Positions 1-64,000 of a DNA stretch of 64,000 nucleotides are shown here, piece by piece. The notes under the pieces were generated by a model. It did no database searches, had not been told where the DNA came from, and was given only the letters and a program-made list of their open reading frames with translations. Numbering within the stretch: position 1 is the first letter of the stretch; every line of letters begins with the position of its first letter. The translations under genes and the position numbers were made by a program. The stretch comes from Mucor racemosus (Eukaryota > Mucoromycota > Mucoromycetes > Mucorales > Mucoraceae), in contig JAPEHQ010000017.1 in assembly GCA_027405735.1 (NCBI GenBank), positions 875,501 through 939,500 of the forward strand. The letters run 5' to 3'.

Positions 1-489
1 AATACGATGGTAGGGTATTAGTTCTTCAAATGTCCAACCACAAAGTTTTGGTAAAATTGAGTTTCGTTGAGCAAAGAAAAACACCAATCCCCAATCTACC
101 ATACTGAGAAATGCAGCCCGACGGTCAATAACTGCGGGGTGATACGGATCTTCTTCATAGGGTATAAGCCAAAAGATGGAATACAAATTGATCAAGCTAA
201 AAATAGTAGTTGCCAATATAATTTTTATTGAAATCATCTCGGTGACATATGGAATACTGATAACACGGTCAAGTCTACGCCATAGTTTAGCCCCTGGTAA
301 GTCGGTAACTATATCTTGTTTATCTGATAATCGTCTATTTCTAATATTATATACACGAATCCTATTCAACTGGTAACATATACAATAAATAATAAATAAA
401 GACCACCAAAAAAAGGCGTAACACATTCCCAATTGCCAGAAATTGGTCCATGTTCTTATATATGGAATTAGATGTGAGCGATGTTTCAT
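1..489 (-). CDS. Ferric reductase-like transmembrane protein, 5' part only
   Basis: An open frame of 163 codons starts at the ATG at 489 and stays open to the window edge, so only the N-terminal part is present. The protein has several hydrophobic segments. It also contains a stretch reading RRAAFLSMVDWGLVFFLAQR followed by N-S-I-L-P-K-L-C-G-W, which resembles the conserved 'R..x-L..x-N/D-PLLFLLA-x-R-N-x-L...TG' segment of the ferric reductase transmembrane domain. This is followed by a P-Y-H-R like the usual F-H-R. Members of this family (FRE/NOX-like) are heme-containing plasma-membrane metalloreductases that move electrons from NADPH to extracellular Fe(III). The heme histidines and the FAD/NADPH domain would lie beyond the left edge. 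The family call rests on pattern resemblance over one domain. Confidence 0.6.
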   Translation of the reverse strand, partial: MKHRSHLIPYIRTWTNFWQLGMCYAFFWWSLFIIYCICYQLNRIRVYNIRNRRLSDKQDIVTDLPGAKLWRRLDRVISIPYVTEMISIKIILATTIFSLINLYSIFWLIPYEEDPYHPAVIDRRAAFLSMVDWGLVFFFAQRNSILPKLCGWTFEELIPYHRI

Positions 490-1907
490 AGTAAATAATT
501 AAAAATAGGAGGAAGAAAGCGATGAACAGAAAAAGAGAAAAAAATTATCAGATTCTAAACAAATTATTGCTGATAAAAAATGTTTAATTTAGCCAATAAT
601 AGATCTGTTTGATCATTTATTGAATTAGGGTACATTTTAGATGCCCTTGTTGACTTTCTTTCATCAATCGAGATTCATCTTCCGAAGAACGTATCAGATC
701 ATCAGATTATACATCTTCAAATTGCATGGAAAAATTACGTTATTGGGATACTTGTTTTAACTCTTTACGCTAAAAGAGTATTTCGTATATCTTATTTCAG
801 AGTGTGGCTTAATTGAAATTAACATCATATGAGAAGGTATGGAGCAAGAATTTTAGTTTTTATGTAACCTGTATACATATATACATTTGTAAATCTTTAA
901 GCAGCTATGGTCTCATACGCATTATCTCGATATGATTATCTACTGAACATATGTAAAATGTATTTATTTTTATTGATAAATCACTCAATTACATGGAAGA
1001 GATAAAAAATAAAAAACCTTGACTTTTTGGTTTTATCTGATCTTTTCCCATTCTTATACACCAATTGATGATTGGGTATTACTATTCCCAGTAATTGGAA
1101 CGGAATTTTATACGTTCTGTTGAAAATAATGATGCATGTACTAAAAATAACGTAAATGAGGGAGGAGGTAAATATTCATAATTTTTATTTCGTAATACTT
1201 GATATTGAGTAGACTTGGGCCTCGTATAATTCCCTAACCAGTATTTTCTTGGATATTATTCAGCTGAGCTCTAAATTTGCCCATCAAATAAGATAAAATT
1301 TCATCAAAGGAGACTTACACTTGACAATGATTATTCGCAATAGATACTTTAATGTACAAAAATATAATCGTTTCGTGTACAATGATTCAAGCCTGTGTAG
1401 ATCCATAAAGTTTACTGTGCAAAAATTATATTAGGGTTACAGCGGTTATTCAATTCGAAATTAGCTCAAGACAAGCAGGGTCCAATACGACGCTATTGTC
1501 GATGTGACATGTACAACTATTTCCATTGTTGTACTATTACACATCGTGTGTTACCCGGTTTCGATGTACCACTTTTAACAGAAAACAACAATTCGAAGAA
1601 AATATAATCTCATATATTCTTTGAATTGACTGAATAGTTATCTATATTCATATTATATATTCTTCTCCTTCTCCTGTACGATCCGTTATGTCATATTCTT
1701 GTATTCCTCATACCATATGATATTTTTAAACTTTTATATAAACAATAATTAAAATAGAAAATATAAGCAGAAATTAAAGTATGAAAAAAAAATTAAGTAA
1801 AAAAAATATAAATGAAACGAACGACAAAGGAGGATGAATATAGAAAAATATAGAAAAGAAACGGTTAATGCATTGTATTAAATTGTAAGGTAAGCAAAAT
1901 CACTTAC
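490..1907. other. AT-rich noncoding region
   Basis: No open frame of convincing length or codon pattern was seen on either strand. The part next to 489 is presumably the promoter of the ferric-reductase-like gene. No repeat partner elsewhere in the window was recognised. Confidence 0.5.
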
Positions 1908-3240
1908 ATCTCACAAAAAGACTCAAAAACACGTAAAATTTACTGCCTTCTCCTTGAAAACTGGGTTTCACTTTTCATCCCTGCTCCACTTTTTGTTTTC
2001 ACTAAATAACACCAAGAAAAAATTATATATCAATGTACCTGAGACGTTCTGCTTTAATTCAAAAATGAGTATCCTGAAATATCCTATTTTTTGCAGTTGG
2101 TATTAATTTTTCAGCGTTAATGTTTCAGATTTTTACGCGTATTCCACTGCTAAAGAAGTGAAAACGGTCGAACTAACTTTCCCAATCTCGCACTCTTCGG
2201 CGTATTCCCCGGTGGGTACGCTGTTAGGAACCCCGGATAAATTCTTCAACTCTTCGAGTCCACTCGATTGGCCTCTTAGTCCCTTTTCCTTGTTTGATTA
2301 CACTTTGCTTTATACACGTTACGTAGGAGTTTTATAAATATTAAGCCAATCGTTAAATAAAAAATAATGTATACCCACTACGGTACACCCTATAAAAAAA
2401 ATAAAGAAGTGAAAACTTTGAGGCTTCATATCTCTAGAAACAATGAAGCTAAACTAACACTTTTTAATAATAAAACTTACTTGTTTTAAAGTGCTCTATA
2501 ACATATTCAAGTATAAAAAAATTATGAGCACTTTTATTTTTTTTCATTTTTGTGGCACTTTTGTAGTAGATTTCAAAATATTGGTTAAATTGAGTAGCAG
2601 TTTTTTTTTTTACTCATGTCATCAAGCTCGTTGCGCTCTCTCAGATCCAATTTAGTTTTTTTAAAAATATTGATTTTTCGTGGAGATATCCTCAAAATGT
2701 GTACAAAAATGTACCTTCATTTCTAACTTCCATTTTTCCCTTATATACCCTCATCCCAAATTCTGAATCTGAAAAAAATCTGGACAAAAATCTCGTTTTC
2801 TCTACCAAAAATGCAACTAAAAGATTGTACAATAGCTCAATCGATAGATAATATTTTTGCGCATTATTTCAATTAATTATATTTTCAATATGCTTATAAA
2901 AAGTGATGTGTATCTTCAAAAAACCTCCAAAATTTCAATTGCATTTTACGCAAAATTTAATGTGAAACATTTATTTTAATTTAATTTAGATGTATGCAAA
3001 ATCCAAAACTGTATAGAAACTATTTAATACGCTAGGTCGAATGGCTTTGCAACTCATGAGCCATTAAACGATTTTGTTTTTTTGAATCATTTTTCATTCA
3101 TTTCAACAAATAAATTTTGGAATCCCGTGATGATAGGTTTTAATATATGATAAAAAACTATTACTTTAGGTATCTCGATAAAAAATTAATGTTTTTTGCT
3201 AAAACAAAAAATGCAGAATAGCAATCAATTAGATCTACCT
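1908..3240. repeat. 1.08 kb dispersed repeat, copy 1 (interrupted by SINE-like insertion)
   Basis: From 'atctcacaaaa' at 1908 to about 3240 the sequence aligns in the same orientation with 43310-44390, with scattered substitutions and small indels. Without the 251 bp that make up the SINE-like insertion and one copy of its target duplication, this copy is about 1082 bp, against about 1081 bp for copy 2. The frame homologous to the open frame of copy 2 (minus strand, about 2620-2850) is broken here by stops and a frameshift, so this copy looks decayed. The family is not recognised. Confidence 0.85.
2151..2416 (+). mobile_element. SINE-like retroposon with 15-bp target-site duplication
   Basis: A 236-bp block (2166-2401) sits between two perfect copies of taaagaagtgaaaac (2151-2165 and 2402-2416). 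It ends in an A-rich tail (tataaaaaaaat) directly before the right duplication. The matching position in the paralogous repeat at about 43555-43566 has no insert, which gives an empty site. A perfect long duplication plus an A-rich 3' end is the signature of LINE-driven target-primed reverse transcription. The insert is GC-richer than its surroundings and has no open frame. It contains ttcgagtcc at 2253-2261, close to a Pol III B box, and a short hairpin cgagt-cc-actcg at 2255-2266. No convincing A box or source RNA was identified, so the promoter type stays open. Confidence 0.75.
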
Positions 3241-3489
3241 TTTTAATACAGAAATTAAGCCCTGGATAATGAGTTTTAAGTTTTACAAAAGAATAAACTA
3301 ATATTTACAACTGCAGAAAACATAGAAAAAAAACCCCATCCTTGTGAATATTGATCCAGCTATACGTGATGGTAGATTTAAATATATCCTGCATAAAAAT
3401 TTATTTTTCTACTTTCACAGATCACTGTGAATTGAGGAAACCATCAGCAAAACATAATATTTCTGTCCAAGAAAACCACGTGTTGTGTC

Positions 3490-4345
3490 GTATATTTTTA
3501 GATTTGATAAATAATACTTAAAAGAGAATACAATTAAAAGAGAATGAGTAATGAATTAGTTACCCAAATGTATAATAAAAACAAGATATCGTTTATTTAG
3601 ATATAAAAGTATAGTATTTTATATTGATTTGACATTGAGACCCTGAGATGTAATTTAAGGTATTATTGAATCATTAGATCTGTTTGATAGTAATCTATGG
3701 ATTGAAATGGATTGGTTTATCAGAATATGTTTATGTTAAATAAAAACTAGAAATTTAATCAAGTAAAGAGATCTCGTTTATTGGAATGAAATTAATAGGG
3801 TTTATATACTATTTGATTTGGGAAGTTAATGATGTGATAGGGTATTTTAGATGTTACTTAATAGTAATGTATCATCTTGGTATATCATGCTGGAATATCC
3901 AACTGACGTATTATGCTTTTGTACCATCATGCTTCTATACCATGCTTTTAGGAGCATTGTATAATAGTTAATATTTAATTAAGTAACTTCCGGTTCCGAA
4001 TCTGTTATTGTTTACTTTTTTGGATTTGATATGATCCGGTTTAAGAATGATACATCATGGATCAATCATAATTTAACCATTATTGCAGAGTTTGTGAGTT
4101 GACTTGTTTCAATGCTGCGCTAAATGTGCTTGGATGTTGATTTGATAGCTACTTGATTTATTATTAATAACCACTGAGATGAAATAATATGGTGTCATAA
4201 TTGAGGTCCAAACGTTCTTCTTGGTAATTATTAAATTAAACGTGGTACGCTAGGAGTTTCTTATATCCGATATCAAGACTTTGTACTTCAATACATGTCG
4301 TAGTCAATAGATTTTAAGAAATATTGATACTGTAGAAGGTGATAA
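3490..4345 (+). repeat. Inverted repeat A, left arm (interrupted by solo LTR)
   Basis: The segment 3582-4345 is matched in reverse complement by 5686-6104. After subtracting the 350 bp added by the solo LTR insertion, the left arm is about 414 bp and the right arm 419 bp. The part from 3490 onward is also matched in the same orientation by 14178-14471. No coding potential was seen. The arms could be the ends of an old DNA transposon or two copies of one repeat in opposite orientation. Confidence 0.75.
3713..4057. mobile_element. Solo LTR (345 bp) with 5-bp target duplication
   Basis: The block starts with TGG and ends with TCA, so it has the TG...CA ends of a retroviral-type LTR. It is flanked by the 5-bp duplication tggat at 3708-3712 and 4058-4062. 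Two related copies of the host repeat lack it: 14396-14400 and the reverse-complement arm at 5974-5978 each carry a single tggat in continuous sequence. No internal gag-pol region is present, as expected after LTR-LTR recombination. The small open frame at 3786-3971 is treated as chance. Confidence 0.7.
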
Positions 4346-5685
4346 TATATGGCACTTCTCAGGTGGCATACAACAACCTCAATGTATATTGGGTATCAGT
4401 TTTTTGCCGTTTGTATTTTCTCTGATTCATTAATATTCAGTCATATTGAACGATGATTTGTAGCATTGCTAAAAAAAAAGAATAAATACGTCAAGAGTAG
4501 GGATGCTGTTGTCGAGCTCAGCTTATACTAGTAAATTTGGCTGGCAAAGCCCGGCTCGACACCAATGCTAGTCTGATACGTCTTATCAATCGGTGAATAA
4601 TATTCTTGGGATATGAGAACAAAAAGAGAGAAACAACACACGTAGAAAAGGTTTTTCAAGGCTTTAAATTATTTGGCGCAATTGAAACCCTGCTAAATTG
4701 CTTATTTACGCCAATGTAAAAGCAGCATTACAGCACATGAACCATAAAATAAACAAAGTAGGCAATAACTGTTATCATAGAAACATACAGTTTTCTACCA
4801 GAAAAAAACGTCTGTTAGATCATATATCCATTAAAAAATTGCAAAAGCGAGCCCGCAGAGCAACGCCGTAATTGAGCATAGCAAGATCGAACGGCTACGT
4901 CTCTTGTACTATGGTATATATCTAAGTTTTAAATAAGAAAGCGTTTTTTTTTATAATTTTTCTTATATTCAACCACGTACGGTCTGAAAATTCAGACTTT
5001 TTAGCAGACATTTTCGGGGCTCATTTTACCCTTACCAACACTCATGATTTTGATCAAAAAACAGAAAAATCAAATTTTTATACCAAAATCAACATTTAAA
5101 TATACTACACTGTGAGAAAAAATTGTAGCCATGACTAATACACATTCTATAAACGCTTAATATTAAATTTTAAGTAATGAAAGTTAGCATTTTTGGCCCA
5201 AAAACGGTTTTTTGATTAAAGGATTTTCATGTAATATTTTGAAATAAAAACATTTTTTATTTTTAATTGAGCAAATAGAGAGCTAAATTCTGCATATGTG
5301 TATATTTTTTGTTTTTATAATTGGTAGTATAATTAACTCTAGATTTGCAAAATCAGAAAAAAAAAATTAAAAAATGTCAAAATTGATGATCTGGACAAAA
5401 ATAATTTTTTAAATTAATGTTCCGCTTGTAAGCCTTGTAAGTCTTAAAAATAGGAGATTTTATAATACTTGTGAACTTATTCAAGAATTTACAATGCTGT
5501 ACCTACTACTTGCTTCAAGCTTAATTACTGTAAATCTTTATACATTTTAATATTGTGTGGTAGTTTATTTGATGATAGTATAATCTTACTTTGTAATTAT
5601 TGCATTAGAGGTGATTTACATTAAGTTTTAGTCTTACCTCTCCAATAATATTATAAACATTGTTGTATTCCCCCTAGTATCATAC
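4346..5685. other. Spacer between the arms of inverted repeat A, noncoding
   Basis: About 1.3 kb of AT-rich sequence with no credible coding frame on either strand. If it was once the body of a transposon, no transposase remains visible. Confidence 0.5.
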
Positions 5686-6104
5686 GTTATCACCTTCTAC
5701 AGTATCAATGCATCTTACAATCTATTGACTACAACATGTATTGAATATTGAAATGCAAAGTCTTGATATCGGATATAAAAAACTCCTAGCATACTAAGTT
5801 CAATCCAGTGATTACCAAGAACGCTTGGACCTCAATTATGACAACATGTTATTTCATCCCAGCGGTTAGTTAATCAAGTAGCTATCAAATCAACAACATC
5901 CAACAAGCACATTTTGCGCAGCATTGAAACAAGGCAACTCACAAATTCTGCAAGCGCGGTTAAATTATGATTGATCCATTTATATTTATAGATTACTATC
6001 AAACAGATCTAATGGTTCAATAGTACCTTAAATTACATTTCAGGGTCTCAATGTCAAATCAATATAAAAGGCCATACTTTTATATCTAAATAAACGATAT
6101 CTTG
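5686..6104 (-). repeat. Inverted repeat A, right arm
   Basis: Reverse complement of 3582-4345 without the solo LTR. Its outer end (gatatcttg, ending at 6104) mirrors caagatatc at 3582, and its inner end mirrors gtagaaggtgataa at 4332-4345. Confidence 0.75.
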
Positions 6105-6433
6105 TGTAATGAGTCAAACATTTTAGTTTCATTCATGCAAAACCTTGCCTCATTCCTTATATAATAAATACTACAAGGGAATCATTACATGACCCCTGTA
6201 GATTTATCTGTCTTGTTACACTCCCTTTACTTTTATTTATTCACCACTAATAAATATCTAATTTACAAATAAGAACACAAACTTTTATTAACCCTGTGTT
6301 CACCAATTTATAATAAAAAGAATAATATCTATAAGCTTATTATCCACTTTTGCTATTAGTCCAGAATTACAGATCATTACAATAATGTTGCAATTGATAT
6401 TGTAGTAATGTGAATATAATAAACATAAGAAAA

Positions 6434-7260
6434 CTAATAGAGTATTGCTAATGCAGTAATATTTATTAAATGAGCACCAGGTTTTAAGCTGTCCAACTGT
6501 ACAAATGTCTTATACACTATGATATAATAGTATAAAACGATAAGGAGGGATTGAAATAGAAAATGTACAGTAAAATATATAGTAATAGCTTGACAGGGGA
6601 TCTTGTAATATAGCAAATATAAAGAAAAGAATATCAAAAATTATATGTATATGAGGTGTACAGTAAGTAGTCAAAAATCTTAGTAAGAAATAAGATAAGT
6701 TGTTTATTCAATGTTTTTTTAAAACATGGTTATCTATACGGAAGTGAAATGTTTAAAATGGAATTATAAAAATATAAAGCTACCTGGTTGATTTATCGAA
6801 AGGTAAATCGTATGAAATTAATCAAATAAAAGGGTACCGTTTTATTATAAACTTATTATAGGGAGGGCTTATATACTAATTATTAGATGGGTGTAGTTAT
6901 TAAATGAGAATGATAATATAATTAGAATGAGCATTTAAATATTGTGTGGATATTTTGGAATTATGCTTTTATGTGCAGTAAGATGTAAAATAAAAAGCTT
7001 TGGAAAAGATACAGTTTAAATCCTTCTTTATTCAAATAATGGATAGTGCGCAATAGGTCTATAATATTTCTACTCTATTTATATTAGTTGTAATTTTGTT
7101 ATATCTGGGTGTTGCACCGTAACTGTCAGTGATCTTCTATCAGAATTAGGAATAACCAAATTACCAACTTAGGACATCTGTCAAACCGTGATGTTTAACA
7201 TGCGAATCAGATAATGCTACATTCCATACATCTATCGTCATGCTACGTATTAAATAATAG
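6434..7260 (+). repeat. Inverted repeat B, left arm
   Basis: Two stretches of this arm are matched in reverse complement further right. About 6434-6650 pairs with about 8300-8530, sharing landmarks such as atgagcacc-ggttttaagctgtcca. About 7110-7260 pairs with about 7650-7800, sharing caaattaccaacttaggaca. The arms are diverged and of unequal length. No gene was recognised. Confidence 0.6.
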
Positions 7261-7649
7261 AAGCATGATTCCATTGTCTTCATGCAATATCCATATGTTT
7301 ATTCTTTTTGGTAGTAAATCAATTAGTTTGTTTGTGATTTTAAAGTTTATATTGAGCTTCTTGATTTACATAGTCAAGGCGGTCTTTTAATGCTTGTTTT
7401 TGGCATATTTGTTAATGATCCGCTAGAGCAATCCTTACTTTGGTCTATGTGTTTCTTCAGTTTATTTTATGAATCAATTTGCTTTGTTTATGATTCGGTC
7501 GTCTATTTTATTATATGTTAAATTACTGATACTTTCTGTATTTACTGTTAAATTCATGTTATCTTTATTTGAATATTAGAGCATGATTTTATGTGAGATA
7601 ACATTTAATTAATTTCTTATGTGGGGAAATAGTATCTTAGTTCAGCACA

Positions 7650-8530
7650 CTATGATTCAATAGTAGCATGATGATAGACGCATGAAAAAATATGACCTTG
7701 CTTGATTTGCTTGTTGACATCATGGTTTGACAGATGTTCTAAATTGGTAATTCGGTAATTCGTAATTCTGACAGAGCACCGATAAAATATAATGGATGTC
7801 AAAATATAAAATAAACTGATAAAGTATAATGGGATGTTCAAAGTAAAAGGTGTGCAGGATAATATTTCATTAGAACTAATGGTAATCAAGCCAGCTTAAG
7901 TGGTTTATTTTGCAACAACATATAATCAATTACGATTCCAAATTTTTTATGTGATTTTTCATTACAACCTAACCCTAATAAATTTTATGCAACATCCTCT
8001 CCTAATATTTGAAATAAAAAATAACAAAATACTGTCGCAAATCGAACAGCAACTCTTCTTTTTTTTTCTTAAAGTAAATTACTATCTGTCAAAAATAAAC
8101 AAACAATCTTGATCCCCAAAAATTATATTATACTTCCAGATTCTAGTTCAGAAGTAACACAAATCATACACGAAATTCACCAAACCTTATATACTATTGA
8201 TTTAATCTCCCATTGTATCATTTTACAACTCATACAAAAAGAACAACAGACTCAATTACCATAAATACAACATATCTTATTTCTCACTTATATTTTGATT
8301 ATATACTATTCTTCATATCATTTTTGATATTCTTTACTTTACACTTACTATTTTATAAGATCCCTTGAACTATTCTATATATATTTCATTGTACATTTCT
8401 TATTTTTCTTTATTCATTACGTTCTATATATTTATATAAAACATTTATTATAGTTGGACAACTTAAAGCCCGGTGCTCATTTAATAGATATAACTACATT
8501 AACTATACCCTATTCTCTTTACTACAACCT
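7650..8530 (-). repeat. Inverted repeat B, right arm
   Basis: Counterpart of 6434-7260 in opposite orientation, with only about 390 bp between the inner ends. A 79-codon open frame on the minus strand (7650-7889) falls here. The same frame in the other arm has a stop after NLGHLSNRDV, so it may be a decayed coding remnant of the repeat. Its family is not recognised. Confidence 0.55.
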
Positions 8531-8630
8531 CAATTGTGACAATACAATATTGCAACGACATTGAAAAATTAGCTTCAGCATTCAAAAAAATGGTCTACAA
8601 ACACTATTCTTGCTGCAAAAAGCAAAAATA

Positions 8631-8702
8631 TGCCTCGGTGCTGGATTGAACAACAGACCTTTGGTTTACAAGACCAACGCTCTACCACTGAGCTACAGAG
8701 GC
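8631..8702 (-). tRNA. tRNA-Thr (UGU)
   Basis: Seventy-two nucleotides that fold as a tRNA. The D stem is GCTC/GAGC. The anticodon stem TTGGT/ACCAA has loop CTTGTAA and anticodon TGT. The T stem TGTTG/CAGCA has loop TTCAATC. The acceptor stem is GCCTCTG/CCGAGGC with one mismatch (T6 against C67) and discriminator A. The A-box region TAGCTCAGTGG and B-box region GTTCAATCC are present. There is no intron. It is identical over all 72 nt to the gene at 19872-19943. About 68 bp of 3' flank (8563-8630) is also shared with that copy, which indicates a duplicated locus. Confidence 0.85.
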
Positions 8703-8760
8703 TTAGATGTCTATTTTTTGTTTTAAAAATAAATATTTTTATAATGCAACTGTATTTTAA

Positions 8761-9096
8761 CACTGCAACTACAGAGCGTATTCCCTCGTATTCCCTGCAG
8801 GTAATACGCCCAGATTTTTTTTTAGTGTAAAGAAAATTATGTAAGCAATGAAAGAATTTGAAAACATTGTAATATAATGGTAATATTTTCAAAATGAGCA
8901 AATAAAAAAAGGTTTAAGAATAGAGAGAGCCTGTAGATAAGCGTAAAATGTTGAATAAAACGTTGGAGTATGCATGTAATATGCGAGTTCCATCACCATA
9001 ATATGAGCGTATTACTACACCGTATTCCACTGTAAGGTAATATGTTCGTTTTACCATGCGTATTCCCTGCGTATTCAGCGAGAATTAGTTGCAGTG
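8761..9096. mobile_element. MITE-like element, 336 bp
   Basis: Perfect 11-bp terminal inverted repeats (cactgcaacta at 8761-8771, tagttgcagtg at 9086-9096) are flanked by a TAA triplet on both sides (8758-8760, 9097-9099). A second layer of inverted similarity built from gcgtattccc/gggaatacgc units lies just inside each end. A 3-bp TAA/TWA duplication is typical of PIF/Harbinger-derived MITEs. That assignment is an inference from the duplication length alone. It lies 58 bp upstream of the tRNA-Thr gene. Confidence 0.5.
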
Positions 9097-9099
9097 TAA

Positions 9100-9813
9100 A
9101 TTCATCGTTTTACATAGATTTTCCTTGATTTAAAGTAAGATATCAAGAAAGTTCAGTTCTCAAAACAACATTCACAGCCTAAATTTGTATATAAAAAACT
9201 GAAAACAATATAAAATTATAAATTGATATTAAGAATACTCTTAAATCAGATAAAAGTTAGCTTCTAGGTTTTAGATGTGCAGTGGAATTACATACTAAAA
9301 ACGCTTGATAAAAATAAAAACAACCTAAATTCCAAGTGTCGCTCATAAAATATGATGCCACTTGAAATGTGAACAACGATAATAAACAAACGCTTCAATT
9401 GAACACAATAACAAACGCATGCTAAAAATATGAAATACCTTTTTTGAACCATACATGTCGTGTAGATGATAGCACCCCTGATCACGGCGCAATCAATTAC
9501 ACAAATGACATATATATCAAAACAAGATTCTATCCAAATCAATAATGATAATAAACAAAAATATTAATTTAGTCAACTACTCATCTATATCGAAGTTGCA
9601 CTATCAATATAAATAAGATTCAAGCATATAAAAAACTACCCCTTAAAAATCAAGGTTACATAAAATAGATATAACAGAAATAAACAAAACAACCATTTCC
9701 CAAAAGGCCGATATTGTCACACTTGACATACAATCCCTTATGGTCAATGCTCTACACAATTTACCCCTTACAATATCAAATCAATAACAATGTACTCAAA
9801 ACTGGAAGATTAC
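9100..9813. other. Noncoding AT-rich region
   Basis: Only short open frames without codon bias or recognisable motifs. Nothing else seen. Confidence 0.45.
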
Positions 9814-10011
9814 TAAATATACATCCATTCAAGTCTGATGGTATCCAAGTTCTCCAAATCACTATAAATACCCTCATACTTTTCAATTATTTTAACTCTT
9901 GAGAAATCTTTTGTAATAAAAACTTTAGCTGATTATAATTGTATTTCTACTGCTTTTATTTTTTATATTTTTTTTATTTTATTAGTAAATAACATCGTAA
10001 TTTACTGCAAG
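9814..10011 (+). repeat. Direct repeat, left copy (about 198 bp)
   Basis: Closely matches 14604-14798 in the same orientation, from taaatatacat to tttactgcaag. It shares the run gtaataaaaactttagctga. The two copies bracket the CACTA-like transposase pseudogene at a distance of 4.6 kb. Confidence 0.8.
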
Positions 10012-10648
10012 ATGTACATTTTTATCAGATCAAAAATAGTTGTTTAGTTTCCGACAGTGTAAAAAGTATTATTTAATTTCAATTAAAACCTAAAAAATAA
10101 TTTGAATGGCTGCCTTAGTAACATATCAAAGAAAATTAGAGCCTTCAGGAGCTCAAACTCTTTAACATACGGTACTTTTATTTAAAAAAAATGGCCTTTA
10201 TTGTCAACCTAATTTTTTCAGCGGTAATCTATTTGTGGAATATGTACACATTTATCCACTATATTGATCTCCATTTCATCTGATTCTCAATTAAAGTACA
10301 GCTGACATGAATAGACATTACATTACTAAATGATATATGCTGATTCATACTAATATAAATTTTCTACCAAGCTTCTATCCTAGCTGTAGTAAACTACATA
10401 TACCAAGTTTGTTTAGTAATCAAATTGATCTTAGTCAACATCTAAGATCTAACAACTTTAAATCACACAAAACTTTAAAATGTCAAATTGTACCACTGGT
10501 ACTTCCAAACTAGGAACTAAACCATGAAGATCTTGCTTCAAGATCTTATTACTGTATTATTAATATAATTAGAAAATAGTATATATATCACAAAGGCTAT
10601 GGTAATCCATAAACCTTTGCTTTTACTTTATATCTTAAATAAACATCT

Positions 10649-11457
10649 GTGGAACAGGTAGAGATATTCACGGAAAAAAAGTATAAAAAAACAATAGGAA
10701 TTCGACTAGATAACGTTAGGCTTTATTATCAAGTAGAACTTAATTGACCCTTCTTTGAAAGGAAGATGTCCTTCTATTTATACACAATTTCTAATCTATA
10801 TTATAAATCAATGAGAACAAATAGGAACATGCCATTTCCATAATCTACCCGATATCTTTAGGTCCTGATTTTATCATGAATGAAATCAGGCCATATTGAA
10901 TAATGGTGTATTTATGATTCAGGTCAATAATTATAATTTGCTAGGATCCACATCTCGGTTATAAGATTACTTGCTGTATCAATCAGACATGTCAAATCAA
11001 AGTGATTCCTGATTTATCCCAGCGGTAATTCAAGTTAGACACCAGATGAAATGGAGATCTAAATGGATGTAATCCACAACATCAAAGAGTTATAATTGTA
11101 GTCGCAACGCTTTTTTTGTTTAATTACTATTTTTGTAGCACTAGCAACTTATAGTTAAAGACCAATCAACATAATGTGGATTTAATCATACCATTGTGAT
11201 CAAGGACCCATGAACTCTATGAATACACCGATTGGTTATTATCAAGATTTATGTCTGACAAGGGATATTATTGGCTACGTATGGACCTAGGAATGCTTAC
11301 CTAATCTCTCTGATAAAAGCTATATAAAGAGGACATTTATTTATTACAAAAGTCCTCAAGTAGAAATTAACTTGATAATAAAAACCCTAATGTTATCTAG
11401 TCGAATTCCTATTGTTTTTTTATACTTTTTTCCGTGAATAGCTCTGTCTGTTCCACA
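10649..11457. repeat. Inverted-repeat element C, about 0.8 kb
   Basis: Outer ends are inverted copies of each other (tgtggaacag at 10649; its complement ends at 11457). They share the run acaataggaattcgactag and then a weaker inverted similarity that continues far inward (for example the tcctaggtcca-like and atccaca-containing segments). Only about 150 bp in the middle has no partner. Each arm has an LTR-like look (TG start, TATAAAA-like box), so this could be two LTRs head to head or a foldback MITE. No clear target duplication was found. Confidence 0.65.
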
Positions 11458-11745
11458 CTATTTGTGGGAACATCCCAGTGTATAATGTTGTTGCGTCCAC
11501 AATTCTGTGTACACTATCAAGGTTACATTATATAAGGGGCAATAGACACAGACAAAGACTTATTTGTAATGTTTAGGTTTATTTCAGAATATATAATAAG
11601 AGAAATTATGAGGAGAAGTGACAAAGAAATAAAGGAATTATGAAAATAAGATGGGTATTTACAGTAGCTCCCCTGCTTTTATTTCTTTCCTTCAGCATCT
11701 CATTATTCCATTTACAGTTCATATATCAAATTACATCATCTAGTA

Positions 11746-13578
11746 TTATATCGTGTATTTTTTATATATAGCAAATTCTTTTATTGGCATTGTATTGACA
11801 TAGTCTTCGTAATGTACCTGTAAAAGCGTCTTCTTCATCAATGTCAGCTCCGAATTTGACTTGCCATTTGTTGATATAGATTTGATAGCCTTGTTTCGTG
11901 ATCCATAAGAAAAATTCCACGAGGAAGGATTACTTCCAAATAATCGAAGGTTATCATCAGCAAGATGAAGCAGCATATGAAAAATGAAAATTAATAGAAA
12001 GATACCTAGAATCTTTGTAGATAGTTTGAAAATCTTTCAAAAATTTCATGGAGAGCTTTTTTACATTATCTATATCAGCTTCAGAGATGCAAGTGCTACA
12101 TACAAGATGAGAAATCTCTACGAGAGCCAACCAATTCATAAACTGTTTCTTCGGTATACATTGTATAAGAAGTAGTGGCAATAACATGATATAGAGCAGC
12201 CATTCGGAATATTTCAGATTGGAAAACCCTCCCCCGTCGTAATCTTTCTTTGTAAAGAATTTTCATACTTCAGTGGGATTATCAAATTGTCAAAAACATT
12301 TGAAATACGCTTTGACTCTTGAGCACCCAAGAGGGGAACATTTGTTTCTACAGTAGAATTAAGACCAATCCATACGTTGTGCGTGATTCTCTTTGCAACA
12401 CCTAACGAATAAAAAGTTAGCATTATGAAGTGATTATGAATAAACTTCCAAAAATAATACCATTCAAGAGCAAATGCATAACGTCTATACCTCCTACCTC
12501 CCATAGATATAGGGTTGAAGTAGGACAGCCTTAGAAATTCAGTATACAATGTTCCATTGGCTTTTTTGATTGCATCTCTTTCGGTATTATTGGCAGCGTT
12601 TCTATACATTTCAGGTGCTTTCAAGTGGGTCAGTTTAGTACGGATTTCAAATGTGTCAATTTGGAAGTTTGAATAATCCATGACATTCTTGATTGATACT
12701 TCTTGTTAAACCTCAACACTTGGAAATGGTTTCAAACAGTAGTTACAGCCTATATATGCATTATGATTATAAAAACCCAGAACCTATTTCATATTAAATA
12801 TTAGTGAATGAGTTGATTTAATTTGTAGAGAACTCAAGGAACACATACTTTTCTAATAGCAGGAAGATCGCCAGAAATGTGAGAACAACATAATTTTACA
12901 AGTACTTTGTCACCTCGATAATTCGTCATATAAATGCCATTTTGTAGAGTTATTAACTCATCCACAACCAACTTGAGGTAACTACACATTCAAATAAAAA
13001 CCATGGTGAGTAAATATTCATTAAATTTTTACTGAAATTAAAGTGTACCTTCCAATGTGAGGATAGCTAACTTCTGTAGGTCTTCCCATAATACCAATTG
13101 TTATGCTGTTATGTTTTAAATGCCTTTCGGAAGGAGGAATATTCTGCACAGTTGCGTATATGTCGCCGAGATCTTGGGAATTGTTATCAAACAGCTGAAA
13201 CCAGTCTACAAATACACTTATTAAAATATTATATGCACTTTCATCCACAAATGGAAGGGCATCATTCTCGTCTATTTTGAAGTTTCTAAACATTTGGCCA
13301 TGTTGAATATCAGAATATAAACCAGGTATCTTTCGTCTTTTACCTTCCAATTGATGTACAAAATATGGACGTTGCAAAAACACTTTAAGAGTATTTGCAA
13401 TAGGATTGTAGTGAAAAAGTCGCTTAAGAATATATACATTATTTTTTGCTTTTGAAAACAGTTCGTTATAGCAGGGTTTTGCATTCTTCAAGCTATCTTT
13501 CCAAGAGCATGTCTTATTAATTGTGACAAGTTGGTTGTATTGATACAGAGCGTGGCAATTTGTACAGCATACATACAA
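11746..13578 (-). pseudogene. Degenerate CACTA-like (Plavaka-type) transposase with introns
   Basis: Read right to left, the frames give the ordered landmarks of the Plavaka/CACTA-like transposase family. These are Y-V-C-C-T-N-C-H-A-L-Y (zinc-finger-like), I-P-G-L-Y-S-D, VFVDWFQLF, NIPPSERHLKHN, LKLVVDELITLQNGIY, an R-K-V-L-G-F-Y segment with G-C-N-Y-C-L-K-P-F-P, LRLSYFNPI, then IDVMHLLLNG in place of the family DPMHN-LFLG motif, VAKRITHNVW, and SWNFSYGSRNKAI. Likely introns are recognisable (for example 13000-12953). The downstream half needs at least three one-base frameshifts, near 12500, 12245 and 11965, so it is called a pseudogene. The N-terminus is missing: a stop lies just upstream of 13578. 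The family call is from motif order only. Confidence 0.6.
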
Positions 13579-13639
13579 CTTTAAACAGGGATAAAATTTT
13601 AATATTAAAGATCGATAAACATTGGTTAAAGGAAGGGTG

Positions 13640-13690
13640 TTCTTACATTGTCTATACCAGTTTTAGTGATGCAGGTGCTACATACTCAAA
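13640..13690 (-). pseudogene. Second transposase fragment
   Basis: This segment reads V-C-S-T-C-I-T-K-T-G-I-D-N-V on the minus strand. It is a diverged copy of VCSTCISEADIDNV encoded at about 12068-12110 inside the main transposase pseudogene. It indicates a second, almost lost element upstream of the first. Confidence 0.45.
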
Positions 13691-14177
13691 TTAAAAAGAT
13701 TAACGCTAAAAGAAAAGAAACTGGATCAACAGATTTTTTTGGCTCATTTATAAACCCTGAGTGTGGTTTTGTTTATTATTTATTAGAAATTGAATATGTG
13801 ATCCACATTTTTGCCAATAGTCACTCTTCCAAAAAAAATGCCCGGACACGGCCATCTAATAATACCTCCAAGCTATTAAATTTCTAGAAAAAATTACCGG
13901 ACAGTCCGGACGCGGCTGTTTAAATATCTCAAACAGCTATGAGGTGCAGGTATCAAAGTTTCATACAAAAAGTAAAGCTCGGCTGTATTACTAATTATTC
14001 AACGGCTTATTTTATGTAAATTATAAAATACAACATAAAACATACCATCAAACATTGACCTAATAATAACGGGTTTAACTTGGAAAGTACAGTATAAAAT
14101 GCCACAACCAGATTTGAAAAAAGTCTACAAAATCAGAAATTTTAAAGAATTTATAAAAGTAAAGCATACATGATTAT

Positions 14178-14471
14178 CGTATATTTTCAAGTCTGATAAA
14201 TGACACTTAAGAAGAATGCAATTAAAAGAAAATGAATAATGAATCAACTCTTCAACTGTATAATAAAAACGAGATATTGTTTATTTAAATATAAAAATAT
14301 GGCCTTTTATCTTGATTGGACTTTGGGATCCTGAGACGTAATGTAAGACACTACTAAACCATTAGATCTGTTTGATAGCAACCTATGGATTGAAATGGAT
14401 CAATCATAATTTAACCATGCATGCAGAGCTTGTGAGTTGCCTTGTTTCAATTCTGCGCTAAATGTTTTTAA
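14178..14471 (+). repeat. Third copy of inverted-repeat-A arm
   Basis: Aligns with 3490-3712 plus 4058-4140 and, in reverse complement, with 5940-6104. It carries the uninterrupted target (single tggat at 14396-14400) of the solo LTR found in the first copy. Confidence 0.75.
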
Positions 14472-14603
14472 GCATTTTTATGAACGTATTCTGCATACGT
14501 GTGAAATTGGTTCACATAATGGGCTTTTTGTTTTAGCATTTTACAGCTATTACGGAGCGATGTTGATATCATATACTTGTGTATTGCTGATAGTTTATTG
14601 ATT

Positions 14604-14798
14604 TAAATATACATTCATTCAAGTCTGATGGTATCCAAGCTCTCTAAATCACTATAAATACCCTCATACTTTTTCAATTATTTTAAATCTTCAGAAATCT
14701 TTTGTAATAAAAACTTTAGCTGATTATAATTGTATTTCTACTACTTTTATTTTTATATCTTTTTTATTTTAGTAAATAACTTCGTCATTTACTGCAAG
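14604..14798 (+). repeat. Direct repeat, right copy (about 195 bp)
   Basis: Partner of 9814-10011, same orientation, with small indels in the T-rich part. Together the two copies flank the transposase pseudogene. Confidence 0.8.
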
Positions 14799-15027
14799 TC
14801 TTTAAGGAACGACTATTAATAAATGTAGTAGTAATAGATTTATTTTAGAAAGAAGTTAAGTTTATTATTGAAGTATATAACATGAGCTTATATACTCATA
14901 ATTAGTAATGACTAAATATCGAACAGATGTATCGAACCGAACAAGCCGGAAGGAATGTGATATATGTATAACACGTGACCTTAATATATTTACTATTACT
15001 ATCTATTATAAATAATATTTGACAACG

Positions 15028-15052
15028 GACATCTAAGCCTCTGTAGCTCAGT
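15028..15052 (+). pseudogene. tRNA-Thr 5' stub: left target-site copy of the LINE
   Basis: The last 16 nt, gcctctgtagctcagt (15037-15052), are the first 16 nt of tRNA-Thr. The preceding nine, gacatctaa, equal the 5' flank of the intact tRNA gene at 8.6 kb. The tRNA sequence stops inside the A box. The rest of the gene is found 4.8 kb away at 19872 after the LINE. This is therefore read as the left half of an interrupted tRNA gene, not a chance match. Confidence 0.8.
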
Positions 15053-15339
15053 TTAAAGATTGATTTTTTATTAATAAATTTATATTGGGCACTCGATATG
15101 AGCATAAGCCTTAAATTTAAGAAACAGTAAGGAAAGAGAAACAAAAACCCCTTTCAGAGCACTATATTAAGTAATAAGGGTAAAAAGGAATGTGTGTGAG
15201 TTGCCAAAGAACGATATGACTAATGAGTGATGTAATATTGATCTTGAGGGAAAACCATCGGATGGGAACTTTGATAACCACTTACCACCGAGGTACCGCA
15301 CAAAGAAAAGAATATACAAACTGTTCGTCAAAGTCGAGT

Positions 15340-18300
15340 CTATTTGTTGATATACCAAGAATATCCTGGATCTGGATCAGAGGCAATAACTGCCAATGGA
15401 TGCACAAGACAATCAATGGCATGTAGCAGAGCTAAAAGAGCCGACCAAAATGGAGGAGGACCAGCAGACGCTTTCTCCGGTAAGAGATTCAGAGCATGAT
15501 CAATTTTGTGAACACCAAGAGGAGCAGCAGGCAGAGTATCCAACAGGGCACCATCCAGAGCACGACAGGAGAGGAAGTGATCCCGAGAAATATAGACCCC
15601 AAAGGGCGATCTACATGGGCATTCTTCCCTCATATTTGTGTACCGACCAAGACGCCAACGAACTAGACGACTACGAGCAGAACGACCAATAGGCAAATAC
15701 AGAATAGGGTCAGGACGAGAGACAGACGGGCGACAGTTACGCAGGAGAGTTTGTGTACCATTAGTAGCAGCAGCAACTAGTTGATGGTCCACCTGGTCTT
15801 GCCAAAAGTCGTTAAAAAAATTGACTAACCCGGCAGTGCTAGGAACAGGATCAGGTAGTGATAGATACATGCTGTTTTCACAGATGTATTTATCCAATCT
15901 GGTATAGTGGAGACTATTACGGAGCAGTACCAAAAGACTATCCTCGGGTAGAGTATCAGCACGGAGAGCATATCTGGTAGCCAAGATATTGTAGCGATGT
16001 TTCATGGACGGAATGCAGGTAATGTGTTTGGCAACATTAAACCACGAACTGCCCACAAACATGCCAACGAGCCTGTTTTGTAGAGTATCAAGAGCCTTAA
16101 AATCCTGAAAAGAGAGATGGGAGATAGCTAGCCCATATTCAATTTTGGGACGAATAAAGGACTTGTAGAGGCGAGAGCAAAGCAATAGAGAAAATCCAGT
16201 ACGGTTGACACCAACTGAGTTGAGCAAGGCCATAGTTTTGACAGCACCAGAGGACCGAAGAGACAGAATACCGGGAGCATACAGACCTTTACGACGAAAG
16301 GGCATACCCAGATAAACAAACTCCTCCACAATGGGGAGAGGTTCGTCATACAGGGTTAACTGGTCACCAGATGAAGCAGCAGGGGCATTTAAGACAGCAC
16401 ACTTAGACGGTTTCCACCGATAGCCAAGAGCAACAGAGTGGTCAGAAGCCAAATCGAGCATATGTTGGACGTCAGTTTTGGACCCGAAAATAGCAACATC
16501 GTCGGCGAAAAGCAAACTATTAATAGCAATAGAATTATAGGCTCCAGGAGGAGACACCATAGTAGCACCAGTAGCAACAGACCGCAGCAGACCCGGTAAG
16601 GAGTTGATATATAACGAATACAAGTGGGGGCTAAGCACTGAACCTTGTAAGACTCCGGTAGCAGGAGAGAAAGCAGCAGAGTTGTGATTAGCAATCAGTA
16701 CCGACACAGACACACTGTCAAACATATTAATCAACAGGCTCAGAACAGGTCTAGGAAGAGAAGAACCAGCCAAGGCTTTCCAGATAACCCTACGATCCAC
16801 CGTATCATATGCCGACTTGATATCCAGGAAAGCAACAACAGGGTACCGTCTATGAGTCAGAAAATAATCATGCATCAAGTCATGCAAGCAGAGGGCTTGA
16901 TCCAGAGGACTACGTTGAGGTCTAAAACCACCTTGAGCAACATCAAGAGCAGGAGAGTGCAGATCAAGCTCTGGCATTAGAGAAAACTCAAAGAGTTTAC
17001 GCATTACCGAAGTCAGTGAAATTGGGCGGTAGTTACCAGGATCAGTAGCATCCCCTTTTTTGAATATAGGGAAGACCTGGGCTTGGCGCCAGAGATCAGG
17101 AGTGTAACCCCATTGATAGCACAAGGTAAACAGCAAAGACAGTAGAGGAGCAAGTTCAGTAACCAAGGGCTTAAGCATTTCGGCCTTTAAGTGGTCCGGA
17201 CCGGGAGCTTTATTAGTTGGAAGACGCTTAATGTGAGATACAAGAGTATCAGCATCAAAAAGTGACAGAGCCTCAGGTACCGAAAAGGGCAGATCAGAGT
17301 CAAAAGCACAAGGAGGGGGAGGCCGAGTAGCAGTTGCAAGTAGAGAACCGTCATAAACGGAAGCCAAATGAGCACCCATAACATTAACAGAAGCAGAAGG
17401 ACCATCAGGATGACTGTAAGTAGAGGAGGATTCTTTGTTACGCTTAATACGCTTGATAGCAGCAGTAGCTTTTGAGAAATCACTCTCCAGTGTTGTACAG
17501 AACTTTTTCCAATACCTTCGCTTTGCAGCTTGCACCAGTGACCGAAACCGACGATGTGCCTCTTTATAGTGAAGCCAACAACTCACTTTGTCAATCCCAA
17601 AGGAATGACGCCACTTGCTGTATAGACGATCCCGCGAACGAGCAGCATCCTCAATTTCAGGAGTCCAGAACTTCTTCCAATGGCCAGGACGACCAGTCTT
17701 GATACCAACAGAGCCATCCAGAGCTTCATACAAACATTGATTCAGAGAATCGTTGAGTGCATCAATATCTGGACGAGTTTCAGGAGGAGCAGACACCAAA
17801 CCAGAGAGAGTAACCACCAGAGGAGCAACCGAAGATCGAAAGAGGCATCGGTACAAACCCAAGGGCTTGTCCTTACCCAGTTTCGAGAGCTTCCATAACC
17901 GTCTTGGAGCCAAAGCAGAACCAGCAGACACCGCCAAATCACCAGAAGGAGGAACATACCCAAATGTAAGGACCATCAGCCGATGATCGGAACCCAAAGA
18001 GAGATCAGACTCAACCACCAGTTGAGGATTTACCAAAGCAGCTGCACCAATATTGGTAAGAAACAGATCAATAATACTACTCTGCTCTTTTTGATTCCGA
18101 AACGTCAAAAAAGTTTTTACACCATGAGCCAGAGTAGCATTAAGCACCGACAAACCAGATTCCTCAATCCAGGGAGCAAGAGCAACACCACGGGAGTTAC
18201 GAATAGCATCTCCAGTAAGAGAACCAAACCGAGCGTTGAAATCACCACATAAAATAGTATCCCTATGCAGAGGCAATGAATTAAGGACCGAGAGCACCTT

Positions 18301-18693
18301 ATCAGTAGATAAGGGTGGAGGAAAGTAAATACAATGTACCGTTAGGGCGCCAACCCTAAGGGACAAAGTGTGAGGGTTATAGGACGGAAGTTGAGAGACA
18401 GAAAAAGGACAGGAAGGAGACACAAAAGCAGAGACACCACCAGAACCACGGTTAAAAGCACCCGGTACTTTCGTACCATATAGGTGAAATTGAGACCAGT
18501 TGGTGGGAAAAGATCCAGTGGTAAGCCAGGTTTCAGTAACAAAGAGAACATGAGTACCCAAGACATGAGATAGGACATCATGAACTACAGAGGTACGGAG
18601 ACCATTGGCATTCCATAGAGAGAGAGAAATATTTACAGTATGAGAAGAATTATGTACAGAACTGGGGAATAAAGTGTCAGCCAGGGCCGACAT
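15340..18693 (-). CDS. LINE ORF2: endonuclease and reverse transcriptase
   Basis: The start is taken as the ATG at 18693 (M-S-A-L-A-D), one base after the ORF1 stop, giving 1117 residues. The frame is open upstream to 18831, but that part overlaps ORF1. The N-terminal third is an apurinic-endonuclease-like domain, with SLWNANGLRTS, FVTETWL, LCGDFNARFG and GSDHRLMVLTF. The middle is a reverse transcriptase: PIFKKGDATDPGNYRPISL, GFRPQRSPLDQAL, AFLDIKSAYDTVDRRV, GVLQGSVLSPHLYSLYIN and the catalytic LLFADDVAIFG. Near the C-terminus, C-P-C-R-S...H-F-L-S-C resembles the CCHC finger of LINE ORF2 proteins. The product would nick the target DNA and reverse-transcribe the element RNA in place. Confidence 0.9.
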   Translation of the reverse strand: MSALADTLFPSSVHNSSHTVNISLSLWNANGLRTSVVHDVLSHVLGTHVLFVTETWLTTGSFPTNWSQFHLYGTKVPGAFNRGSGGVSAFVSPSCPFSVSQLPSYNPHTLSLRVGALTVHCIYFPPPLSTDKVLSVLNSLPLHRDTILCGDFNARFGSLTGDAIRNSRGVALAPWIEESGLSVLNATLAHGVKTFLTFRNQKEQSSIIDLFLTNIGAAALVNPQLVVESDLSLGSDHRLMVLTFGYVPPSGDLAVSAGSALAPRRLWKLSKLGKDKPLGLYRCLFRSSVAPLVVTLSGLVSAPPETRPDIDALNDSLNQCLYEALDGSVGIKTGRPGHWKKFWTPEIEDAARSRDRLYSKWRHSFGIDKVSCWLHYKEAHRRFRSLVQAAKRRYWKKFCTTLESDFSKATAAIKRIKRNKESSSTYSHPDGPSASVNVMGAHLASVYDGSLLATATRPPPPCAFDSDLPFSVPEALSLFDADTLVSHIKRLPTNKAPGPDHLKAEMLKPLVTELAPLLSLLFTLCYQWGYTPDLWRQAQVFPIFKKGDATDPGNYRPISLTSVMRKLFEFSLMPELDLHSPALDVAQGGFRPQRSPLDQALCLHDLMHDYFLTHRRYPVVAFLDIKSAYDTVDRRVIWKALAGSSLPRPVLSLLINMFDSVSVSVLIANHNSAAFSPATGVLQGSVLSPHLYSLYINSLPGLLRSVATGATMVSPPGAYNSIAINSLLFADDVAIFGSKTDVQHMLDLASDHSVALGYRWKPSKCAVLNAPAASSGDQLTLYDEPLPIVEEFVYLGMPFRRKGLYAPGILSLRSSGAVKTMALLNSVGVNRTGFSLLLCSRLYKSFIRPKIEYGLAISHLSFQDFKALDTLQNRLVGMFVGSSWFNVAKHITCIPSMKHRYNILATRYALRADTLPEDSLLVLLRNSLHYTRLDKYICENSMYLSLPDPVPSTAGLVNFFNDFWQDQVDHQLVAAATNGTQTLLRNCRPSVSRPDPILYLPIGRSARSRLVRWRLGRYTNMREECPCRSPFGVYISRDHFLSCRALDGALLDTLPAAPLGVHKIDHALNLLPEKASAGPPPFWSALLALLHAIDCLVHPLAVIASDPDPGYSWYINK

Positions 18694-18694
18694 T

Positions 18695-19654
18695 TTATTC
18701 GTCCATTGCAGAGTCAGAGTTTCCAGAACCACCACCAGTAGAAGTAGCAATTCTACGCTTGGACAAGAAAGCAGCCTTTTTGGGTTCAGCTTTGGCAAGA
18801 CGTTCCATAGCATCAGCAACTGATTCAGCAAGGATTTCAGAATTTATCCAGCCGAGGCTTTCAAAATACTTACCGACCGAGCTTACATTTAAAGGACGAA
18901 GGAAGGATAGGGTTTGAGTAGCACGAATTTCAACAAATTCGTGGATAAGATCCTCACGATCAGCAGGAGACAAAGAATCATATTTAGGATCTGCAATATT
19001 GGCTGGATCAAGGGGATCAAAATCCCGGATGATATCAGCTTCCAATTTGGCCATTATATCACAAAAGATAGGAACATATTGAATATGCATTAGAATACCG
19101 ATAACACCAGAGGCGGGGAAACAGATATCTAGGATACGACCATTATCTACCCCAGCTTTGCGGAATTTCGAGCGTACCTCAGTACGGGCGATTTTCCCAG
19201 AACGGCCAATGTAAATGTACTCAAAACCTTGAGGACCCTTAGAGTCTATGGTTTTGAAGGTACGACCTAAAGCAAGAAGCCTTTTTTGAGAGTGCACAGG
19301 CTTGGAGGCAGGAGGAGTAGCATTCTTACCTTTATTGGCAGCTCCAATATAGGAAGATTGAGTAGTATCAGGTTTATTGGAAGCTTGAGTTTGAGAATCT
19401 TGAGAGCCCCCAGGTGCGCTTGAATTTCCCAGATCACGTGATTGTTGCACGTGACCTCGCAATTGTTCAATTACAAGGTCCTTATCCCTGTTCTCTTTTT
19501 TCAAAGAGTTGTTTTCTTCTTCCAAAGCATCCAGTCTACGCAGAATGTTGGAGTGTTGTTGTACTTGTTGTTGAAGACCTTGAAGTTGTTGTTGCAACTG
19601 AAGAACTAGTTGTGGTAACTGCTGCAAATCGAGCTGTTGTTGGTGGACGTCCAT
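18695..19654 (-). CDS. LINE ORF1: coiled-coil RNA-binding-type protein
   Basis: Encodes 319 residues. The first about 70 are glutamine/leucine-rich and continue into a heptad-like coiled coil (LDALEEENNSLKKENRDKD). The middle is basic and Ser/Thr-rich. The part around residues 130-200 (FKTIDSKGPQGFEYIYIGRS, ILDICFPASGVIGILMHIQY) has the alternating strand/helix look of the RRM-like fold seen in many ORF1 proteins. No CCHC knuckles are present, unlike ORF1 of the second LINE in this window. The expected role is to coat element RNA and form the ribonucleoprotein with ORF2. The stop codon TAA and the ORF2 ATG are separated by a single base. Confidence 0.75.
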   Translation of the reverse strand: MDVHQQQLDLQQLPQLVLQLQQQLQGLQQQVQQHSNILRRLDALEEENNSLKKENRDKDLVIEQLRGHVQQSRDLGNSSAPGGSQDSQTQASNKPDTTQSSYIGAANKGKNATPPASKPVHSQKRLLALGRTFKTIDSKGPQGFEYIYIGRSGKIARTEVRSKFRKAGVDNGRILDICFPASGVIGILMHIQYVPIFCDIMAKLEADIIRDFDPLDPANIADPKYDSLSPADREDLIHEFVEIRATQTLSFLRPLNVSSVGKYFESLGWINSEILAESVADAMERLAKAEPKKAAFLSKRRIATSTGGGSGNSDSAMDE

Positions 19655-19871
19655 GTTATTTGAAGATTTTTGGTGGTGAAAAACAAAAACAACAAATAAG
19701 TATCTAAGAAGTCCAAAAAATATATATGTTATAACGCGGGTTTAGACGAGTCTAACGATATATTTTTGATGTAGGTTTATAATGTAGTTGCCAAGAAAAA
19801 GTTGTTTTTATAAGAAAGTGAAAACTTTTCAATTACAATATCCTGAAAAGTTTAGAGAAACGGGAAGAGAT

Positions 19872-19943
19872 GCCTCTGTAGCTCAGTGGTAGAGCGTTGG
19901 TCTTGTAAACCAAAGGTCTGTTGTTCAATCCAGCACCGAGGCA
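19872..19943 (+). tRNA. tRNA-Thr (UGU), rebuilt at the LINE 5' junction
   Basis: Seventy-two nucleotides identical to 8631-8702, with anticodon TGT in loop CTTGTAA, intact D, anticodon and T arms, and the same T6/C67 acceptor mismatch. Its first nucleotide directly abuts the 5' end of the minus-strand LINE. The upstream sequence that now serves the gene is therefore LINE 5' UTR. The 3' flank 19944-20012 matches the flank of the 8.6 kb copy. Internal A and B boxes are intact, so Pol III transcription should still be possible. Confidence 0.85.
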
Positions 19944-20806
19944 TATTTTTTGCTATTTTACAACAAAATAGTGTTTGTAGTCCTTTTTTTTGAATATGGA
20001 AGCTAATTTTTTTAATGAAATTGAAAGGATCAAAGCAAATAGTATGATATACAATCAGATTGTAAGGTATATAACGTTTTGGTGCTTTTAGAAAAAACAA
20101 AAATTTCTTATAAATTATACAAGTAATTACAGAACTCATTTATCGAGTGCGTCAAACATTTATATTTTCGAGCAAAATTTAATATTTTTCACAAAATTCT
20201 AAGGTTATTATATATTCACATGTTCAGATATTTGTTCTGAACTTACTCTTTACTACATTTTTAGAACAGCAATAGATAATGAACCGCCAAATTATGTCTC
20301 TTAATGAAAATCGACCCTCGAATCTTTTGTGGCAACATTACATTCAAATTATTAAATTTCAAGGAGTTTTTTATATATGTAGGAATGCATTTAAGGGTAA
20401 TTTTTAGCAAATAAGCAATTTCATAACACCTGAAAATATTATATATAGTTTTTTTTTCTAATAAAAACCAAAGTGATTAGCCGCAACAATGTATATTCCA
20501 TTGGAAGGCTTTATCCTCAATACAAAAAAATAAAACCATGTATCTCAGACGTTGGAGGAACCAAAAGCAGCTTTTATTTATAGTACTAAATTGTCAGAAA
20601 GTTCTCTCAAGACAATTAAATTTCTTTTCAATAATTCAGAGATAAGCAATACAAAATATCAATTTGTTACGAGATAACCTGCTAATTTATATGTATAGCT
20701 ACTACTATTGATCATCAAGCTCATTCATCTTATTAGTTGTGTGAAACTTCCAACATTAACATGTTAAATGACGATAAAATCAAAAATCTATGCTATTTTA
20801 TTTTAT
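19944..20806. other. Intergenic region, 3' of tRNA and 3' of NAA25
   Basis: Begins with about 68 bp of tRNA 3' flank shared with the 8.6 kb locus, including T runs suitable for Pol III termination (ttttttt from about 19949). The remainder is AT-rich without coding signal and contains the 3' end region of the NAA25 gene. Confidence 0.5.
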
Positions 20807-23800
20807 TTACAATTTTTGCACACGTCTATCAATTTCTTCTGAAAGTTGAGAGGCAGACAAGCTCCAACTACTAATCATAGCCTTTACGTGGTTCTGCATC
20901 AAGTTTTGGAAATCACGAGCCTTGAGACAAGCCAAAGTATCATCTGAATCCGAGATTTCCTTACAAATTTTCTTTTGTAATTGAACACGGAATAATTCTT
21001 TACCATTTCTAGCAATAGTTTGAATATGTTGCAAAGACTTTTTGACTGATGCTTGGAGATCCACCAAGCTGGCCATCTAAAAGGGAATTTGAATGAATTT
21101 CAAAAGTAAATATAACAAAGAGCAACTTACAAGAGGGTCGGTCTTGGCCTTTTCAGTAGCCTTCCTTTTAGCATCCTTGCTGTTCAATCCTAAAGCACGA
21201 TTCATCATCTCGATCAAAACAGAGCCATAATTAAATGCCTAGAAAGAATTACATCAAAATTACTGTTTAAAACATAAACCTCAACTGAATGAATTACCTC
21301 TAAACAAGTTGACAATTGATGGAAAGTATTCCATGAAAGAGTTTCTTCAGAGAATACATCCACTTTGCTGACTAAATAGTAAACAAAATGAGATTAATCA
21401 AGACAAGCCATATACATATATACTTATAAAAATCCATACCTTGATTGTCTAAAATATCAATAGCATTCTTCAAAACTGATGTAGCATCCTTGGATGATTT
21501 CATGAGTACCAATGCATTAGACAAATCAGCAACATAACGAGCCAACCAGTATTCAGGTTCAGTGATTTGACTCTTGATATCTTGACGTTCGAGCAATACC
21601 TTCAACTCATTAACAACAGTAGCCAAATCTCTACCACTATCCTTGGTTTCACTAACAATACTCAAAATATTAAGGATATAAGAAATAGCTTGTACCCACA
21701 CAGCATTGGTACTAGTACAAGGTTTAAAGTTTTCCTCAGCAGTGGGTTTATCCTGAGCATTACAATTCAAAAAGACCTTGAAATCACGATTATCAGAACG
21801 AGCAGCAATGAATGTATCATTGTAAGCAAGTTCAGATACATCTTGTTCTTGGAAAAACTGAACTGCATACTTGGTTTGGAAAGAAGAATGAACATAGTCA
21901 AGACGCAAAATCTCAGTTCTAGAAATAGCATGCTGAAGAGATGTATCTAAACGTCGACGGAATTCAATAAATTCTTGGATCTTGGAAAAAGTACCATATT
22001 GATAGGCTTTTACCAACATTTCAGGTGTCTAAATCAAATAAATAAGATGCCGTTCCATTTACAGAAATTCATAGTATATATACCTCGACTTCATTGCTCT
22101 TGTAGATAGACAAACCATCATGTAATAAAGTTTCAAGTTGATCTACACAGCCGAGAGAGGCAAATCTATCAGTAAAGTAATGTCTAATAACAAACAAAAG
22201 GGTTAGCAATTATATCATGTAAAAATAATAATTTCTCTTACAGCATGGTATCGAATTGAATTTGCTTGATTTCCATGGTTCTATAAATCTCAAAAGAACG
22301 CTTATAAACACCAATCATGGTATACAAGCGAACCAAAACCAATTTGATTTGAAAGTTGTGAATGCTCTTGACCAAAGCGGTTTCCAAAAGACAAATGGCT
22401 TGAATCAAAAATGATATTTGGTGATCTTGCTTATATAAATCTAATAAAATATGGCTTGCTAAAATAACAAATTCATCGCCATATTGCATTTCAGTCTTTT
22501 CCAATCCTTCTCCAAGAGGTAAAGCTTCTTGATATTCGTTCCACAACTCATTAGCAGTTTCCAATGCTTGCTTTTTATCAGAAATAGCGTCAAGACCGAG
22601 GAAACGCTCCAATTTTCTAATATTGACATTCTTGTACACATTTTTGATTTTGGCGGATTTCTCAGTGGCAGGTTGAATGGTTTGTTTGAGGTTTTCAATC
22701 AAAGTTTGAGATTTTTCGACATTCAAGATTGAAATATAAGACTGGAGGTCCTCAAAAGCACAATTTTTGGATCCAAAACGAGCGAAATAAGACACAATGT
22801 GTTCCAAAACCACCTTTTCATCTATACACAAAATTAGATAATGCCATCCTCTATCAAGTGTAATGCTTTACCTCTCTTTCCAATCTTGTAAAGCCGAGAA
22901 TCCAAGTCTAATTCAGCCAAAAATGGACCACGTTTCAACAATTTACTCTCCAAAACTGCCTTTTGTGAATCAGCAACTAATTTCTCGGCATTGGCAATGA
23001 CACCATCTTGATCAATCAAAGCATCCATGGCCTCAAAGTAAGCCAACCAGTGAAACCAATCATCTGCATTCTCCTTTTCTAATGCTTCTTGACTCATAGT
23101 CAACACTAAATCCCAGCGTTTGTTTTCACGCAACAATTCAGATTTAATTTGACGAATTTCAGGATCACGCAATGATTTTTGTCCAAGAGGAGTATCCAAC
23201 AACAAGTTCAATGCTTGTTCGCTCTTTTTCTGGTCCATTAAAATGAGTAAATATAAACGCATATGCTCAACTTCTTCTAAACGGTTTTCCTCCATGGCTT
23301 TGGCCATCATACGTTCAGCAAGAACGTAACTCAATTGATTGCCATTGGATCCTTGTAAAGCTAAAGACATGATGGCCCAAAACAAATATTTATTTTGCTT
23401 GAATACTCGATGTAATTTGACAGCAGCAGCTTGTTGTCCCTTGAAATCATTGTTGCGAACCATGGCCATAAACCAATGGTTTCCAAATTCTTCATTTTTA
23501 GGCTGTTGATTAGCGGCATTTTCGTATAATTCAACAATAACCGAATCTAATGATTTGTATTTTGGTTTAGTAAAAAGAGCTATAAACAAAATCATTTCAA
23601 CCACATACGTTTGCCAAGTTCTTTCAAGGCCATTGTAATTGCTTGAAGTGTAGCTTCATCTGTGGGAATTACTTTTTTGACTTGCTCACATAATTCAAAA
23701 GCTTCATCATCTTTTCCAGTACGAACCAGCACAAGAGCTTTTAAAGCCTAAGTTGTATGATATTATGTTTATGTTTTCTCGATTATACAATCTACAGCCA

Positions 23801-23999
23801 TCTACTAACCTTGACTAAAGGCCAATCGGGGCTCTTCTTTAACAACTTGGTACAATGTTGAAGTGCCATTTTGTTTTGTCCTTCGTCAAGTGCCTCTATA
23901 CATATTAATCAACAAACTAATTTTTTATTTTTTTTTTAGTAAATCTTTACCGTAAAGAGGTCTCAACTTTTTTTCTGTAGCATAGTCCATAGATGACAT
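20807..23999 (-). CDS. NAA25: NatB N-terminal acetyltransferase auxiliary subunit (NAA25/Mdm20)
   Basis: Ten exons: 23999-23951, 23895-23810, 23747-23609, 23579-22872, 22821-22242, 22183-22084, 22028-21440, 21371-21298, 21238-21131, 21076-20807. They join in frame to 900 residues. The N-terminus (MSSMDYATEKKLRPLYEALD, then MALQHCTKLLKKSPDWPLVK) has the TPR-like opening typical of Mdm20/NAA25: A-L-D-x-G-Q-N-K...A-L-V-L-V-R-T-G-K. Helical repeats continue throughout (for example around FLAELDLDSRLYKIGKR). NAA25 forms the NatB complex with the catalytic subunit NAA20 on ribosomes and helps acetylate nascent Met-Asp/Glu/Asn/Gln N-termini. Introns are 29-108 nt. Assignment is by motif resemblance and length, which fits the family. 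Confidence 0.85.
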
Positions 24000-24907
24000 A
24001 TTGTGATATACAATGATAAACGCGACTATGAGTAAAATGTAAAACATCGAGATGAAAAATACTTTTGATGTTGAGTTTTAATCAACGTATTTGGTCTCAA
24101 AAGCCACTATTGTTGTATAATCGATGCTTATAAAAGCATGTAGTTTTCAAGGAGGAAGAGGCTTAATGCGTAATTTTGAGCAAATTTACTTTAGGCTTTA
24201 TTTACAATATAAAATGCTTGGTTTTTGTACAAGATCTCATGGATTGTGCATGGATTCAAACACTGGTATACTTTCTGGCGACTTTTTTGGGTAATTTGAT
24301 TTTCCGACATTTTTGATATGATTTTATTATCAATTTATAGGGTTTTTTTTTCGTAATACAAAAGGTAGTTATTTGTTATATATACATTTGAAAGAATTTT
24401 TCAATCTATGAACTATATTTGGATATTTTTTAAACTAATAAAATGTGTTTTACAAAAAGATATGGTACCTATTTGAATGATACGTAATTTTGAATGCTAC
24501 ATGCAGCTATTCGAAAACAAAAAGTATTTCCAAATATTTGACGATCTAAGAATTGCTTTTCCAGCTTTATCCTCTAACCAGCTGTTTCCAAAAGCAAGCA
24601 AAAATCCTTTAAAAGTAAAGTAAATTTACATTTTCGCTTTCCAAATTAGGAAATAATCAGTAATTTGACGTTTAGACTCCGATCAGGGGGATAGGGCAAT
24701 TTTGTTGATTTAAGAATTTTTTAGTGATCAGTCAAAGCAAATCCATGTTTTAAATTCAAGTATAATGGTTCAAAATAAATTATATTCTACAATAGATTAA
24801 GAAAATACCAAACAAAAAGTTTTATTTATGAAAAAGGAATGAAAAGAAAAGAAAGGGTATTTGAAATATATAAATAAAGAAAAAAAAAGATATTTAAATG
24901 GTGGTAA
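24000..24907. other. Intergenic region between NAA25 start and F-box gene end
   Basis: Holds the promoter side of NAA25 (from 24000) and the 3' side of the F-box/LRR gene. AT-rich, no credible coding frame or RNA gene seen. Confidence 0.5.
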
Positions 24908-25347
24908 TTAGATAATGCTGCTTGAGGCAGCGCGAGGAGAACCGGTAAGCTTCTTGTTTTTCTTTGATTTACCCAGGATTGACTTGGTTTGCTTTAAAGT
25001 CCAACGCTCTAAAGTAATGCTATATATATCATTAAAGAATTTATCAAGGTTGTTAGCGGCACAATATTTTTTACAAGCTTCTTCGATATCATCCCCCTAA
25101 AAATTATAATTGTTAAAATCAGATTTGAATTGTACATAGTATCATGTAATTGACTCACCTCACGGATGACGAGAGGAGCAGCATCACCACCTTCGGTGTA
25201 TTTCAATACCAATGGTCTACCAGATTTCTTCTTCTTGGTGGTGGTGGTGGTGGTGGTGGTGGTGGTGGGATCAGGGGAGGATGATGCAGCCAGGATGGTG
25301 GAGTTGGGAGGGCTATCACCTTCAGATGATACAAAAGGATAATTCTC

Positions 25348-25436
<89 letters not shown>

Positions 25437-25654
25437 GAGGTTGCTCTTGTTGTTGCAATTGTTGTAATTGCTGTTGCTGAGGTTGTTGCTGTTGCTGTTG
25501 CTGTTGCTGCTGTTGGGGATGCAAATCATTGTCATCTATAAAAGGTGATGCAGCATGATTTTTAGTAGGGAAAGGAGAAAGAGCCGGAGCAGATTGCTGC
25601 ATATCCAAAGACACAAGACTTTGATCTACATTTTTATCTTTGACATCATGCTGT

Positions 25655-25737
<83 letters not shown>

Positions 25738-28700
25738 TTGTTGTTGACCCGAGTCAGACATAGAATCACTATCCAAAGAGACAAGGTTATCAAGCTCAAC
25801 AGCTTCTTTTTGGCGCTTGATTTCATCATTAGTAACGGTACCAGCAATGATGTCTGCAAATTTGAATTCAGAGATATCGGCAGTAGCATTATTGTCATCA
25901 GTCCAATCAATAATTTCATCAACAGTAGGACCAGCAGCAACAGACTTGGGGACCAAGATCTCTTTCTTGGACATATCCAAACCATACATGGAATCCCAGA
26001 TATCACCTGTCGTCGTGGGGTTTTTGAATGATGGAGAGTTAGTATCAACAAGCAATGGAGCAGCAGTGGTAGTAGTTACTTTGGGAGCTGGGGGAGTAGA
26101 AATAGTGGGAGGAGTATTAACAATAGCGGCAACGGTAGGAGTAGTTGAACTTGAAGCAGGAGCAGGAGCAACACGACGAGGACTGATTGAACCATTTCCT
26201 CTAGGAGGGGGAGAAGAACCACCACCAATTGAAGCGACATAATCTTCCCACAAACTATTATTTGCAAGTGTAGTTGGACGCTTACGACTAAATCTGGGAG
26301 GAGAGGGGGCGGCAGGAGCAGCAGATGAAGTTCCAGTATTCAGAGAAGACCAGCCAGATTTTGCCCTTTTTGTTTCTACAGAAATGTTTAGAGATACTAT
26401 AATATTTTTATATTAGAAACAACTTACCATCCCATTCTGCAGCAGAATTCCAATTTGTAATAGGTGCTTCACGATTCTTACCAGTGTTGGGTTTTTGGAG
26501 AGGAGGGAAATCTTGGTGAACCTTGATAACAACATCGCTATCATCAGCATCCCAATCGACACTATTATCTGAACTAACTACAGAGCTTGATCTTTGACGA
26601 GATTTTGATTTAGCATGGCTTGCATTAAGAGATGCAAAGGTTACAGGAGTGGGAGAAGCGAGATTAAGTTGATCATCTGAGGATGATGAAGATGATCTGC
26701 GACCATACTGGGTAGGCGTGGGTTTGTTTTTCTTGGAAGCACTACCGTTGGAATATTTGATATTACCTTTTTTGCGGATAGTAGTAGTAGTAGTAGTAGT
26801 CGAAGTATTGGCAGCAGCAGCAGCAGTAGCAGCAGGAGAAAGGCCCACCCATTGACCATTGGTCTTGCTCCAGTATGTGGTTGATGCTTGCTCTTCAAGT
26901 TTCTCTTTGACGAAGCCCTGTTGTTTCATATCATCCCAAGGAATGACATTATTGGGTTGGCCCCAGCCTTCACTTTCCGTAACCATAGGAGCATTGCGAT
27001 AGTGACCAGATGTGGTATTCTTTTTGTAATGTGTTGTACTGTATTCTAATGGACTCTGTTTCCAATCGCCTTTATAGGCATCAGCGGTGTAGCAAGCCCA
27101 TTGTTGTGAAGTAAATTGTTGCTGTGGTTGATTCTGTTGCTGATTCTGTTGTTGTTGTTCCTCTTGTACCTCTTTCAAAGATACAGGATTAGAGTATTTT
27201 GTGGATAATGAAGTAGATGTTGAAGGAGTAGCCCAATTATCATTGACGGGAGCACCCCAACCACCAAGATTGTTTTCAGGATGGAAAGCTTCAGGAGAAT
27301 TGTTATCCCAACTAGACTGAGATTTATTACTTTGAGAGGTTGTGTCTTCATCATCATCATCCTCATCATCAATATCTAAGTCTTCATCATCTCCATCTTC
27401 AACATTATCATCAGCGTTATCATGCTCATCGTCATCTTCGTAATCTTCATCTTCATCATTATCATTTTGATAATCAGTTTCTTCCAAGGAAGCCTGATTA
27501 TCGGTTTCAATTATTTTTGGAGGCGCCAGGATGGATCCATTTACAGCTAAATCGTTAGACCATACAGCAGGAGTTGATGGGCGTTGGTCAATTCGACTAG
27601 GTACTCTCAAAGCTAATAGGCGATCATGAGAGCCTTTGGGTGTATTCACGTCTAAAGATTAGGCTTTAGTGATATACATTTCAATTAAAATGTGCAGACT
27701 TACCATTAGCGAATCTGGTTGAAGCTTGATCGTCCTAAAACAAAGAAATTGTATGAATATTTCAACATTTGAAAGCATTGTATATCGACAACATACCTTT
27801 ATAATTTTACTAATCAAGTTATCAAGTTCAGATACAGTCATATGGAGGTGATGAGCAAGAGAGACAAGTTGTTTACCAGTTATAACAACGTCGTCAGGAA
27901 TAGATCTGGTCAATACAGGATCAGTTGAATGAGCTAAAGCATCGATGGATCTACTGGTAAGTAATAACAACTTTCTACTAGGGTTTTCATTGAATGATCC
28001 AATAACAGTGTCAATCAAGTTTTCATAAGCAACCAATTTGATTTCTCTTAAATTCTGATTTGTGCAATTGAAGCAAAGTTGATGAATATCATGAAGGTCC
28101 ATGTCACCACAGGATTCCATGTAAACACGCATTAAAGATTGACAAATTTCTTGAGATTTAATCATCAAGCCAAAGAGATTAGAATCAATAAGAGGACAGT
28201 TTTGGATACTCAATCGTTGTAAGAACTTGAAATCTTCGTTTTCAACAAACTCTTCAAAACATGAATTTGTTAATTCAGGACAACCAGAAATAGCTAAATA
28301 CTTGAGATGCACAAAGAATTTTGACAAACAGTGCAATTCTTCATCAGTGATTGATAGATTTTGAAGAACCAAACGAGTAGGTCTAGCAATAATAGACTCA
28401 TTATTTTGCAAAGCATTCACCAAGTTTTCTACATGATTAGTATTGTTAGATGGGGTGGTAGCACGAATTTCCAAGTCAAGAAGATCAGGACAAAGCATCA
28501 AAGCATGAGCAAGAGACACACTAGTTAATTGCTGGCATCCTTCAACGCGGAAACGTCTTAAGCGCGGAAAAGCTTCCAAAGTTTTGTAAACATATTCATC
28601 AGGTAAATGTTTGGCATCAGTTAGAGTAAGCTCGGTCAAATTTAAACTAGACGAGCAAATAGCTTCCAATGTTGCAGGTTGAATATCTTGTAAAGAGAAC

Positions 28701-29338
28701 TGTAAACAAGACAAATTAACAGCTTTTTGAGTAAAAGAATGAGCCCAAGTAGTAGTTAGCCCAAAGACGCCATCCAAGCGCAAAGTATGCAAACGAGGCA
28801 GAAGAGCATTAATATTAACGGGGACCTTTGCAGGAGCACCAATGATATATAAGGTTTTCAAGTTTCTGGCGTCAGCATATAAACGTTCAATATCCTGCAA
28901 TCCAAGTTTCCAACCATAAATTGTAATACTAGTGATATTTTCACATAATCTAGCTAATTTAGTAATGATGGTAAGATCAGCCAAAGAATTTAATTGATGT
29001 CGAGGAAGTTTTGATTTCACAATTTCAGCAAAAGGAGTATCTTGATCGTGATCAATAAATGTAAGCTGAACATTTTTCACCAAAAGAGCAGTTTTATTGT
29101 TATTCTCGATAGTGTTGATAAAGAGACGAAGATTAACTGGTAGTTCAAATTTGGCATTTTCCCATAATACAGTTTGAGCAGCAATTGTCCATTGATGATG
29201 AATAAGGCAAGCTTGATATAAATCCTTTTTATCGACCAAAAAACGACAAATGCGTTCTTTTATGTTGTTTCTTAAATTAAGAAAACTATTTGGTTGTGTA
29301 TCTTCAAAGTGGAATTCTCCCCAGTTATCTTTAGACAT
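24908..29338 (-). CDS. F-box/LRR protein with long polyglutamine C-terminal half
   Basis: Five exons (29338-27797, 27734-27704, 27651-26428, 26375-25159, 25096-24908) join in frame to 1400 residues. Residues about 15-65 resemble an F-box (FLNLRNNIKERICRFLVDKK, then WTIAAQTVLWENAKF). Leucine-rich repeats run to about residue 440 (for example LTELTLTDAKHLPDEYV, LKYLAISGCPELTNSCFEEF). The second half is low complexity: an acidic D/E block, W/N/P/S-rich linkers and two long polyglutamine tracts. It closes with a short folded-looking module, PLVLKYTEGGDAAPLVIREG then DDIEEACKKYCAANNLDKFF. F-box proteins recruit substrates to SCF ubiquitin ligases. The start at 29338 is the first ATG of the F-box frame; an upstream in-frame TTG extension is not used. 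Confidence 0.75.
25348..25438 (-). repeat. CAA microsatellite coding polyglutamine (tract 2)
   Basis: About 30 consecutive CAA codons (ttg on the plus strand) within exon 4 of the F-box/LRR gene, preceded on the coding strand by more interrupted CAA/CAG codons up to about 25512. Confidence 0.9.
25651..25746 (-). repeat. CAACAG hexanucleotide repeat coding polyglutamine (tract 1)
   Basis: About 32 glutamine codons in the same exon, mostly alternating CAA and CAG. Its repeat unit therefore differs from the nearby pure CAA tract. Confidence 0.9.
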
Positions 29339-29992
29339 TCTGGCAAAAAGGAAAAGAGTATTTTTTTTTTTCACTAGATTGTTTCGATTGTGTATGTATA
29401 TATACTGAGAATATTCAAACAAATGATAATAATAAAAAAAAAAAGAAACTACTGTATTATTTTCTTGATTGAAAAAAGACCCTCATTTGAAAACATTCGT
29501 TCAATACCCGACGCAAATTTTTTTGATTAAACTAGCTGATACAACAACGAAAATGGCTTTAAATAGGCAGGGAAAAATTCAATTTATGTGTACATTAAGG
29601 AGTAAACAATATTGGTTTAATAATAGTTATACTCTGCATAATCAAACGCAAGTGAATATTTTATTTAAACAATAAATTTCTTATTTCCAGATTGACTTGT
29701 TGATTACATTAAAGAGTTTTTAGATTGCTAATTAGATGATAAACACCAACTAAAAAATAGTCGAGACGGATTTTGACCATGTTGAAATCACACCAGCATT
29801 TTTTTGTTTTGCTAAATTTCAGTGATTAGATGTAGGGGATACGAGTTTTCACATCATGTAAACAGGGTTATTTTTACTAAGTTTGATTGTGTGTAAATAA
29901 TGATAGGAAAATAGATAAACAATAATGGGTTTTTTTTATTTATTTTAAATGTAATAGTAATTCTAAAGAGGGATGTAGTTCATAGCTTTTTT

Positions 29993-29994
<2 letters not shown>
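29339..29994. other. Intergenic region, promoter of F-box gene and 3' region of importin gene
   Basis: AT-rich, with A/T homopolymer runs just upstream of the F-box gene start. A small open frame at 29469-29675 has no recognisable features and is not called as a gene. Confidence 0.45.

Positions 29995-30042
<48 letters not shown>
29995..30042. repeat. (GT)n microsatellite
   Basis: About 24 GT/TG units ending three bases beyond the importin stop codon (TAA at 30046-30048 on the minus strand). It would be transcribed as (CA/AC)n at the very start of the 3' UTR. Confidence 0.9.
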
Positions 30043-30045
<3 letters not shown>

Positions 30046-30046
<1 letters not shown>

Positions 30047-33000
30047 TAAGAAGAAGAAGAAGGAGTAGTAGTAGCAGCAGCATTTGTGGCAGCAGTACGA
30101 TGTTGTTCAGCGGTTGTTAATACAGTCATAATATGGTTTTGTTGATCGGCATTTAAATCCTTAGTTAATAGGGTATAAGAAGCACTGTTACTAGATTGCA
30201 TATTTCTAAAAACTTGTTCAAAACGAATGTAAGGATCAACTTCGTCTAATGGTGATTCGAATAAGATTTCTTCTTCCATTTCTTCTTCTTCATCATCTTC
30301 AAGATCACTGTATCCATCTGCTCCAGAATGTGATGCTGCTTGACTTGCAAGATATTCGAGATATTCATTATCCTCATCAGGTACATCTTCATCTTCAACA
30401 CCTTCTTCATATTCTTCTTCATCTCCACTTGGTCCTTCGAATCCACTAAAGTCATCTTCCCCAAAATCTTCATCATCATATGATCCATACAATTTCTCCA
30501 TACTTTCACGGTTTTCCATTGCTTTAGGTAAAGTTTGGAATACAGTGATCATACAAGCCAAGATTTGTGACCAACCTGCTTGGAGCGATGTAGGAACCAT
30601 TTCTGTAGGTAACTCCAATAAAGAACAAAGTGCAACAATAACGAGTTTCTTATCATGAACACGAGAGAATTTTGAGAGGGTATTAAACCACAAGGTAAAG
30701 AATCCTTGAGTCCAGTTGTTTTCTTCCAAAAGACGCAATGTCAATGCAGGATTATAGTAGATACAATTGACAACAACTTCGATACAGTGAACCTTGAATT
30801 CAGTTGTCTTCATTGATCCAGTAAAGATGTATTGGAATGCCAAGTTAAGGAAAGGTGCAATACACATATCAACATGACCACGACAATTTAACAAGACAGA
30901 TTCCATCAATTTACAAGCACAAATACGATCATTTTCACCAACGCGATCACTCTTCATAACGGTATCAATAATATCAAACATCATACGTTGAACATGTTCA
31001 TTAGAAATAAACACATCTTTACCGTAAGAGATATAATTGTCTAAAGGAGGTAACATTTCTTCCATATAATCGATACCAGAATCCTTGAAAGCACCATAAA
31101 TCAACTCGAAAACACTCCACATGGTAGGTGTAACTCGTTTAGCTGAGAATGTACAAGAATCAATAATCTCGAAAATTTCATCATACAAATCCAAAATCTT
31201 GTTTTCCAAAGTGTATGTGATGACAGGCAAGAGTGCATTTTCCAATTGTTGAAGGATTTCAGGTGTACTTTCAAGACTAAGGATCAATGTACCAATTGTC
31301 TTCAAAACACCCATAGCTGCCATAGTTTTATCACTCAACTCATCAATATCACCTGTGAATTCATCATCATCAGCATCAGCTAAAGTGTTACTTTGATTTA
31401 ATTCCTCCATGATACGCAAGAAAGTATCACGTAATTGAGTACAAAGTTGGACAGCAAAAGGTGTCAATTGTTCAGCGAATACTTCAACAAATTCTTCCAT
31501 AACATTAGCCAATGTATCGATATCAATCTCGTTGGTTAAATTCAACAATTCTTGCATAATAAAAGGCAAGTTGGGAGCCATAGCATTACGAACACTTTCA
31601 TGACGAATCATGGGTTGAAGAGCAAGAGCAGCTTGTACTTTGACAGCTAATTCAGTATCACGAATACAATCAGTAACACATTGGTATAAAGTGGCCAAAT
31701 TTTGTTCGTTGGCGAAATCTAAATCACTGAAATGTCTAGTAAGATCACAAGCACGAGATCTCAAGAAGGCATGCTTGCTCTTGAATTCAGGGAAAACATG
31801 AGTAACAAAAAAAGGTTCCATCATATTGGCGACAGGAGATTTCTTTTGAAGAACTTGATAAGCCAAACCACCAATCATACACAAAGCACCATCTTTTTCT
31901 TTGGGATCCTTTTGATCTTCAGGAGCTTCCAAATACTTGTTGAGAATTCCATTAACGAAATTCAAAATACCCATAAAAGTATACTTTTTACGATCACGAG
32001 CCAAATCAATCAAAAAGTTCATGGCATTAGTTTGAGGAGAGTGGAAATCTTCCAAAGGATCGACCTTTTTATGAACAAATTCAACTGGGTCTTCATCCCA
32101 AAGTTCTTGATCTTCTTCAGAGAAACAAAGTTGAGGGAAAATGAAATGTGCAACCAAAGTCTCGACATGAGGCTTCAATAATTGCCAAGTAGTTTTGTTT
32201 TTAACACAATCAGCAAAGAAAGAAGATGTCAAAGCTAAACATTTACTAGGAATCCAGATTTCTTTCTTGATCCAAAGTTCAACTTGGCCTAAATAAGCTT
32301 GCAAAATGTTGGGTGCAAAATTAGCAGAGAAAGATTTGGCAAATGCGTTATATTCGGGAGTACTACGAGGCATGGTGGCGAGATTACCATACTTTGAAAA
32401 GAGACGATTAAGACAATGATAAGCCCACTTCTTGGTCTTCCACCAAGGGAAACGATCACGTTCATCAACATCAGTAGGTAATGCTTCGTTGGGAATTTTC
32501 TTTTCAATCAATTGCAAAAACAAAGTACCCCAAGGAACAAGGGAACTGGGATCTTGAAGACTTTTAGGAAGTTCAGCTTGAATACCTGCATGATAAATCT
32601 TGAGTGCTAATTTAAGCATCTCGGCGGCTTCAACACTATCTGAAGAAATGAGTCCAGAACAGATATTTTGAATAGCAGGGAAAGTCAATTTGATCAATTG
32701 TCTGAAAGGTTCACGCTTAGTACCTGTTCTCCATCTGTAAAAAAAAAGAAAAAAACACATCAATTTCTCGGTACAAAAACTTGGATTGCTAAAACTAGCT
32801 TTTTTTTTTTTTTTTACTTACTGATAAACTCGAACAACTTCACGCAAAGCTAATAAACCAACATAAACCAAACGAACATCAGTTGAAGTTAAAAGTCTCT
32901 CGAGTTCACTAACAAAATTGGGCCAGTTGTCAGGAAAATCGTTTGTCAAGATGGTATTCAAAGTAGATGTAAGTTGAACTCTATATAAACAAAATCATTA

Positions 33001-33491
33001 ATCATCATGTGTTTGCTTGATCAGAATTTAAAACTTACTGGACTTGGTTGGGAGCAGTAACCAAAGCTTGTAAAATGGTTTGCTTGACCATGTTACGATC
33101 TTCATTATTGATAGGTACTGCAGACTCACGTTCACCATCCCAAGCTTTGTTCAAACGGTTTTTGAAATAAATGGCGGCTATATACAAAATGTAAATGAAA
33201 ATGTAATGAATAATCCGTGATTTATTGAAATCGTGTATATAAAAACATTACCAGCTTGACGTGCACCCAACTCGAGTTCTTCAGAAGCAAGAATTTGTAA
33301 AACAATAGGCAAAAAGCCATTATTAGCCTCAATCTATTTAGGTGAAATTTGGTAAATGTCTTGGGTTTCTTTCACTTTCCACATTATATGTATATACTTA
33401 CATTTCTAATGTTCAACTCTGCCTGTTTATGAACATTTGGATCAGGATGATAAGTGGCAACAAATAATTGATAAGCTGTATTCTGGTCCAT
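30046..33491 (-). CDS. Importin-7/8-type karyopherin (Nmd5/Sxm1-like)
   Basis: Five exons: 33491-33402, 33333-33252, 33177-33039, 32980-32822, 32734-30046. They join in frame to 1052 residues, a usual length for importin-beta proteins. The N-terminus (MDQNTAYQLFVATYHPDPNV, then AELNIRNIEANNGFLPIVLQ and ASEELELGARQAAAIYFKNR) is the importin-beta N-terminal, Ran-binding HEAT repeat pattern. The rest is continuous HEAT-type helices such as FPWWKTKKWAYHCLNRLFSK. The C-terminus has a very acidic loop (DEDFGEDDFSGFEG and following) like that of importin-7/Nmd5. It would carry cargoes such as ribosomal proteins or signalling proteins through nuclear pores with RanGTP. Whether it is closer to Nmd5 or Sxm1 cannot be decided by eye. 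Confidence 0.88.
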
Positions 33492-36045
33492 TTTTATTGC
33501 TTTTCTTGGAGGGGAAGAAGAACCAACAAAGGGAGAGGAAAAGAGGAGGAGGAGGAGGAGGAAAAACTATATAGAAAAGGTACCTTAAAAAAACTTTTTT
33601 GCAGTGACTGTTGATACCATCAAAATTGGCTTTGATGTTGTTACAATTCATTAGATGTACTTCGGCTTTCATCAAGGCTCATATCTAAAGATTTAATATA
33701 GAAATAACACAAAAAAACCGGTTGAGAACGAGACAATTCTTGTTTGCCGCTAGTGTTTATAAATATTTCCTGTACAAATATACTGATGCGGGTCATTTTT
33801 AGACTTGCATTTGTGTAGATCTTGATTTGAAATACAATTACAAGTTGATTTTTGATGGATAGATGCAACAATTTGATGTGTCTATGTAAATCTCAATTTA
33901 TCACCGATTGTTTAAGGATTGGATAAATATTAAAGAAATTATCTTCTCCTATTATCAAGAGGACAAGAGTTATAATGGTGACGAGTTCCTGCCTCACTAT
34001 ATGGATAGGTATCATATCAAATCGAGTATAATCTACTGTTGCACATGGTTTTTTTTAGGTTTATATAATTAAATCTCAGGAACATGTATTATTTGAAGAG
34101 TTTTTAAGAGCAATCAATGCATGAAAAAAGTTGGTTTAAAAGCATCAGATTAATTTTTGGCATATATAATTCATTTATATATTATTTTTTTTATAAGTGT
34201 ATAGTAAGAAATAGCATCTTTTGGCACATTTACAGAAAGATATTGCAATGATTTCTGAAATTTGACATCCGCAATTGATTACCCGATATAGATCAAAATC
34301 ACCTTTTTGTAGTAAAATGACTTTTTTTGGCATGCTAAGACAAATTAAAGCTATTAAAAACACTCTTAATTATTTTTTTAAATATAATTTTGTTGATTTC
34401 TACTGAAAAAACAGTGTAAAAATACGTAAAACAGACTATTTTAGAGCAAATTTGCATAGAATAAGGAGCAATACTGAGTTTTAAAATCCAAAACGATTTC
34501 TGGACAAAAAAAATGTCAAAAATTTAAAATTCAATAATACTCGACAAAGTATTAAAGGAGTTAAACTTGTGCATTAATAAGTTTAGGTAAAAATTTTTAT
34601 TCTTCTTTTAATGGTATAATTTTTATAAGTGTTTTGCACACAAAATTTTACATAAATTTAATTTGAAATTTTGATGGTTTCTTGGATAAAAAAGGTAATT
34701 TTTGATAAATAGTCTAAAATATAATGCATGTATATAATGTACAAAATAATTATCTATAGATCAAGGTATTGTTTGCCACTGTAGCTTTATTTTTCATGGA
34801 GAAAATCAGGATTTTCATTGATTTTTTTCAAAAACCGATTTCGAAGGACGAGTGATAGCAAGGGAAAATCGTCGATCAGAATTGGATTACATTTTCAAAT
34901 TTTCAAATTTGAATTTCTCCACCAAAAATCAGTATATTTTAGAGAAACAAATTACGTTGGGTAGCTCTAAATTAGTACTATCATATGAGTGTTCAAAGCC
35001 AACATGTTTATAATCCATATGTTTTTTAATTATATAAAAAGTATATGAAACAGCATATAAAAAAATTTTTTTTTTCAAACTTCTGAGACTAAGATATGTT
35101 ATAGAGAGTTATAAAAAAAGTAGGGTTTTGTAATTAGAAATAATGTAGAAGTTTATAAATTTTTTAAAATTTTCAACATTCAAAATGTGTCTTTTAAGCA
35201 GTAGAAATTCAAATCCAAACTTTTAAAGAGTTATTTATAGATAGAAAAAAGGGGATAGAAATGTATAGGTGCATTTTTATTAATTAATAAAATCTCAAGT
35301 ATGGTTCTGTATTTTTATTTTATTATTTTGTTTTGCTGAAGAACGAATGATCACATCATGCAATGAAAAGATAAAAATTGAAAAATGCTGGTTTTGAAAA
35401 GCCCCAAATTCATTTTTGCACCTTCAAAAATGCCATAATTTGTTGAAAAGACTGTATATTTTCAAAACGGTTTCTAGTTTCTTCAAATTTAGAAACTGAA
35501 GGTTGAATGCACAAAGTTGAATATACACGCCTTAATTTACAAATACTCAATACATAGATGTTGTCTTACAATGAGTGTAACTATGGTATAAATGTTAATA
35601 TAGTTTTCTCGGGTATTTTTGTTCTCATGTGGTATCATATACAAAGCTTCTACATATATTGAGCATTCGGTAATTGATCCGATTCTCGTAAAACAATCGA
35701 TTATTAGAGCCTTATCGCTAACCTGGGACTAAGATTGCAGCTTTTATTCGTATTTATGTAATTTATAAACATAAATGTGATACTAACAGCCAGTTACCAA
35801 ATTATTGAAATTTAAGATTGTCTCAATCAACGATAAGCTTCAAATAATAATAACAGGCTCCATCATAGATGACAGCCAAGCAGACAAACACATAATATAT
35901 TACTACATCATAAAGATACTTGTACAAAAATCCAATTTCGTTTAAATATACCATATTAAATAAATTATTGCATTTTTTTTTATTATTTTTCTATACATTT
36001 TAAAAAATTTATACACGACGATGCTCAAATCAAATCAGCATCAAT
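33492..36045. other. 2.5 kb AT-rich intergenic region
   Basis: Holds the importin promoter at its left end and the 3' flank of the uS2m gene at its right end. Long runs of A and T, no coding frame with support, no repeat partner recognised with certainty elsewhere in the window. Confidence 0.45.
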
Positions 36046-37046
36046 TTAATACTTGTTTGAGTGTTGCTTTCTAAGCAATTTCTTTTCCTTTTCCTTTTGA
36101 TCGAGTAATTGTTTTCTTCTATGTAAACCATCCCTTGCAGCAGTTGACAAGACTTTAGCAACCAACTCGACACCTCTAATTGAATCGTCATTGGCAGGAA
36201 TAGGATATGAAACAAGACGAGGATCATAATCTGTATCTGTGATAGCAATAATTGGAATATTGTTTAATTGAGCTTCTGAAATGGCAATTTTATGTTCCAA
36301 AGGGTTCAACAAGACGATCAGATCAGGCTTGTAAGTCTTTGGTGGGCGTCCAGGATCCTCTGGGTCTGGTGGTGCATGACGACCCAATACTTGATGTCTG
36401 TTTGTCAATGTACCGGGAATCCATTTAGATGAAACATGAAATCCATCACAATAACGAGCTGCTTCAATGGTTAAATCTTGAAAGCCGGGACGAGTACCGA
36501 CAAACAAAATGGAGCCACCACGAAGTGCTACTTCACGAGCAACATTACAAGCTCTTCTTAAATAGACCAGGGTGTGCTCTAAATTAATAATACTAATACC
36601 TTCACGAGTACCGAAAATAAAAGGAAGGGTAGCAGGCTCCCATAAACTGGTGGAATGACCAAGATGAAGGCCAGCTGCCATTAATTTAGAGATTGTCATG
36701 TTGTAGGGTGTAATAGGTTCAACTGCTGAAGCAACTGCTTGGCGAATAGGCTTTTTGAGGGGTGTGGATGTGGGAGGAACTATATGTAAATGTTAATAAA
36801 TATTGATATAAAAAATGTTGCTTTTTTATATATTTACCAAGTGATTCAGGAGTAACTTTTTCATTTGTAGTTGAAGGTGCTGCTTGTCTCAAGGAATTGA
36901 CAGTTGACAGAGGTCTAATAAAGCAGCCTATAAACAACTAAATGTTAGTTTAATTGATTCCAAATGTCGTTTGAAATGTATTTACTTTGACGAGCTGCAA
37001 TGCCTCTAGTAGAGGAAACAGCCTTGTATAAAGCACGGGAAGCCAT
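36046..37046 (-). CDS. Mitochondrial small-subunit ribosomal protein uS2m (MRP4-like)
   Basis: Three exons (37046-36986, 36927-36838, 36779-36046) join to 294 residues. The first about 60 residues, MASRALYKAVSSTRGIAARQ onward, are rich in Arg, Ser and Ala with few acids, as in a mitochondrial targeting peptide. From about residue 85 the bacterial RpsB/uS2 pattern is clear: LMAAGLHLGHSTSLWEP, IINLEHTLVYLRRACNVARE, ILFVGTRPGFQDLTIEAARY, PGTLTNRHQVLG, KPDLIVLLNPLEHKIAISEA, IPIIAITDTDYDP and IPANDDSIRGVELVAKVL. It would sit on the head/body side of the mitochondrial 30S-like subunit. The gene is divergent from the purine permease gene. Confidence 0.93.
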
Positions 37047-37555
37047 GATTTATATAAGAATAAAGTGTTTGAAAAGAGAAAGAGTAAGCCTTTGGAGGGT
37101 GAGGGTCAGTTAAAATTTGCCTAGGGGTCCCCACCTTTCGCTTTCACCTAATGAAAAAAAATTGACACTGTTTACAACTCCGTGGAATTGCCTTCTCGTG
37201 ACGTCGGGGCAGTTGATTTGGTACCTGGTTTCCATGGTTTCATGAAATATATGCAATGTATGCAATGTATGCAGTGCTCTCTATGGAAATAACATTGCCT
37301 TGTTTCATTTAAATGCTTTGTGGCCAATTTTTCTCGGGCAATTTATAAAATTTAATTGAAAATAGATATGACATGGAACACATCAAATAATACACAACTG
37401 AGATTATATTGCATGTTGCTTGAAGGGTTCAAATGTAGAACAAGATGTGCACAATATGTGGTACCATGTGTTTTATGCTTTTTGGGAGATTTTATTATAA
37501 TATTTATAAAAAGACGAATTGCCAAGTTTAATATAAGATGTCAATATGTTGTAAA

Positions 37556-37586
<31 letters not shown>

Positions 37587-38641
37587 GATAGAGAGGATAG
37601 AAGCATTCTAGGTAAATATCCAATTATAATATTTCATGAAGCAAAAGCGTTGCACCGAATAAAGTTGAATATAAAAAATAAATACGATCCTCCCGTGTCT
37701 AGATAAAATACAAAAGAGCAAAAATGTATGGTCGACTTTCGTGAAACAAATACAAAAAAGATAAAATAAAACATCTCGAATCAGTTTTTGCTTTGTGTAA
37801 CTTCAATGAAGTGGTTATTAATTCTCGATGTATGTTTTTTTTTTGCAAAAAAAGAAGGTGATAAAAAATCTTGGAGCTAAATCCCTCAGAAAAACACCAC
37901 ATTGACCATGGCGAGATATCTTTATAGTTTTATTAGCATAAACATTTTTTCTTTCTCGCTTTGTAATGGGAATATTTCACATTTTTCCATGTAGATAAAC
38001 TATATTTTATATACATGGTATTCAGATCGAAAAGACATATTTTGATAGAATAGACTAGTTTATTGTCTCTCCAGTGTGAGAATAATAAAAGCAACATTTG
38101 TACCAATTTTAGTTGATTTTGATACAGTAAAAAGAGCAAGACATGTGAGGATAAGCTTTTTTGTGTGTCGAATAGATAACTGGATATCTTTTTTTCTGGT
38201 ATTTTTTCGATATGATAGACTATATTTCTCTTTTTCTATATATGATTACCAATTCCTCATTTTACACTGAATTTTTTTCATTTCATTTTTTTCTCAATTC
38301 GTTTTCTTATTGTCTACTCTAAATGTCCTAGATTCAAAATGCACGGAGGCACTCGTATCAACTACAAAAACCATGTTACACACACTCATAACCCTTTTTT
38401 TTTTTTTTTTTTCGAAAAAAATTTAACTGTTACTCATCCATCTCTAATCTATAATATGGAAATTCGGAGTTATCCAGAACCAATCTTAAGTTCCATATCA
38501 TCCTAAACCAAATCAAATCAAAATTGTAACAATGAAATCAAGAATACTATAAATACAAGACAAAAATTCCTTTAATTTACATACAAGTGTTTCTTCCATA
38601 TTTATAATTTCTTCTACCTTCCTTTTTTTTTATAAACAAAA
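37047..38641. promoter_or_regulatory. Divergent intergenic region between uS2m and purine permease
   Basis: Both neighbours are transcribed outward from this 1.6 kb region. It contains a CRE/ATF-like palindrome core tgacgtc at 37199-37205, a pure A run at about 37561-37586, and pyrimidine-rich sequence with T runs upstream of the permease ATG. Small open frames inside show no family features. Any regulatory role of the tgacgtc site is inference. Confidence 0.4.
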
Positions 38642-40414
38642 ATGACTTGGGTTGATAGAGTGAATGATTTTGTTGCTCATTCTAGAGTCGGCAAATTCTT
38701 TCAATTGGATGGATCTGGTGCCAGACGTGAAAGAAAAGGCACAAGATTTATGACTGAAATTCGTGCTGGTTTAACCACATTTTTCGCCATGGCTTACATT
38801 ATTTCAGTCAATGCTTCCATTATCAGTGATAGTGGTGGAACCTGTGAATGTGTTGGAACAGAAACTGATCCTACTTGTGATTTGAATGACGATTATATGG
38901 CTTGTGTTTATCAAGTCAAATTAGATATGATTATGGGTACAACCATTATTGCTTTGATTTCTAGTTTCTTGATTGGTGTCTGTGCCAATTTACCTATTGG
39001 TATGGCTCCCGGTATGGGTCTTAACGCTTATTTCACTTATACTGTTGTTGGCTACCATGGTTCTGGTAAAGTTAGTTATGAAACTGCTTTAGCTGCTGTC
39101 TTTATTGAAGGCATCATTTTCTTGGTTCTTTCAATCTTTGGTATTCGTCAATGGCTTGCTCGTATCATTCCTATGAGTATTAAAATTGCTATGGGTTGTG
39201 GTATTGGTCTTTATCTTTGTTTCATTGGTCTTCAAGCATCTGCTGGTATTGGGCTTGTTTCCCTTGATTTATCTACTCTTGTTACTCTTGGTGCATGTCC
39301 TTCAGAGGCTCTTAGTGCTGATGGTGTCTGTCAATGGGGTCGTATGACTAATGGTACTACCTATATGGGTATGCTCGGTCTTGTCATTATGGCCATCTTA
39401 CTGCTTTACCGTGTTCGTGGTGCTATTTTGATTTCTATTGTTTTCATTGCCATTACTTCATGGCCCCGTAACAATGCTGTTACTTATTTCCCTTATACTA
39501 CCCAAGGTGATCTCATGTTTGATTTCTTCAAGAATGTTGTCTCTTTGCATAAGATGGACCATGTTCTCGGTAAATTCGATTTCAACTTGAGTGGTAAAGA
39601 TATCTGGATTGCCTTGATCACTTTCCTTTACGTTGATATCATGGATACTACTGGTACCATGTATTCTATGGCTAATTATGGTGGTTTCACTGATAAAGCC
39701 GGTGATTTCGAACATTCCACATATGCCTTCATGACTGATGCTGCTTCCATCTCAATTGGTGCTTGTTTCGGTAGTTCTCCCTGTACTGCTTTCGTTGAAT
39801 CTGGTGCTGGTATTGCTGAAGGTGGTCGTACTGGTATTACTGCCATTACTACTGCATTTGGTTTCTTTGTTAGTATCTTTTTCTCTCCCATCTTTGCTAG
39901 TTTCCCTCCATGGTCCACTGGTCCTGCATTGATTGTTGTTGGTTCCATGATGCTTTCAGGTGTTCGTAATATTAACTGGGATTATCCTGGAGATGCTATC
40001 CCTGCTTTTATTACATTGACTGTCATGCCCTTTACTTATTCTATTGCCTATGGTGTTATTGGTGGTATCTTTTCTTACATTATTATCAATGGTTTCGTCT
40101 ATCTTGTTGATAAGCTTTCTCGTGGTTATATTCGTCCTGATTACTCTCAACGTGAAGATTGGTGGACCGCTGCTTTTAGCCGTTCTTTCTTACCTGCTTG
40201 GATTCGCTATTTAATTGCCAAATGCAATGGTGAACCTTTCGATTGGTATGCTGATGAATACGATTTTGAAGATGATGAACCTCAAGATGTCATTCATGAA
40301 GATGAAGAACACGAGAAGAGAGTCAATTCTCAAGATCGTATTGTTGACAACATCAGTGCTCATAGCTTAAATGAAACCACTGACATCTCTTATAATGAAA
40401 AGATGATGCACTAA
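38642..40414 (+). CDS. AzgA-type purine (adenine/guanine/hypoxanthine) permease
   Basis: Single exon, 590 residues. The protein has about 12-14 hydrophobic segments and the AzgA/NCS2-family landmarks: EIRAGLTTFFAMAYIISVNA near the N-terminus, LPIGMAPGMGLNAYFTYTVV at about residues 117-136, VFIEGIIFLVLSIFGIRQWL, LYVDIMDTTGTMYSMANYGG (substrate-binding TM8 region), and SSPCTAFVESGAGIAEGGRT (TM10 region). The C-terminal about 60 residues are acidic and cytosolic in character. The family comprises proton-coupled plasma-membrane importers of purine bases. Codon use is strongly biased to T-ending codons, suggesting good expression. The lack of introns contrasts with most neighbours. Confidence 0.93.
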   Translation: MTWVDRVNDFVAHSRVGKFFQLDGSGARRERKGTRFMTEIRAGLTTFFAMAYIISVNASIISDSGGTCECVGTETDPTCDLNDDYMACVYQVKLDMIMGTTIIALISSFLIGVCANLPIGMAPGMGLNAYFTYTVVGYHGSGKVSYETALAAVFIEGIIFLVLSIFGIRQWLARIIPMSIKIAMGCGIGLYLCFIGLQASAGIGLVSLDLSTLVTLGACPSEALSADGVCQWGRMTNGTTYMGMLGLVIMAILLLYRVRGAILISIVFIAITSWPRNNAVTYFPYTTQGDLMFDFFKNVVSLHKMDHVLGKFDFNLSGKDIWIALITFLYVDIMDTTGTMYSMANYGGFTDKAGDFEHSTYAFMTDAASISIGACFGSSPCTAFVESGAGIAEGGRTGITAITTAFGFFVSIFFSPIFASFPPWSTGPALIVVGSMMLSGVRNINWDYPGDAIPAFITLTVMPFTYSIAYGVIGGIFSYIIINGFVYLVDKLSRGYIRPDYSQREDWWTAAFSRSFLPAWIRYLIAKCNGEPFDWYADEYDFEDDEPQDVIHEDEEHEKRVNSQDRIVDNISAHSLNETTDISYNEKMMH

Positions 40415-41755
40415 TACATTTTATAACCTTTAATATACATTATATAATATTTATTTACTCTTTTATATTGCTATTTTCCTTCTTACTAGGTAGATAAATT
40501 TTAATAAAAATTAATAAAAAACTCAAAAACATTTGACATGTTGATTCCCACAATACAAAAAAAAAAAACGAAGCATTTTATGTAATATTTAAAAAAAAAT
40601 AGATTTATATACTTGACATCCTGAAGCATGTTTGCATGGTACAAAACATCTATAGTTTGCTTCAAAAAAGGGTCTGAAAAAATCCCTTAAATATCGGGTT
40701 TGAGCTATTTTTTGATTAATGATAAGATTTCTCTTTTCGGAAACTGCTGGTGTGCCTGAGAGTGTCTATAAATAAAATAGATTGGGATTCAGTATATATT
40801 ATGTACATCAGATACGATAAGAATGACCCTTGTTTGTCGAACAAGCATTGTTCATTCAAATTGTATACTGAATTATATACAATTTTAATATTCATCCTAA
40901 TCCTCAATCACGACATGTTACTCGATCTTTAAATAGTTCATTAAATCGAGAAACACATTCCATATACATGAAGATATGCGTAGAAACTTCTTAATATTCC
41001 CACAGGTAAATACCTTGAACTAGGGTATTGGGTATACTTATAAATTTGTACAACTCTGACATGCATGACTCCGCTTGCAGAGTATAGATTAAATGCTTCT
41101 CAATAGATATTCTACTCTAACAATATCCCTATTTGTATAATGTATCCTTGTTTGATAATATTGTAAATTAATAGATGTGAAAATACAGAGCAAACAGCCC
41201 ATTTCTTACCGCCACTAAACCAAATATCCATAAAATCAAGCACACAACAACAGCAAAAGCGGCGGTAGCCGAAATGAAATTACTATCTACAAATTTCGAT
41301 CTACATATCAGAATAACCATTTTTTTTGAATAGAAACTAGAAAACAAAAAACAGACTAATTCACCTGAGGTACTACAAAATATCATCGCAAGAAAAGAAG
41401 CTTATTTAGTTGGAGATATAAGCTGCATTAAATCTTTAAAAACCATTATCAAAAGACTCTTTTTTGAATTTGGGTATGATAATATTGCGCTATCTTATGA
41501 TATCGCTTTGATTTCTATTGTCACAAATACTATCTAATAATCCAAATATATATATATGTAAGAGATATTGTAAATAAGATCTTTCTGTTGCCCTCCTCAT
41601 TTTCAATCACGCAACAAGATGATCGTGGTGTTTCAAAAACTGTAATAATATATCGGGGAATAATACATCCACCCCGAAATGTGTTTTGTGTGTGCCCATG
41701 TCAAATACAAAGAAAAAACCTCTTTCTTCTTCTCTTGGAATAAAATACTTGGAAA
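40415..41755. other. Intergenic region between permease and acyltransferase
   Basis: Tandem same-strand spacing of 1.3 kb. AT-rich with a poly(A)-signal-like aataaaaaa near 40504. No supported gene or RNA seen. Confidence 0.45.
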
Positions 41756-43004
41756 ATGGGAGTTATAAGATCGATATCTGGAGCTGTTAATGCTGTATTT
41801 TACGGAGTATCCTTATTTGGGTAAATGCAAAAACCAAATAAACATTTCAAATCAGTGTTTTTATTGACGTTTTATGTAAAAAATAATTTAGTGTGGCAGG
41901 AACGTTAAACTTTATACAACTCACATCATTTGTGCTAAGGCCTTTTTCTGAAAGATTGATGGTTAAAATCAACTCAAAATTGGTTGGAACTGTATGGCAA
42001 GTAATGCAGTATGTGTTTGAGGTAATCATACATCTTATTTTATTTTGTTTGATACTAATCTGTATATAAAGCGACGCAAAAATGCACACATTACTTTTTC
42101 TGGAGATAAAATTCCTCACAAAGAAAATGCATTGGTTTTGGCTAATCACCAAGCATGGACAGACATTTATCTCATTCATTCAGTTGCTAATAGAAGAGAT
42201 ATGTTGTATAATTGTAAAGTAAGTACATGATATATGCAAAACCTTGAATTTGATCGTTGATTTAATTTATTGATTTATCCCAAATAATAGTACTTTGTTA
42301 AAGATTCCATTAAATATGTAAGTTCGTATGAGTATTACATATATTCAATCAAATAACTAAATTGATTATCCATAGCTACCATTTTTTGGTTGGGGTATGT
42401 GGGTAAAGTACAATTAATAAGACATGCTATTCGACAAATACCAATTCATTTGTAATAGCTTGCTGGATTTATTTATGTTCGTCGTAATTGGACACAAGAT
42501 CAAAAAAGAATCCACGCAACATTCAGTGCCATGAAACGATTAGAAACACCTGCATGGATCATCAATTATGTGGAAGGATCTCGAATTACACCTAGAAAGC
42601 TCTATGAAGCGCAAAATTTCTCTCGTGAGCGTGGATATCCCGTTATGGACAATGTTTTATTACCTAGAACCAAGGGATTTGTGAGCTGTGTCAACGAATT
42701 CAGAGGCTCCCATATCAAATACGTTTATGATTTAACAATTGCTTATCGACAAACAACTAACCTCAAGGGCGTGAATCAAGCACCCAGTATGGTGCGAGCT
42801 CATGTTCATTCTTTATGGCCTGAATACGAGTTTCATGTCAATGTGAGAAGATATGCTATTGATGATTTACCAGAGGATGAAAATGAATTAGGTGATTGGT
42901 TGAGAGCCCGATGGGCAGAAAAGGATCGTATTTTGACTACCTTGAAAAAGTGTTGGATTGGTGGGTTGGATGATGATTTGAAATGGCAGGAAACCTCCTG
43001 GTAG
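41756..43004 (+). CDS. LPLAT-family acyltransferase (lysophosphatidic acid / lysophospholipid acyltransferase-like)
   Basis: Six exons (41756-41820, 41892-42021, 42072-42218, 42291-42317, 42376-42402, 42459-43004) join in frame to 313 residues. A hydrophobic N-terminal segment (residues about 5-45) is followed by the catalytic HX4D motif in VLANHQAWTDIYLIHSV (His about 91, Asp about 96), then YFVKDSIKYLPFFGWGMW, and the EGTR-like motif as NYVEGSRITP. This order defines the PlsC/LPLAT family with a plant/fungal LCLAT-LPAAT-type middle. The enzyme would acylate lysophospholipids at the ER. The substrate cannot be told from sequence alone. Two adjacent exons are only 27 nt each. Confidence 0.88.
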
Positions 43005-43309
43005 AGGAATTGTTTAAATAAAATGAAAATAAATAGATTGTATATTAATTATGAATTGATGACTTTTAAATTAAAAGAGAAAAAGAATTAGATATAGTTA
43101 TATGTTAGAATATGCAAACAAAGACTCTGGTATCTTTTTATAAGTTTTTGAAGCAAAAAACATGCAGTCAACAATATAACCACTGTATAAAAAAATTCAA
43201 AACATCACATTTTTCAAGAAAGTAAACCAATTGAGTTCATCAGACTCCCAGCTACTACCTGAAAAACGCACAGCGCATTATATACTACCTATTCCTAAAT
43301 TTATTTTAT

Positions 43310-44390
43310 ATCTCACAAAAGACTCAAAAAGGCGTAAAATTCACTGCTTTTTCCTTAAAAACTGGGTCTCACTTTTCATCCCTGCTCTACTTTTTTTTTC
43401 ACTAAATAACACCAAGAAAAAATTATATGCAAATGTACCGGAGATGTTCAGCTTTAATCCAAAAACAAGTATCCGGAAATATCCTACTTTTTGCAGTTGG
43501 TATTAATTTTTGAGTGCTAAGGTTTCAGATTTTTTACGCGTATTTTACTGCTAATGTATTGAAAACTTTGAGGCTTCATATCTCCAGAAAAATTTAAGCT
43601 ATACTACCACTTTCTAATAATAAAACTTACTTGTTTTAAAGTTCTCTATAACATATTTTAATATGAAAAAATTCTGAGCAATTTTATTTTTTTTCATTTT
43701 TTTGGGCATTTCTATAGTAGGTTTCAAAATATTGGTTAAATTGAGCAACCTTTTTTTTTGCATTCATGTCATCCAGCTCGTTGAGCTCTCTCAGACCCAA
43801 TTCAGAGTTTTTCAAAATATTGATTTTTCGTGGAGATATCCTCAAAAATGTGTACAAAAAGGTACCTCCATTTCTGGCGTCCATTTTCCCCTTGTATACC
43901 CTCATCCCAAATTCTGAATCTGAAAAAAATTTGGACAAAAAACTCGTTTTCTCTACCAAAAATGCAGCCAAAAAATTGTATAATAGCTCGATCGATAGAT
44001 AATAATTTTGCGCATCATTTCAATTAATTATATTTTAAATATACTTATGAAAAGTGATATGTATCTTCAAAAAACCTCCAAAATTTTAATTGCATTTTAC
44101 GCAAAATTTAATGTAAAATGTTTGTCTAAATTTTATTTGGATAGATGCAATATTTAAAACTGTACAAAAACTATTTAGTATACTAGGTCGACTTGCTTTG
44201 CAGTTCATGAGCAATTAAACGATTTTGTTTTTTTCATCATTTTTCGTCCATTTTTTAAAATAAATTTTGGAACCCAGTTGTCATAAGCTGTAAGCTGTGA
44301 TATTAACTATTATTTTGATTATCTCGATGAAAAATCAATATTTTTGGCTGAAACAAGAAATACATGGTAGCTTGTAATTGGTTCTACCTT
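43310..44390. repeat. 1.08 kb dispersed repeat, copy 2 (no SINE)
   Basis: Partner of 1908-3240 in the same orientation. The position corresponding to the SINE-like insertion (about 43555) is uninterrupted. On the minus strand an open frame from about 44010 to 43684 encodes a charged, non-hydrophobic protein (VEKTSFLSKFFSDSEFGMRV, then LRELNELDDMNAKKKVAQFN). Its homologue in copy 1 is broken. No family was recognised; it may be the tail of a gene carried by the repeat. Confidence 0.8.
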
Positions 44391-46243
44391 GCGAGAACAA
44401 GAAATCAACACCTTAATTTTATTTCTTAATTTTTTACAATCGATTTTAGGGCAATCTTCAGTCAAATGTTAGGCCAATAATGTACTTACATTCTGGTATT
44501 AGCTCTTTTGTTTTTGGACAGATATCAATGGCTCATAGAGGAAAGGTACATGTCCTTTGAAAAATTAATTGAATTCGATTCAATATTGGATTAAAAAATT
44601 CAAAAACCATCTGAAAATAATTTAATATCATTAAAACCATCTGGAACCTACTTAATAACAAAACCCCTTCCATCTCGGCAAATTTCAATCCTAATGCCTT
44701 CCAACTTTACATGAGAGTAGGTACACATCTTTGACACAATGATCTCAAATGGCAATTTTTACAACCTACTATGCGTTGAAAAAATTATCGCCAAAGTGCA
44801 ACTATAGCTTGCTACGCACTTTTATTGAAAACAATTAAAAATTCGATTTCTGTGAATACTGATCCAAGTAAGTTGCAACCCTACATGGACATAAGTATGA
44901 ATCGTTACTAATAGAAGTACTGCAGATATTGGCTTCCATGAGTTGCTGCGAAAAAAGAAAATCACAAAAACCTATTAATATATTGGTACCTATTGTGTAT
45001 TAAGGGTTTTAGGTAGAAGTTTGATGCTCTATATGATGGTGCATTTATCTGCCAAATTTTTCATTGTATACTAAAAAAATTCACAGTTTTGAATTGCTTA
45101 AAAATCAATTTTTGGGAAAATTTAAATAATCTATCGAATAAGTAATCTCAAATATTTGGTTTCGAACGGTATATTGGACTCTACTAATTATTTTACTACT
45201 AAATATACCGTATTGAATTTTGAGTTTTTTTGGGGTGAAAAGTCTATTTTTTAAAATGTTCAAATTTTTCTTGTATTACAAGAATATGGAGGGCAGGCAT
45301 CAATTGCTTTTTCATCGATAAAAAAATTAAGTAAATAGAATAGGAAGAGGTACGATATGTAAGCAGATATTGGGAGTTATTCCGAGCTTCTTAGACTTCC
45401 TGTAGCTGTCAAAATACGTGATTAAAAATGCTGGTTTCTAGCCGTTTTTCCTTATAAAATGGAATATAGGGGTAGCTAGATGCTTAAATCAGATGCGATT
45501 AGTATTTTTCTAGATGTATTTAGCTATAAGAACATCAGAAAATGCCATATCCCATTATTCAGTTTGATTTTAAAGGCTGTTTTAGCTTGATTTTTAACGA
45601 GAAATGTTGAACAAACCGCTCACAAACCGGTCCAGATCGAGTACAATTGTTCAACTTTGGTTCAAGTAAGTAGTGATTCTTAAGATTTACAAATTTAAAC
45701 ATGCTTTACAACTCTTGATGAATAGTTAGAATGAATATAACGGTGTAATCTCTTGAAAATTACGTAATATCAGGGTATGATTTCAGAAATAAACACATCA
45801 TATATATCGTTTCAGGAATTGTTTATCTATGAGCAACTAAGGTTATTTACTATAATTAATATTGTTTGGTGAAATGAAGATATGAAAAGTATATCGATAT
45901 TTTTTGTTTTAGTTGTTATATATGCATTTTCTTATTAAAATGACATTTGATATATATCCATATTTAAATTTTGGTCAAATATTTACATGCAGCTCATATA
46001 GATTTCTAATGAAACACTCAATTCAAGCAATCTATTTTATCATTAACCTATTATTGGCATGATCTGTATTATCTTTAATTGACTACATGCTACGCAATAC
46101 AATGCAACTAGGGTAACAAGTGATAAATTTTCAACTTTGGCCCAAGCAAGCAGTCGTCGCCTAGAACACGCATTCCTGGTCTATTTAAACTACGCGTGTC
46201 CCTCTCCTCCCTACTCCTTTTGATATTCTTCAAGAAACAAAAC
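44391..46243. other. AT-rich intergenic region upstream of the PSMD5-like gene
   Basis: No coding frames with support on either strand. The last 60 bases before 46244 are C/T-rich, as expected for a leader and transcription start region of the downstream gene. Confidence 0.45.
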
Positions 46244-48467
46244 ATGTCTCCAGCACCTACAAATCCACTTGAACAGGTCTCTAAAGTCTTGCAACCTAAT
46301 TCTAATGTATCTATCACCGAGAAAATAGAAGTTCTTCAAGCATTTGCAGCTACATTGACAGGTAAAAAATGTTATCATATTGTGTTTTGGGCACTAATTT
46401 TTTTTTATAGAAAACCTTACTTTTGAAAAGTCTGCACAGATCCTACAAGCTGCACCACTTGGATTGTTTTATTATGGATTTTCTGTTGAAGATGATCAAT
46501 TAACTTCAGTATTATGCGAACTTATTAGTAAAATATTACAACCTTTCACTTATGATCAGATTGTATCTGCAGAGAATAAGGTATGCATAGCGTGTGTTCG
46601 ATACATATATATAAAAATAAAAAATCTAATTCTATAGTTTAGGAATTTTTATTGCAAGGATTGACTCATTTTACACCTGATATTCGTTATTTATCGTTAC
46701 AACAAGTATTCAAATGTTTAGCATCTGATGCGTTTGTATCCAATATGGTTGATTCCGAGATTTTTCCCTTGGTTTTGGCTACCATTGCATTTCAAGATGC
46801 CAGAACAGCTAATAAAGCCAGCGAATTATTGTACAAGATTTCAGCAACACCATCTGGTCAAGCTGCATTTTTCGGTCCTACCTGCACAGCCATGTTGAAA
46901 CAATTATTGCAGATGTAAGGATTATCAATTGTAATTTTTACAAGAAATGTCTAACTCTTATAATGTACATTTTAGTAATGGCGTAATCAGTTTTCGAGTA
47001 TACGACTTAATCATCAAAGTAGCAACCTATTCAGATAGTGCATTTGAAGCATGTGAATTATCTGGTCTTTTATCTGTATTTATAAAGGAACTTCAATCAG
47101 ACGATCTCCTTGTGAAGATAAATGCAATTGAATTATTAAACGAGGTAAGGAAAAGAAAGAAAGGGATTTCCATGGATTTCCCTATTGACACTAATTTACA
47201 AAAATACGAACGAATAAAATTATATAGATTGCAACTACTTCTGCCGGGCTATCTTTTTTAGAAAAGGCAAATTTACTAGATAATATTACAACAATTCTAG
47301 ACAATCCTGATGATTCGGATGTGGTTGTACAATTAGTGAAATGCGCTGTCATCAAGTTTTTGGGAAATCTCGGTGAAAAAGAGGTAAAAACGATGTATAC
47401 AGGATGTTTTTGTATCATACAAAAAATAGTAATCGCGTATGTTGTTAATAGCAAATTCCATTTGAGCCAATGTCAATCAAATATAATATCATGGAAAAAA
47501 TTGAAAAATGCCTCGAAACACAAAATATTGAAATTCTGGTAAAATCTAGTGAATTCATGCCGAAGTTTCCTTTTACCTAAAAAAAAAAAAAAAAACGTTT
47601 TGTTTTCCTGAATTAATAGATTGTTGCAATTTCCACTATTGGACTTTTAGGTTCTCATCCTTCTGGATTGAAACTTTTATCAGATTCATTATTGACAACA
47701 TTCTTTTCAAGATATGAAACATCTGTTGGTCAAGTAAAAGCAGTTTACCTTCAAAGTATATCTAAATTGATCTCTGTAAGGTAATGTAAAAGATTATTTT
47801 AAGAGCCCATCCCCTCCCCCCCCCCACCCCTCCTCCCCTTCTCTTCTTTCCCCCCTTTTTATTGATACTGTTGTCATGTTAGAAATGGTACAGAAGAAAT
47901 TGAGAGAATAACTATGAATATATATTCAAGAATTGAAGGTAATTTACAATCAAATAAAATAAATAAAAAAAATACGAACCCATAATTTAATTATTTATGA
48001 ACCATAGGACGACCCTCTACTTTATTAAGTTTAATTAAGGAGGCAAAGCAACCAGAAGATAGTATTCGTGTTGCATCTTTTGCTGTTATGCAAGCAATTG
48101 CATATCATGCCTGGGGTATTCAGGTATTATTGGTATAATTCTCTTGATATTAAAAATACATTACTGATATTATTTTTATAACACAAAAGTTGATGGCGCA
48201 ATCAAACGAATTCATGAATTATATTTTGAATAGATCAACAGAGTACACCGAGCAAGGAAAGGTAAAGTAACAAAATAATATAACATATATAACATATATT
48301 CACATATAGTTTTTAAGAATTGGAAATATGCCATTATTCAAACATTGGTTTCTGCACCTGACGCATCGCGTGTCTTGAATGAATATTATGCTCAACTCCA
48401 AGTGTATGTTCGTCAAGGTGCTAATTTCAAAATATTGGAACCTGTTGCAGCAGTTGAAAGCAGCTAA
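46244..48467 (+). CDS. 26S proteasome assembly chaperone, PSMD5/S5b-like
   Basis: Eleven exons: 46244-46361, 46411-46580, 46643-46914, 46976-47144, 47228-47383, 47452-47538, 47620-47780, 47883-47938, 48008-48123, 48190-48261, 48318-48467. They join in frame to 508 residues, matching the roughly 500-residue PSMD5 family. The protein is all helical ARM/HEAT-like repeats (for example YLSLQQVFKCLASDAFVSNM, ILDNPDDSDVVVQLVKCAVI, DSIRVASFAVMQAIAYHAWG, then the C-terminal VLNEYYAQLQVYVRQGANF). PSMD5 binds the ATPase Rpt ring during 19S base assembly. The last acceptor was placed at 48316-48317 because only this joins the frames. The intron after exon 7 holds a long C-rich run. Confidence 0.75.
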
Positions 48468-48672
48468 GATTTCGGAGGAATTGCACAGCAGATGTTTTGC
48501 TGTGCCTTGTTGGAAGGGGATGATTGTAGAATCACAAGCTCGTTTTTAAACACATATAATAAATTCTTTCTTGATCTTCTTTCTTTTCTTCTTTCTTTCT
48601 TTCTAATAATAACAATAACAATAATAATAATAATAAAATCCCCCTAATAAATCACACATTCCTGTATATAAT

Positions 48673-49882
48673 ATGAAAGATTCAACCATTTTATTAGATT
48701 TTCCTTCATTATCTTCTTTAACCATTACTTCTAAAAATGAACCATCTTTTGTCAAAGAATCATTTAACAATACAACCACAATTGACACGAAAAAGAAACA
48801 GAAAAAACCAAAAAAGAGATCAGCATTGCCAACATGGCCACTTGTACAACAACTCAAATTAATTATTTCAACAATCAAATCTCAAAAACAAGAAAAACCA
48901 CAAAAACGCCATCATTCTCGTTTATTGAGCCATTATGGTCAATTACAACGTCGACAAATCGGAACAGGTGCATCTGCCACGGTGTTGTTGACGCATCAAC
49001 TACAAGATGATGGAAAAGTAATGCGGGTTTATGCAGTTAAAGCATTCCGAAAGAGAAAAGTGCAAGAAACCGAATCAAGTTTTATGAAGAAATTGATAAG
49101 TGAATTTTGTATATCATCAACTTTAGATCATCCAAATATCGTCAAAACAGTTGATTTAGTGCTCGATGAAAAGAATCGTTATTGTACAGTGATGGAATAT
49201 GTAAGTCATACAACGCTGAACTGCATCAAAAAGCAAGCAGTAGTAACTCAAAGAATTCCATGATTGAACTCCCCTTTCTTTTTTTTAGTGTTCAGGAGGA
49301 GACTTGTATTCATTTATTAAAGAGGGTCGCTTATCTTCACAAGATGAATCTAATGGATATTTCAAACAACTCCTCGACGGACTCTCCTATCTTCATCGTT
49401 TAGGTGTGGCACATCGTGATATCAAACCAGAAAACCTATTATTAGTTAAACAAAATACAACTACCATACTCAAAATATCAGATTTTGGTGAGGCTGACGT
49501 TTTTCGTGAAGCATGGCAAGAATCAAGTAGATTATCAGATGGTTTATGTGGATCAACACCTTATATTGCGCCCGAGATTTTCATTTGTTCTAAACAAGGT
49601 TATCGTGCAAGTCAAGCGGATGTTTGGTCTGCGGGAATAGTTTACTTTTGTATGCGTTTGAATGGCGTACCTTTCTTCTCGGCGCAACAGTCGGACACAA
49701 ACTACCGTCTCTATAGAAAAAATTACGCCAAACAAGCTTACCCTGCTTTTCAATCATTTGATGAAGAGAGTAGACAAATGATGTATGCTATGCTGAACCC
49801 TGATCCAGAGAAAAGATATACAGTACAAGATGTGTTAAAGTTGACCTGGTTAGCCGAAGTTAAGCCGCCAAAGTATAATTGA
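48673..49882 (+). CDS. Serine/threonine kinase of the Hal4/Sat4 (NPR/HAL) family
   Basis: Two exons (48673-49200, 49289-49882) join to 373 residues. A basic N-terminal region of about 90 residues precedes the kinase domain. Visible motifs: G-loop QIGTGASATV, catalytic lysine in YAVKAF (K123), EFCISSTLDHPNIV, hinge VMEYCSGGDLYSFI, HRD loop at 218-220 in GVAHRDIKPENLLL, DFG at 241-243, and APE at 271-273 in TPYIAPEIF. The EFCISS...HPN and CSGGDLYS wording is typical of the yeast Hal4/Hal5/Npr group, which controls plasma-membrane cation and nutrient transporters. The N-terminal extension is shorter than in the yeast members. Starts 205 nt after the PSMD5-like stop, in tandem. Confidence 0.88.
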
Positions 49883-51179
49883 TTATAATAATAACAATTT
49901 AATGACAATAAATCTTTTTTCTCAATTGTATACATATAACAACAAAAAAACAAGCTTCTATGTTGACTCGGTGCATAGATATATGTGGGAAAAAATAGAT
50001 TATATCATTGTTTATATATGTATATTATCTATAATAATGTGTAAATACATATGTACTCATATCTATATATACACAAAACAATGACGAACTAGGTTTTCAT
50101 GTGTACTGTAAACTAACAAAAAAAAAAAAAAAAAGCGCATACATACATTACATGTTGCCTTTATTTGTATATATTACTTTTTTGTCAAATTACGCTGCAA
50201 TTTATAATAAATAAAAAAGCTGCTCCGTGTCATTAAATTTCATGATAAAAAAGGTTAGTTTTATATATACAATATATAAAATTAAAAATTGCAATACCAC
50301 TGCGCTCTTCCAGAAGTTCCATGTATTTTATTGATGCATTACAGTTCAATGTTTCATAAAGCATGATCAAGACTTTTTATTTAATTAAGATTCATTACAA
50401 GATACACAAGGTCATGGTACTTACTTTTTATGATCAAATTCGAACAGGCTTATCTTTCTACATACGTTAAGTTTGCTCCACATGTTGAGATTGGCCTGGT
50501 ATTCCACATATAGCAAAATAATCACAATATCAGAATAGGTGCTTGTTTGAATATATAAATGCTATAACTCTTTATTTTATCCGTTATATTCAGAGATCGA
50601 CAGCACTAGTATATTTTAGTATACCATATTCTGTAGGATTTTTGAGTTAGTTTCTCCGTACATAAAATGAAGTGAGGAATGGAATTTAGAGTATTCTGGT
50701 ATTTGGTGGTTAACATCATAAAAAAAAGCAAGAATATATATATATATATATCAGAGATGATACAGAATTAATTTTTAAAAATCTTCTTCTATTCATCACG
50801 GGTTAGAGTTTAGAATAATCTCTTTAAAAATTTGTTTCTAATTTTCATGGCACAAAGCACTAGTTTCTGAAAAAAAAAATACCTCCATAAATCGACGATT
50901 TATATAAGTGTGATGTCTATACTGAATGGTAAATAGCCTTTGTGTTTCCAAAAAAGTAAAGTTAATGAAACTTATTTAATAAAAAAGGATGAAAATACCT
51001 ACCAAAAAGAGAAGGTAAATAAAAAAGGATTAAAACAGAAGAATTAGTATATGTTAGAGTAAAAATAATTCATAAGCCAACATATCTTAAGTATTAAGCT
51101 CGTCGAGCTCCAGCCGTGCTACGCTTCTTGCAAGGAAGGTAGTGGCAATATTGATAAAGTCGATGTGATGGTGACCAAC
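49883..51179. other. Intergenic region
   Basis: AT-rich 3' flank of the kinase gene, with an A run near 50117-50134 and a (TA)n run near 50735-50750. No supported gene seen. Confidence 0.45.
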
Positions 51180-51677
51180 GCTAGGATTGAATGGAGGGAA
51201 GGGAGTACCAAGTGCAAGGTACGATAAACCTGACAAGCCAATTTCAAGAGAAGATATGGCATCTCTCCTTTTGTGGGAAGAGCCTGATTATTTGAACAAG
51301 ATGCATGCTGGATTTATGCAAACAGATGTTCCATTATTGGTTTGCAATGTATTATCAACAATATACACAGGATGAGTAGTTTTATGAAAATAATAAACAC
51401 AGGTTTATGATTTATTAAACTCATTAGTAATGATTGTTGAAATGTATCTTGAGCGGTTATGAGGTTTCCATTTGCCACCGTACTTTTTGAACTCTTTGAT
51501 TCGTGATCCAACTGAGTATCCCCTATCACCAACAAATGCGATGGTGTTGCCTTTTTGACCTTGATCGATAAACCATTGTTCATTAGAATAAACTTGATCG
51601 AGGAATTTTTGTCTTCTTAACTCTTTGTTCCTTCTTTTGTTGGTGATAGTTTTGCTATAGTAAATCAAGTTTATACT
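51180..51677 (-). pseudogene. Fanzor/TnpB-like nuclease C-terminal relic
   Basis: One reading frame, right to left from the stop at 51678-51680, gives a coherent protein tail interrupted by two in-frame stops (51405-51407 and 51288-51290). It reads R-N-K-E-L-R-R-Q-K-F-L-D-Q-V, then N-T-I-A-F-V-G-D-R-G, then KKYGGKWKPHNRSRYISTI. After this comes T-N-E-F-N-K-S, like the N-E-Y-x-T-S stretch that carries the RuvC-II glutamate. Across the first stop follow T-C-V-Y-Y-F and V-C-I-N-P-A-C (a damaged zinc ribbon: one Cys is Tyr). Across the second stop follow H-K-R-R-D (possible RuvC-III Asp) and IGLSGLSYLALGTPFPPFN. This order is that of RuvC/zinc-ribbon nucleases of transposon-linked TnpB/Fanzor type. 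The N-terminal part is missing. Confidence 0.5.
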
Positions 51678-51689
51678 CTACGTTCATGG

Positions 51690-52958
51690 TTAGATGCAGA
51701 GGCAGTTTTTTTTTATAAGATCAGAAAGAGTATTTATAGCAATGGTATTTTAATTTTTGCTTATATTTTAATTTTTTAATATTTGAAAATCAGGATACTT
51801 TTACAACTGTCTGCATAATTTTTAGTATAAACAATCTCAAATCCAGTATCATTTAACTTTTTTATATCCATATGAAGAAATGAGTTTGAATCTTCAGAAC
51901 CTCTAATTTGGCGAACGATAAATTTGGGTGTTTTATTTTATTCAAGTTATGATATTGTAACCGTCAAAATTAATAAAAAAGCAAGTTTTATACGTGATTC
52001 GAAGTGTACCTGAATGTATTCAGGCTCCGGTAGTGGACCCTGCATGAAAGTTGTGTAACTTGCCAAATATAGTACATGTCAAATATTTTTTTTGAAACTC
52101 AATTAATTGACCAATAAAAGTTAGTTGATTAAAAATAATTCCCATAATTAGTTATTTTTTCATGTTTTCAAGGCTCGAGGAATTTATTCTCTCTCAAATT
52201 AAATACTAATAAATAAAAAATAATCTTAATGCATTTTTTATTATTTCAGGCATGTTTGTATATTTTAATATACAGGATTTATTTATTAAAATTTGCAACA
52301 CTCCAAGCTTGAAAATTTTATACCTTTGAACAGCGACTCCAACACCGCGTGTAACGCGCTTTAATGCTTTTTCAAAGTAAAAGCCGTTGTACTGTTCTTG
52401 TCTTTGCATTTCAATAAAGCTTTTAAGTTTAATAAGCAAATGATATTAAAGTTATATACATATATATATATGAATATAATTTGAGGAGCTTCTCAGCTAA
52501 TACTACATCTCTCGCCATCCCGTAGGGAGTTTCATTCATTTTGATAAAGAAAAACAACTAGTTTGAAATGTATCTCAACAGTAGCTCAAACCAAATTAAA
52601 ATTATTTCATGCATCAGATATGAATTATAACTTTTTTTACTACTGGAGATCACCAAAATAAAAAGAAACAAATCAATAAAAAGTGAATCAATTTCTTTTT
52701 TTATCTTTTAGATTTTTTTATAATTCATGTATGATATTAATTGACTGAGTTCTTACATTGTGTTACTAATACTTTTACTACTAATACTACTACTACAATC
52801 ATCATGATGTAGTAAAAGTTCATGTAAAAAAATCGATCAATAAAGATAAAAAAAACAGAAAGAAAAATGATTGTATTAAATGTCGGAAACATAGAGGACG
52901 AGGAAGGAGGGAATGAAGATAAGACAGAAAATAAGGAGATGGGAGAAATAAGATAGTT
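51690..52958. other. AT-rich intergenic region between Fanzor-like relic and PP1
   Basis: No supported coding frame. A short triplet run (act/tac) lies near 52768-52796. The right part is the 3' region of the PP1 gene. Confidence 0.45.
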
Positions 52959-54155
52959 TATGCCTTTTGCTTGGGTCTTCCCTTTGCTGAATTATAACCA
53001 TACTTTGCTCTTTTTTCAGCAGGTTTCAGGATCTATAAAACATTTATTAGCAAAACGATCAAAATTCCTTTTTAATTGACATGTTTTACCTGGAATGAAC
53101 ACATTAAAGACTCATCTACACTCATCATGGCACCAGCATTATCAAATTCTCCACAATAATTGGGTGCAGAAAACAAAGTAACCAACTGTCTCTTTGCGAA
53201 AAATTCATAACCATCTTCAACCACTTGATGAGCACGACAAATAAGATCCAAATCATGTTTTTGCAAAAATCGAGACACAATATCAGCACCAAATGTAAAT
53301 GAAACACCACGATCGTTTTCACTCCAACCGGTAATATCCTTGTCAGGATCAGCCCATAACAAATCACACAATAAACCTACGGACAATTAGCTGTAAGAAA
53401 TGCCCTGTAATTCTAAATGCATCTTTTTTTTTTTTTTTTTACCTGTATCTGGTACATCAGTAGGACGCATTACTCTACGAATTTGCTCCATCGTTTGTAA
53501 ATCGGGTGAAAGCCCACCATGCATACACATAATTTTTTCGTCAATCACAGCAGCAATAGGTAAACAGTTGAAACAATCTGTAAAAATCTTCCAAAGTTTT
53601 ATATTGTATCGTCGTTTACCTGTAGGCGGGAAGCATGAGATAAGGTATACAAAAAAATAACAACAAGAAACTTACATTCATCATAAAATCCATATATACG
53701 ATTGATACTTGCACATTCATGATTGCCACGAAGAATAAAGAAGTTTTCAGGGTATTTAATTTTGTAAGCCAGCAATAAACAGATGGTTTCGAGAGATTGT
53801 TTTCCTCTATCTACATAATCACCCATAAAAAGATAATTTGCTTCAGGGGGAAAACCGCCATATTCAAATAATCTTAACAAATCATAATATTGTCCATGAA
53901 TATCACCGCACACTTTAATAGGTGCTTCCAAGTCCAGTAAAATAGGCTGATTCATGAATATTTCGCGTGCTTTTTGACATAAAAATCGAATTTCATGTTC
54001 TCCAAGTTGAACTTGTTTACCGGGACGACTACCTCGCACTAAATTTTGTGTATGTTTAGATTATGTACAATCAATGTATTTATATAATAGTAGTTTTTAC
54101 CTTCTAAAAGGCGGGTAATGATTGAATCAACATCTGCTTCTACTGTATCTGCCAT
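52959..54155 (-). CDS. GLC7: Protein phosphatase PP1 catalytic subunit (Glc7-like)
   Basis: Exons 54155-54101, 54038-53676, 53619-53443, 53376-53090 and 53032-52959 give about 318 residues. All metal- and phosphate-binding motifs of PPP phosphatases are present: GDIHGQ (63-68), GDYVDRG (91-97), GNHE (123-126). PP1-specific parts include [56 protein letters not shown] and [20 protein letters not shown]. The last exon starts [18 protein letters not shown] typical PP1 ending G-R-P-K-Q-K-A-stop follows in the adjacent frame (stop at 52959-52961), so a one-base discrepancy lies between about 52982 and 53000. PP1 acts with targeting subunits in glycogen metabolism, mitosis and cell polarity. Divergent from the AVT gene. 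Confidence 0.92.
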
Positions 54156-55203
54156 GATTTATTGTTATTTTCTAAAAGGGAAAAGAAAGAAAGAAAGAGA
54201 GAAAAAAATTTAACGCGTTAGTATATTTAACTGCTTTTCGGGGGGTTTAAATAGTGAATATCATCAGCAAAAGAAAAGAGGAAAGAGAGTTGTAGAGAGA
54301 ACAAGATGCTTAATGAAAACACAGCTATAATTTCATTTTTTCGTACAAACTGATAGCTTGTTTGGAAGTATTTTATCTCTCAATCGCTTATTTTTTACAT
54401 TTTTTCTCATGGGTCTTTTTTATTTCTCTTTTTCTCTCTCTCTCTCCCTTCTATGTAATGATAGAAAACGGAAAAATACATACATTTAGAACCTCTTTCT
54501 TTTTCGATTATATATGAGCGACAAGTTTTCTTTTTAAATGTATTCGTTTTTTATAAAAAGAAAAAGAACAAAGACGTGTGAGAATATAAAAAAAGAAAAG
54601 AAAAAAAGATATGAAAAAAGAGGAAAAGAAAAGAAAAAAGGATGTAAATAAACTATACCAAAAAAAAATAAAAAAAGATATCGAGATTTCGACCAATCCA
54701 ATGAGAACATGAATTTTGTCCTCCATAGAAGGGGGACAAATTGCTTGAAAACTGCTCTTGGATTCAAATCAATGATACAGCATGTGGTTCACAAGGGCAT
54801 ATTGAGTGAATTCTCCTTGAAATAACTCAAATGTTGCAAATTGTAGCAGATCAATCATATAATAAAAGGGGTTGAACTAGAAATAATACATGAGCAATAT
54901 ATTGGATTCTTGGTAATTTACAGGTCCGAATCGCCGTATGGGGATGTACACAAACAAAACATTTTTTTACTTGGAAATCAGTAAATAATGTTTTTTTTAT
55001 GAATCAAATCAAGAAATTCTGTAATCATATCTATTTTTTTTTTTACAATTCCGAGAGATATTTGTTATTGTGTAAGGTCCAAAAAAAAAAAAAAAAAAAA
55101 AAAAAGTTGAGGGGTTTGTATATGAATTCGAATAGATTTGGGGTTTCTGAATTTCCTTTCTTCTTCTTCTTTCTTTCAAACAATAATTTGAACCAAGGTA
55201 AAA
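54156..55203. promoter_or_regulatory. Divergent intergenic region between PP1 and AVT genes
   Basis: About 1.05 kb between two outward start codons. Contains purine/pyrimidine-rich strings (gaaaagaa type on one side, ttcttctt type next to the AVT start) and an A run at about 55081-55105. Apparent open frames here are low-complexity Phe/Ser or Lys/Glu translations and are not called. Confidence 0.45.
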
Positions 55204-57159
55204 ATGGATATACCAAACGGCGGTAGTGATGGTAACGTACCTCGTATCCGTAATCTTCATCCCTCTCAAATTTCACCTGAACATCCCTATGGTGCTATTA
55301 ACGAGGATCATATACCTATTGAACGTACAATGAGCTCCTTTTCGGAAAGACTTGGATCTTTTGTTGGTTCATACTCTCGTACCTCTATGATGTTTATGGC
55401 TGAAAATTTAGCTGTACCAAATGGACCTCTGGTAATTTGAATTTGTACTGTTATAGTAATTCCTCGGCTAACCCTTCTTTCAGCTTGATGATGAAGAAGA
55501 TAAATATTCTGCGATCTCATCGGGTTATGTTTCAAGAATCCCATCAAAGAACTCTGTGTCACGGTTATCTAGGATTGAATCTGGCCCAAGTACAAGCGCT
55601 AATGAGCACTCATCCTTATTATTTTCACATTTAGATAAGGTTTTATCTACTCGAAGTGTTGGTACCGTGGCTGATGATTATCGTTTTGAAGCACATCCTC
55701 CTGCTCCTAAAAAATCTTCATATACTCAATCTATCTTCAATTCTATTAACATTTTGATTGGTATTGGTATTTTAGCATTGCCTCTCGGTTTTAAGGTAAA
55801 CACAGTGCAAAGTGGACGGAGCTGGGGAGATGGAATTGTGTATTAAATCGTTATTAGTGTGCAGGTTGGGCTATCGGTTTAAGTGTGTTTGTATTCTGTT
55901 GCGGTCTCACCAATTACACTGCAAAATTGCTGCAAAAATGTTTGGATATTGATCCTGAATCTAGAACTTATGGTGATATGGGAGCTTTGGCTTTTGGTTT
56001 GAAAGGAAGAATTTGGGTCACAGCATTGTTTATTACAGAGTTAATCACAAGCAGGTAAATGATATAATTACATGTGCTACTGCATAAGAATGTGCATACT
56101 AACATTTACAAAAAGTGTGGCATTGGTAGTTTTGTTGGGTGATGGTATTGATGCATTATTCCCTGGATTTTCACTCACAGAGATTCGTCTTGTATCCTTC
56201 TTTATCTTGACTCCCATGTTGTTTTTGCCTGTACGCCATTTATCATACACAAGTCTACTTGGTATTATTAGTGCTTTTAGTATCATTATTGTCATTATTG
56301 TCGATGGCGTGACGAAAAAGGATGCTCCTGGTAGTTTGATCGAACCTGCAGTAAGTTTTTAAGGGTTGTTCGTTTCAGCTTGTTACTTGAAACTGACATC
56401 CGTTGTATTACAATAGGATACAGAGATCTGGCCCTCAAATTGGATGACAGTACCCCTTAGTTTTGGATTAATCATGGCTGGTTTCGCCGGTCATGCTGTA
56501 TTTCCAACAGTATATCGTGATATGGAAAACCCAAAATTATATACTAAAATGGTAAATTGGACATATGTAGCAACAACTTTTGTTTATTTCGGTGTAGCTG
56601 CTTGTGGTTATTTAATGTTTGGATCAAACACTATGCAAGAGGTAAAAAAAAAAAAAGAAAACATGTTTTTTTTTTAATATAACATAATTTAATTTGTATA
56701 ATACACATATAGATCACTCAAAATATTGTTTCGATCCCGGAATATAATCAAACTTTAAATCGTCTTGCTGTCTGGTTAATTGCTATGAATCCTATTGCAA
56801 AATACGGTCTTACTGTAAACCCTGTTAACCTTAGTTGGCAAATTTGGCTATTTAAAGGTACAAGTCTCGAGGATTGGTGCGACAAAGGAAGTTGGCGTGA
56901 ACCTATACTCACCGCTATCGGCAAAGTCTGTATCAGTGCTTTCATTGTTGTTTTAGCTTACATTATTCCTGGTTTTGATAAAATCATGTCTTTGTTGGGT
57001 GCTTTCTTCTCATTCATGATTTCAGGTATTTTCCCTTTGGTTTGTCATTTATATTTATTTGGTGATAGTATGTCTGTCAAGAAGAAAATTTTAGATTACA
57101 CTTTGATTGCCATTGCTTCTTCAATGGCTCTTACTGGTACTTGTTGGAGTTTTATTTAG
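55204..57159 (+). CDS. AVT-type vacuolar amino-acid transporter (AAAP family)
   Basis: Six exons (55204-55431, 55484-55795, 55858-56054, 56116-56350, 56417-56641, 56713-57159) join in frame to 547 residues. A hydrophilic Ser-rich N-terminal domain of about 165 residues is followed by about 11 membrane segments. The family opening is SIFNSINILIGIGILALPLG, continuing C-A-G-W-A-I-G-L-S, then LTNYTAKLLQKCLDIDPESR and TYGDMGALAFGLKGR. FGLIMAGFAGHAVFPTVYRD matches the conserved TM6 region of Avt1/VGAT-like carriers. The long cytosolic N-terminus is typical of fungal Avt1/Avt3 proteins, which exchange neutral amino acids with protons across the vacuolar membrane. Substrate is inferred from the family only. 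Confidence 0.9.
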
Positions 57160-57341
57160 TGATAGGTGCTTCCTATTTCTCCGTCCTTTCTTCGTATTCC
57201 CCCCTCTTTTCCAATACTATGTTGGTTTTTCTTTTTTTCCAAATAAAGAGTTCAGCTTATTTAGACTTAACAATTTGATCTGTAGCTTCAATGATAAGTG
57301 CAATATAAAAAAGCGTCTAGTATCTAAAACCAAATCGTCCC

Positions 57342-57375
<34 letters not shown>

Positions 57376-57588
57376 AAAGAGTTATATTTTGCCTTAAACC
57401 AAATTTATTTTGCATTCAACTTTACAAATCTAATGCAAACCATGTATGTTTTTTATTATTATTATTGTTTGCTTTGATGATTAGACATAAGCTTACTTTT
57501 AAGAGAGTTATCAAGCTCTGAAAGCATGATTTCACAATAGCAAAATCAAATTCAAACGCCGATTTCGCATCATGATCGCCAGATCCTG
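57160..57588. other. 3' flank of AVT gene up to the LINE insertion
   Basis: Contains a 28-29 nt A run (about 57344-57372) that follows a short AT-rich 3' region. The run may be genomic, or the tail of a lost retroposed copy, but no duplication was found around it. Confidence 0.45.
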
Positions 57589-57602
57589 AAAAATGGCATT
57601 TC

Positions 57603-59180
57603 ATGGCTTTCTCCGCTAAAGATCAGTTTTTAATGCGAGAATCTACCTCACAGGGTAGATCAACGTTGGATTCTAGCCATAATCCAAGCAACAAACCATT
57701 TACATATCAGTCTTTCACAGATGCAATCAAATTTCAAAAACGACACGCATTCAATGTTACTCCAGATGTGGATAATACGGAATGTTTTAAAACCTTAACA
57801 TCCAACTCGACTTTCATTGAAGCGAAGGAAAAAAACTCTATCGTCATTGATTGTTCTCAATTCCTTGGAATGGTGTTCAAAGATAAGACCCTCTTAGGTA
57901 TCATGAGAGAGCAATATCCCAACAGCTTAGGTATGAAACCAAGAATTATTGGAAAGAACAAGCGAAAAGTTGTCGAACTTAGCTTCTCTACTGAAAAGGA
58001 ATGCAAAGATGCGCTTTTAAAGGAATTTGTAGTGGAAGGTAAAGCTATTGAAGTTAGTAAAACCTTGACGAGTACATCTCAAGTAATTCGGGTTGGAATT
58101 ACTGAGATCCCTCTTGATGATGAGGATGCGTTGATGGAATCTCTTGTCAAGACATTTGAAAGATACGGCGATATCCTGAACATTGGATTGACGAAGGTGG
58201 AGGATCATGATTGGTTTACTGGCCGAGGCTTTGTCACTCTTAACAGGGATAAATTAAAAAATTATGCAGCTGACCTTACTCCTCAGGTACAGCTTATTGG
58301 CTATGAGGGAACAGCCCTTCACCTAGTATGGTCAAACATGAAGCCCATTTGTCCTGAGTGTCATTCGGATGATCACATCAAGTATGATTGCCCCAAGAAG
58401 CAGCGAAAACTTTGCCATCGATGCAGGAGCCCTAACCATTTACAGGCCGACTGTCCAGCTGCTCCCTGGAACAAAAAGGACCTTAGAAACAAGGAAACTT
58501 CCAAGTATCAAGATTTGAATGACAATGGTGATATAAACCAAGCTAAATCTAGTGGCATGGAAGTTAATCTATTGGATGCGTTGAAAGGAGGTAATCCTAA
58601 TGCAAAATTCACTTCTAACAATACTTTTGAAGTGTTAGCTGCCTCGGTAGAGGAACAGAATGAAGAAACCAGGAACATTGTGGAAGAAGAAAACATGGAA
58701 GATGTTGTCACTGAATCAGCTAAAGGCACTGAAGCCGAAACTAATGAAGAAAATACTGTGATTGGAACCAGGGAGGAAGATGTCGCTTCAGAATTGAATG
58801 AAGGGAACTTCGAACCTAATATCAATGAGGATGACAATGTCGGGGTGCAAATTAATCAAGAAGGGGAAAAGCAAATTCAACATGCTAAGAAGAATATTGC
58901 TTCGACTTCGAGGGCACCAAGATTGCTGAGATCAAGCCAATCTTCGGACACCGCAAATAGAGGTTTAAACTCAACTACAAGTAAGGATCAACTCAAGCCG
59001 TCTAAGATCAACACATCCAAGAGACGTCTGAATGATGCTATATCTCCTGGATCGGTTGAGCCTACCACGCCTCAGAAAAAGGGCACCAATGATAGCAAAG
59101 TAATAAAAGCAACGGAAGACATATTTGTGTCTCCAGTAGGTGCTAGCAATGAAGAAGAAATATCTGAACATTCAGATTAA
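57603..59180 (+). CDS. LINE ORF1: gag-like CCHC zinc-knuckle protein
   Basis: Encodes 525 residues. Residues about 150-245 look like an RRM-type domain (VIRVGITEIPLDDEDALMES, FERYGDILNIGLTKVEDHDW, GRGFVTLNRDKLKN). Two CCHC-type knuckles follow at about 252-290 (C-P-E-C-H-S-D-D-H-I-K-Y-D-C and C-H-R-C-R-S-P-N-H-L-Q-A-D-C). The C-terminal 200 residues are acidic and then Ser/Lys-rich without obvious fold. The ATG at 57603 lies one base after the left target duplication, so there is practically no 5' UTR if the first ATG is used. A second in-frame ATG is codon 11. It would bind element RNA. Confidence 0.85.
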   Translation: MAFSAKDQFLMRESTSQGRSTLDSSHNPSNKPFTYQSFTDAIKFQKRHAFNVTPDVDNTECFKTLTSNSTFIEAKEKNSIVIDCSQFLGMVFKDKTLLGIMREQYPNSLGMKPRIIGKNKRKVVELSFSTEKECKDALLKEFVVEGKAIEVSKTLTSTSQVIRVGITEIPLDDEDALMESLVKTFERYGDILNIGLTKVEDHDWFTGRGFVTLNRDKLKNYAADLTPQVQLIGYEGTALHLVWSNMKPICPECHSDDHIKYDCPKKQRKLCHRCRSPNHLQADCPAAPWNKKDLRNKETSKYQDLNDNGDINQAKSSGMEVNLLDALKGGNPNAKFTSNNTFEVLAASVEEQNEETRNIVEEENMEDVVTESAKGTEAETNEENTVIGTREEDVASELNEGNFEPNINEDDNVGVQINQEGEKQIQHAKKNIASTSRAPRLLRSSQSSDTANRGLNSTTSKDQLKPSKINTSKRRLNDAISPGSVEPTTPQKKGTNDSKVIKATEDIFVSPVGASNEEEISEHSD

Positions 59181-59209
59181 TTTCTGATCTATAAATATCA
59201 ACAATACTT

Positions 59210-62200
59210 ATGAATAATACCAAATATGTTAACATCAATATAGGCTCTGTCAACTGCAGAAGTCTATACAAACAATCTCAACAATCAACTACAGACGACT
59301 TTATAGCTATGTTAAAGAACAAGAAATTAAATATCCTACTATGTCAGGAAACCAACATACCAAATCACTCGTTTGAAGAAATAATCAACAATATGGAAAT
59401 CAAATTTAAATATCACCAAGCAATATGGACTGAACACTGTTCCATCATTAATTTTAACAATGCAATTAACCTTGAGAAAATCAAGATATCTACAGATGGA
59501 AGAATGATTTTATCCAAACTTACCTTTGTAGACAATCCTACGACACCATTTTACATCATGAACATTTATGCACACTCTGGACATGTTCAAAGACAAGAGA
59601 GGAATAATCTTTTTAAAGATATAGTTAACATACTTTTATCTATTCCAGAGATTCTTCCACATTTGATTATGGCAGGGGACTTTAATTACAGTTTTGATAG
59701 TGGTAGCAGACATGGATCCAGAATACGTAAAAGCAAGGAGTTAGTCCAATTTATGGCGGGATATATGAAAGACTGTATGAACCAAGAAGGAGAAGGATAT
59801 GGGCCTACATGTAGACAGAATAGACAAGGACGTATCTCTCTCTCGACTATAGATTACATGTTTGCCGGGAAGGAGCTCTTTCAAAGGATGAATGGTGGAG
59901 ATGTAGAATTTTTCGGTCAGGAATTTACCGATCATGCACTACTTACCAAGACCTTAACTATAGAAATGTATAACTGTGGAAAAGGTATATGGAGAGCCAA
60001 TCCTTACCTATGTAAGAACAAAAGATATGTTAGCATTTTGAATAGAGAAATAGAAAACTACGTTCAAAACAAGCTAAATCCTGAACTGTCAACTCAAGAC
60101 CAATGGGATTGTCTTAAGAATATGGTCAAAAAAGTTACAACTAATTTCTGTCGCACTACCAACCAAATCAGAGAGACAACACTGAAGAAACTAAACAGTG
60201 AGAGGAACCGTATCTTGAGGTTATACCGTGATAATAAAGAATGTCTGAATATACTACTGCCTGATATTGAAACACAAATTTCAAAATTACAAAAGGAAAA
60301 GACAGACATTGCAAGGTTGAGATCAGGAAAGTATTGGATGGAGAACAACGAAAACTCGCCGTCATATATCAAAAGAACCATTGACCAGCGAAGAGAAGCT
60401 CGTACCCTCAATATGATCAAACACCCGGATACTAGAACTGATTGCAATGATAGGGATTCTAAGATTGGAGCAGCAGAATCTTTTTACTCTAAGTTGTACA
60501 CTGAAGAAAGAATAGATATTAACTGTTTAGATGCAATACTGAACCACATTAACAAATCCATCTCTAAAGAGGAAACTGAGGAAATTACACAAGACATATC
60601 TTTTGAAGAGATCAAACAAGGTGCAAAACGAAGTCCACGTAAAAGTAGCCCTGGTTTGGATGGATTGCCATATGAAATTCTCAATATTGTAATGATTCAC
60701 CCAAGATGTAAAGAAATTGTCGAAAAGGTGTACAATGATGCATTGAAATATGGAATTATTCCTAAATCTTGGCAACAAGCATGTATTATCCTACTACCAA
60801 AGAAAGGCGATTTGTCAGATTTGTCAAACTGGAGGCCGATTTCTCTAATCAATACCGACTGCAAAGTGTTTACTAGGATTCTGAACTCCAGACTCATGGG
60901 AATAGCTTCACAGCTGATTAATAACTTCCAAACAGGATTCATGCCACAAAGATTTATTGGAGATCAAGGGTTTTCATTAAACCTCATGATTGAAAACTCA
61001 AAAGTATGCAAAGGTTTGAATAAATCCGAGTTCACTGAATATGTTGGTATAATGCTAGACAACCATAAAGCCTATGATAGAGTTCATCCATACTATCTGA
61101 CCAAGGTCCTAGAAAAATTTGGTATCCCTGAGTCCATCATTCAATGCATCCAAAATCTGTTCTTCAACAATGAAATATTCGTCAATGTCAATGGTTTTCT
61201 AACAAATCCAATTAAACAAAAACGAGGCCTAAGACAAGGTGATGCTATTTCACCTCTTCTTTTTAATTTTGCGATAGAGCCATTTCTACTCTCTATCCTT
61301 AATAATGAAGCTGTAACTGGGTACACTATGCAATCAACTAAACCAAGCAGTCAAAATTCTATGAACATGGTTTCTCCAAAACCAATTAAGCTACTAGCCT
61401 ATGCTGATGATATACTAATTTTTGCAAAAAACAAAGCTGAATATTTGGCAATTGAAGATTGCTTGAAAGGATATAGCAAGGCGTCAAATTCTAAAATCAA
61501 CTTAGATAAGTCGGTCGCGTTTCCCCTCCATGGCAGTAAGATGGTGGGTCATAAAGGTGCAGAATTACGGAACTATATCACAAACAATCAACGGATGAAA
61601 TGGTTTGATAATTCAAGTACAGGCTATCTTAAATATCTAGGCTACCCTCTCTGGTTCAACAATCAACAAAGAGATACCTTTGTGGACAACATTAGTGGAA
61701 AAATTCAAGCAACTGTCAACTTTTATAAAGAAAGAAAGATATCAGTATATGGTCGAGCAACTGTGGCCAACACAATGATACTATCAAAACTGTGGCATGT
61801 CCTAAGACTAACCAACCTACCAAAGGTGGTTACTTCAAGATTGAATTCCATTATCTATCAATATATTGTTGATGACAGACGAATCCAAGTGAAGAAGGAT
61901 GTCTTCTATCTGCCAAAAAACGAAGGGGGATTAGGCCTGCTAAACATATCAGTGCAACAGAAGATGCTACAACTTAGATACATCAATGCGTTACTTAGTG
62001 TGAGTGGAACTCCAAATCCAGTACCTAGCCATTTATATAGCTTGATGGTATTTGCCCTTCAAAATGGATGTGATACACCTCACCATGAAGTGCCTCTTCT
62101 GTTTCCTGAATCTCGTTACAAAAGTTCATTTACTGGTTTACACTCCTTTCACAACATCTTCGAAGCTATAGACTCTTGTATAGAACAATGCAAACCGGAT

Positions 62201-63130
62201 GCTGAAAAAATAAAAATATCACCTAAAATACTTCTCTCGCTGCCGTTCACCACCATATGCAACAAGGAACAACTCAATAATGAATTAATAAATATAAATA
62301 CTGCCACAATCAAACAAAGCAAGGTACAAGACTTCTTTCAATACACTCCTTTGACAAAATCCATAATCTACAAACCAAGACAAGAATGCAAAAAACCTAA
62401 AGTGTTATCAAAAATCATTCGACTTGAAAGAGAACAACACATTAAATACAATCATTTTTTCCAACAATACATGGAAAACAATTCCATAGAAAATTTTTTT
62501 GAAGAATCAAATGATTTATCAGAATACTCTAAACTAATACAAGATGTCAACAAGAAGCCATTGCTGGATCAGAAGAAAAAACGTATAAGATACATCCTAA
62601 ATCAAGGCATTCCTTTAATAATACCAAAAGGTTACAACAATAATATATCCAAAAAACAATGGACAGAATTTTACAAGACAAATATGCATCACACAGCAAG
62701 AAACCTTTGGTTTAAAGTTATCCATGACAGAATACCATCCAAGTCCTTTCTTTACAACATGCAAATGAAAGATATTGATTCAGACAAATGCCACCTATGC
62801 AATCTTAGAGAAGACAGTATGCATCTGTTGATCTCGTGTGTACACAAAAAAGATATATGGCAGGAAATTTTCAACAAGTTTCTTGGGTACCCAAGAGTGG
62901 TAAATCCTCAACAGACTTATCATGACTTCAAAAATTTAAAACTGTCCAGATACTATATATACAATTTAGACATACACATCAACATATACGACATTTTCTC
63001 AACGATAACACGCCTTATATGGTTTCATCACTTCAATCATGTGCTCAACTCAGTGCCATTTAACAGCACAATAGTCTCAAAGAAAATATGCTCAGAGCTA
63101 TATAGAATGTCTAATATGAATGACTTGTAG
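59210..63130 (+). CDS. LINE ORF2: APE endonuclease and reverse transcriptase
   Basis: 1306 residues. The endonuclease domain spans about residues 1-255: NINIGSVNCRSLYKQSQQ, LLCQETNIP, HLIMAGDFNYSFDSGSRHGS, LSTIDYMFAG, FTDHALLTKTL. The reverse transcriptase spans about residues 470-800: CIILLPKKGDLSDLSNWRPI, SLINTDCKVFTRILNSRL, GFMPQRFIGDQGFSLNLMIE, KRGLRQGDAISPLLFNFAIE and the catalytic LLAYADDILIFAKNK. A C-terminal finger C-H-L-C-N-L...M-H-L-L-I-S-C lies near residue 1200. The motif wording (F.YADD, RGLRQGDAISPLLF) is that of L1/Tx1-clade enzymes. It differs clearly from ORF2 of the 15-19 kb LINE (FADDVAIF, GVLQGSVLSPHLY), so two distinct LINE lineages are present. Confidence 0.93.
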   Translation: MNNTKYVNINIGSVNCRSLYKQSQQSTTDDFIAMLKNKKLNILLCQETNIPNHSFEEIINNMEIKFKYHQAIWTEHCSIINFNNAINLEKIKISTDGRMILSKLTFVDNPTTPFYIMNIYAHSGHVQRQERNNLFKDIVNILLSIPEILPHLIMAGDFNYSFDSGSRHGSRIRKSKELVQFMAGYMKDCMNQEGEGYGPTCRQNRQGRISLSTIDYMFAGKELFQRMNGGDVEFFGQEFTDHALLTKTLTIEMYNCGKGIWRANPYLCKNKRYVSILNREIENYVQNKLNPELSTQDQWDCLKNMVKKVTTNFCRTTNQIRETTLKKLNSERNRILRLYRDNKECLNILLPDIETQISKLQKEKTDIARLRSGKYWMENNENSPSYIKRTIDQRREARTLNMIKHPDTRTDCNDRDSKIGAAESFYSKLYTEERIDINCLDAILNHINKSISKEETEEITQDISFEEIKQGAKRSPRKSSPGLDGLPYEILNIVMIHPRCKEIVEKVYNDALKYGIIPKSWQQACIILLPKKGDLSDLSNWRPISLINTDCKVFTRILNSRLMGIASQLINNFQTGFMPQRFIGDQGFSLNLMIENSKVCKGLNKSEFTEYVGIMLDNHKAYDRVHPYYLTKVLEKFGIPESIIQCIQNLFFNNEIFVNVNGFLTNPIKQKRGLRQGDAISPLLFNFAIEPFLLSILNNEAVTGYTMQSTKPSSQNSMNMVSPKPIKLLAYADDILIFAKNKAEYLAIEDCLKGYSKASNSKINLDKSVAFPLHGSKMVGHKGAELRNYITNNQRMKWFDNSSTGYLKYLGYPLWFNNQQRDTFVDNISGKIQATVNFYKERKISVYGRATVANTMILSKLWHVLRLTNLPKVVTSRLNSIIYQYIVDDRRIQVKKDVFYLPKNEGGLGLLNISVQQKMLQLRYINALLSVSGTPNPVPSHLYSLMVFALQNGCDTPHHEVPLLFPESRYKSSFTGLHSFHNIFEAIDSCIEQCKPDAEKIKISPKILLSLPFTTICNKEQLNNELININTATIKQSKVQDFFQYTPLTKSIIYKPRQECKKPKVLSKIIRLEREQHIKYNHFFQQYMENNSIENFFEESNDLSEYSKLIQDVNKKPLLDQKKKRIRYILNQGIPLIIPKGYNNNISKKQWTEFYKTNMHHTARNLWFKVIHDRIPSKSFLYNMQMKDIDSDKCHLCNLREDSMHLLISCVHKKDIWQEIFNKFLGYPRVVNPQQTYHDFKNLKLSRYYIYNLDIHINIYDIFSTITRLIWFHHFNHVLNSVPFNSTIVSKKICSELYRMSNMNDL

Positions 63131-63282
63131 GATAATATATATATATGATACTAATATGGCAGGTCACTTTACCTAGTATACACCTTGTCCATCACTATGA
63201 TGAGTTTCAATTTTCTTTTTTTAAATAAAATTTAAAACTTTCATCCCATAAAAAAAAAAAAAAAAAAAAAAAAATGGCATTT

Positions 63283-64000
63283 TGGAAAAAAAAAATTTAC
63301 TCTTTCGTGTATTCCTCCAGAAATTATTAATTAAAACTGCAAACTATATTAAGAGTTATAAATAGAGTCTTAAGCTCTGCATCGAATGGTGGTATTGTTT
63401 TATAATTTTTTCACCAAAATATTTGCACAATTTGAGAAAATAAAAAAAAACGGTTTTATCCACAAAAGTCTATTTTATGAATAATTAGCAAACAAATAAA
63501 TGCTTATATATGGTGTAGGGAAAAAATACGGTCATTTTGAGCTTAGGAAAGCTATAGTAAAAAATCCTGTTTTCGGGGTCAAAACATCAATTGTACGATT
63601 TTTGTCGATTTTTGCCTGTATCTGTAAGGGTTTTGAGGTCGATCCACATCATGTTTTTTATCACCAAAAAAAACTGATATTAAAATGAAGCAACATGGTA
63701 CTTGATCCAAGAAATAGTTTGGGCGTATTTTGAGCTTTAGATTTGTGCAAAAAGTGAATAAAACAATTCTTTAAAAATACCATTTTTTTGTGTATTTTGG
63801 CATAAATGTGCTAATTGAGGATAAATTTTGTATAATTTAGACGTATTCATGTATCTGGATTTGTTCATTTGGGCATGGATTAGTATAAAATGTTGATATT
63901 TCATTTTATTTTGTATTAAATCGCCTATTTTTATGGCTGTAACATAATGCAGTTATTGTAGCTCAAAGGGCAATTGAGACAATAACTTGCTATAATCACT
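63283..64000. other. AT-rich noncoding sequence to the window end
   Basis: No supported gene, RNA or repeat partner seen. The short frame at 63500-63688 has no family features. Confidence 0.4.

Follow-up and report, generated by a model that had tools for sequence, protein, structure and literature searches.

A LINE inserted in a tRNA-Thr gene of Mucor racemosus very probably belongs to a family that targets the A box of tRNA genes and rebuilds them by a 14-bp duplication

We analysed a 64-kb stretch of the Mucor racemosus genome (the window, G000:C17:875501-939500) in which a LINE on the minus strand is flanked by a partial copy of a tRNA-Thr(UGU) gene on one side and a complete one on the other. 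A host permease encoded in the window has its nearest full-length named match, at 95%, in Mucor circinelloides, which marks the host as Mucor-like. The features of the locus are as follows.

8631..8702, minus strand: tRNA-Thr(UGU) paralogue, unoccupied (ARAGORN)
14797..15025, no strand assigned: LTR-like repeat just upstream of the stub, on the native 5' side of the tRNA
15037..15050, plus strand: left copy of the target-site duplication (TSD), a dead stub of nt 1-14 of tRNA-Thr(UGU)
15051..19871, minus strand: full-length LINE of family A, 4,821 bp, antisense to the tRNA
15051..15339, minus strand: 3' UTR
15340..18693, minus strand: ORF2, 1117 aa, AP-type endonuclease and reverse transcriptase (RT)
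18695..19654, minus strand: ORF1, 319 aa, predicted long coiled coil and predicted RRM-like domain
19655..19871, minus strand: 5' UTR, directly abutting tRNA position +1
19872..19943, plus strand: rebuilt intact tRNA-Thr(UGU), with the right TSD copy as its nt 1-14 (19872-19885)

The 16-mer GCCTCTGTAGCTCAGT was found on the plus strand at 15037-15052 and 19872-19887 and on the minus strand in the tRNA-Thr gene at 8687-8702, against a chance expectation of 0.13 matches with up to three mismatches allowed, and ARAGORN called tRNA-Thr(TGT) at 19871-19944 (plus) and 8631-8702 (minus). Among 20 of 26 direct-repeat families, the tRNA head was the sole repeat spanning both element ends. A sequence-only reading of this locus had proposed a LINE inserted in a tRNA-Thr gene and antisense to it; this was confirmed by both copies of the 16-mer, the ARAGORN tRNA and the LINE ORFs and domains, with ORF1 (19654-18695) and ORF2 (18693-15340) on the minus strand. 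Its statement that the right copy continues into a complete tRNA with a normal 3' flank also held, the tRNA being called by ARAGORN and the flank resembling that of the paralogue over 68 nt by eye. The match that it saw between the left flank, gacatctaa, and the 5' flank of the paralogue stands for those 9 nt only; further left lies the LTR-like repeat, which is also present at tRNA loci on contigs C22 and C2.

The stop codon of ORF1 and the start codon of ORF2 (18693) are 1 nt apart (TAAAATG). ORF2 matched the Pfam domains PF14529, PF03372 and PF00078, and in profile searches its residues 13-769 aligned with LINE-1 ORF2p, with a further match to the TRAS1 endonuclease. Its endonuclease is N-terminal and AP-type with the RT downstream, and the element is therefore an AP-endonuclease LINE; the 14-bp TSDs, the 5'-truncated copies and the absence of LTRs from the element identify it likewise as a LINE. 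The R1 and Tx1 clades comprise site-specific LINEs with this type of endonuclease. What we take to be the endonuclease and RT catalytic motifs of ORF2 were conserved across 19 aligned sequences. Pfam searches found neither an RNase H domain nor a transposase in ORF2 and gave no match of any kind for ORF1, and no poly(A) tail is present at the 3' junction of the window LINE.

The element 3' end together with the stub (window 15037-15437) was used to query the genome (53.2 Mb in 54 contigs), yielding 29 matches: seven of family A, 21 of a second family, B, and one eroded copy. Family B was 71-84% identical to the query (mostly 77%; 81% in protein). Six tRNA-sited A copies were 98.7-99.9% identical to one another over 1.8 kb and 14 B copies were 99.8-99.9% identical to one B copy over the same length, and ORF2 was stop-free in the 22 A and B copies that matched over at least 1,100 residues. 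Junctions were read at 20 loci in a main batch and separately at the others, with positions fixed by exact 14-mer searches. In 27 of the 29 matches, spread over 12 loci, the element 3' end directly follows nt 14 of a tRNA head; what is read as one array accounts for 14 of the 27, and the junctions of these units are thus not independent. No tRNA was present at the 3' end of the other two, the C5:1106464 copy of family A (5'-truncated, 92% identical in the 3'-end search and 87% over 1.8 kb, no target-site duplication found) and the eroded C10:158922 copy (71-76% identity). A third eroded copy, at C3:2605-2608 kb, had no readable junction in the stretch examined.

This recurrence bears out the preference of an APE-type LINE for a site within a tRNA gene that had been suggested from the window, an interpretation that we regard as supported: independent insertions at one tRNA position were found at 12 loci in six isoacceptors, with two further lineages, C and D, in tRNA-Val. 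The only copies at unrelated sequences were the two diverged remnants on C5 and C10, and exact matches to GCCTCTGTAGCTCA were confined to the three tRNA-Thr(UGU) loci, with no stub away from a tRNA gene. One part of the suggestion needed revision, as the target is not tRNA-Thr as such; it is an A-box nick site common to several tRNAs.

The junctions were tabulated as 21 pairs; D, a further C stub at C2:27235 and the majority of the inner array units are not among them. The retained tRNA prefix measured exactly 14 nt in 15 of these pairs and 15-17 nt in six, in which the first bases of the element match the tRNA by chance so that the end cannot be told, and it was never shorter than 14 nt. In tRNA-Ala, -Lys and -Val, nt 15-16 differ and only 14 nt are common to both copies; the TSD is therefore 14 bp (nt 1-14), and of the earlier claim of a duplication of nt 1-16 the presence of both copies stands and the length does not. 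The element bases that follow the stub are GT in family A, GG in B and AA in C, constant within each family and hence element sequence. It follows that the window element runs from its 3' end at 15051 (GT first, in the tRNA sense) to its 5' end at 19871, and that its GT agrees with tRNA-Thr by coincidence.

At the element 5' end all 21 pairs have a complete tRNA head from nucleotide 1, which belongs to an intact tRNA in 17 and to the stub of a next element in four. Irregularities at the 5' junction were limited to an extra G in one pair and a 6-nt filler (GCTCGC) in another, and the C8 copy of family A stops 10 nt short at its 5' end. Four 5'-truncated copies (C22 Ile, C7 Lys, C10 Val and C2 Val) still have a rebuilt tRNA, as expected of target-primed reverse transcription. 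The conserved tRNA-Ala upstream element ACTTTAACATGTGAAAA, or a sequence close to it, precedes the gene at all five empty tRNA-Ala loci and precedes the stub at five of six occupied ones, the array locus differing; the outer flanks are thus the native flanks of the gene, and insertion parts the rebuilt tRNA from its native upstream sequence.

Two pairs of empty and filled loci confirm this geometry. The empty site at C10:2100798 is identical to the occupied locus at C10:2110-2115 kb over the left 60 nt, and the right flank matches as well. On C2, when the two flanks of a C insertion are fused at a single 14-mer, the product is the tRNA-Val locus C2:33100-33173, with no differences over more than 200 nt around the site, the left flank being partly LTR-like repeat. 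That locus is without C at this point and has D farther out, behind an LTR-like repeat, for which reason it was counted as D-occupied.

Grouping of the 14-mer matches by place gave 65 loci for seven isoacceptors, of which 17 are occupied by elements from five lineages: Ala 6/11 (the C16 end, C8 start, C35 and C37 counted once), Val 4/11, Thr-AGU 2/9, Ile 2/11, Thr-UGU 1/3, Lys 1/12 and Phe 1/8. This is not a genome-wide rate, since the seven isoacceptors were picked for having at least one insertion each. ARAGORN called a tRNA at all 17 occupied loci. The 48 unoccupied loci comprise 14 that were read and have a called tRNA, 17 Lys or Phe loci that are Rfam tRNA matches and 17 identified by the 14-mer alone; the Rfam tRNA search scored 63 of 3,128 candidates. 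Control searches run alongside the 14-mer searches returned 0, 0, 8 and 3 matches. Fifteen other 14-mers were set aside from one listing of 44 matches; the set-aside GCCTCGTTAGCTCA occurs at four single places, and at least three of these are Rfam tRNA matches that lack a second copy.

Family A occupies Thr-UGU, Lys-CUU, Ile-AAU (two loci), Ala-AGC and Phe-GAA genes, and family B occupies Ala-AGC, Thr-AGU and Lys-CUU. Protein searches added C (about 47% identity), which has the same geometry at tRNA-Val(AAC) with the head GGTTTCTTGGTGTA, and D (30-47%, in pieces), whose 3' end adjoins a tRNA-Val stub and whose other end is separated from the tRNA by an LTR-like repeat. A fifth lineage, E, measures 2,018 bp and contains an ORF1-like frame; it is flanked by a Thr-AGU stub and an intact Thr-AGU tRNA, and no ORF2 match was found in it. 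A, B and E were seen only in tRNAs with GCTCA at nt 10-14, and C and D only in tRNA-Val, which has GTGTA.

Family B also forms arrays, on C37 (four units, then the tRNA), on C35, at the start of C8 and at the end of C16, with a 14-nt stub at each join; some array copies have a disrupted frame or are truncated where the contig stops. These arrays could stem from a single insertion multiplied by unequal crossing-over or replication slippage, and not from serial insertion into the rebuilt tRNA, which we consider quite possible but somewhat the less probable course. The stub-to-stub spacings of 4,802-4,807 bp fit such an origin, as do the 99.8-99.9% identity of those array copies that were compared to one B copy elsewhere and a single C35 interval of 6,720 bp that holds an extra, stubless piece of ORF2. 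However, there are three mixed stacks in which a 14-nt stub links members of different families (at Lys and at Ala, A followed by B; at Thr-AGU, B followed by E), and crossing-over between copies of one element cannot make these. By exact 14-mer search, the B copy in the Thr-AGU stack is without a 3' stub. Since a new insertion enters the rebuilt tRNA, serial insertion predicts that the newest element adjoins the tRNA. In the Ala stack the outer A has diverged furthest among the six tRNA-sited A copies (98.7-98.9%) and the inner B is 99.9% identical to its relatives in family B, a pattern that agrees with this order in a single case.

Taken together, these findings make it very likely that the window LINE is a copy of a tRNA-targeting, site-specific AP-endonuclease family whose nick falls after A14 and whose 14-bp TSD rebuilds the tRNA. 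Target-primed reverse transcription is established for LINEs, and A14 of the A box is, to our knowledge, a universally conserved base. Because the element 3' end abuts nt 14 of the sense strand, the first nick under this mechanism would fall right after A14, made by the element endonuclease in the tRNA sense strand, and the freed 3' end (...GCTCA, or ...GTGTA in tRNA-Val) would prime reverse transcription of the element RNA. The other strand would then be cut 14 bp upstream, exactly opposite tRNA +1, and gap filling would double nt 1-14, leaving an intact and presumably transcribed tRNA at the element 5' side and a 14-nt dead stub at the 3' side. A duplication of 14 bp is the shortest that restores the gene from an A14 nick. 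A restored target can be hit again, and it would thus be open to head-to-tail stacking with the newest element adjoining the tRNA.

In a second alternative, TFIIIC and TFIIIB on active tRNA genes bring in the insertion complex, little sequence is read by the endonuclease and the position reflects a ruler distance within the protein complex. A and B do insert at the same nucleotide in six isoacceptors with different acceptor stems, the nick would lie within the A box, and TRE5-A of Dictyostelium needs the B box and is thought, in the available portions of the report, to act via Pol III complexes (PMC5391098). The division of targets between GCTCA tRNAs (A, B and E) and GTGTA tRNAs (C and D) fits local sequence reading instead, in small numbers and with 63 of 3,128 candidates scored in the tRNA census. 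It favours some sequence reading, which might be done by the endonuclease or by pairing between RNA and target, and recruitment of this kind is possible but in our estimate rather doubtful. Very improbable is a loose insertion near tRNA genes from which selection kept only tRNA-rebuilding events: each of the 17 occupied loci has an intact tRNA at its end and a shorter duplication at an A14 nick would break the tRNA, but selection would tolerate other nick positions and any duplication of at least 14 bp, whereas the pairs show exactly 14 bp in 15/21 and 14-17 bp, with the end indeterminable, in the other six.

Among the 120 best of 146 ORF2 matches, named relatives with 37-79% identity came from Mucor, Rhizopus, Umbelopsis, Cokeromyces, Dichotomocladium, Circinella and Phycomyces, and environmental relatives reached 92%; ORF1 relatives were additionally found in Parasitella and Backusella. 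Two of these 120 ORF2 matches, from Mucor saturninus, have consecutive locus tags and a contig size of 16 kb for both, a hint of stacking there too. Beyond the A14-targeting family itself, we tentatively suggest, at close to an even chance, that Mucoralean fungi carry an old and diversified AP-type LINE clade with nicks spaced to the tRNA head and a self-renewing target. tRNA genes may thereby serve as landing pads on which various LINE families and ORF1-only derivatives accumulate in stacks, with the tRNA upstream region replaced each time, and the element and tRNA, sharing a start region, may share regulation.

For the most part, known site-specific retroelements disrupt their target or insert next to it. 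A duplication that exactly restores the target should cause little host damage and leave the site available for further insertions. The AP-type endonuclease of the family is open to testing, its specificity being short and precise, and its target, the tRNA gene, is present in all eukaryotes; the family is also a possible natural reporter of A-box accessibility, and its 14-nt stubs are scars usable to order past insertions.

We found no report of tRNA-targeted LINEs in Mucorales, nor of an AP-type LINE that nicks at A14 and rebuilds the tRNA by its duplication, in the openly accessible literature consulted. As far as the available portions of the sources describe them, Ty3 and DGLT-A are LTR retrotransposons that insert about 15 bp upstream of tRNAs (PMC5006619) and Ty3-like LTR elements lie near tRNA genes in the Rhizopus oryzae genome (PMC2699053); Ty3 and DGLT-A share with the Mucor LINE the use of tRNA genes as safe targets and differ from it as LTR elements with upstream sites. 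Dada DNA transposons do have their sites within tRNA genes, those of several lineages lying in the A box, but the duplication described for these covers nt 8-13 (PMC8869645), which cannot rebuild a whole gene; membership was ruled out by the RT and AP endonuclease and the absence of a transposase by Pfam. The dictyostelid LINEs TRE5, TRE3, NLTR-A and NLTR-B are tied to many tRNA types and, in what is available of their descriptions, lie about 50 bp upstream, 100 bp downstream or, for NLTR-A, 2-6 bp upstream (PMC5006619, PMC5391098), with no tRNA-rebuilding duplication of nt 1-14 described there. The TREs share the AP-type endonuclease; unlike the Mucor LINE, these elements lie outside the tRNA gene, the TREs end in poly(A) and NLTR-A/B carry RNase H. 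Membership in TRE5 was ruled out by insertion at nt 14/+1 inside the gene and by the junction without poly(A). Closest in being non-LTR retrotransposons specific for tRNA genes are NeSL-1_TV (tRNA-Pro), LIN15_SM (tRNA-Arg) and LIN25_SM (tRNA-Glu), placed near the NeSL clade in the accessible part of the source (PMC4640811). That clade has a restriction-like endonuclease and, going by that part, one tRNA per family name, whereas the Mucor LINE has an N-terminal, AP-type endonuclease, which rules out membership, and its family A occupies five isoacceptors. Published examples thus include LINEs specific for tRNA genes (near NeSL), LINEs beside tRNA genes (in dictyostelids) and Dada elements in the A box, and the Mucor family is in that sense known in kind.

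In the main LINE, the ORF1 stop codon and the ORF2 start codon are separated by a single base (TAAAATG, window 18691-18697, minus strand), a spacing that suggests translation of ORF2 by a stop-restart mechanism. Also recorded were:

Window 57603-63130, plus strand: second LINE, of another lineage than the main element, with ORF1 and ORF2.
C22:660259-662276 (L071/L081): element E, 2,018 bp, within a tRNA-Thr(AGU) gene.
Window 14797-15025: LTR-like repeat, close upstream of tRNA +1; also at loci L004 and L057 (two places).

The second LINE shares 29% identity with the main element over 268 compared RT residues. Its ORF2 encodes AP endonuclease, RT and zf-RVT domains, CCHC-like motifs were seen by eye in its ORF1, and ARAGORN called no adjoining tRNA in the window. 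Element E resembles an ORF1-only half-LINE, its only frame being a single ORF1-like one; a search with its own 3′ end found no second copy.

On C3, the tRNA-Ala locus at 2614 kb is occupied, and some 5 kb outside it lies an eroded A-like copy in identical orientation (L052, C3:2605-2608 kb), possibly an earlier layer of that landing pad. The tRNA-Ala(AGC) genes have a conserved 5′ flank in common, ACTTTAACATGTGAAAA (loci L076-L080 and the left flanks of occupied Ala loci). This flank, which insertion displaces, may be a Pol III element upstream of the gene. Separately, inverted pairs of tRNA-Val genes spaced approximately 1-1.5 kb apart were observed on C2 and C4 (L057, L085).

Several tRNA loci carry the LTR-like repeat a short way upstream of +1, and it may be an LTR element that targets Pol III, like those in Rhizopus.
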